A stretch of 64,000 nt of DNA from Laccaria trichodermophora (Eukaryota; Basidiomycota; Agaricomycetes; Agaricales; Hydnangiaceae), in contig JACTVC010000004.1 of the NCBI GenBank assembly GCA_018417955.1, forward strand, positions 310,001-374,000. The letters run 5' to 3'. The notes under the pieces were generated by a model. It was not told where the DNA came from. It did not search any database and worked only from the letters and a program-made list of their open reading frames with translations. A program made the translations under genes and the position numbers. Position 1 is the first letter of the stretch. Each line of letters opens with the position of its first letter. Below are positions 1 through 64,000 of the stretch, piece after piece.

Positions 1-935
1 CACAAGGACCGCTCGTCCGTTTGGCGCGTATAAGAGCTTCCCAGAAGCGCATTGACCGTGGCTTCAAAACAAGCCAATGAACAAAAGGAACGACGAGGAT
101 CTCGCCGAGAACGGACGAGATATGTTCATTTTGGCCATGCCAGGCTGAACTAGGCGAAGCGCAGCCAATATGTGACAGTTTGGCGAGTTCATGGGGTCCA
201 AAGAAAGGTATGAACGAGGGCTTCCCAGCGCAAAAGAGACGAGAGCAATCGGGGTGTTGGTTGGCGAGATATGACATGAACAAGTCACATGCAAATGGTT
301 GTTGGAGGGATGGTGCTGTGACACGAGAACCGCTTGTCCGTTTGACGCGTATGAGGGCTTCCCAGAAGCGCATTGACCGTGGCTTTAAAACGAGCCAAAG
401 AACAAAAGGGACGACGAAGATCTCGCCGAGAATGGATGAAACATGCTCATCTTGGTCATACCAGGCTGAACTAGGCGAAGCACCGCCAATAGGTGACCGT
501 TTGGCGAGTTCAGGGAGTCCACAGAAAGGTGTGAATGAGGGCTTTCCAACGCAAAAAGGATGAGCGCAATCGGGGCATCGGTTGGCGAGATATGACATGA
601 ACAAGTCACATGTAAGTGGTTGTTGGAGGGATGGTGCTGTAACACAGGAACCGCTCGTCCGTTTGACGCGTATGAGGGCTTCCCAGAAGCGCATTGACCG
701 TGGCTTCAAAACGAGCCAAAGAACAAAAGGAACGACGAGGATCTCGCCGAAAACGGACGAGAAATGTTCATTTTGGTCATACCAGGCTGAAGTAGGTGAA
801 GCGCACCCAATACGCGACCGTTTGGCGTGTTCAGGGGGTCCAAAGAAAGGTATGAACGAGGGCCTCCCAGCGCAAAAGAGACGAGAGCAATCGGGGCGTC
901 GGTTGGCGAGATATGAGGTGAATAAGTCCCATGTT
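1..935. repeat. 321-bp tandem repeat, about 2.9 copies
   Basis: The phrase ccgctcgtccgt recurs at 9, 330 and 651, giving a period of exactly 321 bp (107 codons). The last copy decays near 935. Because the period is a multiple of three and stops are few, long reading frames stay open on both strands across unit borders, but none has a convincing start, intron pattern or known domain. I read it as a long-period satellite or the end of an array that continues left of the window, not as a gene. Confidence 0.85.
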
Positions 936-2129
936 GATGTCCCATCAACCCCATCCAACCCAAAACCACTCCAAACCCTTCTAACCATTCAGAAACCAAG
1001 AAGAGCCATTCCAGGGAGCTCATAGAGAAGTAAGGAGGATGAGAACACTCATTCCTCAAGCAAGAAAACAGCAAAGATTGGGAGAGAAGCATAGTAGGGC
1101 ATAGCACATAATTTCCAGAGCAGCAGACTGAACTGGAGGGATGTCAATGAACATCTGGCTGTTCTTGAAAGGCCTAGATGCTAAAAGACAAGGGAGATGG
1201 TTGAGGAACAGGTGGAGTCTGAGAGACAGTGAAGCAGCGCAAAGCAGCAGGCGACACTGGTTGTGGGCGACCTCCTCACCAAGTCAATGGTCGCGTAGTC
1301 GCGGAATCCAGACATAGGTGAGTAGGAACTCTCCTCACAGTAGACTTCAGGCCACGTAGTCGCAAAATCCCAAAGCCCAGCTGCTCAGAGTCAGCGCAGC
1401 AACCCAATCGAACAAACCTCAACCAGCTGTGCAAGCACAAGCTAAAGTCAATGGTTCATCCAACTGAAGGATGGATGAGCCCTTTCACATGAAGTAATAA
1501 GCCTGCCGCGAAGTGCGTGAGCTGCAGCTACCATCCATGCTAAGGTTCCTCCTGTGATGAGCTGGCGCATTCCCACAACTCTCCAGCTCTCCCTCTACCA
1601 AGAAATGCAGACTTCAACCATGCTTTGGTGAAGTCCGCGGTGCCCCCACCATTGTGAAGCGTTCACTCTGAACTTCTCGCATAGCTGAAGCCAAGAGGGA
1701 AGGAGGAGGCAAGAATGGGTGGATCTGGGATCAACACCCATGAGTGAGCAATGAGCAGTTACAAGATACTCAGCTGGCCCAACATGATTATGCATACTGT
1801 AGGAAGTACAGTTATACAAAGCACTACATGTAGTGCAAGAGGATGGCAAGACTGCTGACAAGGTGGTGGTTCAAGACAAAAGATCAATATATTATGTAAG
1901 ATATCCAAATCTAGCTATATACTACTGTTTGACTATGGCCTCTGGGCATTCCCTTCCAATCCTATATCACATTACCATATATGTAATTTTTGAAAAACGG
2001 TGTCCTTGTCCCAGACATGACACCAGAGCCATAGGCCCTCAGCAGACACTCAAATCTCTGTTATATCTAGAAGTGCAAGCCTCAGCCCTTTGTGTGTCCA
2101 TCGACAATTGTTAAACCTCCTCAGTCAAG
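936..2129. other. no gene recognised
   Basis: Between the repeat array and the F-box fragment I see no frame with recognisable domains or consistent splice structure. The last 60 bases resemble the sequence just upstream of the intact F-box gene (for example tgtgtccatcgacaat), so the right edge is the duplicated promoter of that gene. Confidence 0.5.
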
Positions 2130-4486
2130 ATGGCGAATTCAGTGGAAATCGCACAAGATATTATCAACAATTTTATTGCAGCACTTGGCAAGAACGAATT
2201 TGTGTGCGAGTACCTCACAGACTAGATGGGGACCTTGATATATCCTAGTTTATTGAGTCAATTCTTTTTTTTCATACTAAAATTGCTGATAGATATTATA
2301 GCATATTTGACCATAAAATATATACTCAGATAAATCCATGTCATATTGTTTAATGTAAAACCTAAGGCTTCACACTGTATGTTGTCCTCTTTGTGCCTTT
2401 TCATAGAAGGAGTTCCTGCTTGTTGCAGATGACTCAATGGGAAGTGTGCCATCCAGGTGCAGAATCTCCAGGACTCAAATCAATTGAAGCTTCAATCAGA
2501 GTCAACCCTTGGCTTTTGTGAATTGAGATTGCTGGCAGGCCAACAGCCCAAGGTCAATGGAAGCTGGGTTCATGAATGGGTTTTTTCTGTCTTGTCTTTC
2601 TAATGTGCTGTTGGGGTAATTGGAATTTCTAAGTTAGCTTGGACTCCAGCCTGAGCCTTGAGGGTTGACATGAGTAAGTGAGGGGGCCAGAATCTGAGTC
2701 AAACTTTGAGGCTGAGTAGGATCAGGTAAATGAATCTGAGAAGGCCCAGCTCCAGCAATCTGCATGGGCAAAATAGGAGTAACTAAAAATATTGGACAAT
2801 CCATGTTTTTGTGTTTTATAAAAAAAAATCACACACTGGTGTGTTGTACCTGCCCCATCAGATTGGAAGTAGAGGTCAGAAGCTAACACTCATCCATCAA
2901 ACAAAGTAAGAAAGATTTATAGCACTTACCACAATTTTGTGATTGTATTTTGAATCTGAACATTGTCAGCAAGGTTTTTTCAGCCTTTTTTTTGTGGCCA
3001 GAAGATCAGGGTCAGAAGGCATAGCTCAAGGAAATTTCAAATTTATGTAAGATGTAAATCAGAAGCCAAGGAAGGAGAAAGAGGGCAATGGAATCAGAGA
3101 ATGGATACATGGATGTCAGGTGGTTTGAATTGGACTACAGGAACTATGTAGATCAAATTAGGTAAGGGAGAAATACCAAACTTGAGATCAGACTCAGAAG
3201 AGAAGAATCAGATCCAGAAATGACCTGACACAGAGTTTATGGAGATGGAAAGGAGATATCACATTTGTGTCATGTGAGTTGTGCACATATCAGTAAGTTC
3301 GCACGGGGTGTCCATGCTGTGCAATGTGTAAACACGGCCAACTACTTGTGGATTAGGTCATCATCTACATTTTGGAGTCGGTTAGCAGTACAAAGGGGAG
3401 CAAGCTCCCCAATGACAGGCGTTCACTCAAGCAATGTGCCCTGGTTTCTTCTTCCTTCCTTCTCCCAAGTCGCAAGCAGCTATTCTACAGCATTAGTTTC
3501 GGATCCAGCAATGAAGGTTGCCAGAGACTTCATCAAGTCCTTGTCCAAAATCCAGTCATTCGATCCTTTGTCAGAAGGATAAATGTCGACGTCCATCGCC
3601 AGTGGCGTTGGGGCGGTTCCGGACGGACTGAACCTGCTTCTGACAAGGTGTTACTTGCCATTCTTCAACTCCCGTTCTGTCACCTGGAGGAATTCCTTCT
3701 CTCTTATTTCGACGCTGCGAAAAGTTGGAGCAGCAGACTGAAGGATGCGCTCTCCACTCTCATACATTCACCTCTCAAAATCCTCTACCTCTATGACATC
3801 GACAATGTACCAATTGGCATCTTCCTTGGCATTGTCAGCCTTAAGGAATTACATCTAAGTGATGTCTCGCTCAACTATTCTGATGGCGAGCAGCCAAGCT
3901 CTCTGACACCGAAGGGAGTGGCAACAACGGCTTCTCATCTGGTGATTGACCGATGTGTGTGGTCTTTTGGGGAGCCAAAGCGAGGTAGGAGATTTCCTAA
4001 ATATGCTTATTCCTCACTGATTTGGATTCTCGCGACATAGATTATCCGACTGAGGCAAGATTCTTACCATTCATGTCCCATCTGCGCGTTCTTGAAATTA
4101 ACATCAACCTGTCTTCCGCAAGGATGTCTGACTTCACCATCTTGTCCTCTTTGATGCATTGTCTTTGTGTCAGTCTCTCATCCCCTGCCACACTTGAACA
4201 TATCAAGCTCAAGATTACATTTGAAGGCAATGATAACTGCTTCAATTTCTATGCATTTTACAGGGATTTAGGCCGTGATGCTGTTTGGCGCCATCTAGAC
4301 TCCCTTGTAACCCATCCGGCTGGTTCACAGTTACAAAGAGTCAACATCGACATCGATTATTCTTTTCGTTACGACAACGATATGGAGGAACCCGACAATG
4401 ATGAAATCTTGGAAGTTGTTCTTGATAGTTTACCTCTACTTAGCGACAAAGGGATTTTGTTCGTTGAAGCTAAGACGGAGAGTTGA
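2130..4486 (+). pseudogene. F-box gene copy 1, interrupted
   Basis: This is a broken copy of the F-box gene at 6943-8369. The start (atg at 2130, MANSVEIAQDI...) matches that gene for about 75 nt, then unrelated sequence runs from about 2204 to 3420. Homology resumes at the codons for LKQCALVSSS and continues to the stop at 4484-4486. The 56-nt intron of copy 2 is conserved here at 3985-4040 and keeps frame. Relative to copy 2 one LRR-like block is missing from the middle. F-box proteins recruit substrates to SCF ubiquitin ligases; this copy lacks an intact F-box unless the insertion is removed. Confidence 0.75.
2204..3420. other. 1.2-kb insertion in F-box copy 1
   Basis: Sequence absent from the intact F-box gene, inserted after codon 25 or so. 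It is richer in A/T than the flanks and has no recognised coding frame, no clear terminal inverted repeats and no unambiguous target duplication, although imperfect caatgaca-like sequence lies at both junctions. Source unknown. Confidence 0.6.
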
Positions 4487-5160
4487 CATGGTTTCCATAG
4501 CTGCCGAATGGGGTGGTGACTGGCCAGTGGTGAAGAGGGAAAGCAACAAAGGAGATGAGGAGGCCCACTTGCTTGCGAAATTTGGAAATAAGGATATTCA
4601 ACTGTTGGTCTTGATATGTCGTGATTGCATGGAGTGGTGATATAGTACTAAGGAGGGATTCTGTTCGTGTTATGGAGCAGGTTCGCAGAATCACAATGTA
4701 CTTGAAATACTAGTCTTGATGTGACTACGTCCAAGTTTCGTTCAGTATACATACACTGTCATGACAACTACAGCTGTTTCTGAAGCATGGGGACAGGCAA
4801 GTCAAGTGCTGCACTACCTATGCTCTCCAGGCTTTGCTCGGCGCAGCAATCACACTGTAAAATCTCATTTGTATGCAAGATTTGGTTCCCAGACTGTATT
4901 TGCAGATTTATTCATTCAAATCTTTCAACTACTTTGTATTCATCCTCAGCAACAGATGCTTGTGCACAGACTCCATATATAATATCCTTTCACTCCTTTA
5001 ATGTACACAACTAGCATTGTTGGTTATCATTAACTAAAGCTACCTGATTGATAATAAGTTTTGTAGCATACTCCGAGTAAGGTTCTTCGCTCTGTGGTCC
5101 AGAACATACCCCACTGTGGTCCAGAACGTACCCCACTGTGGATCGCCTTAACAATGTTTG
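4487..5160. repeat. duplicated 3' flank of the F-box gene plus tip of the monooxygenase
   Basis: 4487-4750 matches 8370-8600, and 5069-5160 matches 8676-8745, which is the last part of the minus-strand FAD monooxygenase. The duplication that created F-box copy 1 therefore also carried about 80 bp of the neighbouring gene. Short unrelated inserts interrupt the match near 4757-4975 and 5003-5064. One phrase (ccccactgtggtccagaac) is itself repeated at about 5090-5125. Confidence 0.7.
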
Positions 5161-5820
5161 TCCAGCTAGATGATCAGGTGCAACACCTGACTGGGATCTT
5201 TAACGAGTTGGAATTCGAAAGGATATTAACAATGGACACAGAGTTAACACGTGGAAGAATTCTGAAAATAAGTTGTATCAGCATGCATCACAGGATGGCT
5301 ACCTCAAAAAATCAACGACTTACTTTGCCTCTTTCTGTTGGTCTCTATCGATAATCAGATAGTTCAATGAACTCGTTACAGGCGAAGAGAGGAAAATCTC
5401 AACTATAAGAGGTATCAGAACAATTCAACGTAATTCTCAATGAGGACATCGAGGAACCTTATCGGTCTGCAGGTGCTAGTGATTGTAGGAACAGAGTTGA
5501 CGCAGCATTTCAAAGTCGAGTAATGGGGGCTACTTACTTGACGGAGTCAGCACTAATTGGCAGACTATCCTGTACGGGTTTGCCAAAGAGGGCTTGGTTG
5601 ATGTCCGACGGCGATTTCGCGAGCAACGTGCAAGATAAGAACAGAAAGTGGAGCGCCTTGTTCCTGACATGCAGGTGCGGTACGGTCATGTGTGATTTCT
5701 GTTTGTTTTTGAAAACGACTGGGATTTGTTTCCAATCCGACTGTCCCATCTTTCAGAGCCAGAGTAACAAAAAATTTTCATGGACCCACTGATGCCAAAA
5801 AATCGACCCCCCCATCGTCG
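5161..5820. other. no gene recognised
   Basis: No frame with recognisable domains, introns or repeats was found in this stretch between the duplication end and the membrane-protein remnant. Confidence 0.4.
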
Positions 5821-5823
5821 AAT

Positions 5824-6590
5824 TCATTGAACACCATTCACACTTTTGCACCATTGAAGAACGCTCCCGATCAAGAACGCCCAGGTGCCCCAGAAGGTAT
5901 ACAGCGAGCTCTGATATAACACGCCGCTCTTGGGCACAAACCCGTACCCCAGTGCGTGAACCCTATGTCGCCGATGAAGTCCCTGACGTGGGATGCCAAG
6001 AAAATAAGGAGGATCGGGAGAGGAGAATCCTTGAGTTATTGACGGGTTGACGTAGGATTTTTTCAATGTTGCAGCCTAAGGAGCGAGGTTCTGGTTTGTA
6101 CCATTTGTGTTGGGATTCGAGCATGATGAACGTGCTAGCGAGATGAGGGTCGGTGGGGTAGACTTAAAAGGAAGGGTATAACTTACTGTAAACCCGAGCT
6201 TGTCGAGAACACGCCGCCTCTTACGTTATTCCTGGATAAGACATGGAAGGCAGGGCGGTAAAGCTAGAAGTGTTGGTGTTACTATCCGAGCCCACATATA
6301 TGATATAATCCATAACGTACCCGCTGATCCAAAGGATAGTCGCATCACAAAGCTGGAAAAATGCCGCCAAAAAAACCAAGCTCGCGCCAGGACTTCCTAT
6401 CAAGTGTAAACCAATATCCAATGCTTCTCCCCTCCCCGATCCTCTCTCTTTGCCTCTCTGACTATGGTGAACGGCCCAACCAAGGGAGGCGTGGTCGTCG
6501 CTGTTCCAGGCCTCCCACATACTGCAAATGGATCGATATCTAAATTCGATGGTCGCGCCGATTAAGGCAGTGAGCCCGTGCTTACTATGA
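5824..6590 (-). pseudogene. possible multi-pass membrane protein remnant
   Basis: Two minus-strand segments encode hydrophobic helices. One (about 6221-6440) contains HLIGSPGASLVFLAAFFQL and a second helix ILWISGYVMDYIIYVG; the other (5824-5900) contains LYTFWGTWAFLIGSVLQW. The pattern of a helix ending in LIGSxLxW recalls small fungal membrane proteins with YrhK-like helices, but that is a guess. I could not join the segments with good splice sites, and a stop lies upstream of the first, so this is either an intron-rich gene that I could not model or a relic. Confidence 0.35.
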
Positions 6591-6942
6591 ACACGCCAAA
6601 GTGGTAATTGGTGAGCGGGAGGAAGGAGGCGACGCCATTAACGACCTAGATGATGTTTCCTGGTGTGAAGCTCTGAGCCAATTAGCTATTGAATCTGTAT
6701 TTTTGCAGAGTGATTGTAAGACGTACTGTAGCCACCCAAGTAGACGTGCTATCTTCCTCAACAAAGTTGTTTCATGGCGTTTTTTCGTTGGTACTATGAT
6801 GTCTAAAAGGTCCGTTTCGGCATACGCCGCGTGGAGATATGCCTATAGGCCTTGAAATCTGTATACAACTTGACGCCCACGGCGGCCCACCTTTGTGCGT
6901 CCATCGACAATCAATAATCGATAATCCCCGATCCCAGTCAAC

Positions 6943-8369
6943 ATGTCGAATTCAGTGGAAATCCCACAAGATATTATCGACAATGTTATTGCGGTACTTG
7001 GCAATGACAAGCACTGGCATGCACTCAAGCAATGTGCCCTAGTTTCTTCTTCCTTCCTTCTCCCAAGTCGCAAACAGCTATTCCACAGCATTAGTTTCGG
7101 ATCCAGCAATGAAGGTTGCCAGAGGCTTCATCAAATCCTCGTCCAAAATCCAGTCATTCGATCCTTTGTCAGAAGGATAAATGTCGACGTCCATCGCCAG
7201 TGGCGTTGGGGCGGTTCCGGACGGACTGAACCTGCTTCTGACAAGGTGTTACTTGCCATTCTCCAACTCCCATTCTGTCACCTAGAGGAATTCCTTCTCT
7301 CTTATTTCGACGCTGCGAAACGTTGGAGCGGTGAACTGAAGGATGCGCTCTCCACTCTCATACATTCACCTACCCTCAGGTTCCTCTCCCTCTTTGAGAT
7401 CAACAACGTACCAATTACCCTCTTTTTTGACATTGCCCACTTCACCGAATTACGTCTAAGTAATGTCTCGCTCAACTATTCTGATGGCGAGCAATCAAGC
7501 TCTCTGACACCGAAGGGAGTGGCGACAACGACTTCTTGGCATAACGTCTACAATCCATCAACTACCCTCTTCCATAGCATGGTCCACCTTACGAAATTAC
7601 ATCTAATGTCAGTCTCACTGAAGGACACACTCTCGATCCTCAAACATTCACCCACCCTCAAAATCCTCCATCTTTATGACATCGACAATGTACCAATTAC
7701 CATCTTCCTTGGCATTGTCCATCTTACGGAATTACATCTAAGTTATGTCTCGCTCAACTATTCTGATGGCGAGCAGCCAAGCTCTCTGACATCGAAGGGA
7801 GTGGTGACAACGGCTTCTCATCTGGTGATTGACCGATGCGTATGGTCTTTCGGGAAGCCAAAGCGAGGTAGAAGAATTCCTAAATATGCTTATTCCTCAC
7901 TGATTCGGATTCTCGCGACATAGATTATCCGACTGAGGCGAGATTCTTACCATTCATATCCCATCTACGCGTTCTTGAAATTAACATCAACCCGTCTTCC
8001 GCAAGGATGTCTGACTTTGCCATCTTGTCCTTTTTGATGCGTTGTCTTTGTGCCAGTCTCTCATCCCCTGCCACACTTGAACATCTCGAGCTCAACATTA
8101 CGTTTAGAGGCAATGATAACCGCTTCAATCACGATGCATTTTACAGGGATTTAGGCCGCGATGCTGTTTGGCGCCATCTAGACTCCCTTGTAACCCATCC
8201 GGCTGGTTCACAATTACAAAGAGTCGATATTGACATCAGATATTCCTTTCGTTATGATGACGATGTGGTAGAACCCGACAATGACGAAATCCTGGAAGCT
8301 GTCCTTCATGGTTTACCGCGACTTCGAGACAAAGGGATTTTGTTCGTTGAAGCTAAAGTGGGGAGTTGA
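6943..8369 (+). CDS. F-box domain protein, intact copy 2
   Basis: Two exons, 6943-7867 and 7924-8369, encode 456 aa. The 56-nt intron (7868-7923, gtagaa...catag) is needed to pass an otherwise in-frame stop, is conserved in copy 1, and restores the frame exactly. Residues about 5-50 (IPQDIIDNVIAVL...KQCALVSSSFLLPSRKQLF) form the F-box typical of agaricomycete F-box/LRR-like proteins. The middle contains repeated leucine-rich strands, with one block (LSLFEINNVPITLFF) duplicated as LHLYDIDNVPITIFL. Expected role: substrate adaptor of an SCF E3 ubiquitin ligase; the substrate is unknown. It is convergent with the monooxygenase, about 290 bp apart. Large F-box families in mushrooms turn over quickly, which fits the broken duplicate nearby. 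Confidence 0.85.
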
Positions 8370-8659
8370 CATGGTTTTCATAGCTGAATACCTATCGGTG
8401 GTGACTGGCCAACGGCAAAGAGGTAAAACAACAAAGGAGATGAGGAGGCCCGCCCTTGCGGAGATTTGAAACAAGGATATTCATCTGTTGGTCGTAATAT
8501 GTCATGATTGCATGGAGAGGCGATATACTAACGAGGGGTCAAACACTTCCCGTTCGTTGTATAATTATAACTCTCAATGTGATTATGTCCAGGTTTCATT
8601 CGGCATAGATATTTACAGATTCATTTGTACAAATCACGCCGTAGATAACCAATATTCTT

Positions 8660-9904
8660 TCACTCCTTTAACGTAGCATACCCCGAGTCAGGTTCTCCAC
8701 TCTGTGGTCCAGGACGTACCCCGCTGTGGATCGCCTTAACCATGTTCGCCATAGCCTCAGTGCCCCCGCGGCTAAAGCTCTGTTGCATCCTATTCCACGT
8801 ATGCTGTGTGTTGTGTTTAGCTCGCTCGAACATGGAAGATTGGTAGGTTTGGATCGCTGCAGCAAGGTCAAAGGTTCCCTCTTGCTCGTCTTTATGAGTG
8901 ATAATCGCACGTGTAAGCTCGAGGGCGTCAAGCATGGCGACGTTTACCCCAACGCCCGCGAATGGTGTCATCAAATGAGCAGCATCGCCCAGGAGGGTAA
9001 CGCCAGGATGGGGATTCCACTGAGTGCCGATGGGTAACATGTATAGCGTGCGAGGAATGAGTTCGTCTTTGCTTTCCAAGATGATCCTCTTCAAATCATT
9101 TGGAAAGTCGTTGTAATACCTATCAACGAGTTCCTTTCGAGCGATCTCCGGCTTGGTCCAATCAATCCCGCAGTCCTTCGTCCACGTCTCGTCTTGGCGC
9201 AAGCCGGCGTACACTCGGATGCTGTCATTGCTGTTCCGCTGCGAAAGCAAAACTCTCCCCTCATCAAATGTGAAGCAGCTACCTGCACCTATGAAGGCCG
9301 ATAACCAAGGGTAACGTTCCTCCACATCGAGCGCCCACATCTCGATGACGGATACGCCCGAGTAGAACGGCTTGACGTCTGTAAGAAATAGTCGCACCTT
9401 CGACCACGCGCCATCTGCACCGACGACGAGGTCGAAGCCTTTCTCTATGCCATCGGCAAAATGCAGGTCGTATTTGTTATCACTTTGCCCTTGCTCAACG
9501 CGGAGCAGCTTCCTTCCCCAATGCACAACGCCCGGTTTGAGTGAATTCAAGAGGAGGTTCCGTAGATCAATTCGATCAATTTCGGGACGACCAGCGGTCT
9601 CGAAAGTGAGTGGGGCGTCGCCTCCGTTGTCATCCCATAGGACGGTACCTTCTGGGTTGACGAGTTTGAGTGCATCACCCTCAGGACGAGCGTACTTCTT
9701 AAACTCGTCGTAGAGACCGGCTTCGCGGAGGGCGAGCTGGCCGGATTCGGCGTGAAGATCGAGGGTACCGCCTTGATTGCGCTCGTTTGCGACGGTTTCG
9801 AACTCGTAAATGGTGAACACGATGTTATGTTGCTGGAGGAGGTTGGCGAGCGTTAAACCGCTCGGTCCAGCGCCTATGATTGCAATTTTAGGATTGGTGG
9901 ACAT
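8660..9904 (-). CDS. FAD-dependent monooxygenase, TetX-like
   Basis: One uninterrupted frame of 414 aa. The Rossmann FAD-binding motif GAGPSG is at residues 11-16, the second nucleotide motif GADGAWS at 162-168, and the FAD ribose-binding motif GDAAHLMTPFAGVG at 306-319, all in the order and spacing of class A flavoprotein monooxygenases (PF01494 family). These enzymes hydroxylate aromatic or polyketide-like substrates using NAD(P)H and O2; the substrate here is unknown. No signal peptide is seen, so it is probably cytosolic. The gene lacks introns while most neighbours have several, which fits (but does not prove) acquisition from bacteria or retroposition. A TATA-like tatataaaac on the minus strand lies about 70 bp upstream and is part of a duplicated promoter block. 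Confidence 0.9.
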   Translation of the reverse strand: MSTNPKIAIIGAGPSGLTLANLLQQHNIVFTIYEFETVANERNQGGTLDLHAESGQLALREAGLYDEFKKYARPEGDALKLVNPEGTVLWDDNGGDAPLTFETAGRPEIDRIDLRNLLLNSLKPGVVHWGRKLLRVEQGQSDNKYDLHFADGIEKGFDLVVGADGAWSKVRLFLTDVKPFYSGVSVIEMWALDVEERYPWLSAFIGAGSCFTFDEGRVLLSQRNSNDSIRVYAGLRQDETWTKDCGIDWTKPEIARKELVDRYYNDFPNDLKRIILESKDELIPRTLYMLPIGTQWNPHPGVTLLGDAAHLMTPFAGVGVNVAMLDALELTRAIITHKDEQEGTFDLAAAIQTYQSSMFERAKHNTQHTWNRMQQSFSRGGTEAMANMVKAIHSGVRPGPQSGEPDSGYATLKE

Positions 9905-9958
9905 TTAGTGGATGGTAGTGCGTGGTTTGTGAGGCTGACCTTTGGTTGTAGACCAGCA

Positions 9959-10328
9959 GAGACGGCCTGGGTTTTATATAGCTGTGGTATACGATTCCGT
10001 AGACACTCGGCAACAACCGCGGGATAGCCATCATGCATCATGGAAGATGATCAAGTCTGCAGAACACTCCGTTATTACAGACGAGATCCTCTCTCATCGC
10101 ATTTCGGCTCTTTTGACCTCACCTTCACGCTTGCGCGCCCAGAGACGGCCTGGGTTTTATATAGCTGTGGTATACGATTCCGTAGACGCGTTCACTCGGC
10201 AACGACGGATAACCATCATGGAAGATGATCAAGTTTGAAAATGATCAATTTTAATACAACCTGTGTAACAGACGTGTCTCTCATCGCATCTCGGCTCTTT
10301 TCACCTCACCTTCACGCTTACGCGCCCG
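9959..10328 (-). promoter_or_regulatory. tandemly duplicated promoter block of the monooxygenase
   Basis: Two direct copies, about 9959-10140 and 10141-10328. Each begins agacggcctgggttttatat, continues with agctgtggtatacgattccg, and ends with a block containing tctcatcgcatttcggctct and ttcacgcttgcgcgccc. In the direction of the gene each copy supplies a TATA box (tatataaaac). Confidence 0.7.
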
Positions 10329-11507
10329 GCTGCCCCTCCTCAAACGCTTACGCGTCGCATACCCATATAGACACTTCTCGCCAACTTCTCACCTCTCACT
10401 TACCTTAAGGCTTACATTTCATGAACTCGAGTTTGCCACCAACCATAGAACCAAACAAGGCTTATCGCCTGGTCCATCTCATCCAACTTTCAAGTTACAT
10501 CAGGCTACATTCAAGTCCTTCTCACTCGAAAGCCTGTGGTACTTCATTCTGGATTCTACACAATACACACGGTTCTTCCCCAAAAATGGACCTTACTCCA
10601 GATGGTCAAAAAATTGCCAGTCTGCGAGATCGTTGGCGGTCGTGAACAATTGAAAATCGACTCCGAAGCGGTCATGGATGATGGAATAGTCAACAAAAGA
10701 CCATAGCCAAGTCATTTCCACGGGTCATCTGGCGGTCCGCTGCGGTGGCCAGGTCGTATCGACCGAGAAACCCAGCCCCCCTGAAGCATATCAAGACTCC
10801 GAATTTCAGGTGTGTTCGATTTGTCGATATGAACCCAAGTCTGGGACCAACTCACCTTCACCAATGGCAGATGTCACTGCTACTGGGCGTCGGTTTGCGC
10901 CTTTGGCAGGGAAAGTGGGACTGCGTTAAAACATTCACGGTCTCTCGTCCAAGCTGGTACAAAGCTGGTACGCACTTTTCCTGTTTATCTTTCCATGTGA
11001 AGCGAGCTGATAGTCAAGTGATAATCGTCTGCAGGTATAAGTATACCTTCCCGTGGACGGGGGCGACATATCATGCTGGAAAATAACTGAGTCTCCATCG
11101 GCAAAGGTTGGTCCTCAGGCGACCTCCATCGAGCGGTTTTTGAATTTGTCTTGTTTATTTAAAGGGGGGTAACTTGGAAATTTCAGTACGAGCGACTGTT
11201 CAGCATAGACCTCCCCTTTTGTCCTGTCGTATTTTTTTCGAATCAGTATTCTCCATCTCTTTCTACACTACCCTCGGCGACAGGCGCGATGCTAGATTTC
11301 GTTTGTCACGTTGAACTGGCGGTCAGTGGCGGATTTATTAGATAAGCTTCGTTCCTGACCCTTTGTTTTCAGGGTCCCATTACATACTTTTCACCCAATA
11401 TAAATCGGACGCGTTGTCACGTCTTTTGCACAAAGACTGCCCCGCACAACTCAGAGTCCCATCCCTACCTCCTACCTTCCGCCACTCCACTTCAAGCAAC
11501 AGCAGAA
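10329..11507. other. intergenic, no gene recognised
   Basis: Divergent spacer between the monooxygenase promoter and helicase copy A. Short open frames occur but none shows a domain or intron pattern. The last 60 bp (cctacctcctaccttccgcc) match the sequence upstream of helicase copy B, so they belong to the duplicated 5' leader. Confidence 0.5.
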
Positions 11508-14500
11508 ATGGCGAAGAATTGCAAAAATGTTCTCATGTATGGTCAATGCAACAACAGAACATGCCCTTTCGAACACAAGATCCTCATTTGTGACTTATGC
11601 GACTACATCGCCCCTCACAAAGATGCGTGGAAAACTCACCTCGAAAGCAAGAAACATTGCAACATCGGGTCTGGGAAAACCAAGACTTCGCACTGTAATA
11701 TCTGCCAAAGGAACATTGCTGGGGGGCCTCAACAGTGGTCCGCCCATGTAGGAAGCCAGAAGCACCGCACGCTTGCTGCCACTCAACAGGTTGACGCGGA
11801 TGTTGAACCTCGAGATGGAGCTTCGACAGAGGAACAAGAATTTTGTGGCCTTTGTCAAGTCAGTGTATGGAAATCGGCTTGGAGTCGCCACCTGGAGCGG
11901 CCTGGACATGTCGAGCGGGAGAAACACAAAGCGGTGTTGGATGAGGCGGAGAAAGACAAGAACGGTATCTCCGTTGAAGGTGGATTGAACTTTGGTATCG
12001 TCGATCCAACGACGGCAGGAAATGGTATTCAGTCCACCGTAACTGTTACGACGTCTTTGCCGTTTTCGAAGACTATCTTGGCGGAGGTGAACATGGCTTC
12101 AAACCATAATCGACGTGACGCGTTCTCTAGGTCTGCTTGTCTGTCTCTTGCCTTATCCGTATCACGCTGATGCTTTGTTTTCCCTCTTTGCAGGTTTTAT
12201 GGGTTCTATGTGTCCGTTGATGGGATTCGGATTCCGCGTAACGTTGTTTCTGGCCGCCCCATCACTGTAAGGGTCACATTTAGGCAAAACCACATTGGCC
12301 GATACGAAGACCGCTTAGAGCTAGTCTTTGAGGACGTACAGCTGAAGAAACGTTTCGCGATCTCCAGGGCGGTCAGTGCTATCGTAGGCAACAAGGTTGA
12401 TCATCAAGCGTTGAAACCCAGGGAGCCCTACATTCCCAACATCCGTGCCGATCGCTCACCAGTAACCAACGTCATCGAGGGCGTTGCCCCGCCAGCCATG
12501 ACAGCTATCAGGTACATTGGCAGGCTTCCGGATGCTAGGATTCCCAGAGGCCTTCTATCAGTCCTGCTGGGACCAGAGGGTGTTCGGCGACAGATCCTCC
12601 ATATCGAAAGGGCATTCCTGCCAAGTAATGTAAACGGGGACACCTACGGTCGTTTTTTCAAGCACCTTCTTTGGATTGAGGAGTTCAAAATGGAGTACGC
12701 TTTCTTTTTACCATGTCGTTCCATTTATCTAAAAAGTCTCATAGATATGACTTGTCCCGCTATGATATCTTCAACTCCACACTTTCGAGGCATAATATGT
12801 ATTACTAGTACGTGATACCCATCTCTTACTTCCAACACATTGATTGTCGGACATCCACTAGTCTCCCTGTACCTGGACTAGCTGAAAAGCGGCCAAGTGT
12901 GCTGGTTGGTTCGTCTCATAACTCTGTGTTTCGCGGATAGAGACTAAATTCATGAAAAAGGTGATCGAATCCTGGTCCAGGAGGTCAACGCACCTGAGGG
13001 ACGTTGGTATGAGGGACATGTTCATGTTGTACGACAGGCCGAGGTTGGACTTCGTTTCCACGCCTCTTTTGGCTGGAGCCCCACCCAGCGATACCATATC
13101 AGGTTCAAGTTGAACCCCATCCCCGCCAAGCGCCAGCATCAAGCTATGGATACCGTTTTTACTGAAGACCGCGTCCTGTTTCCGGTTTCGAAACACATCT
13201 TGAACCCTAGGGCCAAAGAGATGCGGATCAACTTGTTCAATCTCCTCATCAAAGACAACCCAGCGCAGCTCCGAGCAGTCAACTGTATCGTCAATCAACG
13301 TGCTGGATCACCTCCCTTTGTAGTTTTTGGACCGTATGTTTTGCTTTTCTTTTGGCACTAGACTTCAATGCTGAAGCGATCTTGCTACGTAGACCTGGTA
13401 CGGGCAAGACGATTACTATCGTTGAGAGTATTCTACAACTCGTGCACAATCTTCCAAAAGCCAGAATTCTTGCATGTGCTCCCAGCAACTCAGCTGCTGA
13501 TCTTATCACCGAAAGACTGGCCGTTGATCTGAACCCAGACGAGCTGTTCCGTGTTGTTGCTCCCTCTCGGTTTAAAGACCAGATACCCGATGCTGTCAAA
13601 CCATTCACGTGCGCGTTACCGAACGGCCACTTTTCCGTGCCTGCCATGGTAAAGCTGAAGAGTTTTAGAGTGATTGTAACGACTTGCGTTTCAGCTGCGA
13701 TCCTTACAGGGATTGGTATGCCGAGAGGCCACTTCTGTCGCATCTTCATTGATGAGGCTGGACAAGCAACGGAGCCTGAGGCGTTCGTTTCCATCAAGAT
13801 GTTGGCGGACAGTGCTACCAACGTCATTTTGTCTGGAGATCCAAAACAGCTTGGACCCGTCATTCGCTCAGGCATAGCTCGAGCATTGGGACTAGAGAAC
13901 AGCTATCTGGAGCGTCTTATGAGTCGCGAAGCCTACAAAGAAGCCAATGGAGTCATGTAAGCATTCATGTCAGTTTCGTGGTACATACCTGTTGTTGACA
14001 TTCCATATGAAGTGGTGTGAAACTTGTGAAGAATTTCAGATCCCATGGCGCAATCTTAAAGTTCCCCAATGATCGGTTCTACGGTGGAGACCTTCAGCCA
14101 TGTGCGAAGCCCATCACTACCGATGTTTACCTCGCCTCGTCGATTCTGCCGAACCCGAAGTTTCCTGTGGTTTTTCATTCCGTGTCTGGAAAGGATGACC
14201 GGGAGGCATCCTCCCCGTCTTTCTTCAACATTGAAGAAGTACTCCAGGTCAAAGATTATGTTCAGAGACTGCGCTTCGACCGTCAAGTCCGTACCAGTAC
14301 GTCCTCAGATCTGTTATTCAGACCACTAACTAAGCCAACTTGCTCTGACAGCGGACAAAGATATTGGCATTATAACCCCTTATCACGCACAATGCCTCAA
14401 GCTTAGGTCTTCTCTTCGTGGTGTTGCCGATGGGGTGAAAGTTGGATCGGTGGAGGAGTTCCAAGGACAGGTAGGACCACATTGCTCACGTCACCGACTA

Positions 14501-14990
14501 TAGCTGACTCTTGACAGGAAAGACGTATCATCATCATCTCGACTGTTCGCAGTAGTCGTGAGTTTGTTGAATATGATCTCCGACACACACTTGGCTTCGT
14601 AGCCAGCCCACGTCGGTTCAACGGTATGTACCAGTCTCGTATCCCGCGTTGCCGTGAAGACTGACTCCACCACCTGTAGTTGCAGTAACCCGTGCACAGG
14701 CTCTTCTTATCGTCGTTGGCGATCCGCATGTATTATCACTGGACCCACTCTGGCGTTCCTTCCTCAACTACGTCTACCTCAATGACGGATGGACTGGCCC
14801 AGATATCGCATGGGACGCAACTATCCCTGTCGACGAGGCCGGAGGGTATGATCGTGCAATTCGTGCAGCTGCACAGTTGGACATGAACGACCTGACACGT
14901 CGTATGGAAGAAGCCACACTGGACACATTGGACGAAGTAGAGGAGGACCCAGACGCCCATGTTGATCGCCCCTGGAGGGATGTTGAATAA
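11508..14990 (+). CDS. SDE3/MOV10-like SF1 RNA helicase, copy A
   Basis: Ten exons: 11508-12130, 12194-12694, 12745-12807, 12862-12908, 12961-13333, 13393-13956, 14013-14296, 14352-14470, 14518-14623, 14680-14990; 996 aa with a consistent phase throughout. The N terminus has a CCCH finger (C5, C14, C19, H23) followed by three matrin/U1-like C2H2 fingers starting near CDLC, CNIC and CGLC. The helicase core has GPPGTGKT at 535-542 (split by an intron), DEAG at 656-659, GDPKQ at 684-688, then VKNFRSH, VEEFQGQE and VTRAQ. Family members (plant SDE3, animal MOV10/Armitage, Neurospora SAD-3, fission yeast Hrr1) act in small-RNA silencing and in restraint of transposons and viruses, probably in the cytoplasm or at perinuclear sites. 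The assignment to silencing is by family. Confidence 0.93.
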
Positions 14991-15817
14991 ACACTCAAAC
15001 TGTCCCTCTCGATACTTGCTATTCACATCGCCGTCTCTCATCTCACACATTATATTACACATCAACCTAGAAGTGTCTGCACTTATCAAATATCAATATC
15101 AAGAATCCTTCATATACAATTAGCAAAACCAGAGATCCTCGTAGTTTTACTTACAAGAACTTCGTAGTGAGACCCCTTTCAATCATATGCTCATTCCTGG
15201 GGCCCTTTTGACTTTAAAATTGAATGAAAAATGACAGTTCTCTTCAGTACCGTTTGGTAGGGAAATTTATTATTCCACAAATAATACATGGCTTCTTGAA
15301 ACATGCATAGATTTTTTACATTCCTGAACAATTCCTGAATGTGGTGTTTTGCGATGGCGTCACGTGTCATGTCATCCAATCAGTAGACCCACTATACTTA
15401 TCTTCAACTTGACCCTATCGTGAAGCTTCTCAAGTCGTCACTGCGCACACTGAAGCGTGTCAAGTCTGCCTCTCTCAAACCCAGTGAAATCACCCATTTT
15501 ACTGGAATAAGCAAGCTCAAAGCCTGCTTGCACAGGCACCGACATCAGCAAAGTTGCTGAACGCTTAGCGCTATATTCCCGAAGACTGCCATGAAGGGTT
15601 TATCGATGTGAGTTTATCTGACATATATTTCGCTCTCACTTCTTTCCTCAGTTGTCATTTCCCACGTTCCCTACATACTCACATGTATATAGCCGCTCTG
15701 GGTCTAGGTAATACGTTCAGTTGTCATATCCCTCATTTCCGGACACTGAGGATCGCTCTGCGTCTAGGTCCAACACCTACCTCCCACCTTCCGCCACCAC
15801 CTTAAGCATCAGAAGAA
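14991..15817. other. spacer between helicase copies A and B
   Basis: No gene recognised. The final stretch before 15818 repeats the leader seen upstream of copy A (cctcccaccttccgcc), showing that the duplication unit includes upstream sequence. Confidence 0.5.
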
Positions 15818-18800
15818 ATGGTGAAGAGCTGCACAAATGTTCTCAAGTATGGTCAATGCAATGACAGAACATGTCCTTTCGAACACAAGATCCTCATCTG
15901 TGACTTATGCGAGTACATCGCCCCTCATAAAACTGCGTGGAAAAGCCACCTCAAAAGCAAACAGCATCGCGACATCATTCCTAGGAAATCTAAGACTTCA
16001 CACTGTAACATCTGCCGAAGGAACATTGTTGGGGGGCTTCAACAGTGGTCCGACCACGTAGCAAGTCCGATGCACCGCGATCTCGCTGCCGCACAACGGG
16101 TTGACGCGGATGTTGAACCTCGAGATAGAGCTTCGACAGAGGAACAAGAATTGTGTGGCCTTTGTCAAGTCAGTGTAAGGAGATCGGCTTGGAGTCGCCA
16201 CCTGGAGCGGCCTGGTCATGTCGAAAGGCAGGTAGCGTTGGATGAGGCGGAGAAGGATAAGAACGGTATCTCCGTTGAAAGTGGATTGAACTTTGGTATC
16301 GTCGATCCAACGACGGCAGGAAATGGTATTCAGTCCACCATGACTGTGACGACCTCTTTGCCATTTTTAAAGACTATCTTGGCGGAGGTCAACCTGGTTT
16401 CAAGCTATAACCGACGTGACGTGCTCTCTAGGTCTGCTCGTCTATGATTTTGTCTCGTGTACTTTTATCACTCTGATGCTTTGTTTTTCTCTCTTTGTAG
16501 ATTCTGTGGGTTCTCTGTATCTGTTGATGGGGTTAGGATTCCGTGTGACGTTGTCTCTGGCCACTCCATCACTGTGGGGGTCACATTTAAGCAAAAACAC
16601 ATTGGTCGATAGACCGCTTAGAGCTGATCTTCGAGGTCGTACAGCTGAAGAAATCTTTCACGATCTCCAGGGCGGTCAGTGCTATCGTGGGCAACGAGGT
16701 TGATCATGAAGCGTTGAAATCCAAGGAGCCTTACATTCCCAACATCCGTGCCGATCGCTCACCAGTAACCAACGTCATCGAGGGCGTTGCCCCAGCGGCT
16801 ACGACAGCTATCAGGTACATTGGCCGGCTTCCCGATGCTAAAATTCCCAGTGGCCTTCTATCAGTTTTGCTGGGACCAGAGGGAGTTCAACAACGGATTC
16901 TTCATATCCAAAAGGTGTTCCTGCCTGACAAAGTAAATGGGGACAATTACAGTCATCTTTTTAAGCAACTTTTATGGATCGAGGAGTTCCAAATGGAGTG
17001 CGTTTTTTTTATCATGTCGTTTCATTCAACTAAGAAGTCTCATAGACATGACTTGGCCCGCTATGATATCTTCAATTCCACACTTTCGAGGCATAACTCA
17101 TATTACTAGTACGTGATACCTATCTCTTAGTGTGAACGCATTAATTCTCGAACATTCACTAGCTTCCCCGTACCCGGACTAGCTGAAAAGCGGCCAAACG
17201 TGCTGGTTGGTACGTCCTTTGATTTTGTGTCCCATGGATATAGATTAACCTGCTCATTAGGTGATCGAATCTTGGTGCAGGAGATCGACGCACCTGAGGG
17301 ATGTTGGTACGAGGGCTATGTTCATGTTGTACGACCAGCCGAGGTTGGACTTCGTTTTCACACCGCTTTTGGCTGGAGCCCCACCCAGCGATACCATATC
17401 AGATTCAAGTTGAACCGCATTCCCGTCAAACGCCAGCATCAAGCTATGGATACCTTTTTTACTGAAGATCGCATCCTGTTCCCGGTCTCGAAACATATCC
17501 TGAAGCCTAGGTCCAAAGAGATGCGGATCAACCTGTTCAATGTAATCATCAATGACAATCCAGCACAACTCCGAGCCGTTAATTGTATCGTCAATCAACG
17601 TGCTGGATCACCCTCCTTTGTAGTTTTTGGGCCGTACGTCGCTTTTCCTTTAGTACTAGACTTAAACGCTAAAGCGATATTGCTACGCAGACCTGGCACG
17701 GGAAAGACGATCACTATCGTCGAGAGTATTCTACAGCTCGTACATAATCTTCCAAAAGCTAGGATTCTTGCGTGTGCTCCCAGCAATTCAGCTGCCGATC
17801 TTATCACTGAAAGACTAGCCGCCCGTATGAACCCAAACGAGCTGTTCCGTGTTGTTGCTCCGTGCCGGTTTAAACACCAGGTACCCGATGCCGTCAAACC
17901 ATTCACGTTCGCGTTGCCGAATGGCCACTTTTCCGTGGCTCCTATGGCACAGATGAAGAGCTTTAAAGTGATTGTCACGACTTGTGTTTCAGCTGCAATT
18001 CTTTCTGGGATTGGGATGCCGAGAGGCCATTTCTGTCGCATCTTCATTGATGAGGCTGGACAAGCAACGGAGCCTGAGGCATTCGTTTCCATCAAAGTGT
18101 TGGCGGACAGCGCTACCAACGTCATTTTGTCTGGAGATCCAAAACAGCTCGGACCCGTCATTCGCTCAGGCATAGCTCGAGCATTGGGACTAGAGACTAC
18201 CTGGAGCGCCTTATGAGGCGTAAAGCCTATGCCGCTCAAGAAGTTAATGGAGCAACGTAAGCATTCATGTCTCTTTCATGCTACTGATAGTTGACACTTA
18301 TAAAGTGGTGTGAAACTTGTGAAGAATTACAGATCCCATGACGCGATCTTGAAGTTCCCCAATGATCAGTTTTATGGTGGAGACCTTGAGCCCTCTGCGG
18401 AGCCCATCACTACCGACGTTTACCTCACCTCGTCGATCCTACCAAACCCGAAGTTTCCTGTCATTTTCCATTCCTTGTCTGGAAAGGATGACCGGGAGGC
18501 ATCCTCCCCATCTTTTTTTAACATTGAAGAAGTACTCCAGGTCAAAGATTATGTTCAGAGACTGCGCTTTGACCGTCGCTTCCGCACCAGTACGTCCTCA
18601 GATCTGTTATTCAGACTAGTAACTAAGCCAACTTACACTCACAGCGGACAAAGATATTGGCATTATAACTCCTTATCACGCACAATGCCTCAAGCTTAGG
18701 TCTTCTCTTCGTGGTGTTGCTGATGGGGTGAAAATTGGATCAGTGGAGGAGTTTCAAGGACAGGTAAGATCACGTTGCTCACGTCACCGACTATAGTTAA

Positions 18801-19265
18801 ATCTAAACAGGAAAGACGCGTCATCATCATCTCAACTGTACGCAGTAGTCGGGAGTTTGTTGAATACGATCTCCGACACACACTTGGCTTCGTAGCGAGC
18901 CCACGTCGGTTCAATGGTATATAACTAGTCTCGTATCCCGCGTTGCCGTGAAGACTGACTTCACACACCTGTAGTTGCGGTTACACGTGCGCAGGCGCTT
19001 CTTATCGTCATTGGCGATCCGCATGTATTATCACTGGACCCACTCTGGCATTCTCTTCTTAACTACGTCTACCTCAATGACGGATGGACTAGCCCAGATA
19101 TCGCATGGGACCGGACCATTCCTGTGAACGAGGCTGGAGGGTACGATCGTGCAATTCGTGCAGCTGCACAGTTGGACATGAACGACTTGACACGTCGTAT
19201 GGAAGAAGCCACACTGGACACACCGGACGAAGTAGAGGAAGACCCAGACGCCAATGTTGATCGCC
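15818..19265 (+). pseudogene. SDE3/MOV10-like helicase, copy B, frameshifted
   Basis: Closely similar to copy A along its length, with the same splice positions (exon 1 15818-16431, then 16501-16997, 17046-17108, 17163-17209, 17261-17633, 17691 onward, and 18306 onward). Two 4-nt deletions break it. The first, near 16608-16612, turns the codons for GRYEDR into an immediate tag stop. The second, near 18195, turns the ENSYLERL region into a frame ending at 18216. The C terminus also diverges from copy A after VDRP, losing the WRDVE end. The zinc fingers and GTGKT and DEAG motifs are still readable, so inactivation appears recent. A truncated zinc-finger protein could still be made from exons 1-2. 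Confidence 0.9.
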
Positions 19266-20203
19266 CTTCAAAACACCTCGAACTGCCCCTCTTGATACTT
19301 ACGTGCTCTTCACATCTCTCAGCTCACACATCACATTGCACTTCAAACTATATGTCTGCACTTTTCAAAACTTTATGTATATATAACCACATGACCAGTC
19401 TGACTACTGGAATCATACCACATTGTCGCCCTTATCTTGAGGACCACCATCATGGATTGAACAGCAACTTGACCAGCTTGTTTCCCAGAAATATCAGTGG
19501 CAGCGATATTGGTGAGGTTACTAGTCGTACCGCAGCAGTCACATCAACGACGACACTCATCACCTTACAGCCTCATGACACATAGCCTTCCGATCTCCCA
19601 TTGAAAACCAGCGATGCTCGATGGTACCAGTCCTGGATTCGGTTACTCGGGCGCTTGATAAGTTATCCCATGAATGATTTCCCCAATAAGTCCCCACATG
19701 CGGCCAGCGGGTGGCATCAGTCGTTCAACTCAAGTTTCAACCATGGCCTGAAACTTGAACGTTTAAACGCCTACAATGCCTCGATCTGTCAAGGTTGGAA
19801 AGACTCGTTGCAAATCTGAATTAACGCCGGGCGACACCCTCCCAAGCCACGGTCCATCAATGGAAACACTCAACTCCCGCGGTTTCGAATGCACTTGAAA
19901 TCACACCTTTGAAGAGAAAAATTTTCGGGATTTGGAACATATCATTCCTCGTCCCTGATCAGTCCCTCACGCCCCACCTTGCAAGCTTCCAATTGACACC
20001 GATGATATGCAGAAACTCATGCAATTCTCGTGCCACGCCACATCGGAGGTCGAGGTCTGAAAGAAACGTACAAGCCGACCGTTAATTTGAGCAAGCACGG
20101 GCAATGTCAGGATCGGTGGGAATTTGTTTCCTTGAGTGTCAAGGCATACATATAAGCAGACTGGTGCTTGGCATGTTTGAATCCACCATCTGAACTAGTT
20201 GTC
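19266..20203. other. intergenic; TATA-like site before the kinase
   Basis: No gene recognised. A TATA-like catataag lies at about 20148, 55 bp before the kinase start codon. Confidence 0.5.
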
Positions 20204-21154
20204 ATGCTTCTGGGCTACGATGACCTCCAGTATTTGGGGAGTGGCTCCTTTGGAGTGGTGAACAAGGTGCGGCGTCGGCGCGATGGAAAGGTATGGTGTT
20301 GCATCTTTCATGGGAATCTCCCTGATCCGTTTCCAGGTCCTTGCGTGTAAGACTATCGCGCTCCACAGCCAAGACCCCAATGACGCGCGGCGCGAGATCC
20401 AGATGCTGCAGAACGTGAACCACCGAAATATCGTGAAGATCGAGGAGTGGGGTGTAGACAGTCTGTCCATGAACCTGTATATCTTAATGGAGTTCTGCGA
20501 TGGTGGGGATCTGCAGAAGGTGATAGACTCACGGTTGGCTGGTTTATTCTGTTATGGGCTGTTATGGGCCAGAGCTGAATATGGTTGTGCAGACAGCCAA
20601 TCACGAACCAGCAGATCCTGTGGTTCGCACTCCAGATCGCGCTCGCGCTCGCGTACCTGCACAATCCCGGTATCGGGATGGGGCCCACGCTACATCGCGA
20701 CCTCAAGCCTGCGAATGGTGAGTGCAAGGCCTATTTTGCGTTCATATGCTCATTGGATGCTAGTGCTCTTGAAGAGCGGATTGCCGGGATACATGCCCAC
20801 GGTCAAGCTTGCGGACTTTGGGGTAGCGCGCACGTTGTACAGTATAAGCGGGACGTATTGTGGGACCCTGGGATACATGGCGCCTGTGCGTATGAGGACC
20901 TGTTTTTGCGGAGGTATTAATGTGCTTTGACATAGGAACTGCACGCTACGGCGGCGCTTGGGCAGCCTTTGCCGTTCACTACAAAGTCGGATATATATGC
21001 GTTGGGGAAGATTATTGAGACGCTGTATTGGGCTAGCAACCAGAATGCGCGCTCGCTTGACATTGAGCAGTTATTTGACGCGTGCTTGAAGCCGAGGGCG
21101 GCGGAAAGGCCTACTGCGCAGGCTATTGTGAATTGGTGTCAAGCTCGGCAATAG
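20204..21154 (+). CDS. small NIMA/NEK-like protein kinase
   Basis: Five exons (20204-20290, 20337-20533, 20593-20717, 20764-20885, 20936-21154) encode 249 aa, with every junction GT-AG and phase-consistent. All core elements are present: glycine loop GSGSFGVV, lysine in VLACKTI, hinge LMEFCDGGDL, catalytic loop HRDLKPAN, DFG in KLADFGVAR, and the activation segment ending GTLGYMAPE. The CDGGDL hinge and SDIYALGKIIETLYW resemble NIMA-related kinases, which act in mitotic entry and microtubule control. There is no C-terminal extension or coiled coil, so it is a bare catalytic domain. The start was chosen as the first ATG after the TATA-like site. Whether it is a cell-cycle kinase or one of the expanded, fast-evolving mushroom kinases cannot be told from sequence alone. 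Confidence 0.85.
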
Positions 21155-22695
21155 GTTTCAGGAAAAGTGTCCAGAATTTGATGTACTTTTATGCGTTGTA
21201 TAGCATGTTTAAAATCATGAAGACTGTAAGAAGTGGTCAATGTTATAGTGAGTATCGTGTATGAATACAGTGTACATACTTCTGTGTGTTAACGTCGGGG
21301 CCAGGAAGAGACGCGTTAGGGCGCACTCCACGATGATCAGGTTTGCACAAGGTTTGCATGTACATGCCAGTGAGCCGAGGTCGAAATCTGAATTGGGGTT
21401 CCACTAAAAAGAAAGTTCGAAAGAGACAATGAAAAATGCTTGGTGTGCTGAACACTAAGCTTCTGAATCCACAATTCTCAACTCGTACACAGGAGATCTG
21501 ATTCTGTCGACGTGGAGGGTACTTAAGGTGGAGGAGCAATTGCAAGATTATGTAAACACGTCAGCCAAAACATCACAGCGCGGAACAGAAACTTTCGGGC
21601 GAAATTTTGGCCAGGATTCCACATCTGTACCACAGCCTTGAAATTTTGAAAGATCTGCACTTTTGTTTCACCCCGGAAGGCGTCCTTCCTTCAAAGAAAC
21701 CGCATACAAGTTTCCAGCCAATGATCAATGCAAGATCAATGCCGGCCGCACGAGGCTGGCGCAAGCCAATCTCATAATTACCTTTCGCTCCTTGAGTGAC
21801 TTCCCAAGACTCCCCACCTCGCGATAAACGTTTCATTCGGCGATTGTGCTGAGAACTCTCGGCACCTACCCTTATGACTAGATTCTTAAGCCATTCGAAT
21901 CTTGGCTCGGATTCTGGGGTGCGAGGTGCATAAGGTTCGAGGTGTTCATGCAAGGTGTATCTTGATTCGTTTTTCTCTTGAGGTGGAAATACTCACGCAG
22001 ATTGTAGATAACCCTACACCTCGTGGTGGAAAGCACGCTGGCATATAATCGCTCAGATTCCCGCTCCTACAGTCTTCAACGTACACGTGTGAGCTGTTCT
22101 TTATCCGAGAGGCACTGGCTGCAGGCAGAGGTTCACCTACTTTCACCTACACCAGCGCCTGTTGATTACACTCATGCTTGCTTACAGGACTCAAGAGGAT
22201 GAAGAATTTACGATTTTCCTTTGGCTATTACGTGACTAGATCCGCATTCTTTATCAGAACGAGGCATATCAGCCGCAGTCAGTGGGCGCACCAAGGCCAT
22301 TTATAAAGTTCTCGATAACCGGCGAGGGCGGCAGAAGTCAGGTCTTCGGGCCGGGTTCGGGATCGCTGAATTTCGGGTATCGTCTTGGGGCGACATAAAT
22401 CTGCCGTTTCTGTTTTCCGACCTGAATTTTTGTCAACCTGGGTTTTAATTTGGCAGGGCCTCGCGAAAAGTAGCAGAAAAAGATGCTCAACGGACGGTGA
22501 GTCGTTTTGTGTTATGGCATAAGCGCCCAATCACTCAAAGCCGATTGAAAGTTCAAGGGTTCTTGAAAGTGTGGGACATTTTTGGGGCTTCCTGCAACGC
22601 GTTGTTGAGAAGACACGGTACAAAAGCATGTACCCTAGAATTTTTCGACACTTTGACTCCCCTCCTTCTTTCACACACACTCTTCGACGACAATC
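21155..22695. other. intergenic, no gene recognised
   Basis: Short open frames on both strands show no domain, signal or splice consistency. The stretch just before 22696 is pyrimidine-rich (cccctccttctttcacacac), as expected of the leader of helicase copy C. Confidence 0.45.
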
Positions 22696-25600
22696 ATGCC
22701 AAAAAATTGCCCTAACGTGTTGGCGTCTGGCATCTGCTCAGACCCGCACTGCAAACTAATCCACAACTTGATGGTATGCGAACCATGTGGCTTCATAGCT
22801 GCGAACGCGAGTATGTATAACGCACATGTGCGAGGCAAAAAACACCAAAGAAAGGTCTCTGGACGAAGTGGCACGGCGTATTGCCACATCTGCCAAAAGA
22901 ACATAGACGCGGGAACGGTCGGTTGGGATCATCATTTAACTAGTTTGAAACACGTCGCGCGCGCAAAGGTCCAAGAGCTTGCGCCGAATATTGAGCCGGA
23001 GGAACCAACAGCTAACGACGGCGAAAGAAATTGTCGCATCTGTCAACAGATCGTTAGAGGAGCGGCCTGGAGTCGGCATCTGCTGAGTATTAAACACCAA
23101 CGGAAGGAGGCCTTCACCAGGTACAAGGCGGCCTTGGATGAAGCGGAGAAGGATAAAAATGGCGTCACAATCGAGGGTATCTTCGACTTTGATTTCGTCG
23201 ATCCAGCAGCGGGCACGATTGGTCTACAGTCGACCGCCACCATCAAAACATCGTTGCCTTTTTCAAAGTCGGTCTTGGTGGAAGCCAAGTTAGCTTCAAG
23301 CCAAGGCGTGCGCGTCTCGACGTGGTAAGAACCTTGGCTCGTTATCCTCGGTTTTTCACTAACAAAACTTACCCCTTCGTATTCGCAGTTTCGCTGTAAC
23401 CATCAATGGAGACAACAGGAAGGTCATCTCCGGTAGACCTATCACCTTGAAAATCACCTTCCGACAATCGCATATTGGCCGATACGAGGATCGGCTGGAA
23501 CTCCTCTTTGAAGATACGCAGCTGAAGAAGCAATTCATTATCTCGAGGACGCTCAAGGCGATTGTGGGCAACAAAACCGACCATGAAGCTCTGAAACCAA
23601 AATCACCCTACGTTCCCCGACCCCGGACCACTCGCCAACCAGAAAAGAAGATCGTCGAAGGTGTTGCTCCTGCAGCCCTTGACGCTATCCCTTACGTTGG
23701 ACGCCTCCCTCGTGCTGAAATCCCCCAGCCTCTATTATCTATCTTGTCAGGTTCAGAGACGGTCGCCCAACAAATCTCTCACGTTCGGCGTGTCTTCATT
23801 CCGAACATTCTCAATAGCGACACTTATGGCCGTCATTTCAAGCACCTCCTTTGGATCGAGGAGTTCAAGATGGAGTGAGTCTCTCGAACTTCTGCTAGTG
23901 GTTTTCTGACATGTTTTGATAGACATGATCTGGCACGATATGATATGCACAATGTCACCCTGTCAAGACATAATTCGTTTTATTAGTACGTGACGTTTCT
24001 TTTGGGCCAAATAGTGTCCAACATCTAATACTATCCATTAGCCTTCAAGTACCCGGCTTGGCCGAAAAGCGCCCCAGCGTCCTTGTCGGTATGCCCACAT
24101 TCCTTTTCCGCTCGCTCGCGCTAGTACTCAATACATCACAGGCGACCAGATTCTCGTTCAAAAGGTTGGTGCACCCGAAGGACATTGGTACCAAGGCAGA
24201 GTGCACGTTGTGCGTCAAGCAGAAGTCGGACTCCGCTTTCATGGATCTTTTGGGGGGTCAAGCGACACGCAGCCATACAACGTCCGGTTCAAGCTGAATC
24301 GAATTCCTGTGAAACGGCAGCACCAGGCTATGGATACGGTCTTTACCCAAGATCGGGTCTTGTTCCCCTTGGCAGCACATCTACCGAGTTCCAATACGAC
24401 AGGCATTCAGCCGATCAAGGTTTTCAATTCGTTGATTCAGAGTAACCAGCCGCAGTTGCTGGCTGTCAAATCCATCGTGAATCAAATTCCTGGATCGCCA
24501 CCCTTCGTTGTTTTTGGACCGTATGTCCCTTCATTCGATTACTGTTATTATTTACTTACCTCTTCGTCGCAGACCAGGTACCGGCAAAACCATCACAATC
24601 GTCGAAGCGATCCTTCAACTCCTCCGCACCAATTTCCAAGCCCGGGTCCTCGCTTGCGCACCAAGCAACTCTGCAGCCGACCTAATAGCCGAACGCCTTT
24701 CCGCCGGCCTCAACACGGAACAACTTTTCCGATTCGTTGCACCCTCTCGGTCTTCGAACCAGGTCCCTGACGCGGTCAAGCCATACACGTACACTAAACT
24801 GGACGGACACTTCTCCGTGCCTATCATGCCAAGGATGAAAGCATTCAAGGTCATCGTGTCCACCTGCGTCTCCGCGTCCATTGTTTCAGGGATCGGAATG
24901 GCCCGCGGGCATTTCACGCATATCTTCATAGATGAGGCTGGGCAGGCCACGGAGCCGGAGGCATTCGTGAGCATCAAGATGATGGCGGATAATAAGACAA
25001 ATGTTGTTCTGTCTGGTGATCCGAAGCAGCTTGGACCGATTATTAGGTCGGGTGTTGCGAGGGAGTTGGGGTTGGAGGTGAGTTATCTTGAGAGACTTAT
25101 GGGGAGGGAAGTGTATAGCGTTGAAAGGGGGAATCCCAGTGGGAAAACGTGAGTGTGCGAGCTTGGAGACATGGAAAACGCTAAACGTCACTCAAGGGTC
25201 GTGAAATTGGTCAAGAACTTCCGCTCGCACCAGGCCATTCTACAGTTCCCGAATGAACGGTTTTATAATGGTGATTTACAACCATGTGCGAATCCTGCGG
25301 TTATCAACGCGTACCTCAAGTCGTCGTACCTCCCTTCGAAGAAGTTCCCGATTGTGTTCCATGCCGTTTCAGGGAAAGACGATAGGGAGGCGTCATCGCC
25401 TTCTTTCTTCAACATTGATGAGGTTCTTCAGGTCAAAGATTATGTGCAGCGATTACGCGCGGATCGTCGTTTTATCACCAGTTTGTCGTTTTTCCTGCTT
25501 TTGCAGCCTAGAAGTTGATAAATGACGACCACTTGTAGCGGACAAAGATATCGGCGTTATAGCTCCCTACCATGCGCAGTGCCTCAAACTTCGGACTACG

Positions 25601-26188
25601 CTCCGTGCCGTTGCGGATGGCGTCAAGGTTGGATCTGTGGAGGAGTTTCAAGGGCAGGTTAGGATTTCTTTTTTCAAGTGATCGTTGGCGTGTTCTGAAG
25701 CGTTTCGGTGGCAGGAACGGAAAGTGATCATTATCTCGACTGTGAGGAGTAGTCGCGAGTTTGTGGAGTACGATCTTCGTCATACACTTGGGTTCGTAGC
25801 CAACCCACGTCGGTTTAACGGTAAGCGCCCTTCGGAATGCTGTAATTTTCATTGAGCCTAATTGATTGATTGGATCATACAAGTTGCCATAACGCGAGCC
25901 CAAGCGCTCCTCATCATCGTCGGAGACCCACAGGTCCTCTCTCTAGACCCTCTCTGGCGCTCCTTCCTCAACTACATTCATAACAATGGGGGATGGACTG
26001 GTCCGGGGATTACGTGGGACCCGACTGCACCAGTTGACGATGCAGGTGGGTATGATGCTGCGATTAGGGAGGCTGCGAAGTTGGATATGAGTGAGTTTGC
26101 GAGGAGGATGGGGGAGATGATGTTGGGTGGTGATGAGGAGCTCGAGGCAGATGCAGGTGTTGATCGTCCTTGGAGAGATGTCGAGTAG
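22696..26188 (+). CDS. SDE3/MOV10-like SF1 RNA helicase, copy C
   Basis: Ten exons: 22696-23324, 23389-23874, 23923-23985, 24042-24088, 24142-24520, 24573-25148, 25197-25480, 25539-25657, 25715-25820, 25884-26188; 997 aa, in phase at every junction. Intron positions are identical to copy A, although the intron sequences differ and the protein is clearly more diverged, so this is an older duplicate. The N terminus keeps the CCCH-like finger and C2H2 U1-type fingers (CEPC, CHIC, CRIC). The core has [42 protein letters not shown] and AITRAQ. Predicted to unwind or remodel RNA in small-RNA silencing, by family. With A and B it forms a same-strand cluster; the kinase between B and C is unrelated. 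Confidence 0.93.
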
Positions 26189-26408
26189 AATCTCCAAGTT
26201 TGAACATCATATCATACATGTAGATCTGATCATAATCTAGTACAGTACACACCCTGAATTCAGGGCAAGCGCATCCGCACCTGTCTCGGTATATTGATTG
26301 ATAGCCTTGATTGTGCCAAAATCAGACTCCTCTCTTACGACTGTGATCAACCATCGGCGCATTGACGCCTGCGCTGCTCGTTGTCCCACTCCACAACCAA
26401 CAACCCAA

Positions 26409-27911
26409 ATGCCTCGACAACGAAACTACTCCATCTTCTCACCTCCCCTCCTCTCCATGTCCGAGCTGGTAAAAACGACGCTGGACCACAATTCCACGGA
26501 TTTATTGATTGATCGGTGGCTTGAGCATCAGAATGGAGGACATGATGCTTATTATGAGTGGTTTAGGGATGTGAGGGAGAGGAAGCATTGGGCGCATGCG
26601 CAGCAGAGTCAGTTGATGCAGATGCAGCAGATGCAGAAGGAGAAGGAGGGTTTTGGTGGGGAGGGATGGAAGATGAATGGGAATGGGAACTTGAATGAGA
26701 AGCAGACGAACGGGAAGCAGGCCAACGCGAATGGGAACGGGAACGGGAAGCAGAATCTAGGCGCGAAGAGCGCGAACACGCAGATGAAGCAGTTGGTAGC
26801 GTGGAACAAGGGCGAGTTCGCCCCCGAGAACGTGTTCTGTCGAACAGTCGACACGGGGCGGTTGATACCTCTCGACAGGACGTGGACGACGCATGTGTAT
26901 CACCACCATTCGATGAAGGAGAGAAAGTTGAGCATGATGCCTGTTGTGTTTACCATGGTTCGTCCCTATCGTTTTTACCTATTAGAATAATCTAATCTTT
27001 TTTTATCTATGCAGCTCCCCGAACTGATGCTCTTGCGCGGAATGCACGATACGGGGTGCGATGAGATTTTCATCATCGTTACGGATTTGAAGCGTCAGGA
27101 GATGGACGACGTGACGGAGTATTTCAAGCTCGCGTGTCGGTATACCTTTGGACAGACGTGCAAGCCTAGTATGGAGAGAAGGATACAATGTGAACGTCAG
27201 TCCCCATCTGCCCTTTTCTTTCCCAACGCTATCAAAAATAACCCCCCGTCAACAGACATGCGTCTAACGCACACCCTCCTCCGCCAACACCGTACCCCAT
27301 GCTTCCCCCAAATAGACTTAACCCTCCGCGCAATCCTCTACGAAAAAAACCCGCGTTTCTTCATCCTCTTCTCGCACCAAACGACGTCGTATTCCCAGAT
27401 ATTCTTCACGCATCCTTCGTACGTCCCCGACGAAGATATCTTCTACGATTACCCGACGGGATGCCCCAACCCGTGCTGCACGGACGAGTGTGAGATGATT
27501 AGGTTTCCTAGAAGGGGGGTGGAGAGTGCTTCAATTTTGAATGTCAAGATTGCGGACAAAGATAAGGTGAAGAAAAAAGGGGGTAGCAGATGGCATGCGA
27601 GAAGGAGGAATAGGGTGAAGAGGAGGGAGATGTGTAATTGGATTGACTGTGATGTCTTTTTTGGTCGGGAGCGTGATGCGCAGAGCGGGAGTGGGAGTGG
27701 GAGCAGTGATGGGTCGGTTGACCATGACCATGATCAGTCTGAGGTGGAGTCGTCGGAGGGATCTTCAGAGGGCGGTGGTGGTGGTGGTGGAGGAGGACGG
27801 GGAAAGATTATGGGTGCGCTGTGTAGCAAGTGTAAGCTTGTCAAGTATTGCTCGCCGGAGCATCAGAGGAAGGATTGGGAAGAGCATAAACGGGTTTGTG
27901 TTAAGAATTAG
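26409..27911 (+). CDS. MYND-type zinc finger protein
   Basis: Three exons, 26409-26957, 27015-27195 and 27256-27911, encode 461 aa. Residues about 65-120 form a Gln/Asn/Gly/Lys-rich low-complexity stretch. The C terminus ends in a MYND finger whose second half, LCSKCKLVKYCSPEHQRKDW followed by EEHKRVC, is unmistakable. The first cysteine pair (CNWIDC) is separated from the rest by about 60 residues of Ser, Gly, Asp and Glu, including a run of glycines. MYND fingers bind proline-containing peptides in protein complexes. The central part is conserved-looking but not recognised. The start was chosen as the first ATG in the open frame; MSELVKTTL 17 codons later is an alternative. Confidence 0.82.
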
Positions 27912-28932
27912 CGGGGGTTATGCTTTTCTTCTTCTTTTTCTTTCATCACCTTGTTGGACTCGTGGGCATGTAACTGTATGCACGAATATACTTAGTATTT
28001 GCAGTGTACTGCTACAACTTCGAGTTGAACGACATTCGGAGGACATCTCAATGCGGAAATCAAGTTTTTCTTTTTCACCATCACCACATCCAAATCTATC
28101 CATTCAACGTTGGCGTCTTCCATGGCCTCCCCCACAGTCCGTAATTGGCATATCACAAGACGAATGCCCCAGTTCTTACCTTCAGACTTCCCAATCCTTG
28201 GAACCTTGGCGAACCTTGTCAATGATTGGCGCTTCCGAATCATTCGGAGCCCTTTTTGGGGGCGCTTAGACATCCGTCGGAGGTTGGCTGGGGTCCTGTA
28301 CAACAACCCGACCGTTTGTCAGTCGAACCAAGGTTTCAGGCCTTCCGGCTTCAAGACTCAATGCTCAGCGCTCAGCACCCATACCTTGATGATCAATTGG
28401 ACTGGTAGCGAGCCACCCAGTGTGATCGTGGCTCCGAGTCGACGGCCCAGGAATCGCGTCAACACCCAAAATGATATCTCTCCTTCGGGGTTGGTGCTAC
28501 ATAGCAGTTGAAACTAGAAAGACAAGGTAGGTTTTCTTTTCATCTCCTTCTCCGAATAATTTTATTGACCTCTCTATACTTGAATCACAGTTCTGAATGC
28601 TGACCGAAGGTGATGTCTTGACCACATTTATGCATCCTTCAACAAGCCCAGGACTTGGCTACCTTGTACTCGTGGAAGGTTGTACCTTGTGCCATGTTTC
28701 GTTCAGCCAACGGGCTTCAGTGCAAGTGCAAAGGTTGCGACAGCCCGCCCAACATGCAATATGGGAATCTCGAGGTCAGAACGTTTCAGTCATTCGTGCA
28801 ACACATGATGCGATCGTCATCTTTGTCAGGAAGTTGGGAGGACCTATCTATTATCAAGGTCTGAAGCGCTCAAGCATCCTGATGTTACATAATTTAGGAT
28901 ATACAATCGATATCAACTTGACCTCAACCGAT
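27912..28932. other. intergenic, no gene recognised
   Basis: An open frame of 133 codons at 28110-28511 has no recognisable domain. One sentence in it (cgctcagcacccataccttgatgatcaa) resembles part of the repeat at 31905 and 34265, so it may be a scrap of that repeat. Confidence 0.4.
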
Positions 28933-29863
28933 ATGTCCAGCACCGCGATTCCTTGGGATGGGGCAGCAAATCCCGTTCAATGTTCAGATCGATGTGATTC
29001 ATCCATGTCATTCCACTCTTCTCTCGCTCATTCTTGACAGTCAATCACAACGACGCGGATCTGGCAATCTACTCCGCAGACAATATTCTCTTTCGCATTC
29101 ACAGCAAGAATCTCGAGGTGAACACAGGCGCTTTCCCTCCCTCTGGATCGTTCCTATCGGATGAAGCTGTCCACCTGTCTGAAAACGGGGCAACTCTTGA
29201 ACTCCTCTTTCAGTTCATATATCCTGAGCGCCACCCCACATTAGAGCAGTTGGGCTTCGCAGAGCTTTCCTTATTGTCTGAAGCTGTTGAAAAGTATGAG
29301 GTATTTCCAGCGATGTTTGTTTGTCATTATCGGATGGGGTATGTAACACTTTCAATGAGTGATCTTTTCTCATGGACGCCTGCAGGAAATTCTTATCCAC
29401 AAACCCTCTGGAGCTTATGATTTACGCAGGCCGCCACTTTTATGAAGACTATCTTGACGATGCTGCGCCCCGTCTCATGGGAGGTGACCTTAAAGACGCT
29501 ACACGCCGAATGCCGGAACCTGTGTACGATGCTTGGGTAAGTGAATTTAATTACGTCAATTGATCGACGCTTGAGCCATAATATATAACAAAACAGTGTC
29601 GATACTATGAGCTGTGGGAGCAAGTTCATCAAAAAGTTCTCAATTTCAACGTTTTTCCTCAGCCATCGTGCTATTGTTGGCAGAGTGTGTCACGCGGTTT
29701 CCTTCGGGAATTGGGAACAGGACTGAAGGCAATAAGTGAGCTTGACCGAGTGTTTGCGATTGATAGAGGAAGGTGCGGAGAATGCGTCTCTGCTTGTGAT
29801 GGTTGGGAGCAACATGCAAAGGATCTCGTGGCTAAAATACCACGATTTTCCACGTTGTTGTAA
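28933..29863 (+). CDS. BTB/POZ domain protein
   Basis: Four exons, 28933-28981, 29041-29338, 29386-29536 and 29597-29863, encode 254 aa with consistent phase. After a 17-residue lead the BTB fold starts at DADLAIYSADNILFRIH and continues through EAVHLSENGATLELLFQFIY and LLSEAVEKYEVFPAM, the hallmark of the large agaricomycete BTB family. A Cys-containing C-terminal part (YCWQSVSRGFLREL) follows. BTB domains dimerise and can bridge substrates to Cullin-3 ligases; the role of this member is unknown. The tiny first exon was chosen because its donor (t/gttcag) is the one that gives the right phase. Confidence 0.78.
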
Positions 29864-31904
29864 ATTTGAATCTACATGTATCGCAGCAAATGCCAAATGG
29901 TGCCCTACGATGAGGATAGTCATGATGCAGGACAACGAGGTATCTCATGCCGAGGCGTCAGTCCATGGTCAATATATCTCGGTGTACATGAGCTCACAAC
30001 GAGAAAGCCCAACTCGATAGCTGGACCTCAAGACGCAAATGAGACGCCATACAACGCTGATGCAGGGAGTGGTGGTCTTGGGAAGGAGACAGGCCAAAAG
30101 TTTTGTCGTCTTTGCTAATTTTGACCAGGGAGTGGGGGTTGTGCTTTAAATAACACCAATAAGTCATTTCCCTTCCGCACACGCACATCTTGGCATTCCT
30201 CCGATAAACCCAGATGCAAGCAGTCTTCAAATTTTTTAGAGTAACAGACCAAACTAGACTTGTTATTTCGCAAGCCAAGCGGCCACGAAAAGGACGAGGA
30301 AGGCATGGCATAGCATGTTGCCGTACTGATATTAGTTGTCGTTTGCCATAGAGTCGGACTTGCGCATAAGTGCATGAACTGATTTTCCGAGGGCAAAACG
30401 ATGGAAAGGGAACAAGCAAAGTTGAGTCTTGACTCAGACTGCGAAAATCAAAAGCCGCTCCGATGCACGTGACCGCTCTGATTTCAGGGGTCTCCATCCT
30501 ATTGGGACCTTCTGACCCCCCGAAGAGTCGGCTACTAGCCTTGAGGCTGGTAGCCTGGGAACGATCACCGCGTCATTCGGCAAAGCCCGTCAGCTCATCA
30601 GAGCCTCCGCTCTACACAAGTCTACACAACAACTTACGTAGATTTTTTGTCGGGACAACCTACATCTCAAAAAAAAATGCCATGAATTTTGAAAACAGGG
30701 CTACTTTCAAATTTCAAACGACTGTTGTGAAAGATACCTCATATAAATGACACGGAGTGACGGAATCAACACCACCAAACAGTTGCCAAATAACCACATA
30801 GCGCGCCTTCGGGCGCAAAACCCGATACCTGATTTTCTTGATCTCCCAGTTGCCTCCAAGCATCATTCGTAGTTTTTCGTCGTTTTTAGTCATGCATGGA
30901 ACTGCAATTTGATGACGGATCTGTATTAACTCTCGACGTGACATTTAATCAATTCATACGTTCTACAAGAGGCTGACAATTACCTGTGGCAGCAGTCACC
31001 AGCAGTCACCTTGCTTGCAAAGCACTGATTTGGCACTGATTCAGCTCCCGACAATATCACTCAGTCTAAGCTCTGCTACTTATGAACAAAACCTTCCACT
31101 AAGTCACCCTCCATGCTTGTCGCCGAACCGCAAAGCGGTTCGCTCCTCGCAGGTCGTCTCGCGGTTACAAACCACCATACTGAGGATTACTAATACACGA
31201 AGAGCTGGGGTAAGTCACGGGGGGAGGAGACCAAACAAGACCAAAATTGAGATTTTTTTTCCTTATTGGGTTCGGAGGTGAAAGACCCTTACTAACGTAT
31301 CGGGTATAGAGTGTTAGAACTTAGCGCTGTATACGCTTTATGATACGCATTTTGTGGCGACGGTAACGGATTTCACGAGGAATAACTTTACATTGTTCTA
31401 ATACAAATGGATAGTGAAAGGTATAAAGAAGAACTTACAAAGTCAAGCTAAGTATCAACCAATCAACAACCAATAACCACAAAACTAGCAAGTAACAAGT
31501 CCAGCACCCAACTTAAGCATGATGCATGATGTGTTATATGTGTCTAATGCATTCAATGACTCTTCATATATGTGGAACTGAATGTTTGCGAGCAATGTGA
31601 TATTTACAAGAGGCTCGGAAACGAGACGCGACATGATACATTAACGCGACGGACCCATCACTATATACGTCACGTTCAGCTATGGCCGCACGTGAGGGCA
31701 TCAGCGGCGTTTTCCGAGGGAGCGTCCACTGGGCTTGTAGTACTGAGGCTCGTGGCCAGGTCAGCGGGCGGTCCGACATTCTGATCCTATTCCAGCGTTT
31801 AGCCTCTCGTATTTTTGTCATTCATTCGGGCATTCATTCGGGCATTCAAGGCGTATGTCAAGCTCTGGTGAACTGGAGGATCTCTAAGCGCGGTGACACT
31901 GATC
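29864..31904. other. intergenic, two small hairpins only
   Basis: No gene recognised. Short perfect inverted repeats occur at about 30532-30556 (ggctactagcc...ggctggtagcc) and 31121-31138 (gaaccgcaaagcggttc). Neither sits in a recognisable terminator, tRNA or element end. Confidence 0.45.
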
Positions 31905-32760
31905 ATCCAGGAAAGCCTTCAAACCTCTGCCCATTCGAGAGCCTTTTGACTCAAGTTATTGTCGCAGTGGACTGCTCTGAGGATGACGTGGATCCGTGGG
32001 TCGTCTGGCACGTCTAAATTGCATCGGAAGACATTTACTTGGAGTTTGAATCTGATACTCGAGTGGTAGACGGTAAGGCGCGGTCCCGGATGGTCAACGC
32101 TCAGCACCCGTACCATAATGGTCGACTAGCATCCGCGTTTCAGAAAGGATACTGCTATTGGTTAGTTATGGTGACCCAATCCTTAGGGGATCGCGTAATT
32201 CTTCTGTCGTCCGGATTTCAAGCGCATCCTCTCCGAATGCGAGCGTGGTAGCTCTCCCTATGGTTTTTTTTGACGTCGAGCGTTGTTTGTGGCCCAGATC
32301 GAGCCGCTTACACGGACGAAAATCCCTGCTCAAGTTTCATACTGAAATTTGATACCCATCATCATCCATTCTCCATGCTACTGGGGGTTGATTCTAATCC
32401 AAGACGCCCTTACCACCCCCAAGTTGCTTGTAAACCATCATGACTCTGCGCCGAAGTCGGTCCTTGAAGCATTTGCTGCATGGTCATCCCCCTACCTTGT
32501 TTCGTATCCCCTCCTCTGCCTAAGCTTCGACGGAGCTCAGGTGCAGGTCATTGCGCATCGTGTTTTCGTCCGCTTTCGCAGGACAGATATCATGGGCCCC
32601 ACGGCACCCTTATGAAGAACCATGCATGAACGGACCAACTACAGCACGGGCGAGGGGGGGGGGTGCGGCGCAGGCACATCAAGCGAACCAGGTCATTCCA
32701 GAGCTCCCCGAGAGGCCCCCACTTTGCTTTCAGCTTGAGCGGTTCATCATCCCGTCACCA
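31905..32760. repeat. 0.9-kb dispersed repeat, copy 1
   Basis: Matches 34265-35170 in the same orientation with many substitutions and small indels. Shared landmarks are gatggtcaacgctcagcacc, gttagttatggtgacccaa, catgggccccacgg and gcggttcatcatcccgtcac. Copy 1 lies directly upstream of the Cys-rich membrane protein gene, so the repeat may be a duplicated 5' region of that family. Confidence 0.7.
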
Positions 32761-32915
32761 GCCCTCTCACTGGTTCAATCTTGGACAAGAAAGAGCTTGC
32801 GTTCCAGATCATGTGACTCGCGGTGAAGATTGGTTCTAACTCCGCTTGCACCACTCATTGACGTCCATTGACTTCTTCCTACCACCCAACATAAACGCAG
32901 AACATTCTACCTGCA

Positions 32916-33931
32916 ATGTCTACTCAGCCTTTGCGTGGAAACCAGTGCGTGCTTGTATTCTTCTCTCATTGACCTTGGCTAATTTCAATTCATATCTCAG
33001 ACGCCCACCTTCTTATCAGACGCTCAATCAAGAGTGCGTCCACCTTTCCCTCGATGTACACTTACCGTAACCTATGTTTCAATGTGTCTCAGCATAGAAG
33101 GTGTGCATTAATCCTTACAACGCGCTGTAGAACGAATACCGAAACTGCCATATCACAGCCGGACACGACGCAAGACACCAATCAACGAATGACCCATGTG
33201 GCAAGTTCGCAAGTATCCTCATTATTTTGATTGCCACGGTTTTCGTCGTCGCAATCAGTGTCCCGATAGACCTGTCGGGTAGATCGCGCCGATATTGGGC
33301 TGGGACTCATTGGGAGCGGTTGACAGTTAATGAGGGATGCACTGCCTTCAGAACCAAGAAACATACAGCAGAGCTGGTCAATATCCCTTCTGGAGATAAT
33401 CCAGTAACGACGTGTGGGCAGACTGCGCTTTTCATTCACGGTCGTACCCTGCTTCCAACATATTGCACAATTGGGGTGCGTTGTTCTGTATTCTATTGAC
33501 TCGAATTTAATTTCATGCTTTTCGTTAGAACGAAGAGAACAGGGTTTGGGGCACATGGATCGTGGATGACGAGCCTTCTTGTGTGACTTGGTGGGATGAG
33601 GTCCATGACATGGTTTGGCAATTTATAACCGATTTGGAGTATATCGTGACTGATGCATGATCACCTTACTATGTAGGGCTGCACTCCTCAAGGCTCCGGT
33701 AAACGCGTAAGTTCGATTCAATCCTAGATTATACTCTTCCTGATCAGGCTCCAGAGAATCGAAATGAGGCTGTTCAACTACAACTCAGAGACCGATGACT
33801 GGAGCGATATGTGTCGCACCACTCCCTTGGAATACAAAGGAGTGCATTACGACGGCCCCATGAGCTGCGAGTATCAAGGAGGACGGAATGTTATTGGGGG
33901 TTGGTTCATCGACGACCATGACTGCAGATAA
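32916..33931 (+). CDS. membrane-anchored Cys-rich protein with two repeat modules
   Basis: Seven exons: 32916-32944, 33001-33033, 33093-33100 (8 nt), 33159-33475, 33529-33600, 33677-33706, 33755-33931; 666 nt, 221 aa, all GT-AG, phase closing exactly. A short cytosolic-looking N tail is followed by one hydrophobic segment (FASILIILIATVFVVAISVP), then two homologous modules. Module 1 reads ELVNIPSGD..TTCGQTA, a tyrosine/cysteine segment, VWGTWIVDDEPSC. Module 2 reads RLFNYNSETDDWSDMCRTTP, PMSC, GGWFIDDHDC. I infer a type II membrane or secreted protein with disulphides. I recognise the module pattern (CxTTP then WxVDDxxC) as an agaricomycete family of unknown function but cannot name it. Confidence 0.75.
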
Positions 33932-34264
33932 ACAATTCGGATATTTGGCTTATATTGCATTAAGCTTCGTTGCTTTCTTCACGCTTGGATAGCTCAACCC
34001 TATGTCCTTCTCTTCGAATTCGATGAATGTCGCAACCTATGGAGAGAACCCGCTGTCACAGATACGTCCCATTGCAACAACTTTGAAGTTGGTAGACTCA
34101 TTTGCCACGGGTTGAACGTGCCTTCCAAACTCGCCCAGATAATTTTTAACCTTCTCAGATAAATGCACAATATCCAAGCAGTATTACAGGTAGCGAGTCA
34201 TGAAGCAAAATCAGAAGCCTGAGGAAGATTTGGATTGAATGCCCTATGAATCGCACCGACCATT
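33932..34264. other. 3' flank, nothing recognised
   Basis: Spacer between the Cys-rich protein gene and the second repeat copy. No coding signal seen. Confidence 0.4.
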
Positions 34265-35190
34265 TCCAGGCAAGCCTCCAAACCTCTGCTCCGTCCGACG
34301 GCCAGTTATTGTCACAAAGGACTGCGCTGGGGATGATGTGGATCCGTGCGTCATCTGGCACATCTAAATCGCATCGGAAGAAATTGTTTTGGAGGTCAAA
34401 TCTGATTTCCGAGTGGTAGACGTGTGAGGCGCGGTCCGGGATGGTCAACGCTCAGCACCCGTACCACAATGGTCGGCCAGCGTTTCAGAGAGGATGCCGC
34501 CATTAGTAAGTTATGGTGACCCAACTTGGACCCAACTTTTCGGGGATTGCGTACCTCTTCTGTCGTCCGCGCCAAGCCCACCCTCTCTCCGAATGCGGGC
34601 GTGGTTGTCATCTTCTCCGTATGGTTTTTGGACGTCGATCGCTGCTAGAAATCCAGTTCCGAGTCGGTTTTACGGACGACAATCCCCGCTCAAGTTCCAT
34701 ATTGACCCCATCATCCTTCGTTCTCCTTGCACCTGGGGAAACTCCCTTGGGGGTAAGTTGGTTCAACTAGCTTCTGGTTCAACAACGTCCTCGCCATGCT
34801 ATGACTCTCACCGACCCCAAATTGCTCTTGAAATATCGAAGTCGGTGCTTGCAGCTCTGACGAATCCTGGCTGCTTGAATCATCCACCCACCTAGTTGCC
34901 ACCTAGTTTCGTACCCCTTCTTCACCTGCTAAACTCCGCGGAGCTCGGATGCAGGTCATTGAGCATCATGTTTTCGTCCGCTTCCGCAGGACATGAAAAA
35001 TGCAGATATCACGGGCCCCACGGCTTCCTCACAATGAAGAACAAAGCATGAACGGATCAACCACAGCACGGGCGGACAGGTGGGGCGGCGGAAGGCTCAT
35101 CGGACGAACCACGTCATTTTAAGAACTCCCCACTTGACTTTCAGCTCGAGCGGTTCATCATCCCGTCACCAGCCCACATGCACCACCATC
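34265..35190. repeat. 0.9-kb dispersed repeat, copy 2
   Basis: Second copy of the repeat at 31905-32760, in the same orientation and about 2.36 kb downstream. No Cys-rich gene follows it. Confidence 0.7.
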
Positions 35191-36099
35191 ATTCCCCCAT
35201 CTTCCATCGGTATCTTTCCCTTTGCAGCATCTTGGATAAGGAAGATGCAACTCCACGGGGAGAGGTCACCGACACTTTCGAATTCCACCCCCGACCTTGC
35301 TAAGTATGGCGTTCTCTTCTTTTGATCGCTGCCATCTTGATTCTGAGGATCAGATATCATGATCAGAATCCAAAGGTCATCTTGATGCTTGCTTGTACCT
35401 ATCAAGCAAGTGCTGCAAAGCTACCGATTCTTCAAAAGCAAGCAGCTTGAATTCTAAGTAGTATGTACATAGCAAGCATGCAGTAGTATACGCCCCGAGG
35501 TAAAAAGAATCCTGTCCTTATGTATATTGCTATGACATGTACTATCTATAAATTGCAACTGGGAAAACAACAACCTAAAACCCGAAAAAAGGGGCACCAA
35601 GAACGAGAGAAGAAAAACCAAAACTGATACATAGTCGGTGACGACAACGATTGATGTTGATGATGATGGGGTACATGACAGCAAATGAGACCGCGAGGTT
35701 GTACATGCACGGGTTCCAAAAAAAAGAAGAAAGTTGTACAACAGAATGGCAAAACAAGCGATGGGAAGTGGGACGTCGAGTGCCTGTTTGTGTGATACGA
35801 CGCCGCGGCCGGCAGGTTGTGTGATTGATCGATGCCGGTGGCTGCGAAGGAGTGTTACAGGATAAGCAAGCCTTGAAGATGGGGTGTGCGGTTTTGATAC
35901 ATTAGCGTGAACGATGGCGACGATCGAGTTTGTCCTGGACTCGATATTCGGGAGGTGCACCAATATATAGGGATGTAGTTGTTCATGTCGCAGTCGCGGT
36001 CGCGAACGGTAAGTAGTTCAGTTCAATAGTGGAACCAACATAGTAGTCAATAGGCACGGGCTTCGATACTTCCTATCGATGGCATAGGTCGAGGACACG
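35191..36099. other. intergenic, 3' side of the G-alpha gene
   Basis: No gene recognised. Contains the expected 3' untranslated region of the minus-strand G-alpha gene near 36000-36099. Confidence 0.4.
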
Positions 36100-39075
36100 T
36101 CATAGAAGTTTAGACTGTTTTAAATGTTGTCGGATAACCATATCTCTCACTGCACTCTTTCATCAGCACACCACAATGAAATAAGATGAACAGAACATAC
36201 CACTGGCGATGATACCAGCCGTAGTAGCCGTATCCGTCACGCTGGTGCAGAACGCATAGAATTTTCTTGGGTTAGGTGAGTATTCTCGGTGGATGGCGCT
36301 AAACTTGCTCCGGAGGTCTATGTATGCATGCAGATCAGAAGAATCGTTCAAGGACGGCAGAAGCAAAGAACAAACATTTGGAAACGCTATCCAGATCGTT
36401 TTCTCTGTCCCCGTAACTGCGGATGTACTTTGACACTCTTGACGCGAAAGTCAGACCAAAGTATCAATGGAGAAAAAGGAAAAAGACAGACTGAATTCCT
36501 GACTTGAGCTTCTTGTCCAAAATATCACATTTATTGAGGAATAAGACCAGATCAACGTTGGCGAGGAGCTTGTTTGAGCAGACGGCTTTCCAGAGAAGTA
36601 CGGAGTCCTCCTAAAAGCCGAGGTGAGCAGAATGTCGAAAGAGAGATGGAAGCGGATAACAGAGAAGAGGAAAGACAAAGACTTTGACTCAACAAGAGTC
36701 CAGAACGTGTAAGTAGAAGTGGAAACAATGGAGGCCAAAAGAACCGAGGTAGGGAGGAGGAAAGGCAAAGAGCAGAGTCAGGAGGAAGAAATGGGCATCA
36801 GACAAAGACGGAAAAACTGCCAAAAATACAGAGATGGTAAGGGAGCACGTCCACCCAAGCTGCAAAAAGGACGGAGTGCAGAGCGCTAGTTGGGCCAGAA
36901 GCCCAAAGATGCGGAGGCAATGGGTAGAATGGTATCGGATTAATCAAAACAAATACCACGGAGGTCGAAGCGGACGCAAGCGAATGGCAAGGGGAAGCAT
37001 CATTGGATGACTACCCAAAGTTGCCCATCAAAAAGGTGGGCGCAGAGAAGGGAGGGAAAGAAGGGAGGCAAGAGAGGAGGAGCAGACCGCCACCGCCACC
37101 GTCATATCATCGAACAAACCCACCGAACGAACGAACGGCGCAAAAACAAGAACGAAGACAAAAAAAAATCAAAGCAACCAGAAAGAAAAGAAACTCACCA
37201 GCCTATTCACCGTCCGATCCTCAGAAAGGACTTGATCGAACCCCGATATAGGTGCTAAGAAGATGATAGCGTCCACTGCGGAAAAAGTGAACGCATGTCA
37301 ACTTGTGCACAAAAGAAAGGAAGGAAGGAAGAGGACATACCATCGTCGAAGAAGGGCGCCCACGTAGCTAGCTTTCAGATTAGGATTTTCGAGGGATGCG
37401 TTGAGTATGGGACTTACGACGCTAGATTAAAGTGTGTTAGGATCGAATGAAGGAAAGAAGAAGAAAAACCAACCTGACTCCGACTCCCACCAACATCCAC
37501 AATCCTCCACTCCGTCCCGCTATCCCTCCCCGCAGTTGCTTCCATCTCAAATCTGTACTCTGATACGCCGACGGTTTTGAGTCGGGCTTTGAGGACGTCG
37601 TCTGGTTGTTCACATGGATTAGCTGCGTCTTCGAGGGGGGAGGGAAAGGGAAAGGAAGAGGGGATACGTACCATCCGTAGGCATATACTTGAGGGACGTC
37701 AATCTCTCCAAGTCGTCCAAAAAGCTACAACGACAGCATTAAAAATACACTTCCAAAAAGAAAAAGAGAAAAAAAAACTTACAACCCCGACTCCTCCTCA
37801 ATCCTAATCTTCCTCCTCCTCAACACCTCCCTAACACCCTCATCATTCCAAAGCGCAATCATATCCCTCCTACACATATTCAACACCTCCTGTGGCTCGT
37901 CCTGCGTTTCTAGACCCGTGGTGCCTGCGCTCATCGGTCTTGTTGTCCCATTCCCACTACTACTCCCTTTCCCACCACTCCCGTTTTGCTTGACACCGCG
38001 GTCGTCGCCGTACCCATACCCAGACCCAGGATAAGTAACCCTAGCACGCGCCAAACCACCCTTCCACCCCGTCCCAGGCCTAACGAAAATCTCTTTGTTC
38101 CTATACGCGTGGCTCCCCGACCCTCCGCCATGGGACGTAGAACTCGCCCCGGAGGAGGACCCTGCACTCGTCCCAGCGCCGGGCCGAGCGAAATGCGTCG
38201 CCTCTTCCTCGTTGGGCGGGACAAGTTTCGCGATGAGGAGAGCTTCGATGTGGCGCAGGGGTAGTAGGCGCGCTTTTAGTGCGTCTAGTGGTGTGTTGAT
38301 GTTTTGGGCGAGTGTGAGTGTGAGGGGGGAGGTTGATCGTGGGCTGCGGTGTATGTGGTGGGGGTGAACGAAATCGGACTCGGAGTCTCCGTCTGAATCT
38401 GGGTTGGACGGGGGTGAGTGGTGGTGGTGGTGATGGTGTCTGACGCGCGGGGGGGAGGAAGAGCCGAATGTTAGTGTTGTTTCGTTCCCATTCCAGTTGC
38501 CATTGTATTGCTCGTGTGGGTGACCTGGTAAAGGCGGCCGGGAGATGGTGCGTGCCCTTGAACGAGGGGACGAGTAGGGTGATGTGTGTGGTGACGACGT
38601 TGAAGTGGAAGGAAAGGTCAAAGCGTCGAGGATGGTGCGTATTGACCTGATGATGTTGAGTTGGATAATGGCGCGCCATAGGATACGTTCCTCGCGAAAG
38701 GCAGTGGGGGTATATAGTCTTTGGAATTCTGCAGTGTGGCGATAAGCTTTTTGTATGCTACGAAAAAAAAAAGGCAAGAGGTGGACGTACGTCGTAGAGT
38801 TGTTGATTTCCCTATACGCACTCTCGTAAGCACTAGTCTGTAGAACAAAACGATCAACAAAGCTCACCAGACTCGCTCTGACCCAACAACAACAGCCTCA
38901 CAATCCTCTTTTTCCTCCTCGCATGTCGTTCAGCCTTGATGCTAGCATCAATAGCCAAGCTAACCCTCTTTGCCTCTGCCTCATTCTGCAGCCTTACCGC
39001 ACGGTCTTCTGGAGACTCGTCCGGAGGTGGCTTGAGCACCTCGTCGAGTGGGTCGTCAGTGGTACGAACGGGCAT
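36100..39075 (-). CDS. atypical heterotrimeric G-protein alpha subunit with long insert
   Basis: Eleven exons on the minus strand: 39075-38868, 38811-38791, 38728-37783, 37724-37672, 37601-37474, 37371-37341, 37275-37199, 36610-36492, 36437-36376, 36317-36201, 36149-36100; 1812 nt, 603 aa, exact phase closure. The P-loop GQSESGKST is at 65-73, the switch I arginine is kept in DVLKARLKTVG, switch II is DVGGSRS (D445-S451), the guanine-specificity motif is NKCD at 514-517, and the TCAT-like loop is CTSVTDT. The C terminus is LKQSKLL. The usual length is about 350-400 aa; the excess is a Ser/Gly/Pro/His-rich insert inside the helical domain, with a run of seven His. No N-terminal MGxxxS myristoylation signal. 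Ser at 449 replaces the catalytic Gln. Intron 7 is 588 nt, against about 50-100 for the rest. Expected at the plasma membrane in receptor signalling, though its membrane anchor is unclear. Confidence 0.92.
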
Positions 39076-39690
39076 TTGAAGTGATGATGATGGGGGGATA
39101 TTGAGGGGTTTGGATTATTGACGCCAACCAGGTACAGCAAGTCATATCAATACTTACTCAAAGAGAAGATCCATTTTTGAACTTTATCTTCCACTGCAAG
39201 CGAACCCGGTCAGGTACCGAGAACTGGTTCACCAGGAACAAAAGTCACGCACGTTTTCAATCGAGTTCAGAATCACGGATATTCAGTCGCTTATCTCCTT
39301 TGAACAAGTGCCTGGAGATCCTGATTCCTCCCCTCCCCCTCCTCACCCAACATACCCAAAAACGGTTCATCTTCTCAAGTTCCTCAACTTACACTGCTTT
39401 CTAAATTACACCCTGCTTCTCATGCAACAGCCCATGTTTTCCCCAACCTTATTTACATTGGCGTACTGACATTGACATGCGACGTCTGACGTCGTGTCGT
39501 GTGTCTTGGTATCAAGTTTACCCATCGCGAGCTATCATGATCACCACCATTCATGATCCATCCGTTGGCCTCCTCGGGTTCCGTAGGCCTTTACATTCCT
39601 CCTCTAGCCTCTTGTGACTACTCTCCGCCGACTTTCACCACCCCCTGATCGCTCTCTATATACGTCACCATGATCTAATCTAAGCAGTGA
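39076..39690. other. upstream region of the G-alpha gene
   Basis: Intergenic, no gene recognised; presumably contains the promoter of the minus-strand G-alpha gene. No clear TATA box assigned. Confidence 0.4.
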
Positions 39691-39730
39691 CTCACAGGGG
39701 CAGCTGGCAACCGCGCCATCTGCGCAGTGC

Positions 39731-40193
39731 GGGCCAAGCAGCGTCAAGAAAATCGGCAAGTAAACAACCTGGCGCTTTTGGGAAATCGCAAACCTTATCC
39801 GGGGCAAAAGTCGATAAGAGTCAGTATCCCCCCATTTAAAAAAAATTAAACCTTACTTCATCTCGAGCATCGAGCTAACCATAAAAAAAAAGGTCCGTGT
39901 TATCTATCCACCAACCACGCAGCGCTCTGCCAACATACTTATCTTGCCAAGCAGCTCGCACAAAGTTCAAGAAAGTCGGCAAGTAAATAACCTAAACCCA
40001 AGGCCGAGCGCTCATCTGGCCAAGTTCGGAAACAATCTTATCCGGAGTAAAGTCGACATCTCCTTACACCCTCATAACTCTTTTTTTTAAGTTCAATTGA
40101 ACCTCATTTCATCTCAAGCGTAGCCTTCCCAAAGAAAAAAAAAAGATAGCGGTGGCCTTGTTATCTATCCTCCACCAACCACGCAGCGCACGC
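39731..40193. repeat. imperfect tandem duplication, about 225-265 bp units
   Basis: Two copies share aatcggcaagtaaacaacct-like, cttatccgg, ttcatctc and ccaccaaccacgcagcgc landmarks. The offset is 223 bp at the left and 264 bp at the right, so several indels separate the copies. Noncoding. Confidence 0.65.
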
Positions 40194-42399
40194 GTCTAGA
40201 AAAAATGGGCAGGATGGACGAGTGTCTGCCCACACGTGCAAAAAGCAAGGCACTCAGGCTGGCGTTTATCTACGTACCCAAGGCTAGCCAAGGACGAAGC
40301 AAGGCAACGCAAGGCACCCCGCCCAAGCTCAAGGCACGTCGACGCGTCAACCGGCGTGACAGTCGACACTCAAGCTTGTCATTCAATATTCAACTGCCAT
40401 TGCCGGCTCACCTGTTCTCAGTCTCCAAGCAGGCTGTTCGACTCGAATCGTAAGGCTCAGGTACACTCCCGTCGGGACATGGTCATGAGGCCGAACTTGA
40501 AAGTTCAAGGTGACAGCCGTTCAATTGTCAGTTGTTTGACGATATGATTATATTGGCGTCTGACGGGGTGGTGACCGTTGAGTTTTGGACGCTATAGAGT
40601 CTTGTGGTTTTATGGCCCGGATGCGCTGACTTGAAAGACTTCACGAAACAGTACAACTATGTAAGTCAACAATACCACAAGTCAAAACTCATATCTGAAG
40701 CCTATATCTGCAGGTCCTCGCCGCGAGTGCTGCTCACAAATCCTCCCGGGATGGCCAGCACGCACATCATTATGACGACACGCGTACAACTAGCGTCGGT
40801 AAAGTCGTTCGTCCCCAACATACTTAATTTCAATTCTACACGCTGTCCGGCAACTAGGTATATTTTTATCTCCGTTGTCGGAAATGGAATGAGTGGGTCA
40901 GTTCTTTTATCTCTTCACGGTCTAACCTTTTTATTCAGGTGCACATTATGAATCAAGTGAATCGGCTCGCCGGCAGGCTCTGCCTTCAAAACAAAGTTTT
41001 ATCACTACTACAACACTCACCACGGCCCAACTACATCATCCCACTCCAACTTGATCCCACTCACCCCGCCCGGCCACTGGCAAACTCCAACAAAAAAAAA
41101 CATCTGGGGTGTCCATAACCTGAGGCTGTTCAATCACACTGTAATGTATCTAATAATAAGAACAACTGACTGCGAGTTGATAGGAATGACGTCGTCGCAG
41201 TGGGAACTTCACACTGGCATGTTCTATTCATAGCACCCCACTGCGTAGGCTCTCGTGGCAGGCAGGACCCTACTCGTTTTTACTCATACTTCAACACGTC
41301 AGCGAACAACGGGCTACAAAAAAAAACCCAGATGGCCTAGGGACCCGTCGGCCCCTTTGACCAAAAAAAAAATTGGGGTCGGGGTCGGGGTGGTTTTTAC
41401 TTTCCTAAACGACGGATTTCGCTGATTGTGAAACATATACGCATGCACGTGTCAGACGCATACAAGATTATGACAAGTGAGTATCTCTCCGATTATCCTC
41501 GGGGGGTCCCCAATTGCAAGTCCCCATCTATAAATAAAATACTGAGCCTGACCTGAGTCGATCGTTTATATGACGTCCATCGTGAATTTGCTTCCGTTTC
41601 AAGATATTTTAAGGGTTGTTCTCGATTTACAACGAGGAGAGTGTCTGTAGATCCAAATTCATACGACTAGCTTGCAACTACATGTACAGTCCCATTTTTC
41701 AAGAAACGGGACGTGAAACTGTATTGGCCTTCGAAGCGGGCTCCATTATTTCGCGTCGAGTATCCCAGCCTGTTACGGCAAGCCACCCATCGCTTCACAA
41801 GAATTTTGTTTCTCATTTGGTTCCCATCTATTCGAATACAGTGCTCTCTGCACTGGCTCGTGCATGAGTCCTACCCATTCGGCCGCCGACTCTCAAACCA
41901 GGCCAGAGCACCAGGAAAGCACCATTCGTTTTTCTGTTCCCAGTCCAACCCATTCATCATCACAGAAGTTTCTTCATCAGATGTGCAGACAACTCGAGAA
42001 ACACAGTAGGAATTATGTACAATCAAACGTCCATAATTAGCCAAGGAGGAGATATTTGCAATTGCCTAAGAGCAAAACCCGAGAGAGATGCCAGAGCATA
42101 CAGGGAAAAACCAGTCGGACCAGGAAAACAGAGTCCCAAGCAACGCAAAACGATCGAACAACAGGACATTGATAACGAGAACGAACCAGCCACTTGCGCT
42201 TCTTCTGACAAGTCTTGGCAGGCCCATCAGGGACTTTACTGGGGAAGTCGAAACCGAAACTTCTTCCTGCGGGGACGGGATGATAGGCGTCGTAACGACA
42301 GCCTGATTCTGAACTCCCAGAAAAATGGGGTTGAAAAACAGCGGGGGAATATCAGAGCAGAGGAACGTGCATACCAAGCTTCGTTTTGTCCCCACAGGC
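40194..42399. other. no gene recognised
   Basis: Open frames up to 137 codons show no domain or consistent splice structure. 41655-41690 (gactagcttgcaactac, acagtcccattttt) recurs at 53654-53690, see the repeat entry there. A G-rich run, ggggtcggggtcggggtgg, lies near 41375. Confidence 0.4.
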
Positions 42400-43680
42400 T
42401 CCTCGACGGTCACAGTAGGTGGCGGTGATATAGAACGACCCTCGCTTTCTCATGGACCTCCCTGTTGGTGACGAAAGCTCCAGATCGGACAAGTCGTTCA
42501 GATCGTTGTCCCTGTTGTCGTACTCATAGTCCGAATCGGCGTCCTCAAGGGCCTTGAAGCTCTTTCTTCTTTTGATTAGTTGCCCTGGGCTGAGGTTTTG
42601 AGATGGGTGATGGTGGTTTGATCATTTCTTCCTGTTCAAGTTGTTTGGGACTTGGGGCCGGTAAAGAGAGGTGGGCTGGATCTGGTGATGAGCACTGCGC
42701 CGCTTCAGGATCGTTTGCTTCATTGCATTATCGGCCTATGATGATGATGAGCCAATAAAGATAAAATCAGAGGAGCGTATACATGGGCACATTACCAAGG
42801 CTTGCAATGACTCCTCAATTGGGCTCGAGGGCAGCCACATCCGGAAATTCAACAAAGTCTACAAGAAAAAAAAATGAAGTTACCAAGTTCGCATCATGGT
42901 ACCGAGTCACAAGCGTTTCCGCATGCTTGATCATTTCGACCACCCTTGCCTTCAACTCCTCGGCTCGAGCTGTCATGATCTTGACCTGCCCAGACTCCCT
43001 CGTCGCTACAGCCTCGTCATCCTCAGCGATCGCTATCACAGACATTTCTGCCAAATCAAGCCGACTAGGAAGCTCCTCCCTCGCTGTTTTTGCTTCTTTG
43101 GCCTCATTCTCCGCCAGAGTGGGTGCCTCCTCGGCGGCAACGCCGCGTTTTTATTGCGACGGGACAAGTCGCTCGTTAGCCCAGTGCAGACCGCTCAATC
43201 TCAGTCGCCTCGGAGACAGCTTGTGAAAGCAAAGCTTCCGAAGTCTCGTGAGACTTTCAAAGAGCAACGAAGGAGGAGTAAAGTGACTCGTAGCTATTGA
43301 AGCTAACATGAGTAAGAAGCAAGAGGGATCAACCGATAACTTGCTTTTCTCAGAGTCGCCAGACCTTCTTTCTTTTTTCAGCCACTTCCTTCTCCAACTT
43401 TTCCTGCTCAGAAGAATGTGACATTTGCTCCAGAAAGTTTTGAGAGGCGACATTTCGGCGACGGCATCCGCAAGATTCGAACGTGATCACCTCACAGATG
43501 TCAATTGCGCTGCTCAATGGAACAAACTTCATGTACAGAATTGACATCCTTCGTCGTAAGTACACATTTTGTGTTTGCGGCGTGATTGATGCCGCAAAGA
43601 AAGCCCTATATCGGTGGTTCTGTGAAGAAAGTTTTAAAGAATGGACGGAGGGAGGACCATAAAGGAACAGACATCTCAAG
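42400..43680 (-). pseudogene. possible degenerate coiled-coil protein gene
   Basis: Minus-strand segments look protein-like. One at about 42815-43130 reads through AENEAKEAKTAREEL and ARAEELKARVVEMIKH, heptad-rich and charged. One at 43350-43460 reads HSSEQEKLEKEVAEKRKK. One at 42420-42580 is acidic (ALEDADSDYEYDNRDND). I could not connect them with consistent phase: stops intervene and one candidate intron would be only 25 nt. No family recognised. Confidence 0.35.
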
Positions 43681-43719
43681 AAAAGCGGTGAACGCTCGCT
43701 TTACGTCCCTTTAGGCTTT

Positions 43720-44900
43720 GAGAGGGCGTTGCAAAACTGCGTTGTTGAGTTGAGTGAAAGGGATTCATTTTACACTTGGTGTTACAGTAGCATCATCCCG
43801 GAGAGAGAGAGAGGGTCCGTGTGTGGAGGAAAGTTGTGTTGGCGGGGATAGTGGTAGGAGAGACTTGACCGGCGGGTTCTGCTCAGTTTGAGGGAATGAT
43901 ATCCATGCGTGGGGAGGTAGATGTCCGCGGGACTATTGAGATCGTCCTCTTACTACTCCCGACCGTACCCAGTGTCCCACCACCAGAAAAAACCTCAACC
44001 CTTGCCGTGCCTTTTCGTCCACGTTCTTCACGAATTATAACGATCGTCCAGAAGCTCCGATTCAACACCAGCATCAACATCGAGTCTGTAGGGGGTGAGA
44101 AGTTGTATGTCGTCTCGCAGTGCTTGGACTAGAGCTTCTCCAGTCCATTCCGATTGCGAATCCACCCCAGCTCGAAGAGATCTGACAGGGGGTGATAATC
44201 GGCTACATTGTGACTCTGCATTCCCATCCGCATCATTTACATCAAGTGCGAGGTTTGTCGACGTTCCAATCCCGCAGAAAGACGGCTAACAAAGGGAACT
44301 GGCCGTCTGTCTGCGAACGCAGACCGTGGAAATGCTGGATCGCGGTGGGCGTCTGCATGGGGATTCCGGGGTGTACGAGAGGGGAGATAGGGCCGAGGTT
44401 GGGTTAAGGAAGGGGAAGTTTTTGAGCCATCGCTGGGGGGATGGAAGAGCTGGAGGTTGAGGCCGGAGGAGAGAATGAGCGCGGGGATGGAAATGGGATG
44501 GAGGGTAGTTCTGGACGATACTTCACCTTCTGCTCGCATGTTTCGCGTAAAAGAAATACTTTGATTGGGAGAGTGGAGACGGCAGGTGTGAGGGTAATAG
44601 GGCTGGACGGCTGCTAATGGGGTGAGGGACGAATATCGATTCAAGGAGACAAAGATTTTGGGTGAGTACTTTCAGCAAGATTCGCTTTTGATCGGTGGAG
44701 GGTAGACATTGAATATTGAGCTTTAGTTACTGGTCTCTGTCAGAAGTGGTGAGGAATATAAGGAAGGTCTTACAGCGAAAGGTTGTTCACTGCGCTAATT
44801 TTGGATTTCGCCCCAGAACGCTCGCCGCAGGCAGATTTGAGGCTGGTCGCAAGAGTTGGCTCAGGAACTAAGACGCAATTCCACGCTATCTGTCCTCCGT
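43720..44900 (-). repeat. degenerate duplicated segment, copy 1
   Basis: Matches 45530-47500 in the same orientation with many indels. Landmarks are ctcgcagtgcttgga, gaccgtccaatcccg-like gacgttccaatccc, agacggctaacaaaggga, gggccgaggttgggtta and ggtcgcaagagttggct. Minus-strand reading frames across both copies (for example the segments ending SGLERRQTS in copy 1 and TGLERRRAS in copy 2) are similar, suggesting decayed copies of one gene; function unrecognised. Confidence 0.55.
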
Positions 44901-45529
44901 CCTTTCTTCAGCTACCGCCGAATCTTCCAGAGTTTCTGGACAAGCGCCTCGCATTATTCTTCGAATCCAGAGGGTGTTGAACCTGTTCTTCCCCATTTTT
45001 CGCCGGCCTTTGACGGGAGTTTTTCAACTGATAACACTGCAGTAGTTCAAAGGGGCTAATGACGGGCTTTTAGGAGTTTTTGTGAGTTTGAAAGTATGGG
45101 ATGGCGTTGGTGTTTGTCTACGTGGTGGGGTGGGCGCTTGATCATGGTTTCACAATGGGCGCCATTCCGCTTTTACCTCATTCTCAAGGAGATAAATAGA
45201 GCCAAAATGTTAACGATTCGTTGTATGACTGAAAATACTATGACGTTTGCCTGTGCGCACGTAGGTTTATGCAACTTAGACATCCCTGACCACTTGTACC
45301 CCAGCATGCTCCTTGTTGAGTTCCTCCAACTCCCCCATAACATCTGCGTCGACTGCGAGACCTCGAAGCTGCATGTCCGGAGTCCGTGAAAGGTCTACCC
45401 AGCTAGTCCGGCGGAAGGTAGTGTATAGCGTGAGGGCCTAGCTTATGGGAGACGAGGGGAACGGCGCCACTGTAGAGAAGGTTTTAGGTGAGGGCATTGT
45501 AAAAAGTTGGGTTGCCGTCATCCGTTATT

Positions 45530-47500
45530 GACATAATAAAGTTAGGTGGAAGGGATTCGGTTGCGAGTCTCGACTTTATGCTTGGTATTGCGGTAGCACC
45601 GTCCCAAAGAGAGACAGAGAAGGTTCAAGACACAGAGGGACTGCAGTAAAAAACGGTGTTGTACTTTGATAAGGTCAATACCTATGTTGCTCATCCTGCA
45701 AGAACCAACTAACTCGTTAGATACCGCCGTATAACTTATAGGAATGAGGATAGACTTACTCGAAAAGATCAACAATTGAGCCAAGAAACCTCTCCCTCAC
45801 GTCAATGGATGTTGAAAAGCAACGACCCTAATGTATACCCATGAGCGCTCCTTCAAGCATCGTCATCATCTTCGCCAACAAACCTCGAAGACCTCGACGA
45901 AGCTCAGCATCCCAGCACAGCTCATTGTCGAAACCTCAGCCCAATCGGCATCTTTGACCGCGTGCAGAAGCCAGCTCCGAAATGGGCCATCGTTGCGGTG
46001 GAATCGAGTGAAAGAGTGGCTCAAGCTTTTGCAAGGCGTACGAGGCGAGATGCTACACCGTCGATTGGTTCATGAAAGGCGGTTAAAAGGTAGGGTAGCA
46101 GAAAGTGCACACCTGTCCGTGGTGTAGGTGGGAAAGAGCATACGGACGTGGAATCTTGGATCGGAGAGCATGTCGAGCTACAATTCGATTTTCTAGTGAG
46201 CGTGCATCCCAGCGTCTTTAAGAGAAACGCCTGACAAGATGCTGTTATGACTAAGGCAAAGATATTGGGGTACAATGGAAGGCGTCAACGGCACAGTGAT
46301 CAAGGTCCAAGAACGACTGACAGACTGCGCTCGTAGGGCATCACAGATGAGGCAGCGTGAGTTGGAGGAGATGGAGAGATTGGCTGGCGTAAATTGCGGT
46401 GGGAGGGACTTGCGAGTGCGATCTGCTGGGTTTGAGGGATCAACATCCATTCGTGGGGACGTAGGACCATTGAAATTGCCTTCTTACGTCTCCTGCCCAC
46501 CAACAAGAAAAAAAACTGCCGCGCCTCTTCGTTCACGTTCTTCACAAATTGTGACAAGCCTCAAGGAGCCCCAATTCGACTCCGGCATCGAGCTCGGACT
46601 TGAGGAGGGTAAGAAGCTGGATGTCGCCTCGCAGTGCTTGGATCAGAAGTTCTCCAGTCCGTTCGCATTGCGGATCCGCCCTAGTTCGAAAAGATCTGAG
46701 AGGGGGTCATAGCATCGGCTACGCGATAGTGGCTCTCCATTCCCATTCGCGGCATTTCTAACCCAAAGCCATCCGAGCCCGAGGCTCGTCGACGTTCCAA
46801 TCCCGTGAAAAGACGGCTAACAAAGGGATCTGGCGTCTGTCTGAGAAACGCAGGCCGCGTGTATGCCAAAGAAGGGAGGGTGTCTGCAGAGGGCGTTGGG
46901 GTATACGAGAGGCGAGAGAGGGCCGAGGTTGGGTTAGGGAAGGGAAGGCGTCGAGCCATCGCCGGAGGAATGTTGATGGAGGAAGAGGTGGACGTTGAGG
47001 ACTGAATAAGTATGGAGATGGTGGATGATACTTCGCCTTCTTCTCGCGTGTTTTGCGTCAGAGAAAGAGAAAGATGAGCAGAGTAGGAAGAGGGTGGCGG
47101 GTGTGAAGGGGATGGGGTTGGACGGCTGTTAATGGGGTGTGGGGTGGATATCGATGGCAGAGATTTTTTGTCAGTGCTCGATTTTGATTAGGCTTCTTGC
47201 AAGTTGCTCATCCATTCGTTTCGCTTCAGACGTTTCTTCACTTTTGGTTGTTGGAGGGTCGACATCGAGGCATAGTAATTGTTTCCAGTCAGAGAGGTGG
47301 GCTGCTATTCAAACTGTTAGATGCGAGTCAGAGAGTTATAGTGGTAAGGAAATAGAAGGCCATACAGCGGAGGAGATTTTGATTTTGTTCAAACGACCTG
47401 GTCGTTCTCTGAAATTTGTGAACTCATACTAAGGCGCCTGCTAATCCAAAAGGTGGACGTTTGAGTTTTTACTTAGTGGGGGCTGGTCGCAAGAGTTGGC
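45530..47500 (-). repeat. degenerate duplicated segment, copy 2
   Basis: Longer partner of 43720-44900. On the minus strand near 47170-47290 a frame reads LLCLDVDPPTTKSEETSEAK and then RMDEQLARSLIKIEH before a stop, the best-preserved exon-like piece. An extra stretch, about 45800-46430, has no partner in copy 1. Confidence 0.55.
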
Positions 47501-47724
47501 TTGGTAGTGCGAGTTGACGTTGGTTATTTGAGAGCAGCAGAACCGTGACTCTGCCTGCGTGAAGGAGTTTCGTCGCCCGATTAAAATTCCGACAACGAAT
47601 TCTCACAACTGATCTCCGACTTATCTCTCCTCTTCATCATCGACCACGACGACCACCCGACCTATCGACGTCTTTAGCCCTTCAAATTCTCCTAGTCCTC
47701 ATATTACAATACGTCATTTCACCC

Positions 47725-50700
47725 ATGGAATCTTCGATGCTGGAAAACGCTACCGGAACCAACATCTCTGGAAACGCACAGCTCGTTAACGGCGCTAACA
47801 ACGTCGTTAACAACATCGTTAACAACGTTCATGGCTCTCCGGCCCCTCCTGCCACAGGTATGTTAGGTTTTATATGAATTGTCCAATACTGTTAAATGGT
47901 TCATGGCATCTAGGACTTCCAGGCTTGCTTAGGCCTGTCAGCGACGCCACCCATACTCGCGCGGGTCACGTCGCTCGATGTGATCCTGGAACCCGCCTAG
48001 AGATCATCACTCAGATCAGGGAGTGGCTTAACGGCTCTGACAAACGAGCTGCGATCTGCTGGCTCAGTGGACCAGCTGGCTATGGGAAGTCGGCGGTGGC
48101 TCAAACTATCGCTGAGCGCTATGCCGCAAAGGGTCGTCTTCTAGGGTGCTTCTTCTTTCTTCGGGGGGCTGGTGAACGGAGTCACATATCTCGCTTGATT
48201 CCTACTCTTGCACATCAGATCTCCCTTTCTGTTCCTGGTGTTAAGCCTTTCCTTGAGAAGGCTCTTCGAGATGAGCCGGCCATCCTTGAGCCTTCTGTCT
48301 CTTTGGCTCACCAGTTTCAGAAGCTGATCATAGAACCCATCCATTCCACCACTTTCAATGTCCTCTCCAGTTTTGACATTTTCTCTTATTTTGCAAAGCA
48401 GAAGATCTTTGTTATTGATGCTCTTGATGAATGTAATGATAAGGCTGAAATGGCAGCCTTCATTGATGTTTTGCTCAATCCACTGCCAGGAGGGGGCTAT
48501 CTTCCTTTCCGAGTACTCCTTACCAGCAGGGTGGAGGAACACATTCGGAAAAAAATTGTGCATGCTAAGGCTCAATTTTTGTACCATCTGGACTTGGGGA
48601 ATTTTGATGCTCATCCAGACATTCAGGTATACTTCAAAAGGGAGTTTGCTCGTGTCTTGGATGAGAATTGTCAAATGATGCAGAGGATACCAAAGCCCTG
48701 GCCATCAGCTGGAGATCTTACTAAACTCCTTGACAAGGCTGGCAGCTCATTTGCATTTGCTATGACTTTAATCCAGTTTGTTGGAGGAGCTTCCATGCCA
48801 CACAAAGCATTGCAACAACTTTTGGAATCTGGAGCTGATGGTCTGGATCCACTCTATAAACAAGTTCTTTCCTCTGCTTCTGGGACAGCAGCTCTTCATC
48901 AGATTCTTGGGACAATCATGATTCTTGAGGACAACCAATCTATTCCTTTTCTCAGTTCCCTCCTCAATCTTCAGCATGAGGAAGTTATTCTTCAGCTATT
49001 GGGGGTACAGTCAATTATCAAAATTCCAGGACATGATAATCAGCCCATTATGCTCTATCACACCTCTCTCCGAGATTTTTTGACCCTCAAATCACGATCA
49101 GGGCAATATTTCATTGATCCTCCTCTGCAGCACCTTTATCTGGCCATACACTGTTTGAGGCATCTGGCAGAAGACTTGGCAGAAGACTTTTTTGAGGGTC
49201 ATGTGGCCAAATATGCTTGCCTTAATTGGCCACACCATATTCTTCTAGGACTTCAAAAGGAGGCATTAAATGCAGATGAAACAATCATCACTTCTTTGGT
49301 AACTCTCATTGAAAATTTACTAACTTTTCAGGCTAAGAGATGGTATAACACCATGCTGACTGATGTTGAGAAGATGTTAGGCTGCCAGAGAGATGTAACA
49401 AATCTATTTCAAGTCAGTTATTGCAATTTTCAGATGGTATCACACTCTTAACATACCTAAGACATTGCAGAAGCCAATTGTTGCAAATAATGTGACCAAG
49501 ATATTTGGAGAAGTTATTGTTTTCTGGAATGTAAGAGTTTATAATCAGCAGATCTTCACTGTTTTATTGAGATCTTCCAACAGAGTGTATGTGATGGAAA
49601 AATAATGCTGCTCAAAAGTTAACCTTTAAAATAAATAGGAGGTATGTGAGAATAATTACTAACTAAATGGTATAAAATAAAATATTGACATTTTTTACAG
49701 AATGTAAGCTAAGACATAACAACATTTTATTGTTGTTGATAAAGCACAGGAAGTAAGAAGAAACAATTACCAAGCAAATCAGACTTTTATTCTTGTTGTT
49801 GGTTTTCTTGCAGAGTGTATGTCAACAAGTTGTTCCAGGTTTATATAACCTAATGGTTGTCATTAGTTTGTAGGCAATTATTTTGCATGATATGTGACAT
49901 CTTATCATCAGCTGTCCATTGCTTTCAGGGGGTAAGTAGTAACTGTTGATCCAGCTACTTATACAGCTAATGTCCTTGTTTGTAAATCCAGAAGGTAAGA
50001 TATAGTTTCTTCACATTGTCTCTATATACCTTTAAAAGATTTTTTTAGTGGGTAAGTGATGACAAACTTTCTGAAATAACTTGGTTCTGATTAAATTCTC
50101 TGTGTAACCTACCATTTCTTAGATAGTAAGTTGTTCCTCTATTGACTGCATCTGTTATTCACTGACCTTTCCTTTCCTTGTCCATTGATTGGGTAATCAT
50201 GATCTGCCTTTCTCATTTTAGAAAGTATGCTTGCTTGCATTTTATTTTGCAGTTATAAAAGATATACTTTGGCCATGTTGGTTTTAGAAGGTGAGTTAAG
50301 ATATCATTTACAATGCACTCTTCTGAGGATACATACTTTGGCAACAGAAAGTAAGTTGGCCTGGTTTTTAATGTGCACTCTTCTGGTGACAGAGGCTGTG
50401 GCCTGTCTTGTTTCAGAAGGTGAGTTGGCCTGGTTTTCAATGTACACACTTCTGATGACAGAGGCTGTGGCCTATCTTGTTTCAGTGGGTAAGTTGGCCT
50501 AGTTTTCAATGTGCATTCTTCTGGTGACAGAGACTGTGGCCTGTCTTGTTTCAGAATGTGAGTTGGCCTAGTTTTCAATGTGCACTCTTCTGGTGACAGA
50601 GACTGTGGCCTGTGCTGTTTTAGGGGGTGAGTTGGCCTGGTTTTCAATGTGCACTCTTCTGGTGACAGAGGCTGTGACCTGTCTTGTTTTAGGGGGTGAG

Positions 50701-52915
50701 TTGGCTTGGTTTTCAATGTGTACTCTTCAGGTGATAGAGACTGTGGCCTATCTTATTTCAGAGGGTGAGTTGGCCTGGTTTTCAATGTGCACTCTTCTGA
50801 TGACAGAGGCTGTGGCCTGTCTTGTTTCAGAAGGTGAGTTGGCCTGGTTTCCAATGTGCACTCTTCTGATGACAGAGGCTGTGGCCTGTCTTGTTTCAGA
50901 GGGTGAGTTAGCCTGCTTTCCAATGTGCACTCTTCTGATGACAGAGGCTGTGGTCTGTCTTGTTTCAGAGGGTGAGTTGGCCTGGTTTTCAATATGCACT
51001 CTTTTGATGACAAAGGTTGTGGCCTGTCTTGTTTCAGTTGGTGAGTTGGCCTGCTTTTTTATTTGCACTCTTCTGGTTACAGAGACTATGGCCTGTCTTG
51101 TTTTAGTTTGTGAGTTGGCCTGGTTTTCAATATACAGTCCTCTGGTGACAGAGGCTGTGGCCTGTCTTGTTTCAGAATGTGAGTTGGCCTTGTTTTTTAT
51201 GTGCACTCTTCTGGTGACAGAGACTGTGGCTTGTCTTGTTTCAGTCAGTGAGTTGGCCTGGTTTTCAATGTGCACTCTTCTGGTGATGGAGGCTGTGGCT
51301 TGTCTTGTTTCAGCTGGTGAGTTGGCCTGGTTTTCAATGTGCACTCTTCTGATGACAGAGGCTGTGGCCTATCTTGTTTCAGCTGGTGAGTTGGCCTGGT
51401 GTTTAATGTGCACTCTTCTGGTGACAGAGGCTGTGGCCTGTTTTGTTTTAGGGGGTGAGTTGGCCTGGTTTTCAATGTGCACTCTTCTGATGACAGAGGC
51501 TGTGGCCTGTCTTGTTTTAGGATGTGAGTTGGCCTGGTTTTCAATGTGCACTCTTCAGGTGACAGAGACTGTGGCCTTTCTTGTTTCAGTGGGTAAGTTG
51601 GCCTGGTTTTCAATGTGCACTCTTCTGGTGACAGAGACTGTGGCCTGTCTTGTTTCAGAATGTGAGTTGGCCTAGTTTTCAATGTGCACTCTTCTGATGA
51701 CAGAGGCTGTGGCCTGTCTTGTTTCAGAGGGTGAGTTGGCCTGGTGTTTAATGTGCACTCTTCTGGTGACTGAGATTGTGGCCTGTCTTGTTTCAGAGGG
51801 TGAGTCGTCCTGGTGTTTAATGTGCACTCTTCAGGTGACACAGATTTTGGCCTGTCTTGTTTTAGTTGGTGAGTTGGCCTGGTTTTCAATGTGCACTCTT
51901 CTGATGACAGAGGCTGTGGCCTGTCTTGTTTTAGGGGGTGAGTTGGCCTGGTTTTCAATGTGCACTCTTCTGATGACAGAGGCTGTGGCCTGTCTTGTTA
52001 TAGAATGTGAGTTGGCCTGGTTTTCAATGTGCACTCTTCAGGTGACAGAGACTGTGGCCTGTCTTGTTTTAGGATGTGAGTTGGCCTGGTTTCCAATGTG
52101 CACTCTTCTGGTGACAGAGACTGTGGCCTGTGTTGTTTTAGGGGGTGAGTTGGCCTGGTATTCAATGTGCACTCTTCTGGTAACATGGACTGTGGCCTGT
52201 CTTGTTTCAGAATGTGAGTTGGCCTGGTTTTTTATGTGCACTCTTCTGGTGACAGAGGCTGTGGCCTGTCTTATATCAGATGGTAAGTTGAGTTGCTCAT
52301 CTCATTTTCTCAATCCATCTTACTCACTGTTTTCTTCCACTTATTCTTTTCATTTGCAGAAAGTATGTTGTCTCTCCTGCATGTCTTGTGAGTTTTATCC
52401 AGTACCTTTAATTTATTCAATGTACATGTATTTTATCATTCTTCTTTATCAGATGATTCACCTCAAACCAATATCTACCAGCATGTTAGTTGTATTTCAG
52501 CACCTGTCAATCAAATCTATGACATGTCTGCTTTTCCTTTTTTTTAGGATGTAGGTTATCCATTTATTCCCATTTCCATCACCTGATATCACCTTTTTTC
52601 CTTCAGATTGTATGTTTTTATTTTCTGTTACAGAGGAATGCTCATATTTTGTAGCTTGTATGTCTTTCATTCATTTTCAGATTCTGGAACTTCCCCATTT
52701 CAACCATTCTTTTTGTTAGAATGTATGTATTTCCCCAAATTACTTGACCAGGTCACTTATTTCAGATATATAGTGGGCAAGTCAACTCCATTTTACATCA
52801 TTTAGAATCTTTGGTGTCATAGAATTCTCCAATTTCTAGAGGGTATGGTTTTTTTCTTGCTGTCAATGATCACTGAGCATTTCAAAATGTATAGAAAGAT
52901 ACGACAGAGCTATAG
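47725..52915 (+). CDS. NACHT/NLR-like NTPase with a tail encoded by 3-nt exons
   Basis: Normal exons are 47725-47857, 47914-49412 and 49471-49530 (phase 0 after the second). The N terminus is Asn-rich. NACHT motifs: GPAGYGKSA (97-105, Walker A), IFVIDALDEC (about 209-218, Walker B), LLTSRVE. Mushroom NLR-like proteins with this core are thought to act in non-self recognition. After FWN at 49530 the gene continues as 49 candidate exons of exactly 3 nt, none a stop codon, each framed by AG and GT. Start positions and codons before the regular array: 49584 agt, 49639 gag, 49701 aat, 49750 gaa, 49814 agt, 49867 ttt, 49929 ggg, 49992 aag, 50049 tgg, 50123 ata, 50222 aaa, 50288 aag, 50348 aaa; then 28 array codons; then 52360 aaa, 52482 cat, 52548 gat, 52607 att, 52655 ctt, 52720 aat, 52774 tgg (GC donor), 52840 agg. 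The terminal exon 52895-52915 encodes KDTTEL and stop. Total 53 exons, 619 aa. If splicing does not occur, translation stops at 49449-49451. Confidence 0.75.
50348..52282 (+). repeat. 69-bp array: 66-nt intron plus 3-nt exon, 28 perfect periods
   Basis: From the triplet at 50348 to that at 52280 every step is exactly 69 nt, with no indel in 1932 bp. Each unit is gtgagttggcctggttttca, then about 30 nt, then a pyrimidine-rich ctgtcttgtttcag, then a triplet. Triplets by start: 50417 aag, 50486 tgg, 50555 aat, 50624 ggg, 50693 ggg, 50762 agg, 50831 aag, 50900 agg, 50969 agg, 51038 ttg, 51107 ttt, 51176 aat, 51245 tca, 51314 ctg, 51383 ctg, 51452 ggg, 51521 gat, 51590 tgg, 51659 aat, 51728 agg, 51797 agg, 51866 ttg, 51935 ggg, 52004 aat, 52073 gat, 52142 ggg, 52211 aat, 52280 atg. 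The flanks differ at only a few positions per unit. Confidence 0.95.
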
Positions 52916-53927
52916 TTGTTTCATTGGAAAATATCAAGTTTTGTATGTAGTTATCTGCTCTATTTCTTCTTGTTCATCTCCATTCCCCTTAGTGGTTGAT
53001 ACATCCTCTATACCTATGATTCCTTTAACATCTCCATGATTGAGTTATATATACACAGAAAAGAAGCAAAATCTCTATGTACTCAGTGTCTGTTTCTGTT
53101 TACTGAGGTGTAGTTCTGCCCCAATTCTGCCCTAAATTTGGAAGCACACTCTAGTTATGTCTATTTACATGGTCTGTTGTTTTTTCCCTACAGAAAACAA
53201 TGCAGAGGAGAGGTAGAAGATATGGACCATGTCACGCTCTGCCAAGGAATCACCATTTGGACTTTGATGTATAAACACACAAACATGCTCCAGAGTAATG
53301 ATAGTATACACATTGCCATCAAGATATGTGTAAAACATACATGCAACCTCTTCCTTACCATCATCATCACACACTCTTTTCCTGTGTCCTCTCCATACTT
53401 AGACCTTCAGAATCATACACTCAGGAGTCAGTATATCTCTGCCTTGGTGCCTTTTCCTCTTTGAGTTTCCTTTTAGTGTTATCTATCTGCCAAAGTGACT
53501 CAAGTCAGTTCTCAGGTAATTTCAAGCTACCTAAGCCCATAAGTAATTTGTAGTTTTTCTGATGCAGGGTTTTCAAATGCCCTCTGATGCATTCCTGAGC
53601 TGAGAGGAGAGTCTGGGTGTTGTTGAATTTCTTGAGTTTATAAATTCAAATGACTAGCTTGCAACTACTTACAGTCCCATTTTTTAAAGAGCTCAGGGGG
53701 GATGTTGTGAAGAGTACTGCATTGGGCGTTGTAGAGACAAATGCCAGGCCCCAACATGTTCAGGCAAGTCACCCAGTACAGTCATTTGCATGTTTAATTG
53801 CCACTGTCAAATGCATTGAAAACTTGTTTGTTTGGCATGCATGACCATCAGTCTCACACCAAGACCTCAGCGCTCAGCTTTCACATGTTCTGCATTGCCA
53901 CCATTGTGCACCAGCAAACAACTGAAT
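52916..53927. other. 3' flank of the NLR gene, no gene recognised
   Basis: AT-rich sequence after the predicted stop. No further AG-NNN-GT chain is seen. 53654-53840 resembles 41655-41880 (gactagcttgcaactac, acagtcccattttt), an old shared fragment. Confidence 0.5.
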
Positions 53928-54167
53928 TCAAGAGTCTAGCCATTCATTAAGGAAAGAATATCCACAGTTGAGGATCCACCCCTCAGCCATCTCCAGTGTG
54001 AGTGATGCAGCTGCCTGGTGTATCAACCATGGCTGACATTCAGGGTTCACTGCCTCTGCTTTGTGATGACACAACCAGGCTTTGAGGAAATGGAAGGACT
54101 GCTCAATTGGATTGAAATCAGGGGAATAGGGTGGCAAGTAGACAAGTTTGGCCCCTGCAAGCATGTT

Positions 54168-54746
54168 TAGTGCTTGGAAGTCCAGTCCCAAGACTGCAAA
54201 AAGACTGCAACTGGACTGGACCAAGACTGCAAAAGACCGGATCTGCAGTCTTGGTCTTTCAGATTTGAGATCACAAGACAGCAAGGACCAGTTAATGTGG
54301 ACTGGCCTTGTCAGTTAAGACTGGTCTTTTGTACCTACATAATACCCCTTCAAAATGCACCTAAGATCATATTTTTAGGCCAAAAACTGACAAAGATATA
54401 TACAAAACTGTAAAATATTTCATGAAAATAGCAAATGTACCTTAGTATTTTTGTATATACATCAATTCTCAACATAATTTAATGTTCTTAAACTTGTTTA
54501 GAAGCTACAAATAATGTCAATAAACTTACCAACTCACAATTGCAAATTTAGTTGAAAAACCAGTCTTGAACTGGTTGTAACCAGTTTGGACCAAGACTGG
54601 TCCAAAGACAGAAAAAGACTGCAGTCTTGGTCTTTTCCAGTCCTGGTCCAGTCTTTTGAGGTTTTAGGAATTGTGTGGACTGGTCTTGGTCTCAGTCTTT
54701 TTGTTTTGGGCCAAGCAACCAGACTGGACTGGACTTTCAAGCACTA
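54168..54746. mobile_element. hAT-type non-autonomous element 1 (579 bp)
   Basis: Terminal inverted repeats TAGTGCTTGGAAGTCCAGTC and, on the other strand, TAGTGCTTGAAAGTCCAGTC. 8-bp target duplication agcatgtt at 54160-54167 and 54747-54754. The TAGNG termini and 8-bp duplication define hAT. Subterminal regions are packed with agactgcaaa/ggtcttgg-type motifs. No coding capacity. Inserted in the Tc1-like transposase. Confidence 0.93.
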
Positions 54747-54804
54747 AGCATGTTGATGGATAGCAAAAGCAGAAGAGAGATGTACATACCACATTCATCA
54801 ACAA

Positions 54805-55634
54805 TAGTGTTTAAAGGTCTGGTCCATAGGACCGAAAAAAACCGGTGGACCAAACTGAACCGGACCATGGACCAGTCTTTTTTTCAGTTGCAGTTGCCCA
54901 AATTTGGGGCTGGTCTGGTTGCCGGTTGCCTCATTTCAAAAATCTTTTAAAACCATTCAAAGACTGGTTTAAATCGGTTGCAACCGGTCTTTTGCGGTCC
55001 ATGGACCACACCCAAACCGATTCAGACTGGTTTTTTTGTGTATAATTTGTTGTACCAATATAAGCCATTTGTATCTCAATTATTATTACTCTAAAAAATA
55101 ACCTGGTTATATAGCATAGTAAGAAATATAAATACCCATCATTCCACCAATTTTTAAGAGATTTAATGAAGGTTTGACATAGCTATGACTGAAACCGAAT
55201 TACATCTCTTAAAGACTTGGGCAAAATGTAATGTGGCAACTGTAAATTATTTGATGCATACCACATATTGATAGATGGTGAGTATATTTTCATACTTAAA
55301 ATGTCAATATCCAAAAATTGAATCAAGCAAAATGATGAAAGTTTGAGTGAGTTAGAATTAAAGTCATTCTGGTACAAGTTGCACAAACAAGTAGTTGTGC
55401 TAAAATGGATTTGGTTATATCTTTCTCAGTTCCTAACCGTTTTTGATGAACCAAAAAGCCAATTAAAGGTAATAAATGTGGTTACAAGGCTACGTAATGC
55501 ACATGACCATTTAACCGGTCCTAGGTGGTCTGGTTTGGGTCCCTCAATATCTGGGTCAGTCCTAGACCAGTTGTGGTCCATGGTTGCCTGTTTTCGGGGC
55601 AAAAAACCGGACTGAACTGGACCTGCGAACACTA
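54805..55634. mobile_element. hAT-type non-autonomous element 2 (830 bp)
   Basis: Ends TAGTGTTTAAAGGTCTGGTC and, on the other strand, TAGTGTTCGCAGGTCCAGTT. 8-bp duplication atcaacaa at 54797-54804 and 55635-55642. Internal aaccggtctttt-type subterminal motifs. Inserted in the Tc1-like transposase, 50 bp from element 1. Confidence 0.92.
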
Positions 55635-56228
55635 ATCAACAATGATTCTACAGATTTCTTCATCATGGTGGATGGCACAGTTGTCAAGAATGACAATGCT
55701 GTGTGGGCCAGGATATGGGTTGAGCTTTGGAGCCTAAAGGAAATCAGTCTGGTTATTAGAAATGTACACAAACCTCACCAGCTCATTGAGAAATCCAATA
55801 AATATCTCCTTGTTGACCAGACCTTCAAAAATGTCAAGTGCTATGTACCCATCAGAAGTGAATGCAGGGAGAATATACTAATGTTGACCACAGAGAAAGA
55901 GAGTCCATCTAACACATGCCTGGCCCACCATAGCCCAACCTTCATCATGTCGATTGGTGTGATCATCAACACCAGCTTCATCCAACCAAACACAATATTC
56001 AGCCAGGATGTCCCCATGCTCTGCCTGCCAGCATGCACATACAAGCTCATTGTGCTTGATAGCCTCCCATGCGACCTTCTTGTGAGTGAGAGCAAGGTTT
56101 TTCAGAGCATGGGATACTGTTGAGAGGGAGACATCAATGTTATAATAAAGAAGTAGTCGTTCCTGGATCTCATCAAGATAGATGACTGGGGTTGCTTGGA
56201 TGGTGGAGGAAATGTAGTCCATATCTCC

Positions 56229-56778
56229 TAATGTTTAAAAGTCCAGTCTGGTCTGGTTTTTTGATGCCCCTGGGCTTTAACCATAACCATAACAGGTCTG
56301 CATTTTTCCCAGAAGTCAAAAGACTGAACCAGACTGCAAAAAGACCACAGACCACAGTTTTTTGCAGTCTATAGACTGGTCTTGGTCTTCTTCGGTTTTA
56401 ACTGGTTTAAGACTGGTTTTCTGGCCAATATTTTAATATTATGAATCAGTAAATTAGTTAACGTTTTTCGTAGCTTTAAAAAGAGCCCAAGAACGTTAAA
56501 TTCCGTTGAGAATTGGTGTTTCTATAAAAAAAGTCTTGTACATCTACTATTTTTAATGAAATTTTACATTTTCAACTATATCTTTGTCAATTCTGAACCA
56601 ATTAATACATTCTTGAGTGTGTTTTGAAGGGTATTTAGTGGGCTACAAAAAACCGGTCTTTTTGGAGTCTCTACTTCTCAAAAATGAAAAAACCAGACCA
56701 CAGGTTTAGTTTTTTGCAGTCTTGGTCTGGTCTGCTTATGGTCTTTTTCCAGTCATGAGACCAGACTTCCAAACACTA
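56229..56778. mobile_element. hAT-type non-autonomous element 3 (550 bp)
   Basis: Ends TAATGTTTAAAAGTCCAGTC and, on the other strand, TAGTGTTTGGAAGTCTGGTC. 8-bp duplication atatctcc at 56221-56228 and 56779-56786. Same family as elements 1 and 2, inserted in the same transposase. Confidence 0.92.
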
Positions 56779-56859
56779 ATATCTCCACTACTGAGTAAAC
56801 ATTGTCCACCATGCGATTGAGCAAAAGGGTTGTTGACAAGACCATAGTTGCGTTGAGAA

Positions 56860-58440
56860 GACCATGGCACGCAGGAGTGAGGAAAGTGCAATCAGATGCA
56901 CTGACAAGATGCGTGAACACCTAAACAACACACACACACACTAACACCTTAAAACACTTATCACCACAGGTATGTGCTCGGTGCTTCGAGTTCGGGTTCG
57001 TATGGTAAAAAGAATTACCACACTTATTTTGTTAGAACTTTAAGTAGAAGTTCGGGGAAACGGTTTTGTATATTTTATATCACTTGTCTAAGTCTAGTAG
57101 ACCTTTTGGAACAAAAGGTATTGTTTTTACGTGTGGGCACAAGTATAGAATTCGAAACTTAGTAGTCTTCGAAGGGAAACAGCTTTTATTGGGACTGTCT
57201 CAGTGTTCTGGGATTGCGTTCTAACTGTATACGAAGAAATGACAAGGAAACTGTGCTTTGTAGACTTTTGTAACTCCCTTGAGCTTTTATTATGCCTCTG
57301 ATTCGGTCCAAACTAGTCTTAAAGACTCTTCAAGCACACTCACTTGGATTCCTTGGTAATAGTAGAGAGCTCTCTGACTAATTGACGAGACAACCTTACA
57401 AAAGCTTTGTGATCCCCACTTAACACGCTGGTTCTGGGCACACATTACTTATGTCTGTGAAGAAAAGTCCTTAAATTGATTACAAACTTATACACTACCT
57501 CAGATGCTACTGGGAGTGCGACAGCTGGTTAACACGGGGGATAATTCCTTCCATTTCAGCTTGCGCGCATCCTCCTTTTATACTATTCTATGTTTTCTAT
57601 TTATATTTACATGTCCATGCGTTGTCCAGGAGGTCAGACGAATTAATACTGATTTTTAGTAAAGGTTTGAAGTGGCTCAATTGTGTGTGGCACAACTGAG
57701 CTGACTTCTTTTAAGTTTTCGTAGTGTTTTCTCTATTGTGGCGACACAACGCATCAGTATTGATGCGTACACAGGAATCGCCATAAACGGTTTTCACAAT
57801 CGGTTCAGCTGAGACAAACAGTCCGCTTAGTGATTTTTCTCTCTATTATTAGGTACTATGCCTGGGCCTCAGACCACATGGCAAATCGTTCATAGTTTTT
57901 CTCTTTTGGCAGACTTTGGAAGATTTCACGAAGCTTAGTTTTCTTGGGTCAATGATGCCATGATTTGTGATGTGTTGATGCGCATGATGTGTGATGCATG
58001 TGATGCATCTCTCCACATGACTTCTTGGATCATGCTTTGTAGCATGTGACCAAATGACTTCTCGCGTCAGGTACATGTCGAGTTTCTACGCTTGTGCGTT
58101 TATCTTTAGAATTAATATCTTTTATATCTTTTAATCCATAATAAGGTGAGACCCTGGTTTGGTGTAAACTCCAACACCCTGTGCAGGGGTGTCTTTACTC
58201 TAGGACACTCGGTAGTGTACTATTTCATGGTAGCATAGCCTTTTATTAGACTTCGAGTGTATTGAAGTGATTCAGTCATGAACCGACCGCAATTCCTACT
58301 GCCTAAGGCATGCACATTTCTCAGATGTAGACTTTAATTGACTAGACTGGGTTGCGTCTAACAATCCTTATGATCAATGTGACTGTATTTCTACTATAGG
58401 AGGTTTTATAGGAGAAATTGCTAAAATTCGCATTTTTACA
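56860..58440. mobile_element. unclassified insertion in the Tc1-like transposase
   Basis: About 1.5 kb separates the HTH-encoding piece from the rest of the transposase. It has a short (ac)n tract near 56925 and a TATA-like ttttatactattc near 57576, but no long frame and no ends that I could define. A solo LTR is possible; the boundaries are approximate. Confidence 0.4.
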
Positions 58441-58595
58441 GGTGTATTGTTACACTCCGTATCAGCATTCAAACTCCAGGATATTGCAAACAGTGCAGTC
58501 TGAACAACCAGCAAGATTTGCAATCTCTGCAGTGCTCTTCCCAAACTTATTCTTCCACACAACTATGCATAGGGAATAGCCTGGGTATGGGTAAC

Positions 58596-59125
58596 TAGTG
58601 TTTGAAAGTTAGGTTAGTTAACCAGAAAATAACCGGAAAATAACCAGACCTAACCGCAACACTAACCTAACTGCAGTTAGGGTTAGTTGATTTCGAAATG
58701 GAATAACCGGTTATAATCAGCCCTATTATACACCTTCAAAACGCACTTGAGAACATCGAAAATGCTCAAAATTTGACTAAGTTACAGTCAAATCTCTAAA
58801 ATATTACTCAAATGTGTAGACTTTCAAGAATAATTGCATAAATATGTCAATTCTTCACCGATTTTAGCGTTCTTGGGCTTGTTTCAAAGCTAGAATATGC
58901 AGAAATAATATCTATTAAGATACATATGAGCATATTTGCCTTGTTATAACCGATTCTTTATTTTTCGGTCCTAACCAGTTAGTAACTGCAAATAACTGAC
59001 CGTAACCGGTTAGTTGTGGTCCGGTCCGGTTATTTCAGGTTTCAGGACAAAGGCTAACTGGTCTCAGTCTCGGTTAGGGCCCCTGGGAACCAAATAACCA
59101 GACCTAACTGGACTTTCAAACACTA
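58596..59125. mobile_element. hAT-type non-autonomous element 4 (530 bp)
   Basis: Ends TAGTGTTTGAAAGTTAGGTT and, on the other strand, TAGTGTTTGAAAGTCCAGTT. 8-bp duplication tgggtaac at 58588-58595 and 59126-59133. Internal aaccggtta-type motifs. Inserted in the left subterminal repeats of hAT transposon 1. Confidence 0.92.
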
Positions 59126-61169
59126 TGGGTAACCCATATGGGTACTGACCCATGGGTCCCCTGGGTATGGGTCAGAGTCAGCCCCACAATACCCATCCAA
59201 AACCCATACCCATGCCATGGGTTTATCATCAAACTTAAGTAATTATGTACTATATAGCTCATTTACATAACCTCAGGATGGTGGCTTGCCATTTTTTGCA
59301 TCTCAAAAAGGCAGAATCAGAAAAATCCCCATCACCTTCCAATCTCCATCACGAAATTCCTATCATGGGCAAGCAGCATGAGGCTGACAATCCCTGTGAC
59401 ATAACTGCTGGGAAGCACAAGCAGACCATCAGTGATAGGGCCAAGGCTGTGGTAAACAAGTTCAAAAAGGTTGCTCATTGCAAATTGAGTAAGAAGGATG
59501 CTGACAATACCACAGACATGAGCTCTGTGAGTTCAGATGCACCTTCGACCTCCATCAGACCTGAAAAAAAAGCCCACAAAGTCACTGTGCAGTCTGAGGA
59601 AGAAGATGACAAAGCACTGGCTTCCCAAGGTGTCACCGACATCATGGAAGTCACTGTTGATGGTCATGTCAGAAGCTCCTGCTCACTCAGTCAGCAGCCA
59701 TCTCAGGCATCTGCACACTCATCTACACTGAGCACGGCTTCAGGTCCCAAGCTTGAAGAGGTGTCACAGGAAGAGCTTGATCAAAAGCAACTTGGTAAGT
59801 CTCTTTATTCACAGTAGATAAAGTTTAACTTACATCATGTCATTAGAACAAATGAAAAAAGGTTGGAATACCACTGTACATGCATTCTATGATCCCAATC
59901 CAGCCATCAAGTATAATAGCAATGGCTGGAAATGTCATGTCTTTTGATGCATGGGAAGGGGTTGTACACAGCTGATCAAGAGGTACTTGGACACATCGGA
60001 TGCCCAGTCTACCAGCAACATGCAAAGGCACATCAAGAAGTGCTGGGGGGAGGATGTCCTAAGCGCTGCCTAGGATGCCAAAGATCCCAAGGTCTGGACA
60101 AAGGTTCTTCGCAACTATCAACTAAACAGATCAATCACCACTGCATTCGAAAGGAAAGGAAAAGGAAAGGTTACTTACTCACACCAGACCCACACATGGA
60201 CCAAGACTAGGTACCATCTTTGTCTCACTCATGTTGCAAAGCTAATCGTCAAAAATTTCAGGGTGGAGATTGTCCATTGGGTGAGCAAAAGCAACCGCCC
60301 ATTTGCGATTGTGAAAGATCAAGGCTTCCAGTCTCTTATGAAAACCGGCTGGCCTAATCACTACATTCCACACCTGATGATGGTATCACGCAATGTAAAG
60401 AAAGTCTTTCTGAAGTCTAGAAGACAGATTGCAAAAATGTTATGGGTATGTTCATAATCATTTGAATGAAAACATATCTAAAGCTCATGCAGGAATATGA
60501 TGGTGCTCTGAACTATGCCACTGATGCATGGACATTGCCAAACCACCAAGCATACATTGCCATCACTGTCCATCTGGAGCAAGATGGTAAACCCATTAGC
60601 TTGTTATTGGATATCATTGAGGTTGCACAGGTCAGCTACTCACCAATACATCCCTCTATTTGATTCATTAACCCGTATTCATCCTCCGAAGTCACATTCT
60701 GGACTCGTCCTGGTGGGAGCATTCACACATGTCCTGAAAGACTTTGGAATCAGCAATAAGGTCACGATTTTGCGAACAACATAGAGTAAATGACTGACAA
60801 GCTTTCATTAGACCCTCAGCGTTACATGTGACAATGCCAGTCCCAATGACATCATGATTGACAACCTCACCAATCTCCTCCCCAACTTCCCTGGAGATGC
60901 CAACCATACATGATGCTTTGCCCACATCGTCAACTTGATTTCAAAGAGTCTTCTTCGGCAATTTGACCTTCCAAAGAAAAAGGGTGATGAGGTGCTCAAC
61001 CAGACCAAACAGGATTTGTTAGATTTAGCTGGGGACATCGACCTCAAGGAAGCGGAGACAAGGACTATGGAAGGCGACCTGGACAACAATAATATCAATG
61101 GATGGGTCGATGAACTTGCACTCTTGACCAAGGAAGAAGTGGCAGAGCTATTGGAAAGTGTACTGCCAG

Positions 61170-62409
61170 TAGTGCTTGAAAGTCCAGTCCAGTCCAGTTT
61201 TTTGGCCCAAAATGAAAAGACCGAGACCAAGACTGGTCCACACAATTTCTAAAACCTCAAAAGACTGGACCAGGAATGGAAAAGACCAAGACTGCAGTCT
61301 TTTTCGGTCTTTGGACCAGTCTTGGTCCAGACTGGTTACAACCAGTTCAAGACTGGTTTTTCAACTAAATATGCAATAAAATATGCAATTATGAGTTGGT
61401 AGGTTTACTTACATTCATTGTAGCTTCTAAACGAGTGCAAGAATGTTAAATTATGTTGAGAATTGATGTATATACAAAAATACTAAGGTACAGTTGAGTG
61501 CAAAAAGAATGAAGGTTGGTTCATTTTTCTGGTTCTTTCTAAGAATCTATTGTACCTCAAATGTATTTGTGTATCCTTTTACATTATGTAGTTGTGTTAC
61601 ACTTCCCTTGGTATGGACTAATTTCAGTGAAAGCTGGGGCCTTGAGAAGGTTTTTATTCTGGAGGCCATTTTTGGCATCTGAAAAAAAAAAATGCACTAG
61701 CTGCAGAGGTAGCCAGAACATACCTCTGGTCAACCTGAATGAGCATATCAAAGAATTAGTCAAAAATACTGAGCGGTTAGGTCTGTAGAGGCTTTGGAAA
61801 ATGGCTTGTTTTGTCTAAAACAGGCCAAAAATGACCAAAATAGCACAAAATGACCATTTTCTGGAGGCTCTACAAGCATAACCGCTCAGTATTTTTAACT
61901 AATTCTTTGATAGGCTCATTCAGGTTGACCAGAGGTATGTTATGGCTACCTCTCCAGTTAGTGCATATTTTTTTTTTCAGATGCCAAAAATGGCCTCCAG
62001 AATAAAAACCTTCTCAAGGCCTCAGCTTTCACTGAAATTAGTCCATACCAAGGGAAGTGTGACACAACTACATAATGTAAAAGAATACACAAATACATTT
62101 GAGGTACAATAGATTCTTAGAAAGAACCAGAAAAATGAACCAACCTTCATTCTTTTTGCACTCAACTGTACATCTGCTATTTTCACGAAATATTTTACAG
62201 TTTTGTATGTATCTTTGTCAGTTTTTGGCCTAAAAATATGATCTTAGGTGTGTTTTGAAGGGTTATTATGTAAGTACAAAAGACCGGTCTTAACCGACAA
62301 GACCAGTCCACATTAACCAGTCTTTTTGTGGTCTTCTGATCTCAAATCTGAAAGACCAAGACTGCAGGTCCAGTCTTTTGCAGTCTTGGGACTGGACTTC
62401 CAAGCACTA
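61170..62409. mobile_element. hAT-type non-autonomous element 5 (1240 bp), carries a nested fold-back
   Basis: Ends TAGTGCTTGAAAGTCCAGTC and, on the other strand, TAGTGCTTGGAAGTCCAGTC. 8-bp duplication actgccag at 61162-61169 and 62410-62417. Same family as element 1. The extra length is the 678-bp inverted-repeat element inside it. Confidence 0.93.
61491..62168. mobile_element. mariner-type fold-back element (678 bp)
   Basis: Begins CAGTTGAGTGCAAAAAG and ends with its reverse complement, flanked by TA on both sides (61489-61490, 62169-62170), as for Tc1/mariner. The two arms, about 61491-61807 and 61849-62168, are near-perfect inverted copies with only scattered mismatches and a loop of roughly 40 nt. 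A transcript would fold into a hairpin of over 300 bp. Confidence 0.9.
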
Positions 62410-62963
62410 ACTGCCAGTCAGATTAGTTCTTGTCAAGGTATGAGATTTTCAACACACCTGAGTTTGTTCTAACCATTTTCTATCACCAGGTTCACAAAAT
62501 TGCCTTCAAAATTGTTCACTCAACAACAATCTTGCTGCTAGAGTGGCGTCACATTGTTGCAGACCTAGCATTGAAATACCCAGGGTTAACTGAGCGCCTC
62601 ATTCCAAGAGATGTTGTGATGAGGTGGAATTCAACTTATGATATGCTTGAGGTCATGCTGAAGTACCAGAAAGCAGTTGACATCATGACAAGCTCTAGAG
62701 AGAACAGGTTGAGGGAGTACGAATTGACTCAGGGTGAATGGAAAATTGCTGTGCAGCTTCATGACATTCTCAATGTATGTCACACATTGTGACTATGTAC
62801 TACTTTCTCGCTCATTCCATGCATTGCTAGGTTCTCAAAGATGCTATGACATTCTTTTCATGTGCAACTCCTCATCTTGCAACCATGATCCCTGCCATGG
62901 ACCTTATCGACCAGGAGTTCACAACCAACAGCCTGAACAAATCATATGAACCTGCAATCCATG

Positions 62964-64000
62964 TAGGGAATGTCACGGGTTTGTAAACCCGTGCGGGTCA
63001 ATGCCACGGGTTTGTATGGGTACGGGTATGGGTTGCGGCCTAGTAACCCTCTCCTGACCCGCACCCACGCTGCGGGCACGGCGGGTTTTGGCACGTGAAT
63101 GTTCTTTCAAGCTCAACGGGTATTCGGCGATACCCAGAGAATATTGCCAATTGCGCGGCAATGCAGACGGCAGACCTTCCTACTGTACAGCAGCTGTACA
63201 GTACCTGTGGCGTTGGTCCAATAGATAAAAAGAATTGCGTCGCTAAAAAAATCCACATCTGTCTATCCCACATCCCATCCCACATCCCGAACCTATGCCG
63301 ACAGACTCTCCTGAGGCCTCTGGCCCTCGTAAACGTAAACTTTCAGCGAAGGTGACTACTAATGGTGACCCTGAGGTGGAACGAAAGAAGAAGAGATTAG
63401 AAGCGAAGGTACAGAGCACGAAACCGGCACCTACCCAAAAGCACTCTAAGACTACAACAAAGGCAGCCGTGATTCCGAAACCAGCCCCACGACCACGACA
63501 CCCCTCTGTTGAGGTTGAGGAGGTTGAGGATGAGTCTGCTAACCGCACTTCCGTCCCACCTCGCAATCCACAACATGTCCTGGAGGCCGCCGATGGGAGT
63601 GACGATGATGTCGGCACCCCACCACCTCGAAAATCCACCAAGAAACCTGTGGTCACTAAACGGCGTCCCTCTGTTGAGCTCGAGGAGGTTTTCGACGAGT
63701 CGGATAGACGTACCTCTGTCCCCCCTCGCAATCCACGACACGTCTTGGAGGCCGCCGATGGGAGTGATGATGATGAAGAAGATCCCGACCCTGATGTAAA
63801 CGAGGGGTGTGAGGCACCTGAAGAAAGCGATGAGGCCGAATTGGGTACGTAGCTTGCTCATCACATCATAGAACTAAACTGACCATTAGTATGACAGAAC
63901 GACTGTCTAAGGATTGGACCTCACCTATCTACGTCTTTTTTAGGACGTCACCTCGCATTGACTATGTGGATGGCCGTCGTGCTCACATATTTGAATGTGC
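62964..64000 (+). mobile_element. hAT transposon 2, left part, runs off the window
   Basis: Left end TAGGGAATGTCACGGG, same TAGGGAAT start as transposon 1, followed by acgggtttg/gggtacgggtatggg subterminal repeats and a transposase gene. It begins in the middle of the transposon 1 transposase, so it inserted later. The right end lies beyond 64000. Confidence 0.8.
63295..64000 (+). CDS. hAT transposase (transposon 2), 5' part
   Basis: Exon 1 63295-63844 starts at the only ATG that opens the frame; intron 63845-63897 (53 nt); exon 2 runs from 63898 off the window. The N-terminal 180 residues are basic then acidic and contain a duplicated block (VEVEEVEDES...TSVPPRNPQHVLEAADGSDD, about 40 residues, twice). 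Exon 2 encodes RLSKDWTSPIYVFFRTSPRI and GRRAHIFEC, the BED-like finger entry of agaricomycete hAT transposases. No stop is seen in the visible part, so it may be active. Confidence 0.85.

Follow-up and report, generated by a model that had tools for sequence, protein, structure and literature searches.

How does an NLR-like gene end when the sequence beyond its last ordinary exon offers a long series of sites at which a splice acceptor and a splice donor lie only three nucleotides apart? In the window (the whole stretch of 64,000 nt analysed here, to which all positions refer), a forward-strand gene is predicted to begin with an exon at 47725..47857, running from a start codon to a GTATGT donor, and to continue with exon 2 (47914..49412, donor GTCAGT at 49413), which carries the NPHP3_N/NACHT domain, and with a 60-nt exon 3 in phase 0 (49471..49530, donor GTAAGAG at 49531). 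Joined in frame, the three exons give 564 aa, which Pfam assigns to NPHP3_N (E 2.9e-22) and NACHT (E 2.9e-08). The exon 2 donor reads GTNAG[TC] in 17/17 loci aligned, exon 3 is alignable in 17 loci, and by our reading of the sequence the stop at 49449-49451 is met only when the intron at 49413-49470 is retained. The gene belongs to an expanded family, of which 19 loci were examined, one of them (L024) truncated and with 3 sites only. Several paralogues have stops within exon 2, so not every copy need be active.

The first-pass annotation had described a chain of 49 triplets downstream, and these are present, the first at 49584 and the last at 52840, spanning 49584-52842 between the 60-nt exon and a terminal exon (52895..52915, forward strand) that encodes KDTTEL and a stop. 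Re-derived coordinates agree with its figure of 45-119 nt for the chain introns; none of the 49 triplets is a stop, and phase 0 is kept along the entire chain, as it had also claimed. Its pattern of AG-NNN-GT at every triplet fits 48 of the 49 and fails at the 48th (TGG, 52774), which is directly followed by a GC donor, GCAAGT (52777..52782). The chain, all of it on the forward strand, starts with 12 single-codon exons whose introns are not in the tandem array (49584..50290; exon starts 49584, 49639, 49701, 49750, 49814, 49867, 49929, 49992, 50049, 50123, 50222 and 50288; peptide SENESFGKWIKK). A variable array follows at 50348..52279, made up of 28 units of 69 nt, each a 3-nt exon and a 66-nt intron, where only 21 triplets had been counted before. 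Nine further single-codon exons close the chain (52280..52842; exon starts 52280, 52360, 52482, 52548, 52607, 52655, 52720, 52774 and 52840; peptide MKHDILNWR). The surroundings of the chain are rich in repeats and strongly CpG-depleted.

With exon length left free, 603 of the 664 exons parsed in the window gene and 17 relatives (18 loci) are exactly 3 nt long. We also counted acceptor-donor pairs above fixed score thresholds at spacings 0 to 30 in the 19 family loci: spacing 3 yields 579 pairs (67 once look-alikes are removed), against at most 46 (at most 17 without look-alikes) at any other spacing and 14 at spacing 3 on the opposite strand. Across the genome, TTTCAG-N3-GTRAGT occurs 294 times compared with 28 in a reversed control, whereas the N4 (17 vs 23) and N6 (19 vs 18) versions stay at background level. 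Two-step chains number 245, compared with 0. No such sites were found within 3 kb downstream of each of three NACHT genes outside the family.

Across the 19 loci, 0 of 659 triplets are stops, where position-specific composition leads one to expect about 50 (array copies are not independent of one another). Framework codons for E and W in the 5′ part are invariant in 16/16 aligned loci, and those for I, L and W in the 3′ part in 15/15, the introns of these framework regions having an identity of 0.80-0.81 between loci; one framework site is occupied by eight different codons, all of them coding for A, V, T, I or L. Averaged over all sites, triplets are not better kept than introns in the 5′ framework (0.77 vs 0.80 identity) and stand at 0.85 vs 0.81 in the 3′ framework, so that framework conservation is carried by particular sites. 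In the predicted chains, retaining an intron would introduce a stop or shift the frame in 663 of 678 cases. In 13 of 15 loci the terminal exon is closed in frame 0 by a stop following 5-9 codons; all 13 start with K/R-D/E-T, and each of them leaves at least one other frame open for at least 37 codons. The sequence AG-TGG-GCAAG is found once each in 16 of the 17 main-family loci (the window counted), is absent from the truncated L024, and occurs in three copies in the distant paralogue L027 and in none in L026.

Both sets of results bear on the possibility that a long intron is removed stepwise by recursive splicing, with the triplets as landing points that are mostly absent from the mature mRNA. 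Every site does present an acceptor and then a close donor, somewhat in the manner of a ratchet point, and searching proteins with a query based on the predicted tail returned no match. True ratchet points, however, have 0 nt between the two sites, and spacing 0 is not the enriched one, with 34 pairs (17 without look-alikes) vs 579 and 67 at spacing 3, a dominance on which we rejected zero-nucleotide ratchet points. Landing points moreover require no conservation of codons, yet stops are missing and framework codons are kept, and we consider this explanation unlikely.

Within the variable array, introns are alike and codons are not. Pairwise difference per site in the window array is 0.631 for the triplet vs 0.103 for the intron interior, and across 11 arrays of 5 to 59 units it is 0.61-0.73 vs 0.02-0.20, array introns being 80-98% identical and triplets near-random. 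An exception is a unit subclass of 70 nt at C49, whose triplet is hardly more variable than its intron (0.248 vs 0.152). Triplet hypervariability could be partly mutational. Linkage between triplet and intron variants reaches p<0.05 in 0/13 columns in the window, 2/32 in L017, 3/16 in C6, 0/4 in L023 and 5/7 in L018. Unit number differs between loci, with up to about 100 single-codon units per chain in relatives, and unit length is 68 and 70 nt in relatives and 71 nt at C6; a 66-nt unit in L026 is diverged but related to the 69-nt unit (65-73% over long stretches). One unit used as a query gave 317 matches; among the matches listed (about half), all lie in fetched NACHT loci and none is a dispersed introner copy in an unrelated gene.

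A tandem array of 69-bp units might also be read straight through as a protein of 23-residue repeats, given that 69 is a multiple of three, that one reading frame runs uninterrupted through 367 and 292 codons, and that a 72-nt array at C48 stays open over 291 codons. In the window, however, this frame is broken by TAG in three units; units of 68, 70 and 71 nt (relatives, C6 and C49) are not multiples of three; variation is maximal at the triplet, which spans two codons of the open frame; and the chain persists in a paralogue that has no repeat. We rejected read-through on the stops and the unit lengths, and give it next to no credence.

That paralogue, L027 at C1, has a NACHT exon 52% identical to that of the window gene and a chain with neither tandem repeat nor self-match, and its chain has no blastn match to the window chain at 1e-3. 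Its parse comprises 29 introns, where 100 shuffles gave 2 on average and never more than 9; of its 28 exons, 22 measure exactly 3 nt. Besides this repeat-free gene, the same design is found in a further pair of distant NACHT genes and in one gene of another kind; no relatives were found on viral contigs. If the chain were a non-coding satellite or a decaying pseudogene, splice-like by chance, the repeat-rich and CpG-depleted setting and the NACHT exons broken in some copies would be readily understood. The sense-strand and 3-nt specificity, the near-invariant donors and acceptors and the conserved codons speak against this account, which we find very improbable; a chance satellite was rejected on the controls.

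Some observations count against a spliced tail. The protein search gave no match to it, none of the 120 relatives listed contains it, and in one of these, a gene model from Laccaria amethystina (P0002), exon 3 is joined to the first acceptor of the chain, after which the model simply reads on. Those of the 120 that carry an organism name are L. amethystina; a neighbouring FAD gene drew no Laccaria record among 120 listed. Branch sites give a mixed picture. YTRAY is present in 29/47 introns of L021, above all 200 shuffles (maximum 23), lies within the shuffle range in the window (19/49), L019 (13/27) and L027 (15/24), and falls below the shuffle mean in L017 (19/104). Neither the window exons 1-3 (E 0.001) nor four predicted tails (E 1) contain an ankyrin match, and WD40, ANK and TPR repeat domains were absent from the same sequences.

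We therefore favour, with a probability of roughly 0.86, the reading of an NLR-like gene of the NACHT type, with a predicted C-terminal tail encoded by 49 consecutive single-codon exons. The chain and its phase, the absence of stops, the conserved framework, the hypervariability and the variation in unit number are features of the DNA as it stands. The earlier proposal that the tail is built residue by residue is supported, at the level of comparison across loci, by the absence of stops, the invariant framework codons, the convergence of free exon length on 3 nt and the repeat-free paralogue. In the predicted tail, 12 codons at the start and 9 at the end, among them the shared framework residues, flank a tandem array whose 66-nt introns are held alike while the adjoining 3-nt exons vary almost freely. 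The short introns would be excised in succession by intron definition, adding one residue per exon, and removal one after another is proposed because a 3-nt exon has no space for both neighbours simultaneously. Since each exon is one whole codon, unit gain, loss, shuffling or skipping would stay in frame. The intron would act as a homogenised repeat spacer, the role held by the protein scaffold in the WD40, ANK and TPR repeats that other NLRs of fungi carry, and the codon as the hypervariable position of the repeat; from this combination we predict that the tail presents a diversified surface for recognition, its diversity presumably under selection.

A bolder extension, which we put forward tentatively and regard as possible rather than probable, is a receptor-diversifying machine in which homogenised, recombining introns, acting as crossover handles, would reassort single codons into arrays that reach about 100 residues, optional in-frame skipping would multiply the products per gene, and the same layout would have emerged or spread more than once, in this fungus in at least two NACHT families distant from each other and in one further gene, and separately in truffles. 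If the favoured reading is true, tens to about 100 consecutive 3-nt exons per transcript would be an extreme test for spliceosomes, which would have to join exons so short that their two splice sites could not be handled simultaneously. Fungal immune-like receptors would also possess a hidden variable region, missing from current protein predictions since the tail is in none of the 120 relatives listed, and variation in strain repertoires would be measurable directly from the triplets.

The first-pass annotation held that no gene with such an array had been described, which is contradicted by three papers (PMC4986451, PMC3689799, PMC10197012) citing Iotti et al. 2012 (Fungal Biol 116:261): as reported there, nank (NACHT-ANK) genes of Tuber melanosporum contain codon-sized (3-bp) microexons that are alternatively spliced. 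The present gene resembles these in its NACHT domain, expanded family and tens of 3-bp exons, here as sequence only, and differs in being basidiomycete rather than ascomycete and in having no ankyrin match, alternative splicing being reported for the truffle genes. As far as our literature search reached, the basidiomycete case, homogenised introns with hypervariable codons, and up to about 100 such exons in a row would be new. Fungal NLRs of the HET-E/HET-D type are described as having highly conserved WD40, ANK or TPR repeats with few hypervariable recognition-surface positions and concerted evolution (PMC4986451); they share with this gene the receptor class, the NACHT/NPHP3_N nucleotide-binding module and alike repeats with hypervariable positions, but their conserved part is a translated scaffold, whereas in the present gene splicing is predicted to remove that part and leave only the variable codon. 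Schistosoma micro-exon genes, reported to encode secreted proteins from exons of 3-81 bp with introns up to 5 kb (PMC10526429), likewise draw variable proteins from serial short exons, although with mixed exon lengths and long introns, where the chain has 3-nt exons and introns of 45-119 nt. For recursive splicing and a 1-nt exon of Arabidopsis, stepwise removal of the introns around a tiny exon has been proposed (PMC4674806); those cases concern single exons or zero-length ratchet points and ours chains of tens, but stepwise removal of adjoining introns is the proposed working in both.

The predicted NACHT gene starts at 47725 of the window, in a 59-Mb genome that its NACHT relatives mark as fungal, and its exons 1-3 join in frame into 564 residues with NPHP3_N and NACHT matches. 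Downstream of exon 3 (49471-49530) lie 49 triplets, followed from 52895 by a terminal exon encoding KDTTEL and then a stop. The first-pass annotation had described 49 occurrences of AG-NNN-GT leading to a short stop-bearing exon; the terminal exon and the AG before every triplet bear this out, while the donor is GT after only 48 triplets and GC after one. We predict that the triplets of this chain are single-codon exons, with a probability of about 0.86, and the predicted tail would read SENESFGKWIKK, a 28-residue array (encoded by tandem 69-nt units of a 3-nt exon and a 66-nt intron), MKHDILNWR and KDTTEL. An open frame that we take to be DDE transposase-like lies just downstream (53928-54314, minus strand).

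The triplet chain is not a chance pattern. In a parse of 18 loci (distant relative L027 being parsed separately) that allowed exons of 1 to 40 nt without favouring 3, 603 of 664 internal exons were 3 nt long. Score-thresholded acceptor-donor pairs, counted at spacings 0 to 30 across 19 loci, numbered 579 at spacing 3 (67 without look-alikes), against at most 46 (at most 17 without look-alikes) at any other spacing and 14 at spacing 3 on the opposite strand. Genome-wide, TTTCAG-N3-GTRAGT occurs 294 times versus 28 in the control, its 4-nt and 6-nt versions 17 versus 23 and 19 versus 18 times, and two-step chains 245 times versus 0. The 3-nt pattern with a GTATGT donor is only slightly in excess (110 versus 96); with GTGTGT it reaches 104 versus 30, many from a single array on contig C6, and TTTCTAG with GTGTGT gives 46 versus 4, nearly all on contigs C48 and C49. 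No 3-nt site was present on either strand in the 3 kb downstream of each of three non-family NACHT genes, and the sense strand of a partial relative on contig C20 is likewise free of them, its opposite strand having three.

A 350-bp query spanning the chain start finds 23 places, including the window. Chains are present in 15 of 16 paralogous loci examined, the truncated L024 retaining 3 sites, and also in L026 (61% identical) and L027 (52%), which are more distantly related. Array unit number is very variable between loci, and parsed chains hold from 25 (L020) to 103 (L017) triplets, a range that omits L009, L012, L024 and L026, where the parse ended early, and L027 (23). The 66-nt units of L026 have diverged from the 69-nt unit (65-73% identity over long stretches) and sit between framework codons, the triplets flanking the array, in a position matching that of the 69-nt arrays. 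The L027 chain has no tandem repeat (the top TRF result is a 15-nt motif in two copies), does not match itself and gives no blastn match to the window chain at 1e-3. Its introns frame triplets even so: the parse gives 29 introns, and 22 of the 28 exons measure 3 nt, whereas none of 100 shuffles yielded more than 9 introns. Separately, beyond the final microexon of L014 and L018 lies a second, inverted copy of some 200 bp from the exon 2/exon 3 region (77-78% identical), which could pair in RNA with that region around the chain; further copies are suggested on contig C76. In the intron preceding exon 3, L018 has CAA in place of the CAG acceptor, and the 60-nt stretch can be read through in frame, as though this intron had turned into exon; among the other C76 paralogues, L016 and L022 have similar letters there.

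Several features bear on translation. The absence of stops among the window triplets, claimed at first pass, extends to 0/659 triplets over 19 loci where about 50 would be expected from position-specific composition, although, as array copies are related, the nominal probability makes this result look stronger than it is. Retaining parsed introns would introduce a stop or frameshift in 663/678 cases, and the terminal exon in frame 0 reaches a stop within 5-9 codons in 13 of 15 loci, the exceptions being L013 (39 codons) and L020 (open across all 40 codons read). The framework is a mix of conserved and variable sites: E and W are invariant in 16/16 loci and I, L and W in 15/15, framework introns being 80-81% identical between loci, and one variable site uses eight codons, all encoding A, V, T, I or L. 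Mean triplet identity is 0.77 in the 5' framework, not higher than that of introns (0.80), and 0.85 versus 0.81 in the 3' framework.

Within 11 arrays, excluding units below 70% identity to consensus and with two arrays of only 5 units, the per-site difference between triplets is 0.61-0.73, close to the random maximum (0.75), versus 0.02-0.20 for intron interiors; in L014 triplets differ by 67% and introns by 2%. Similar values come from the C48 array (0.62 versus 0.10) and, on C49, from the 72-nt units (0.62 versus 0.18), the 70-nt units of C49 being an exception (0.248 versus 0.152). Mean intron differences between same-triplet and different-triplet units are 6.2 versus 5.8 in the window, 8.0 versus 8.1 in L017, 3.9 for both in C6, 2.2 versus 3.0 in L023 and 1.7 versus 3.2 in L018; triplet-intron linkage is therefore absent in three arrays and to some degree present in two. 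We infer that such variation arises through recombination within introns together with selection for diverse codons; local hypermutation may also contribute.

CpG observed/expected falls from approximately 0.8-1.0 upstream to 0.0-0.1 within exon 2 and along the chain (window 48300-57000), and is still 0.27 at 54000-57000. The ratio is 0.07 for the chain of L026, 0.02 for that of L027 and 0.01, 0.07 and 0.22 for the C6, C49 and C48 arrays, compared with 0.79-0.85 downstream of the three control NACHT genes. This depletion suggests long-standing CpG methylation, and may be why only 1/659 triplets ends in C.

The same design recurs in other genes. A second, distant NACHT family has one-codon-exon arrays with different introns: on C49 (97506-106123; L032/L034/L035) a NACHT gene 25% identical to that of the window precedes 98 sites spaced mostly 70-72 nt, and on C48 (142107-145414; L036) an open frame that shares 79% identity with the C49 frame over 218 residues accompanies 22 sites. 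On C6 (741900-746900; L025/L031), 70 single-codon exon sites rich in R, E, L and D, spaced mostly 71 nt, lie upstream of a large exon with no Pfam match over the cut-off and no NACHT match; judged by eye, a short ATG exon may precede the start of this array. Stops number 0/190 in these C6, C48 and C49 triplets. Additional arrays probably exist unseen in the genome, because what drew attention to C49 was just a minor clustering of pattern hits.

The spliced tail, used as a protein query, returned zero matches, and it is missing from all relatives listed (120 of 387); just one of these, the L. amethystina model P0002, joins exon 3 to the first acceptor of the chain. Fungal splicing mostly works by intron definition, which intron lengths of 45-119 nt would suit. 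Because every exon is a whole codon, any set of chain exons could be skipped in frame. Chain introns would be removed sequentially, as proposed for an Arabidopsis 1-nt exon (PMC4674806); here such removal is predicted from sequence.

The first-pass view that no gene of this kind had been described is contradicted by passages in PMC4986451, PMC3689799 and PMC10197012, which name alternative splicing of codon-sized 3-bp microexons as a source of diversity in Tuber melanosporum NACHT-ANK genes or NLR sensor domains and credit this to Iotti et al. 2012. The codon-sized microexon design is therefore already known; a literature search of open-licence papers found no report of one-codon microexons in Laccaria or another basidiomycete. 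Both systems involve NACHT-class genes, with 3-bp microexons predicted in the window and alternatively spliced ones reported in Tuber. The arrays also share an evolutionary logic with NLRs of Laccaria bicolor, where, according to a passage in PMC4986451, up to 58% of C-terminal repeats show high internal conservation, but there it operates at the protein level.
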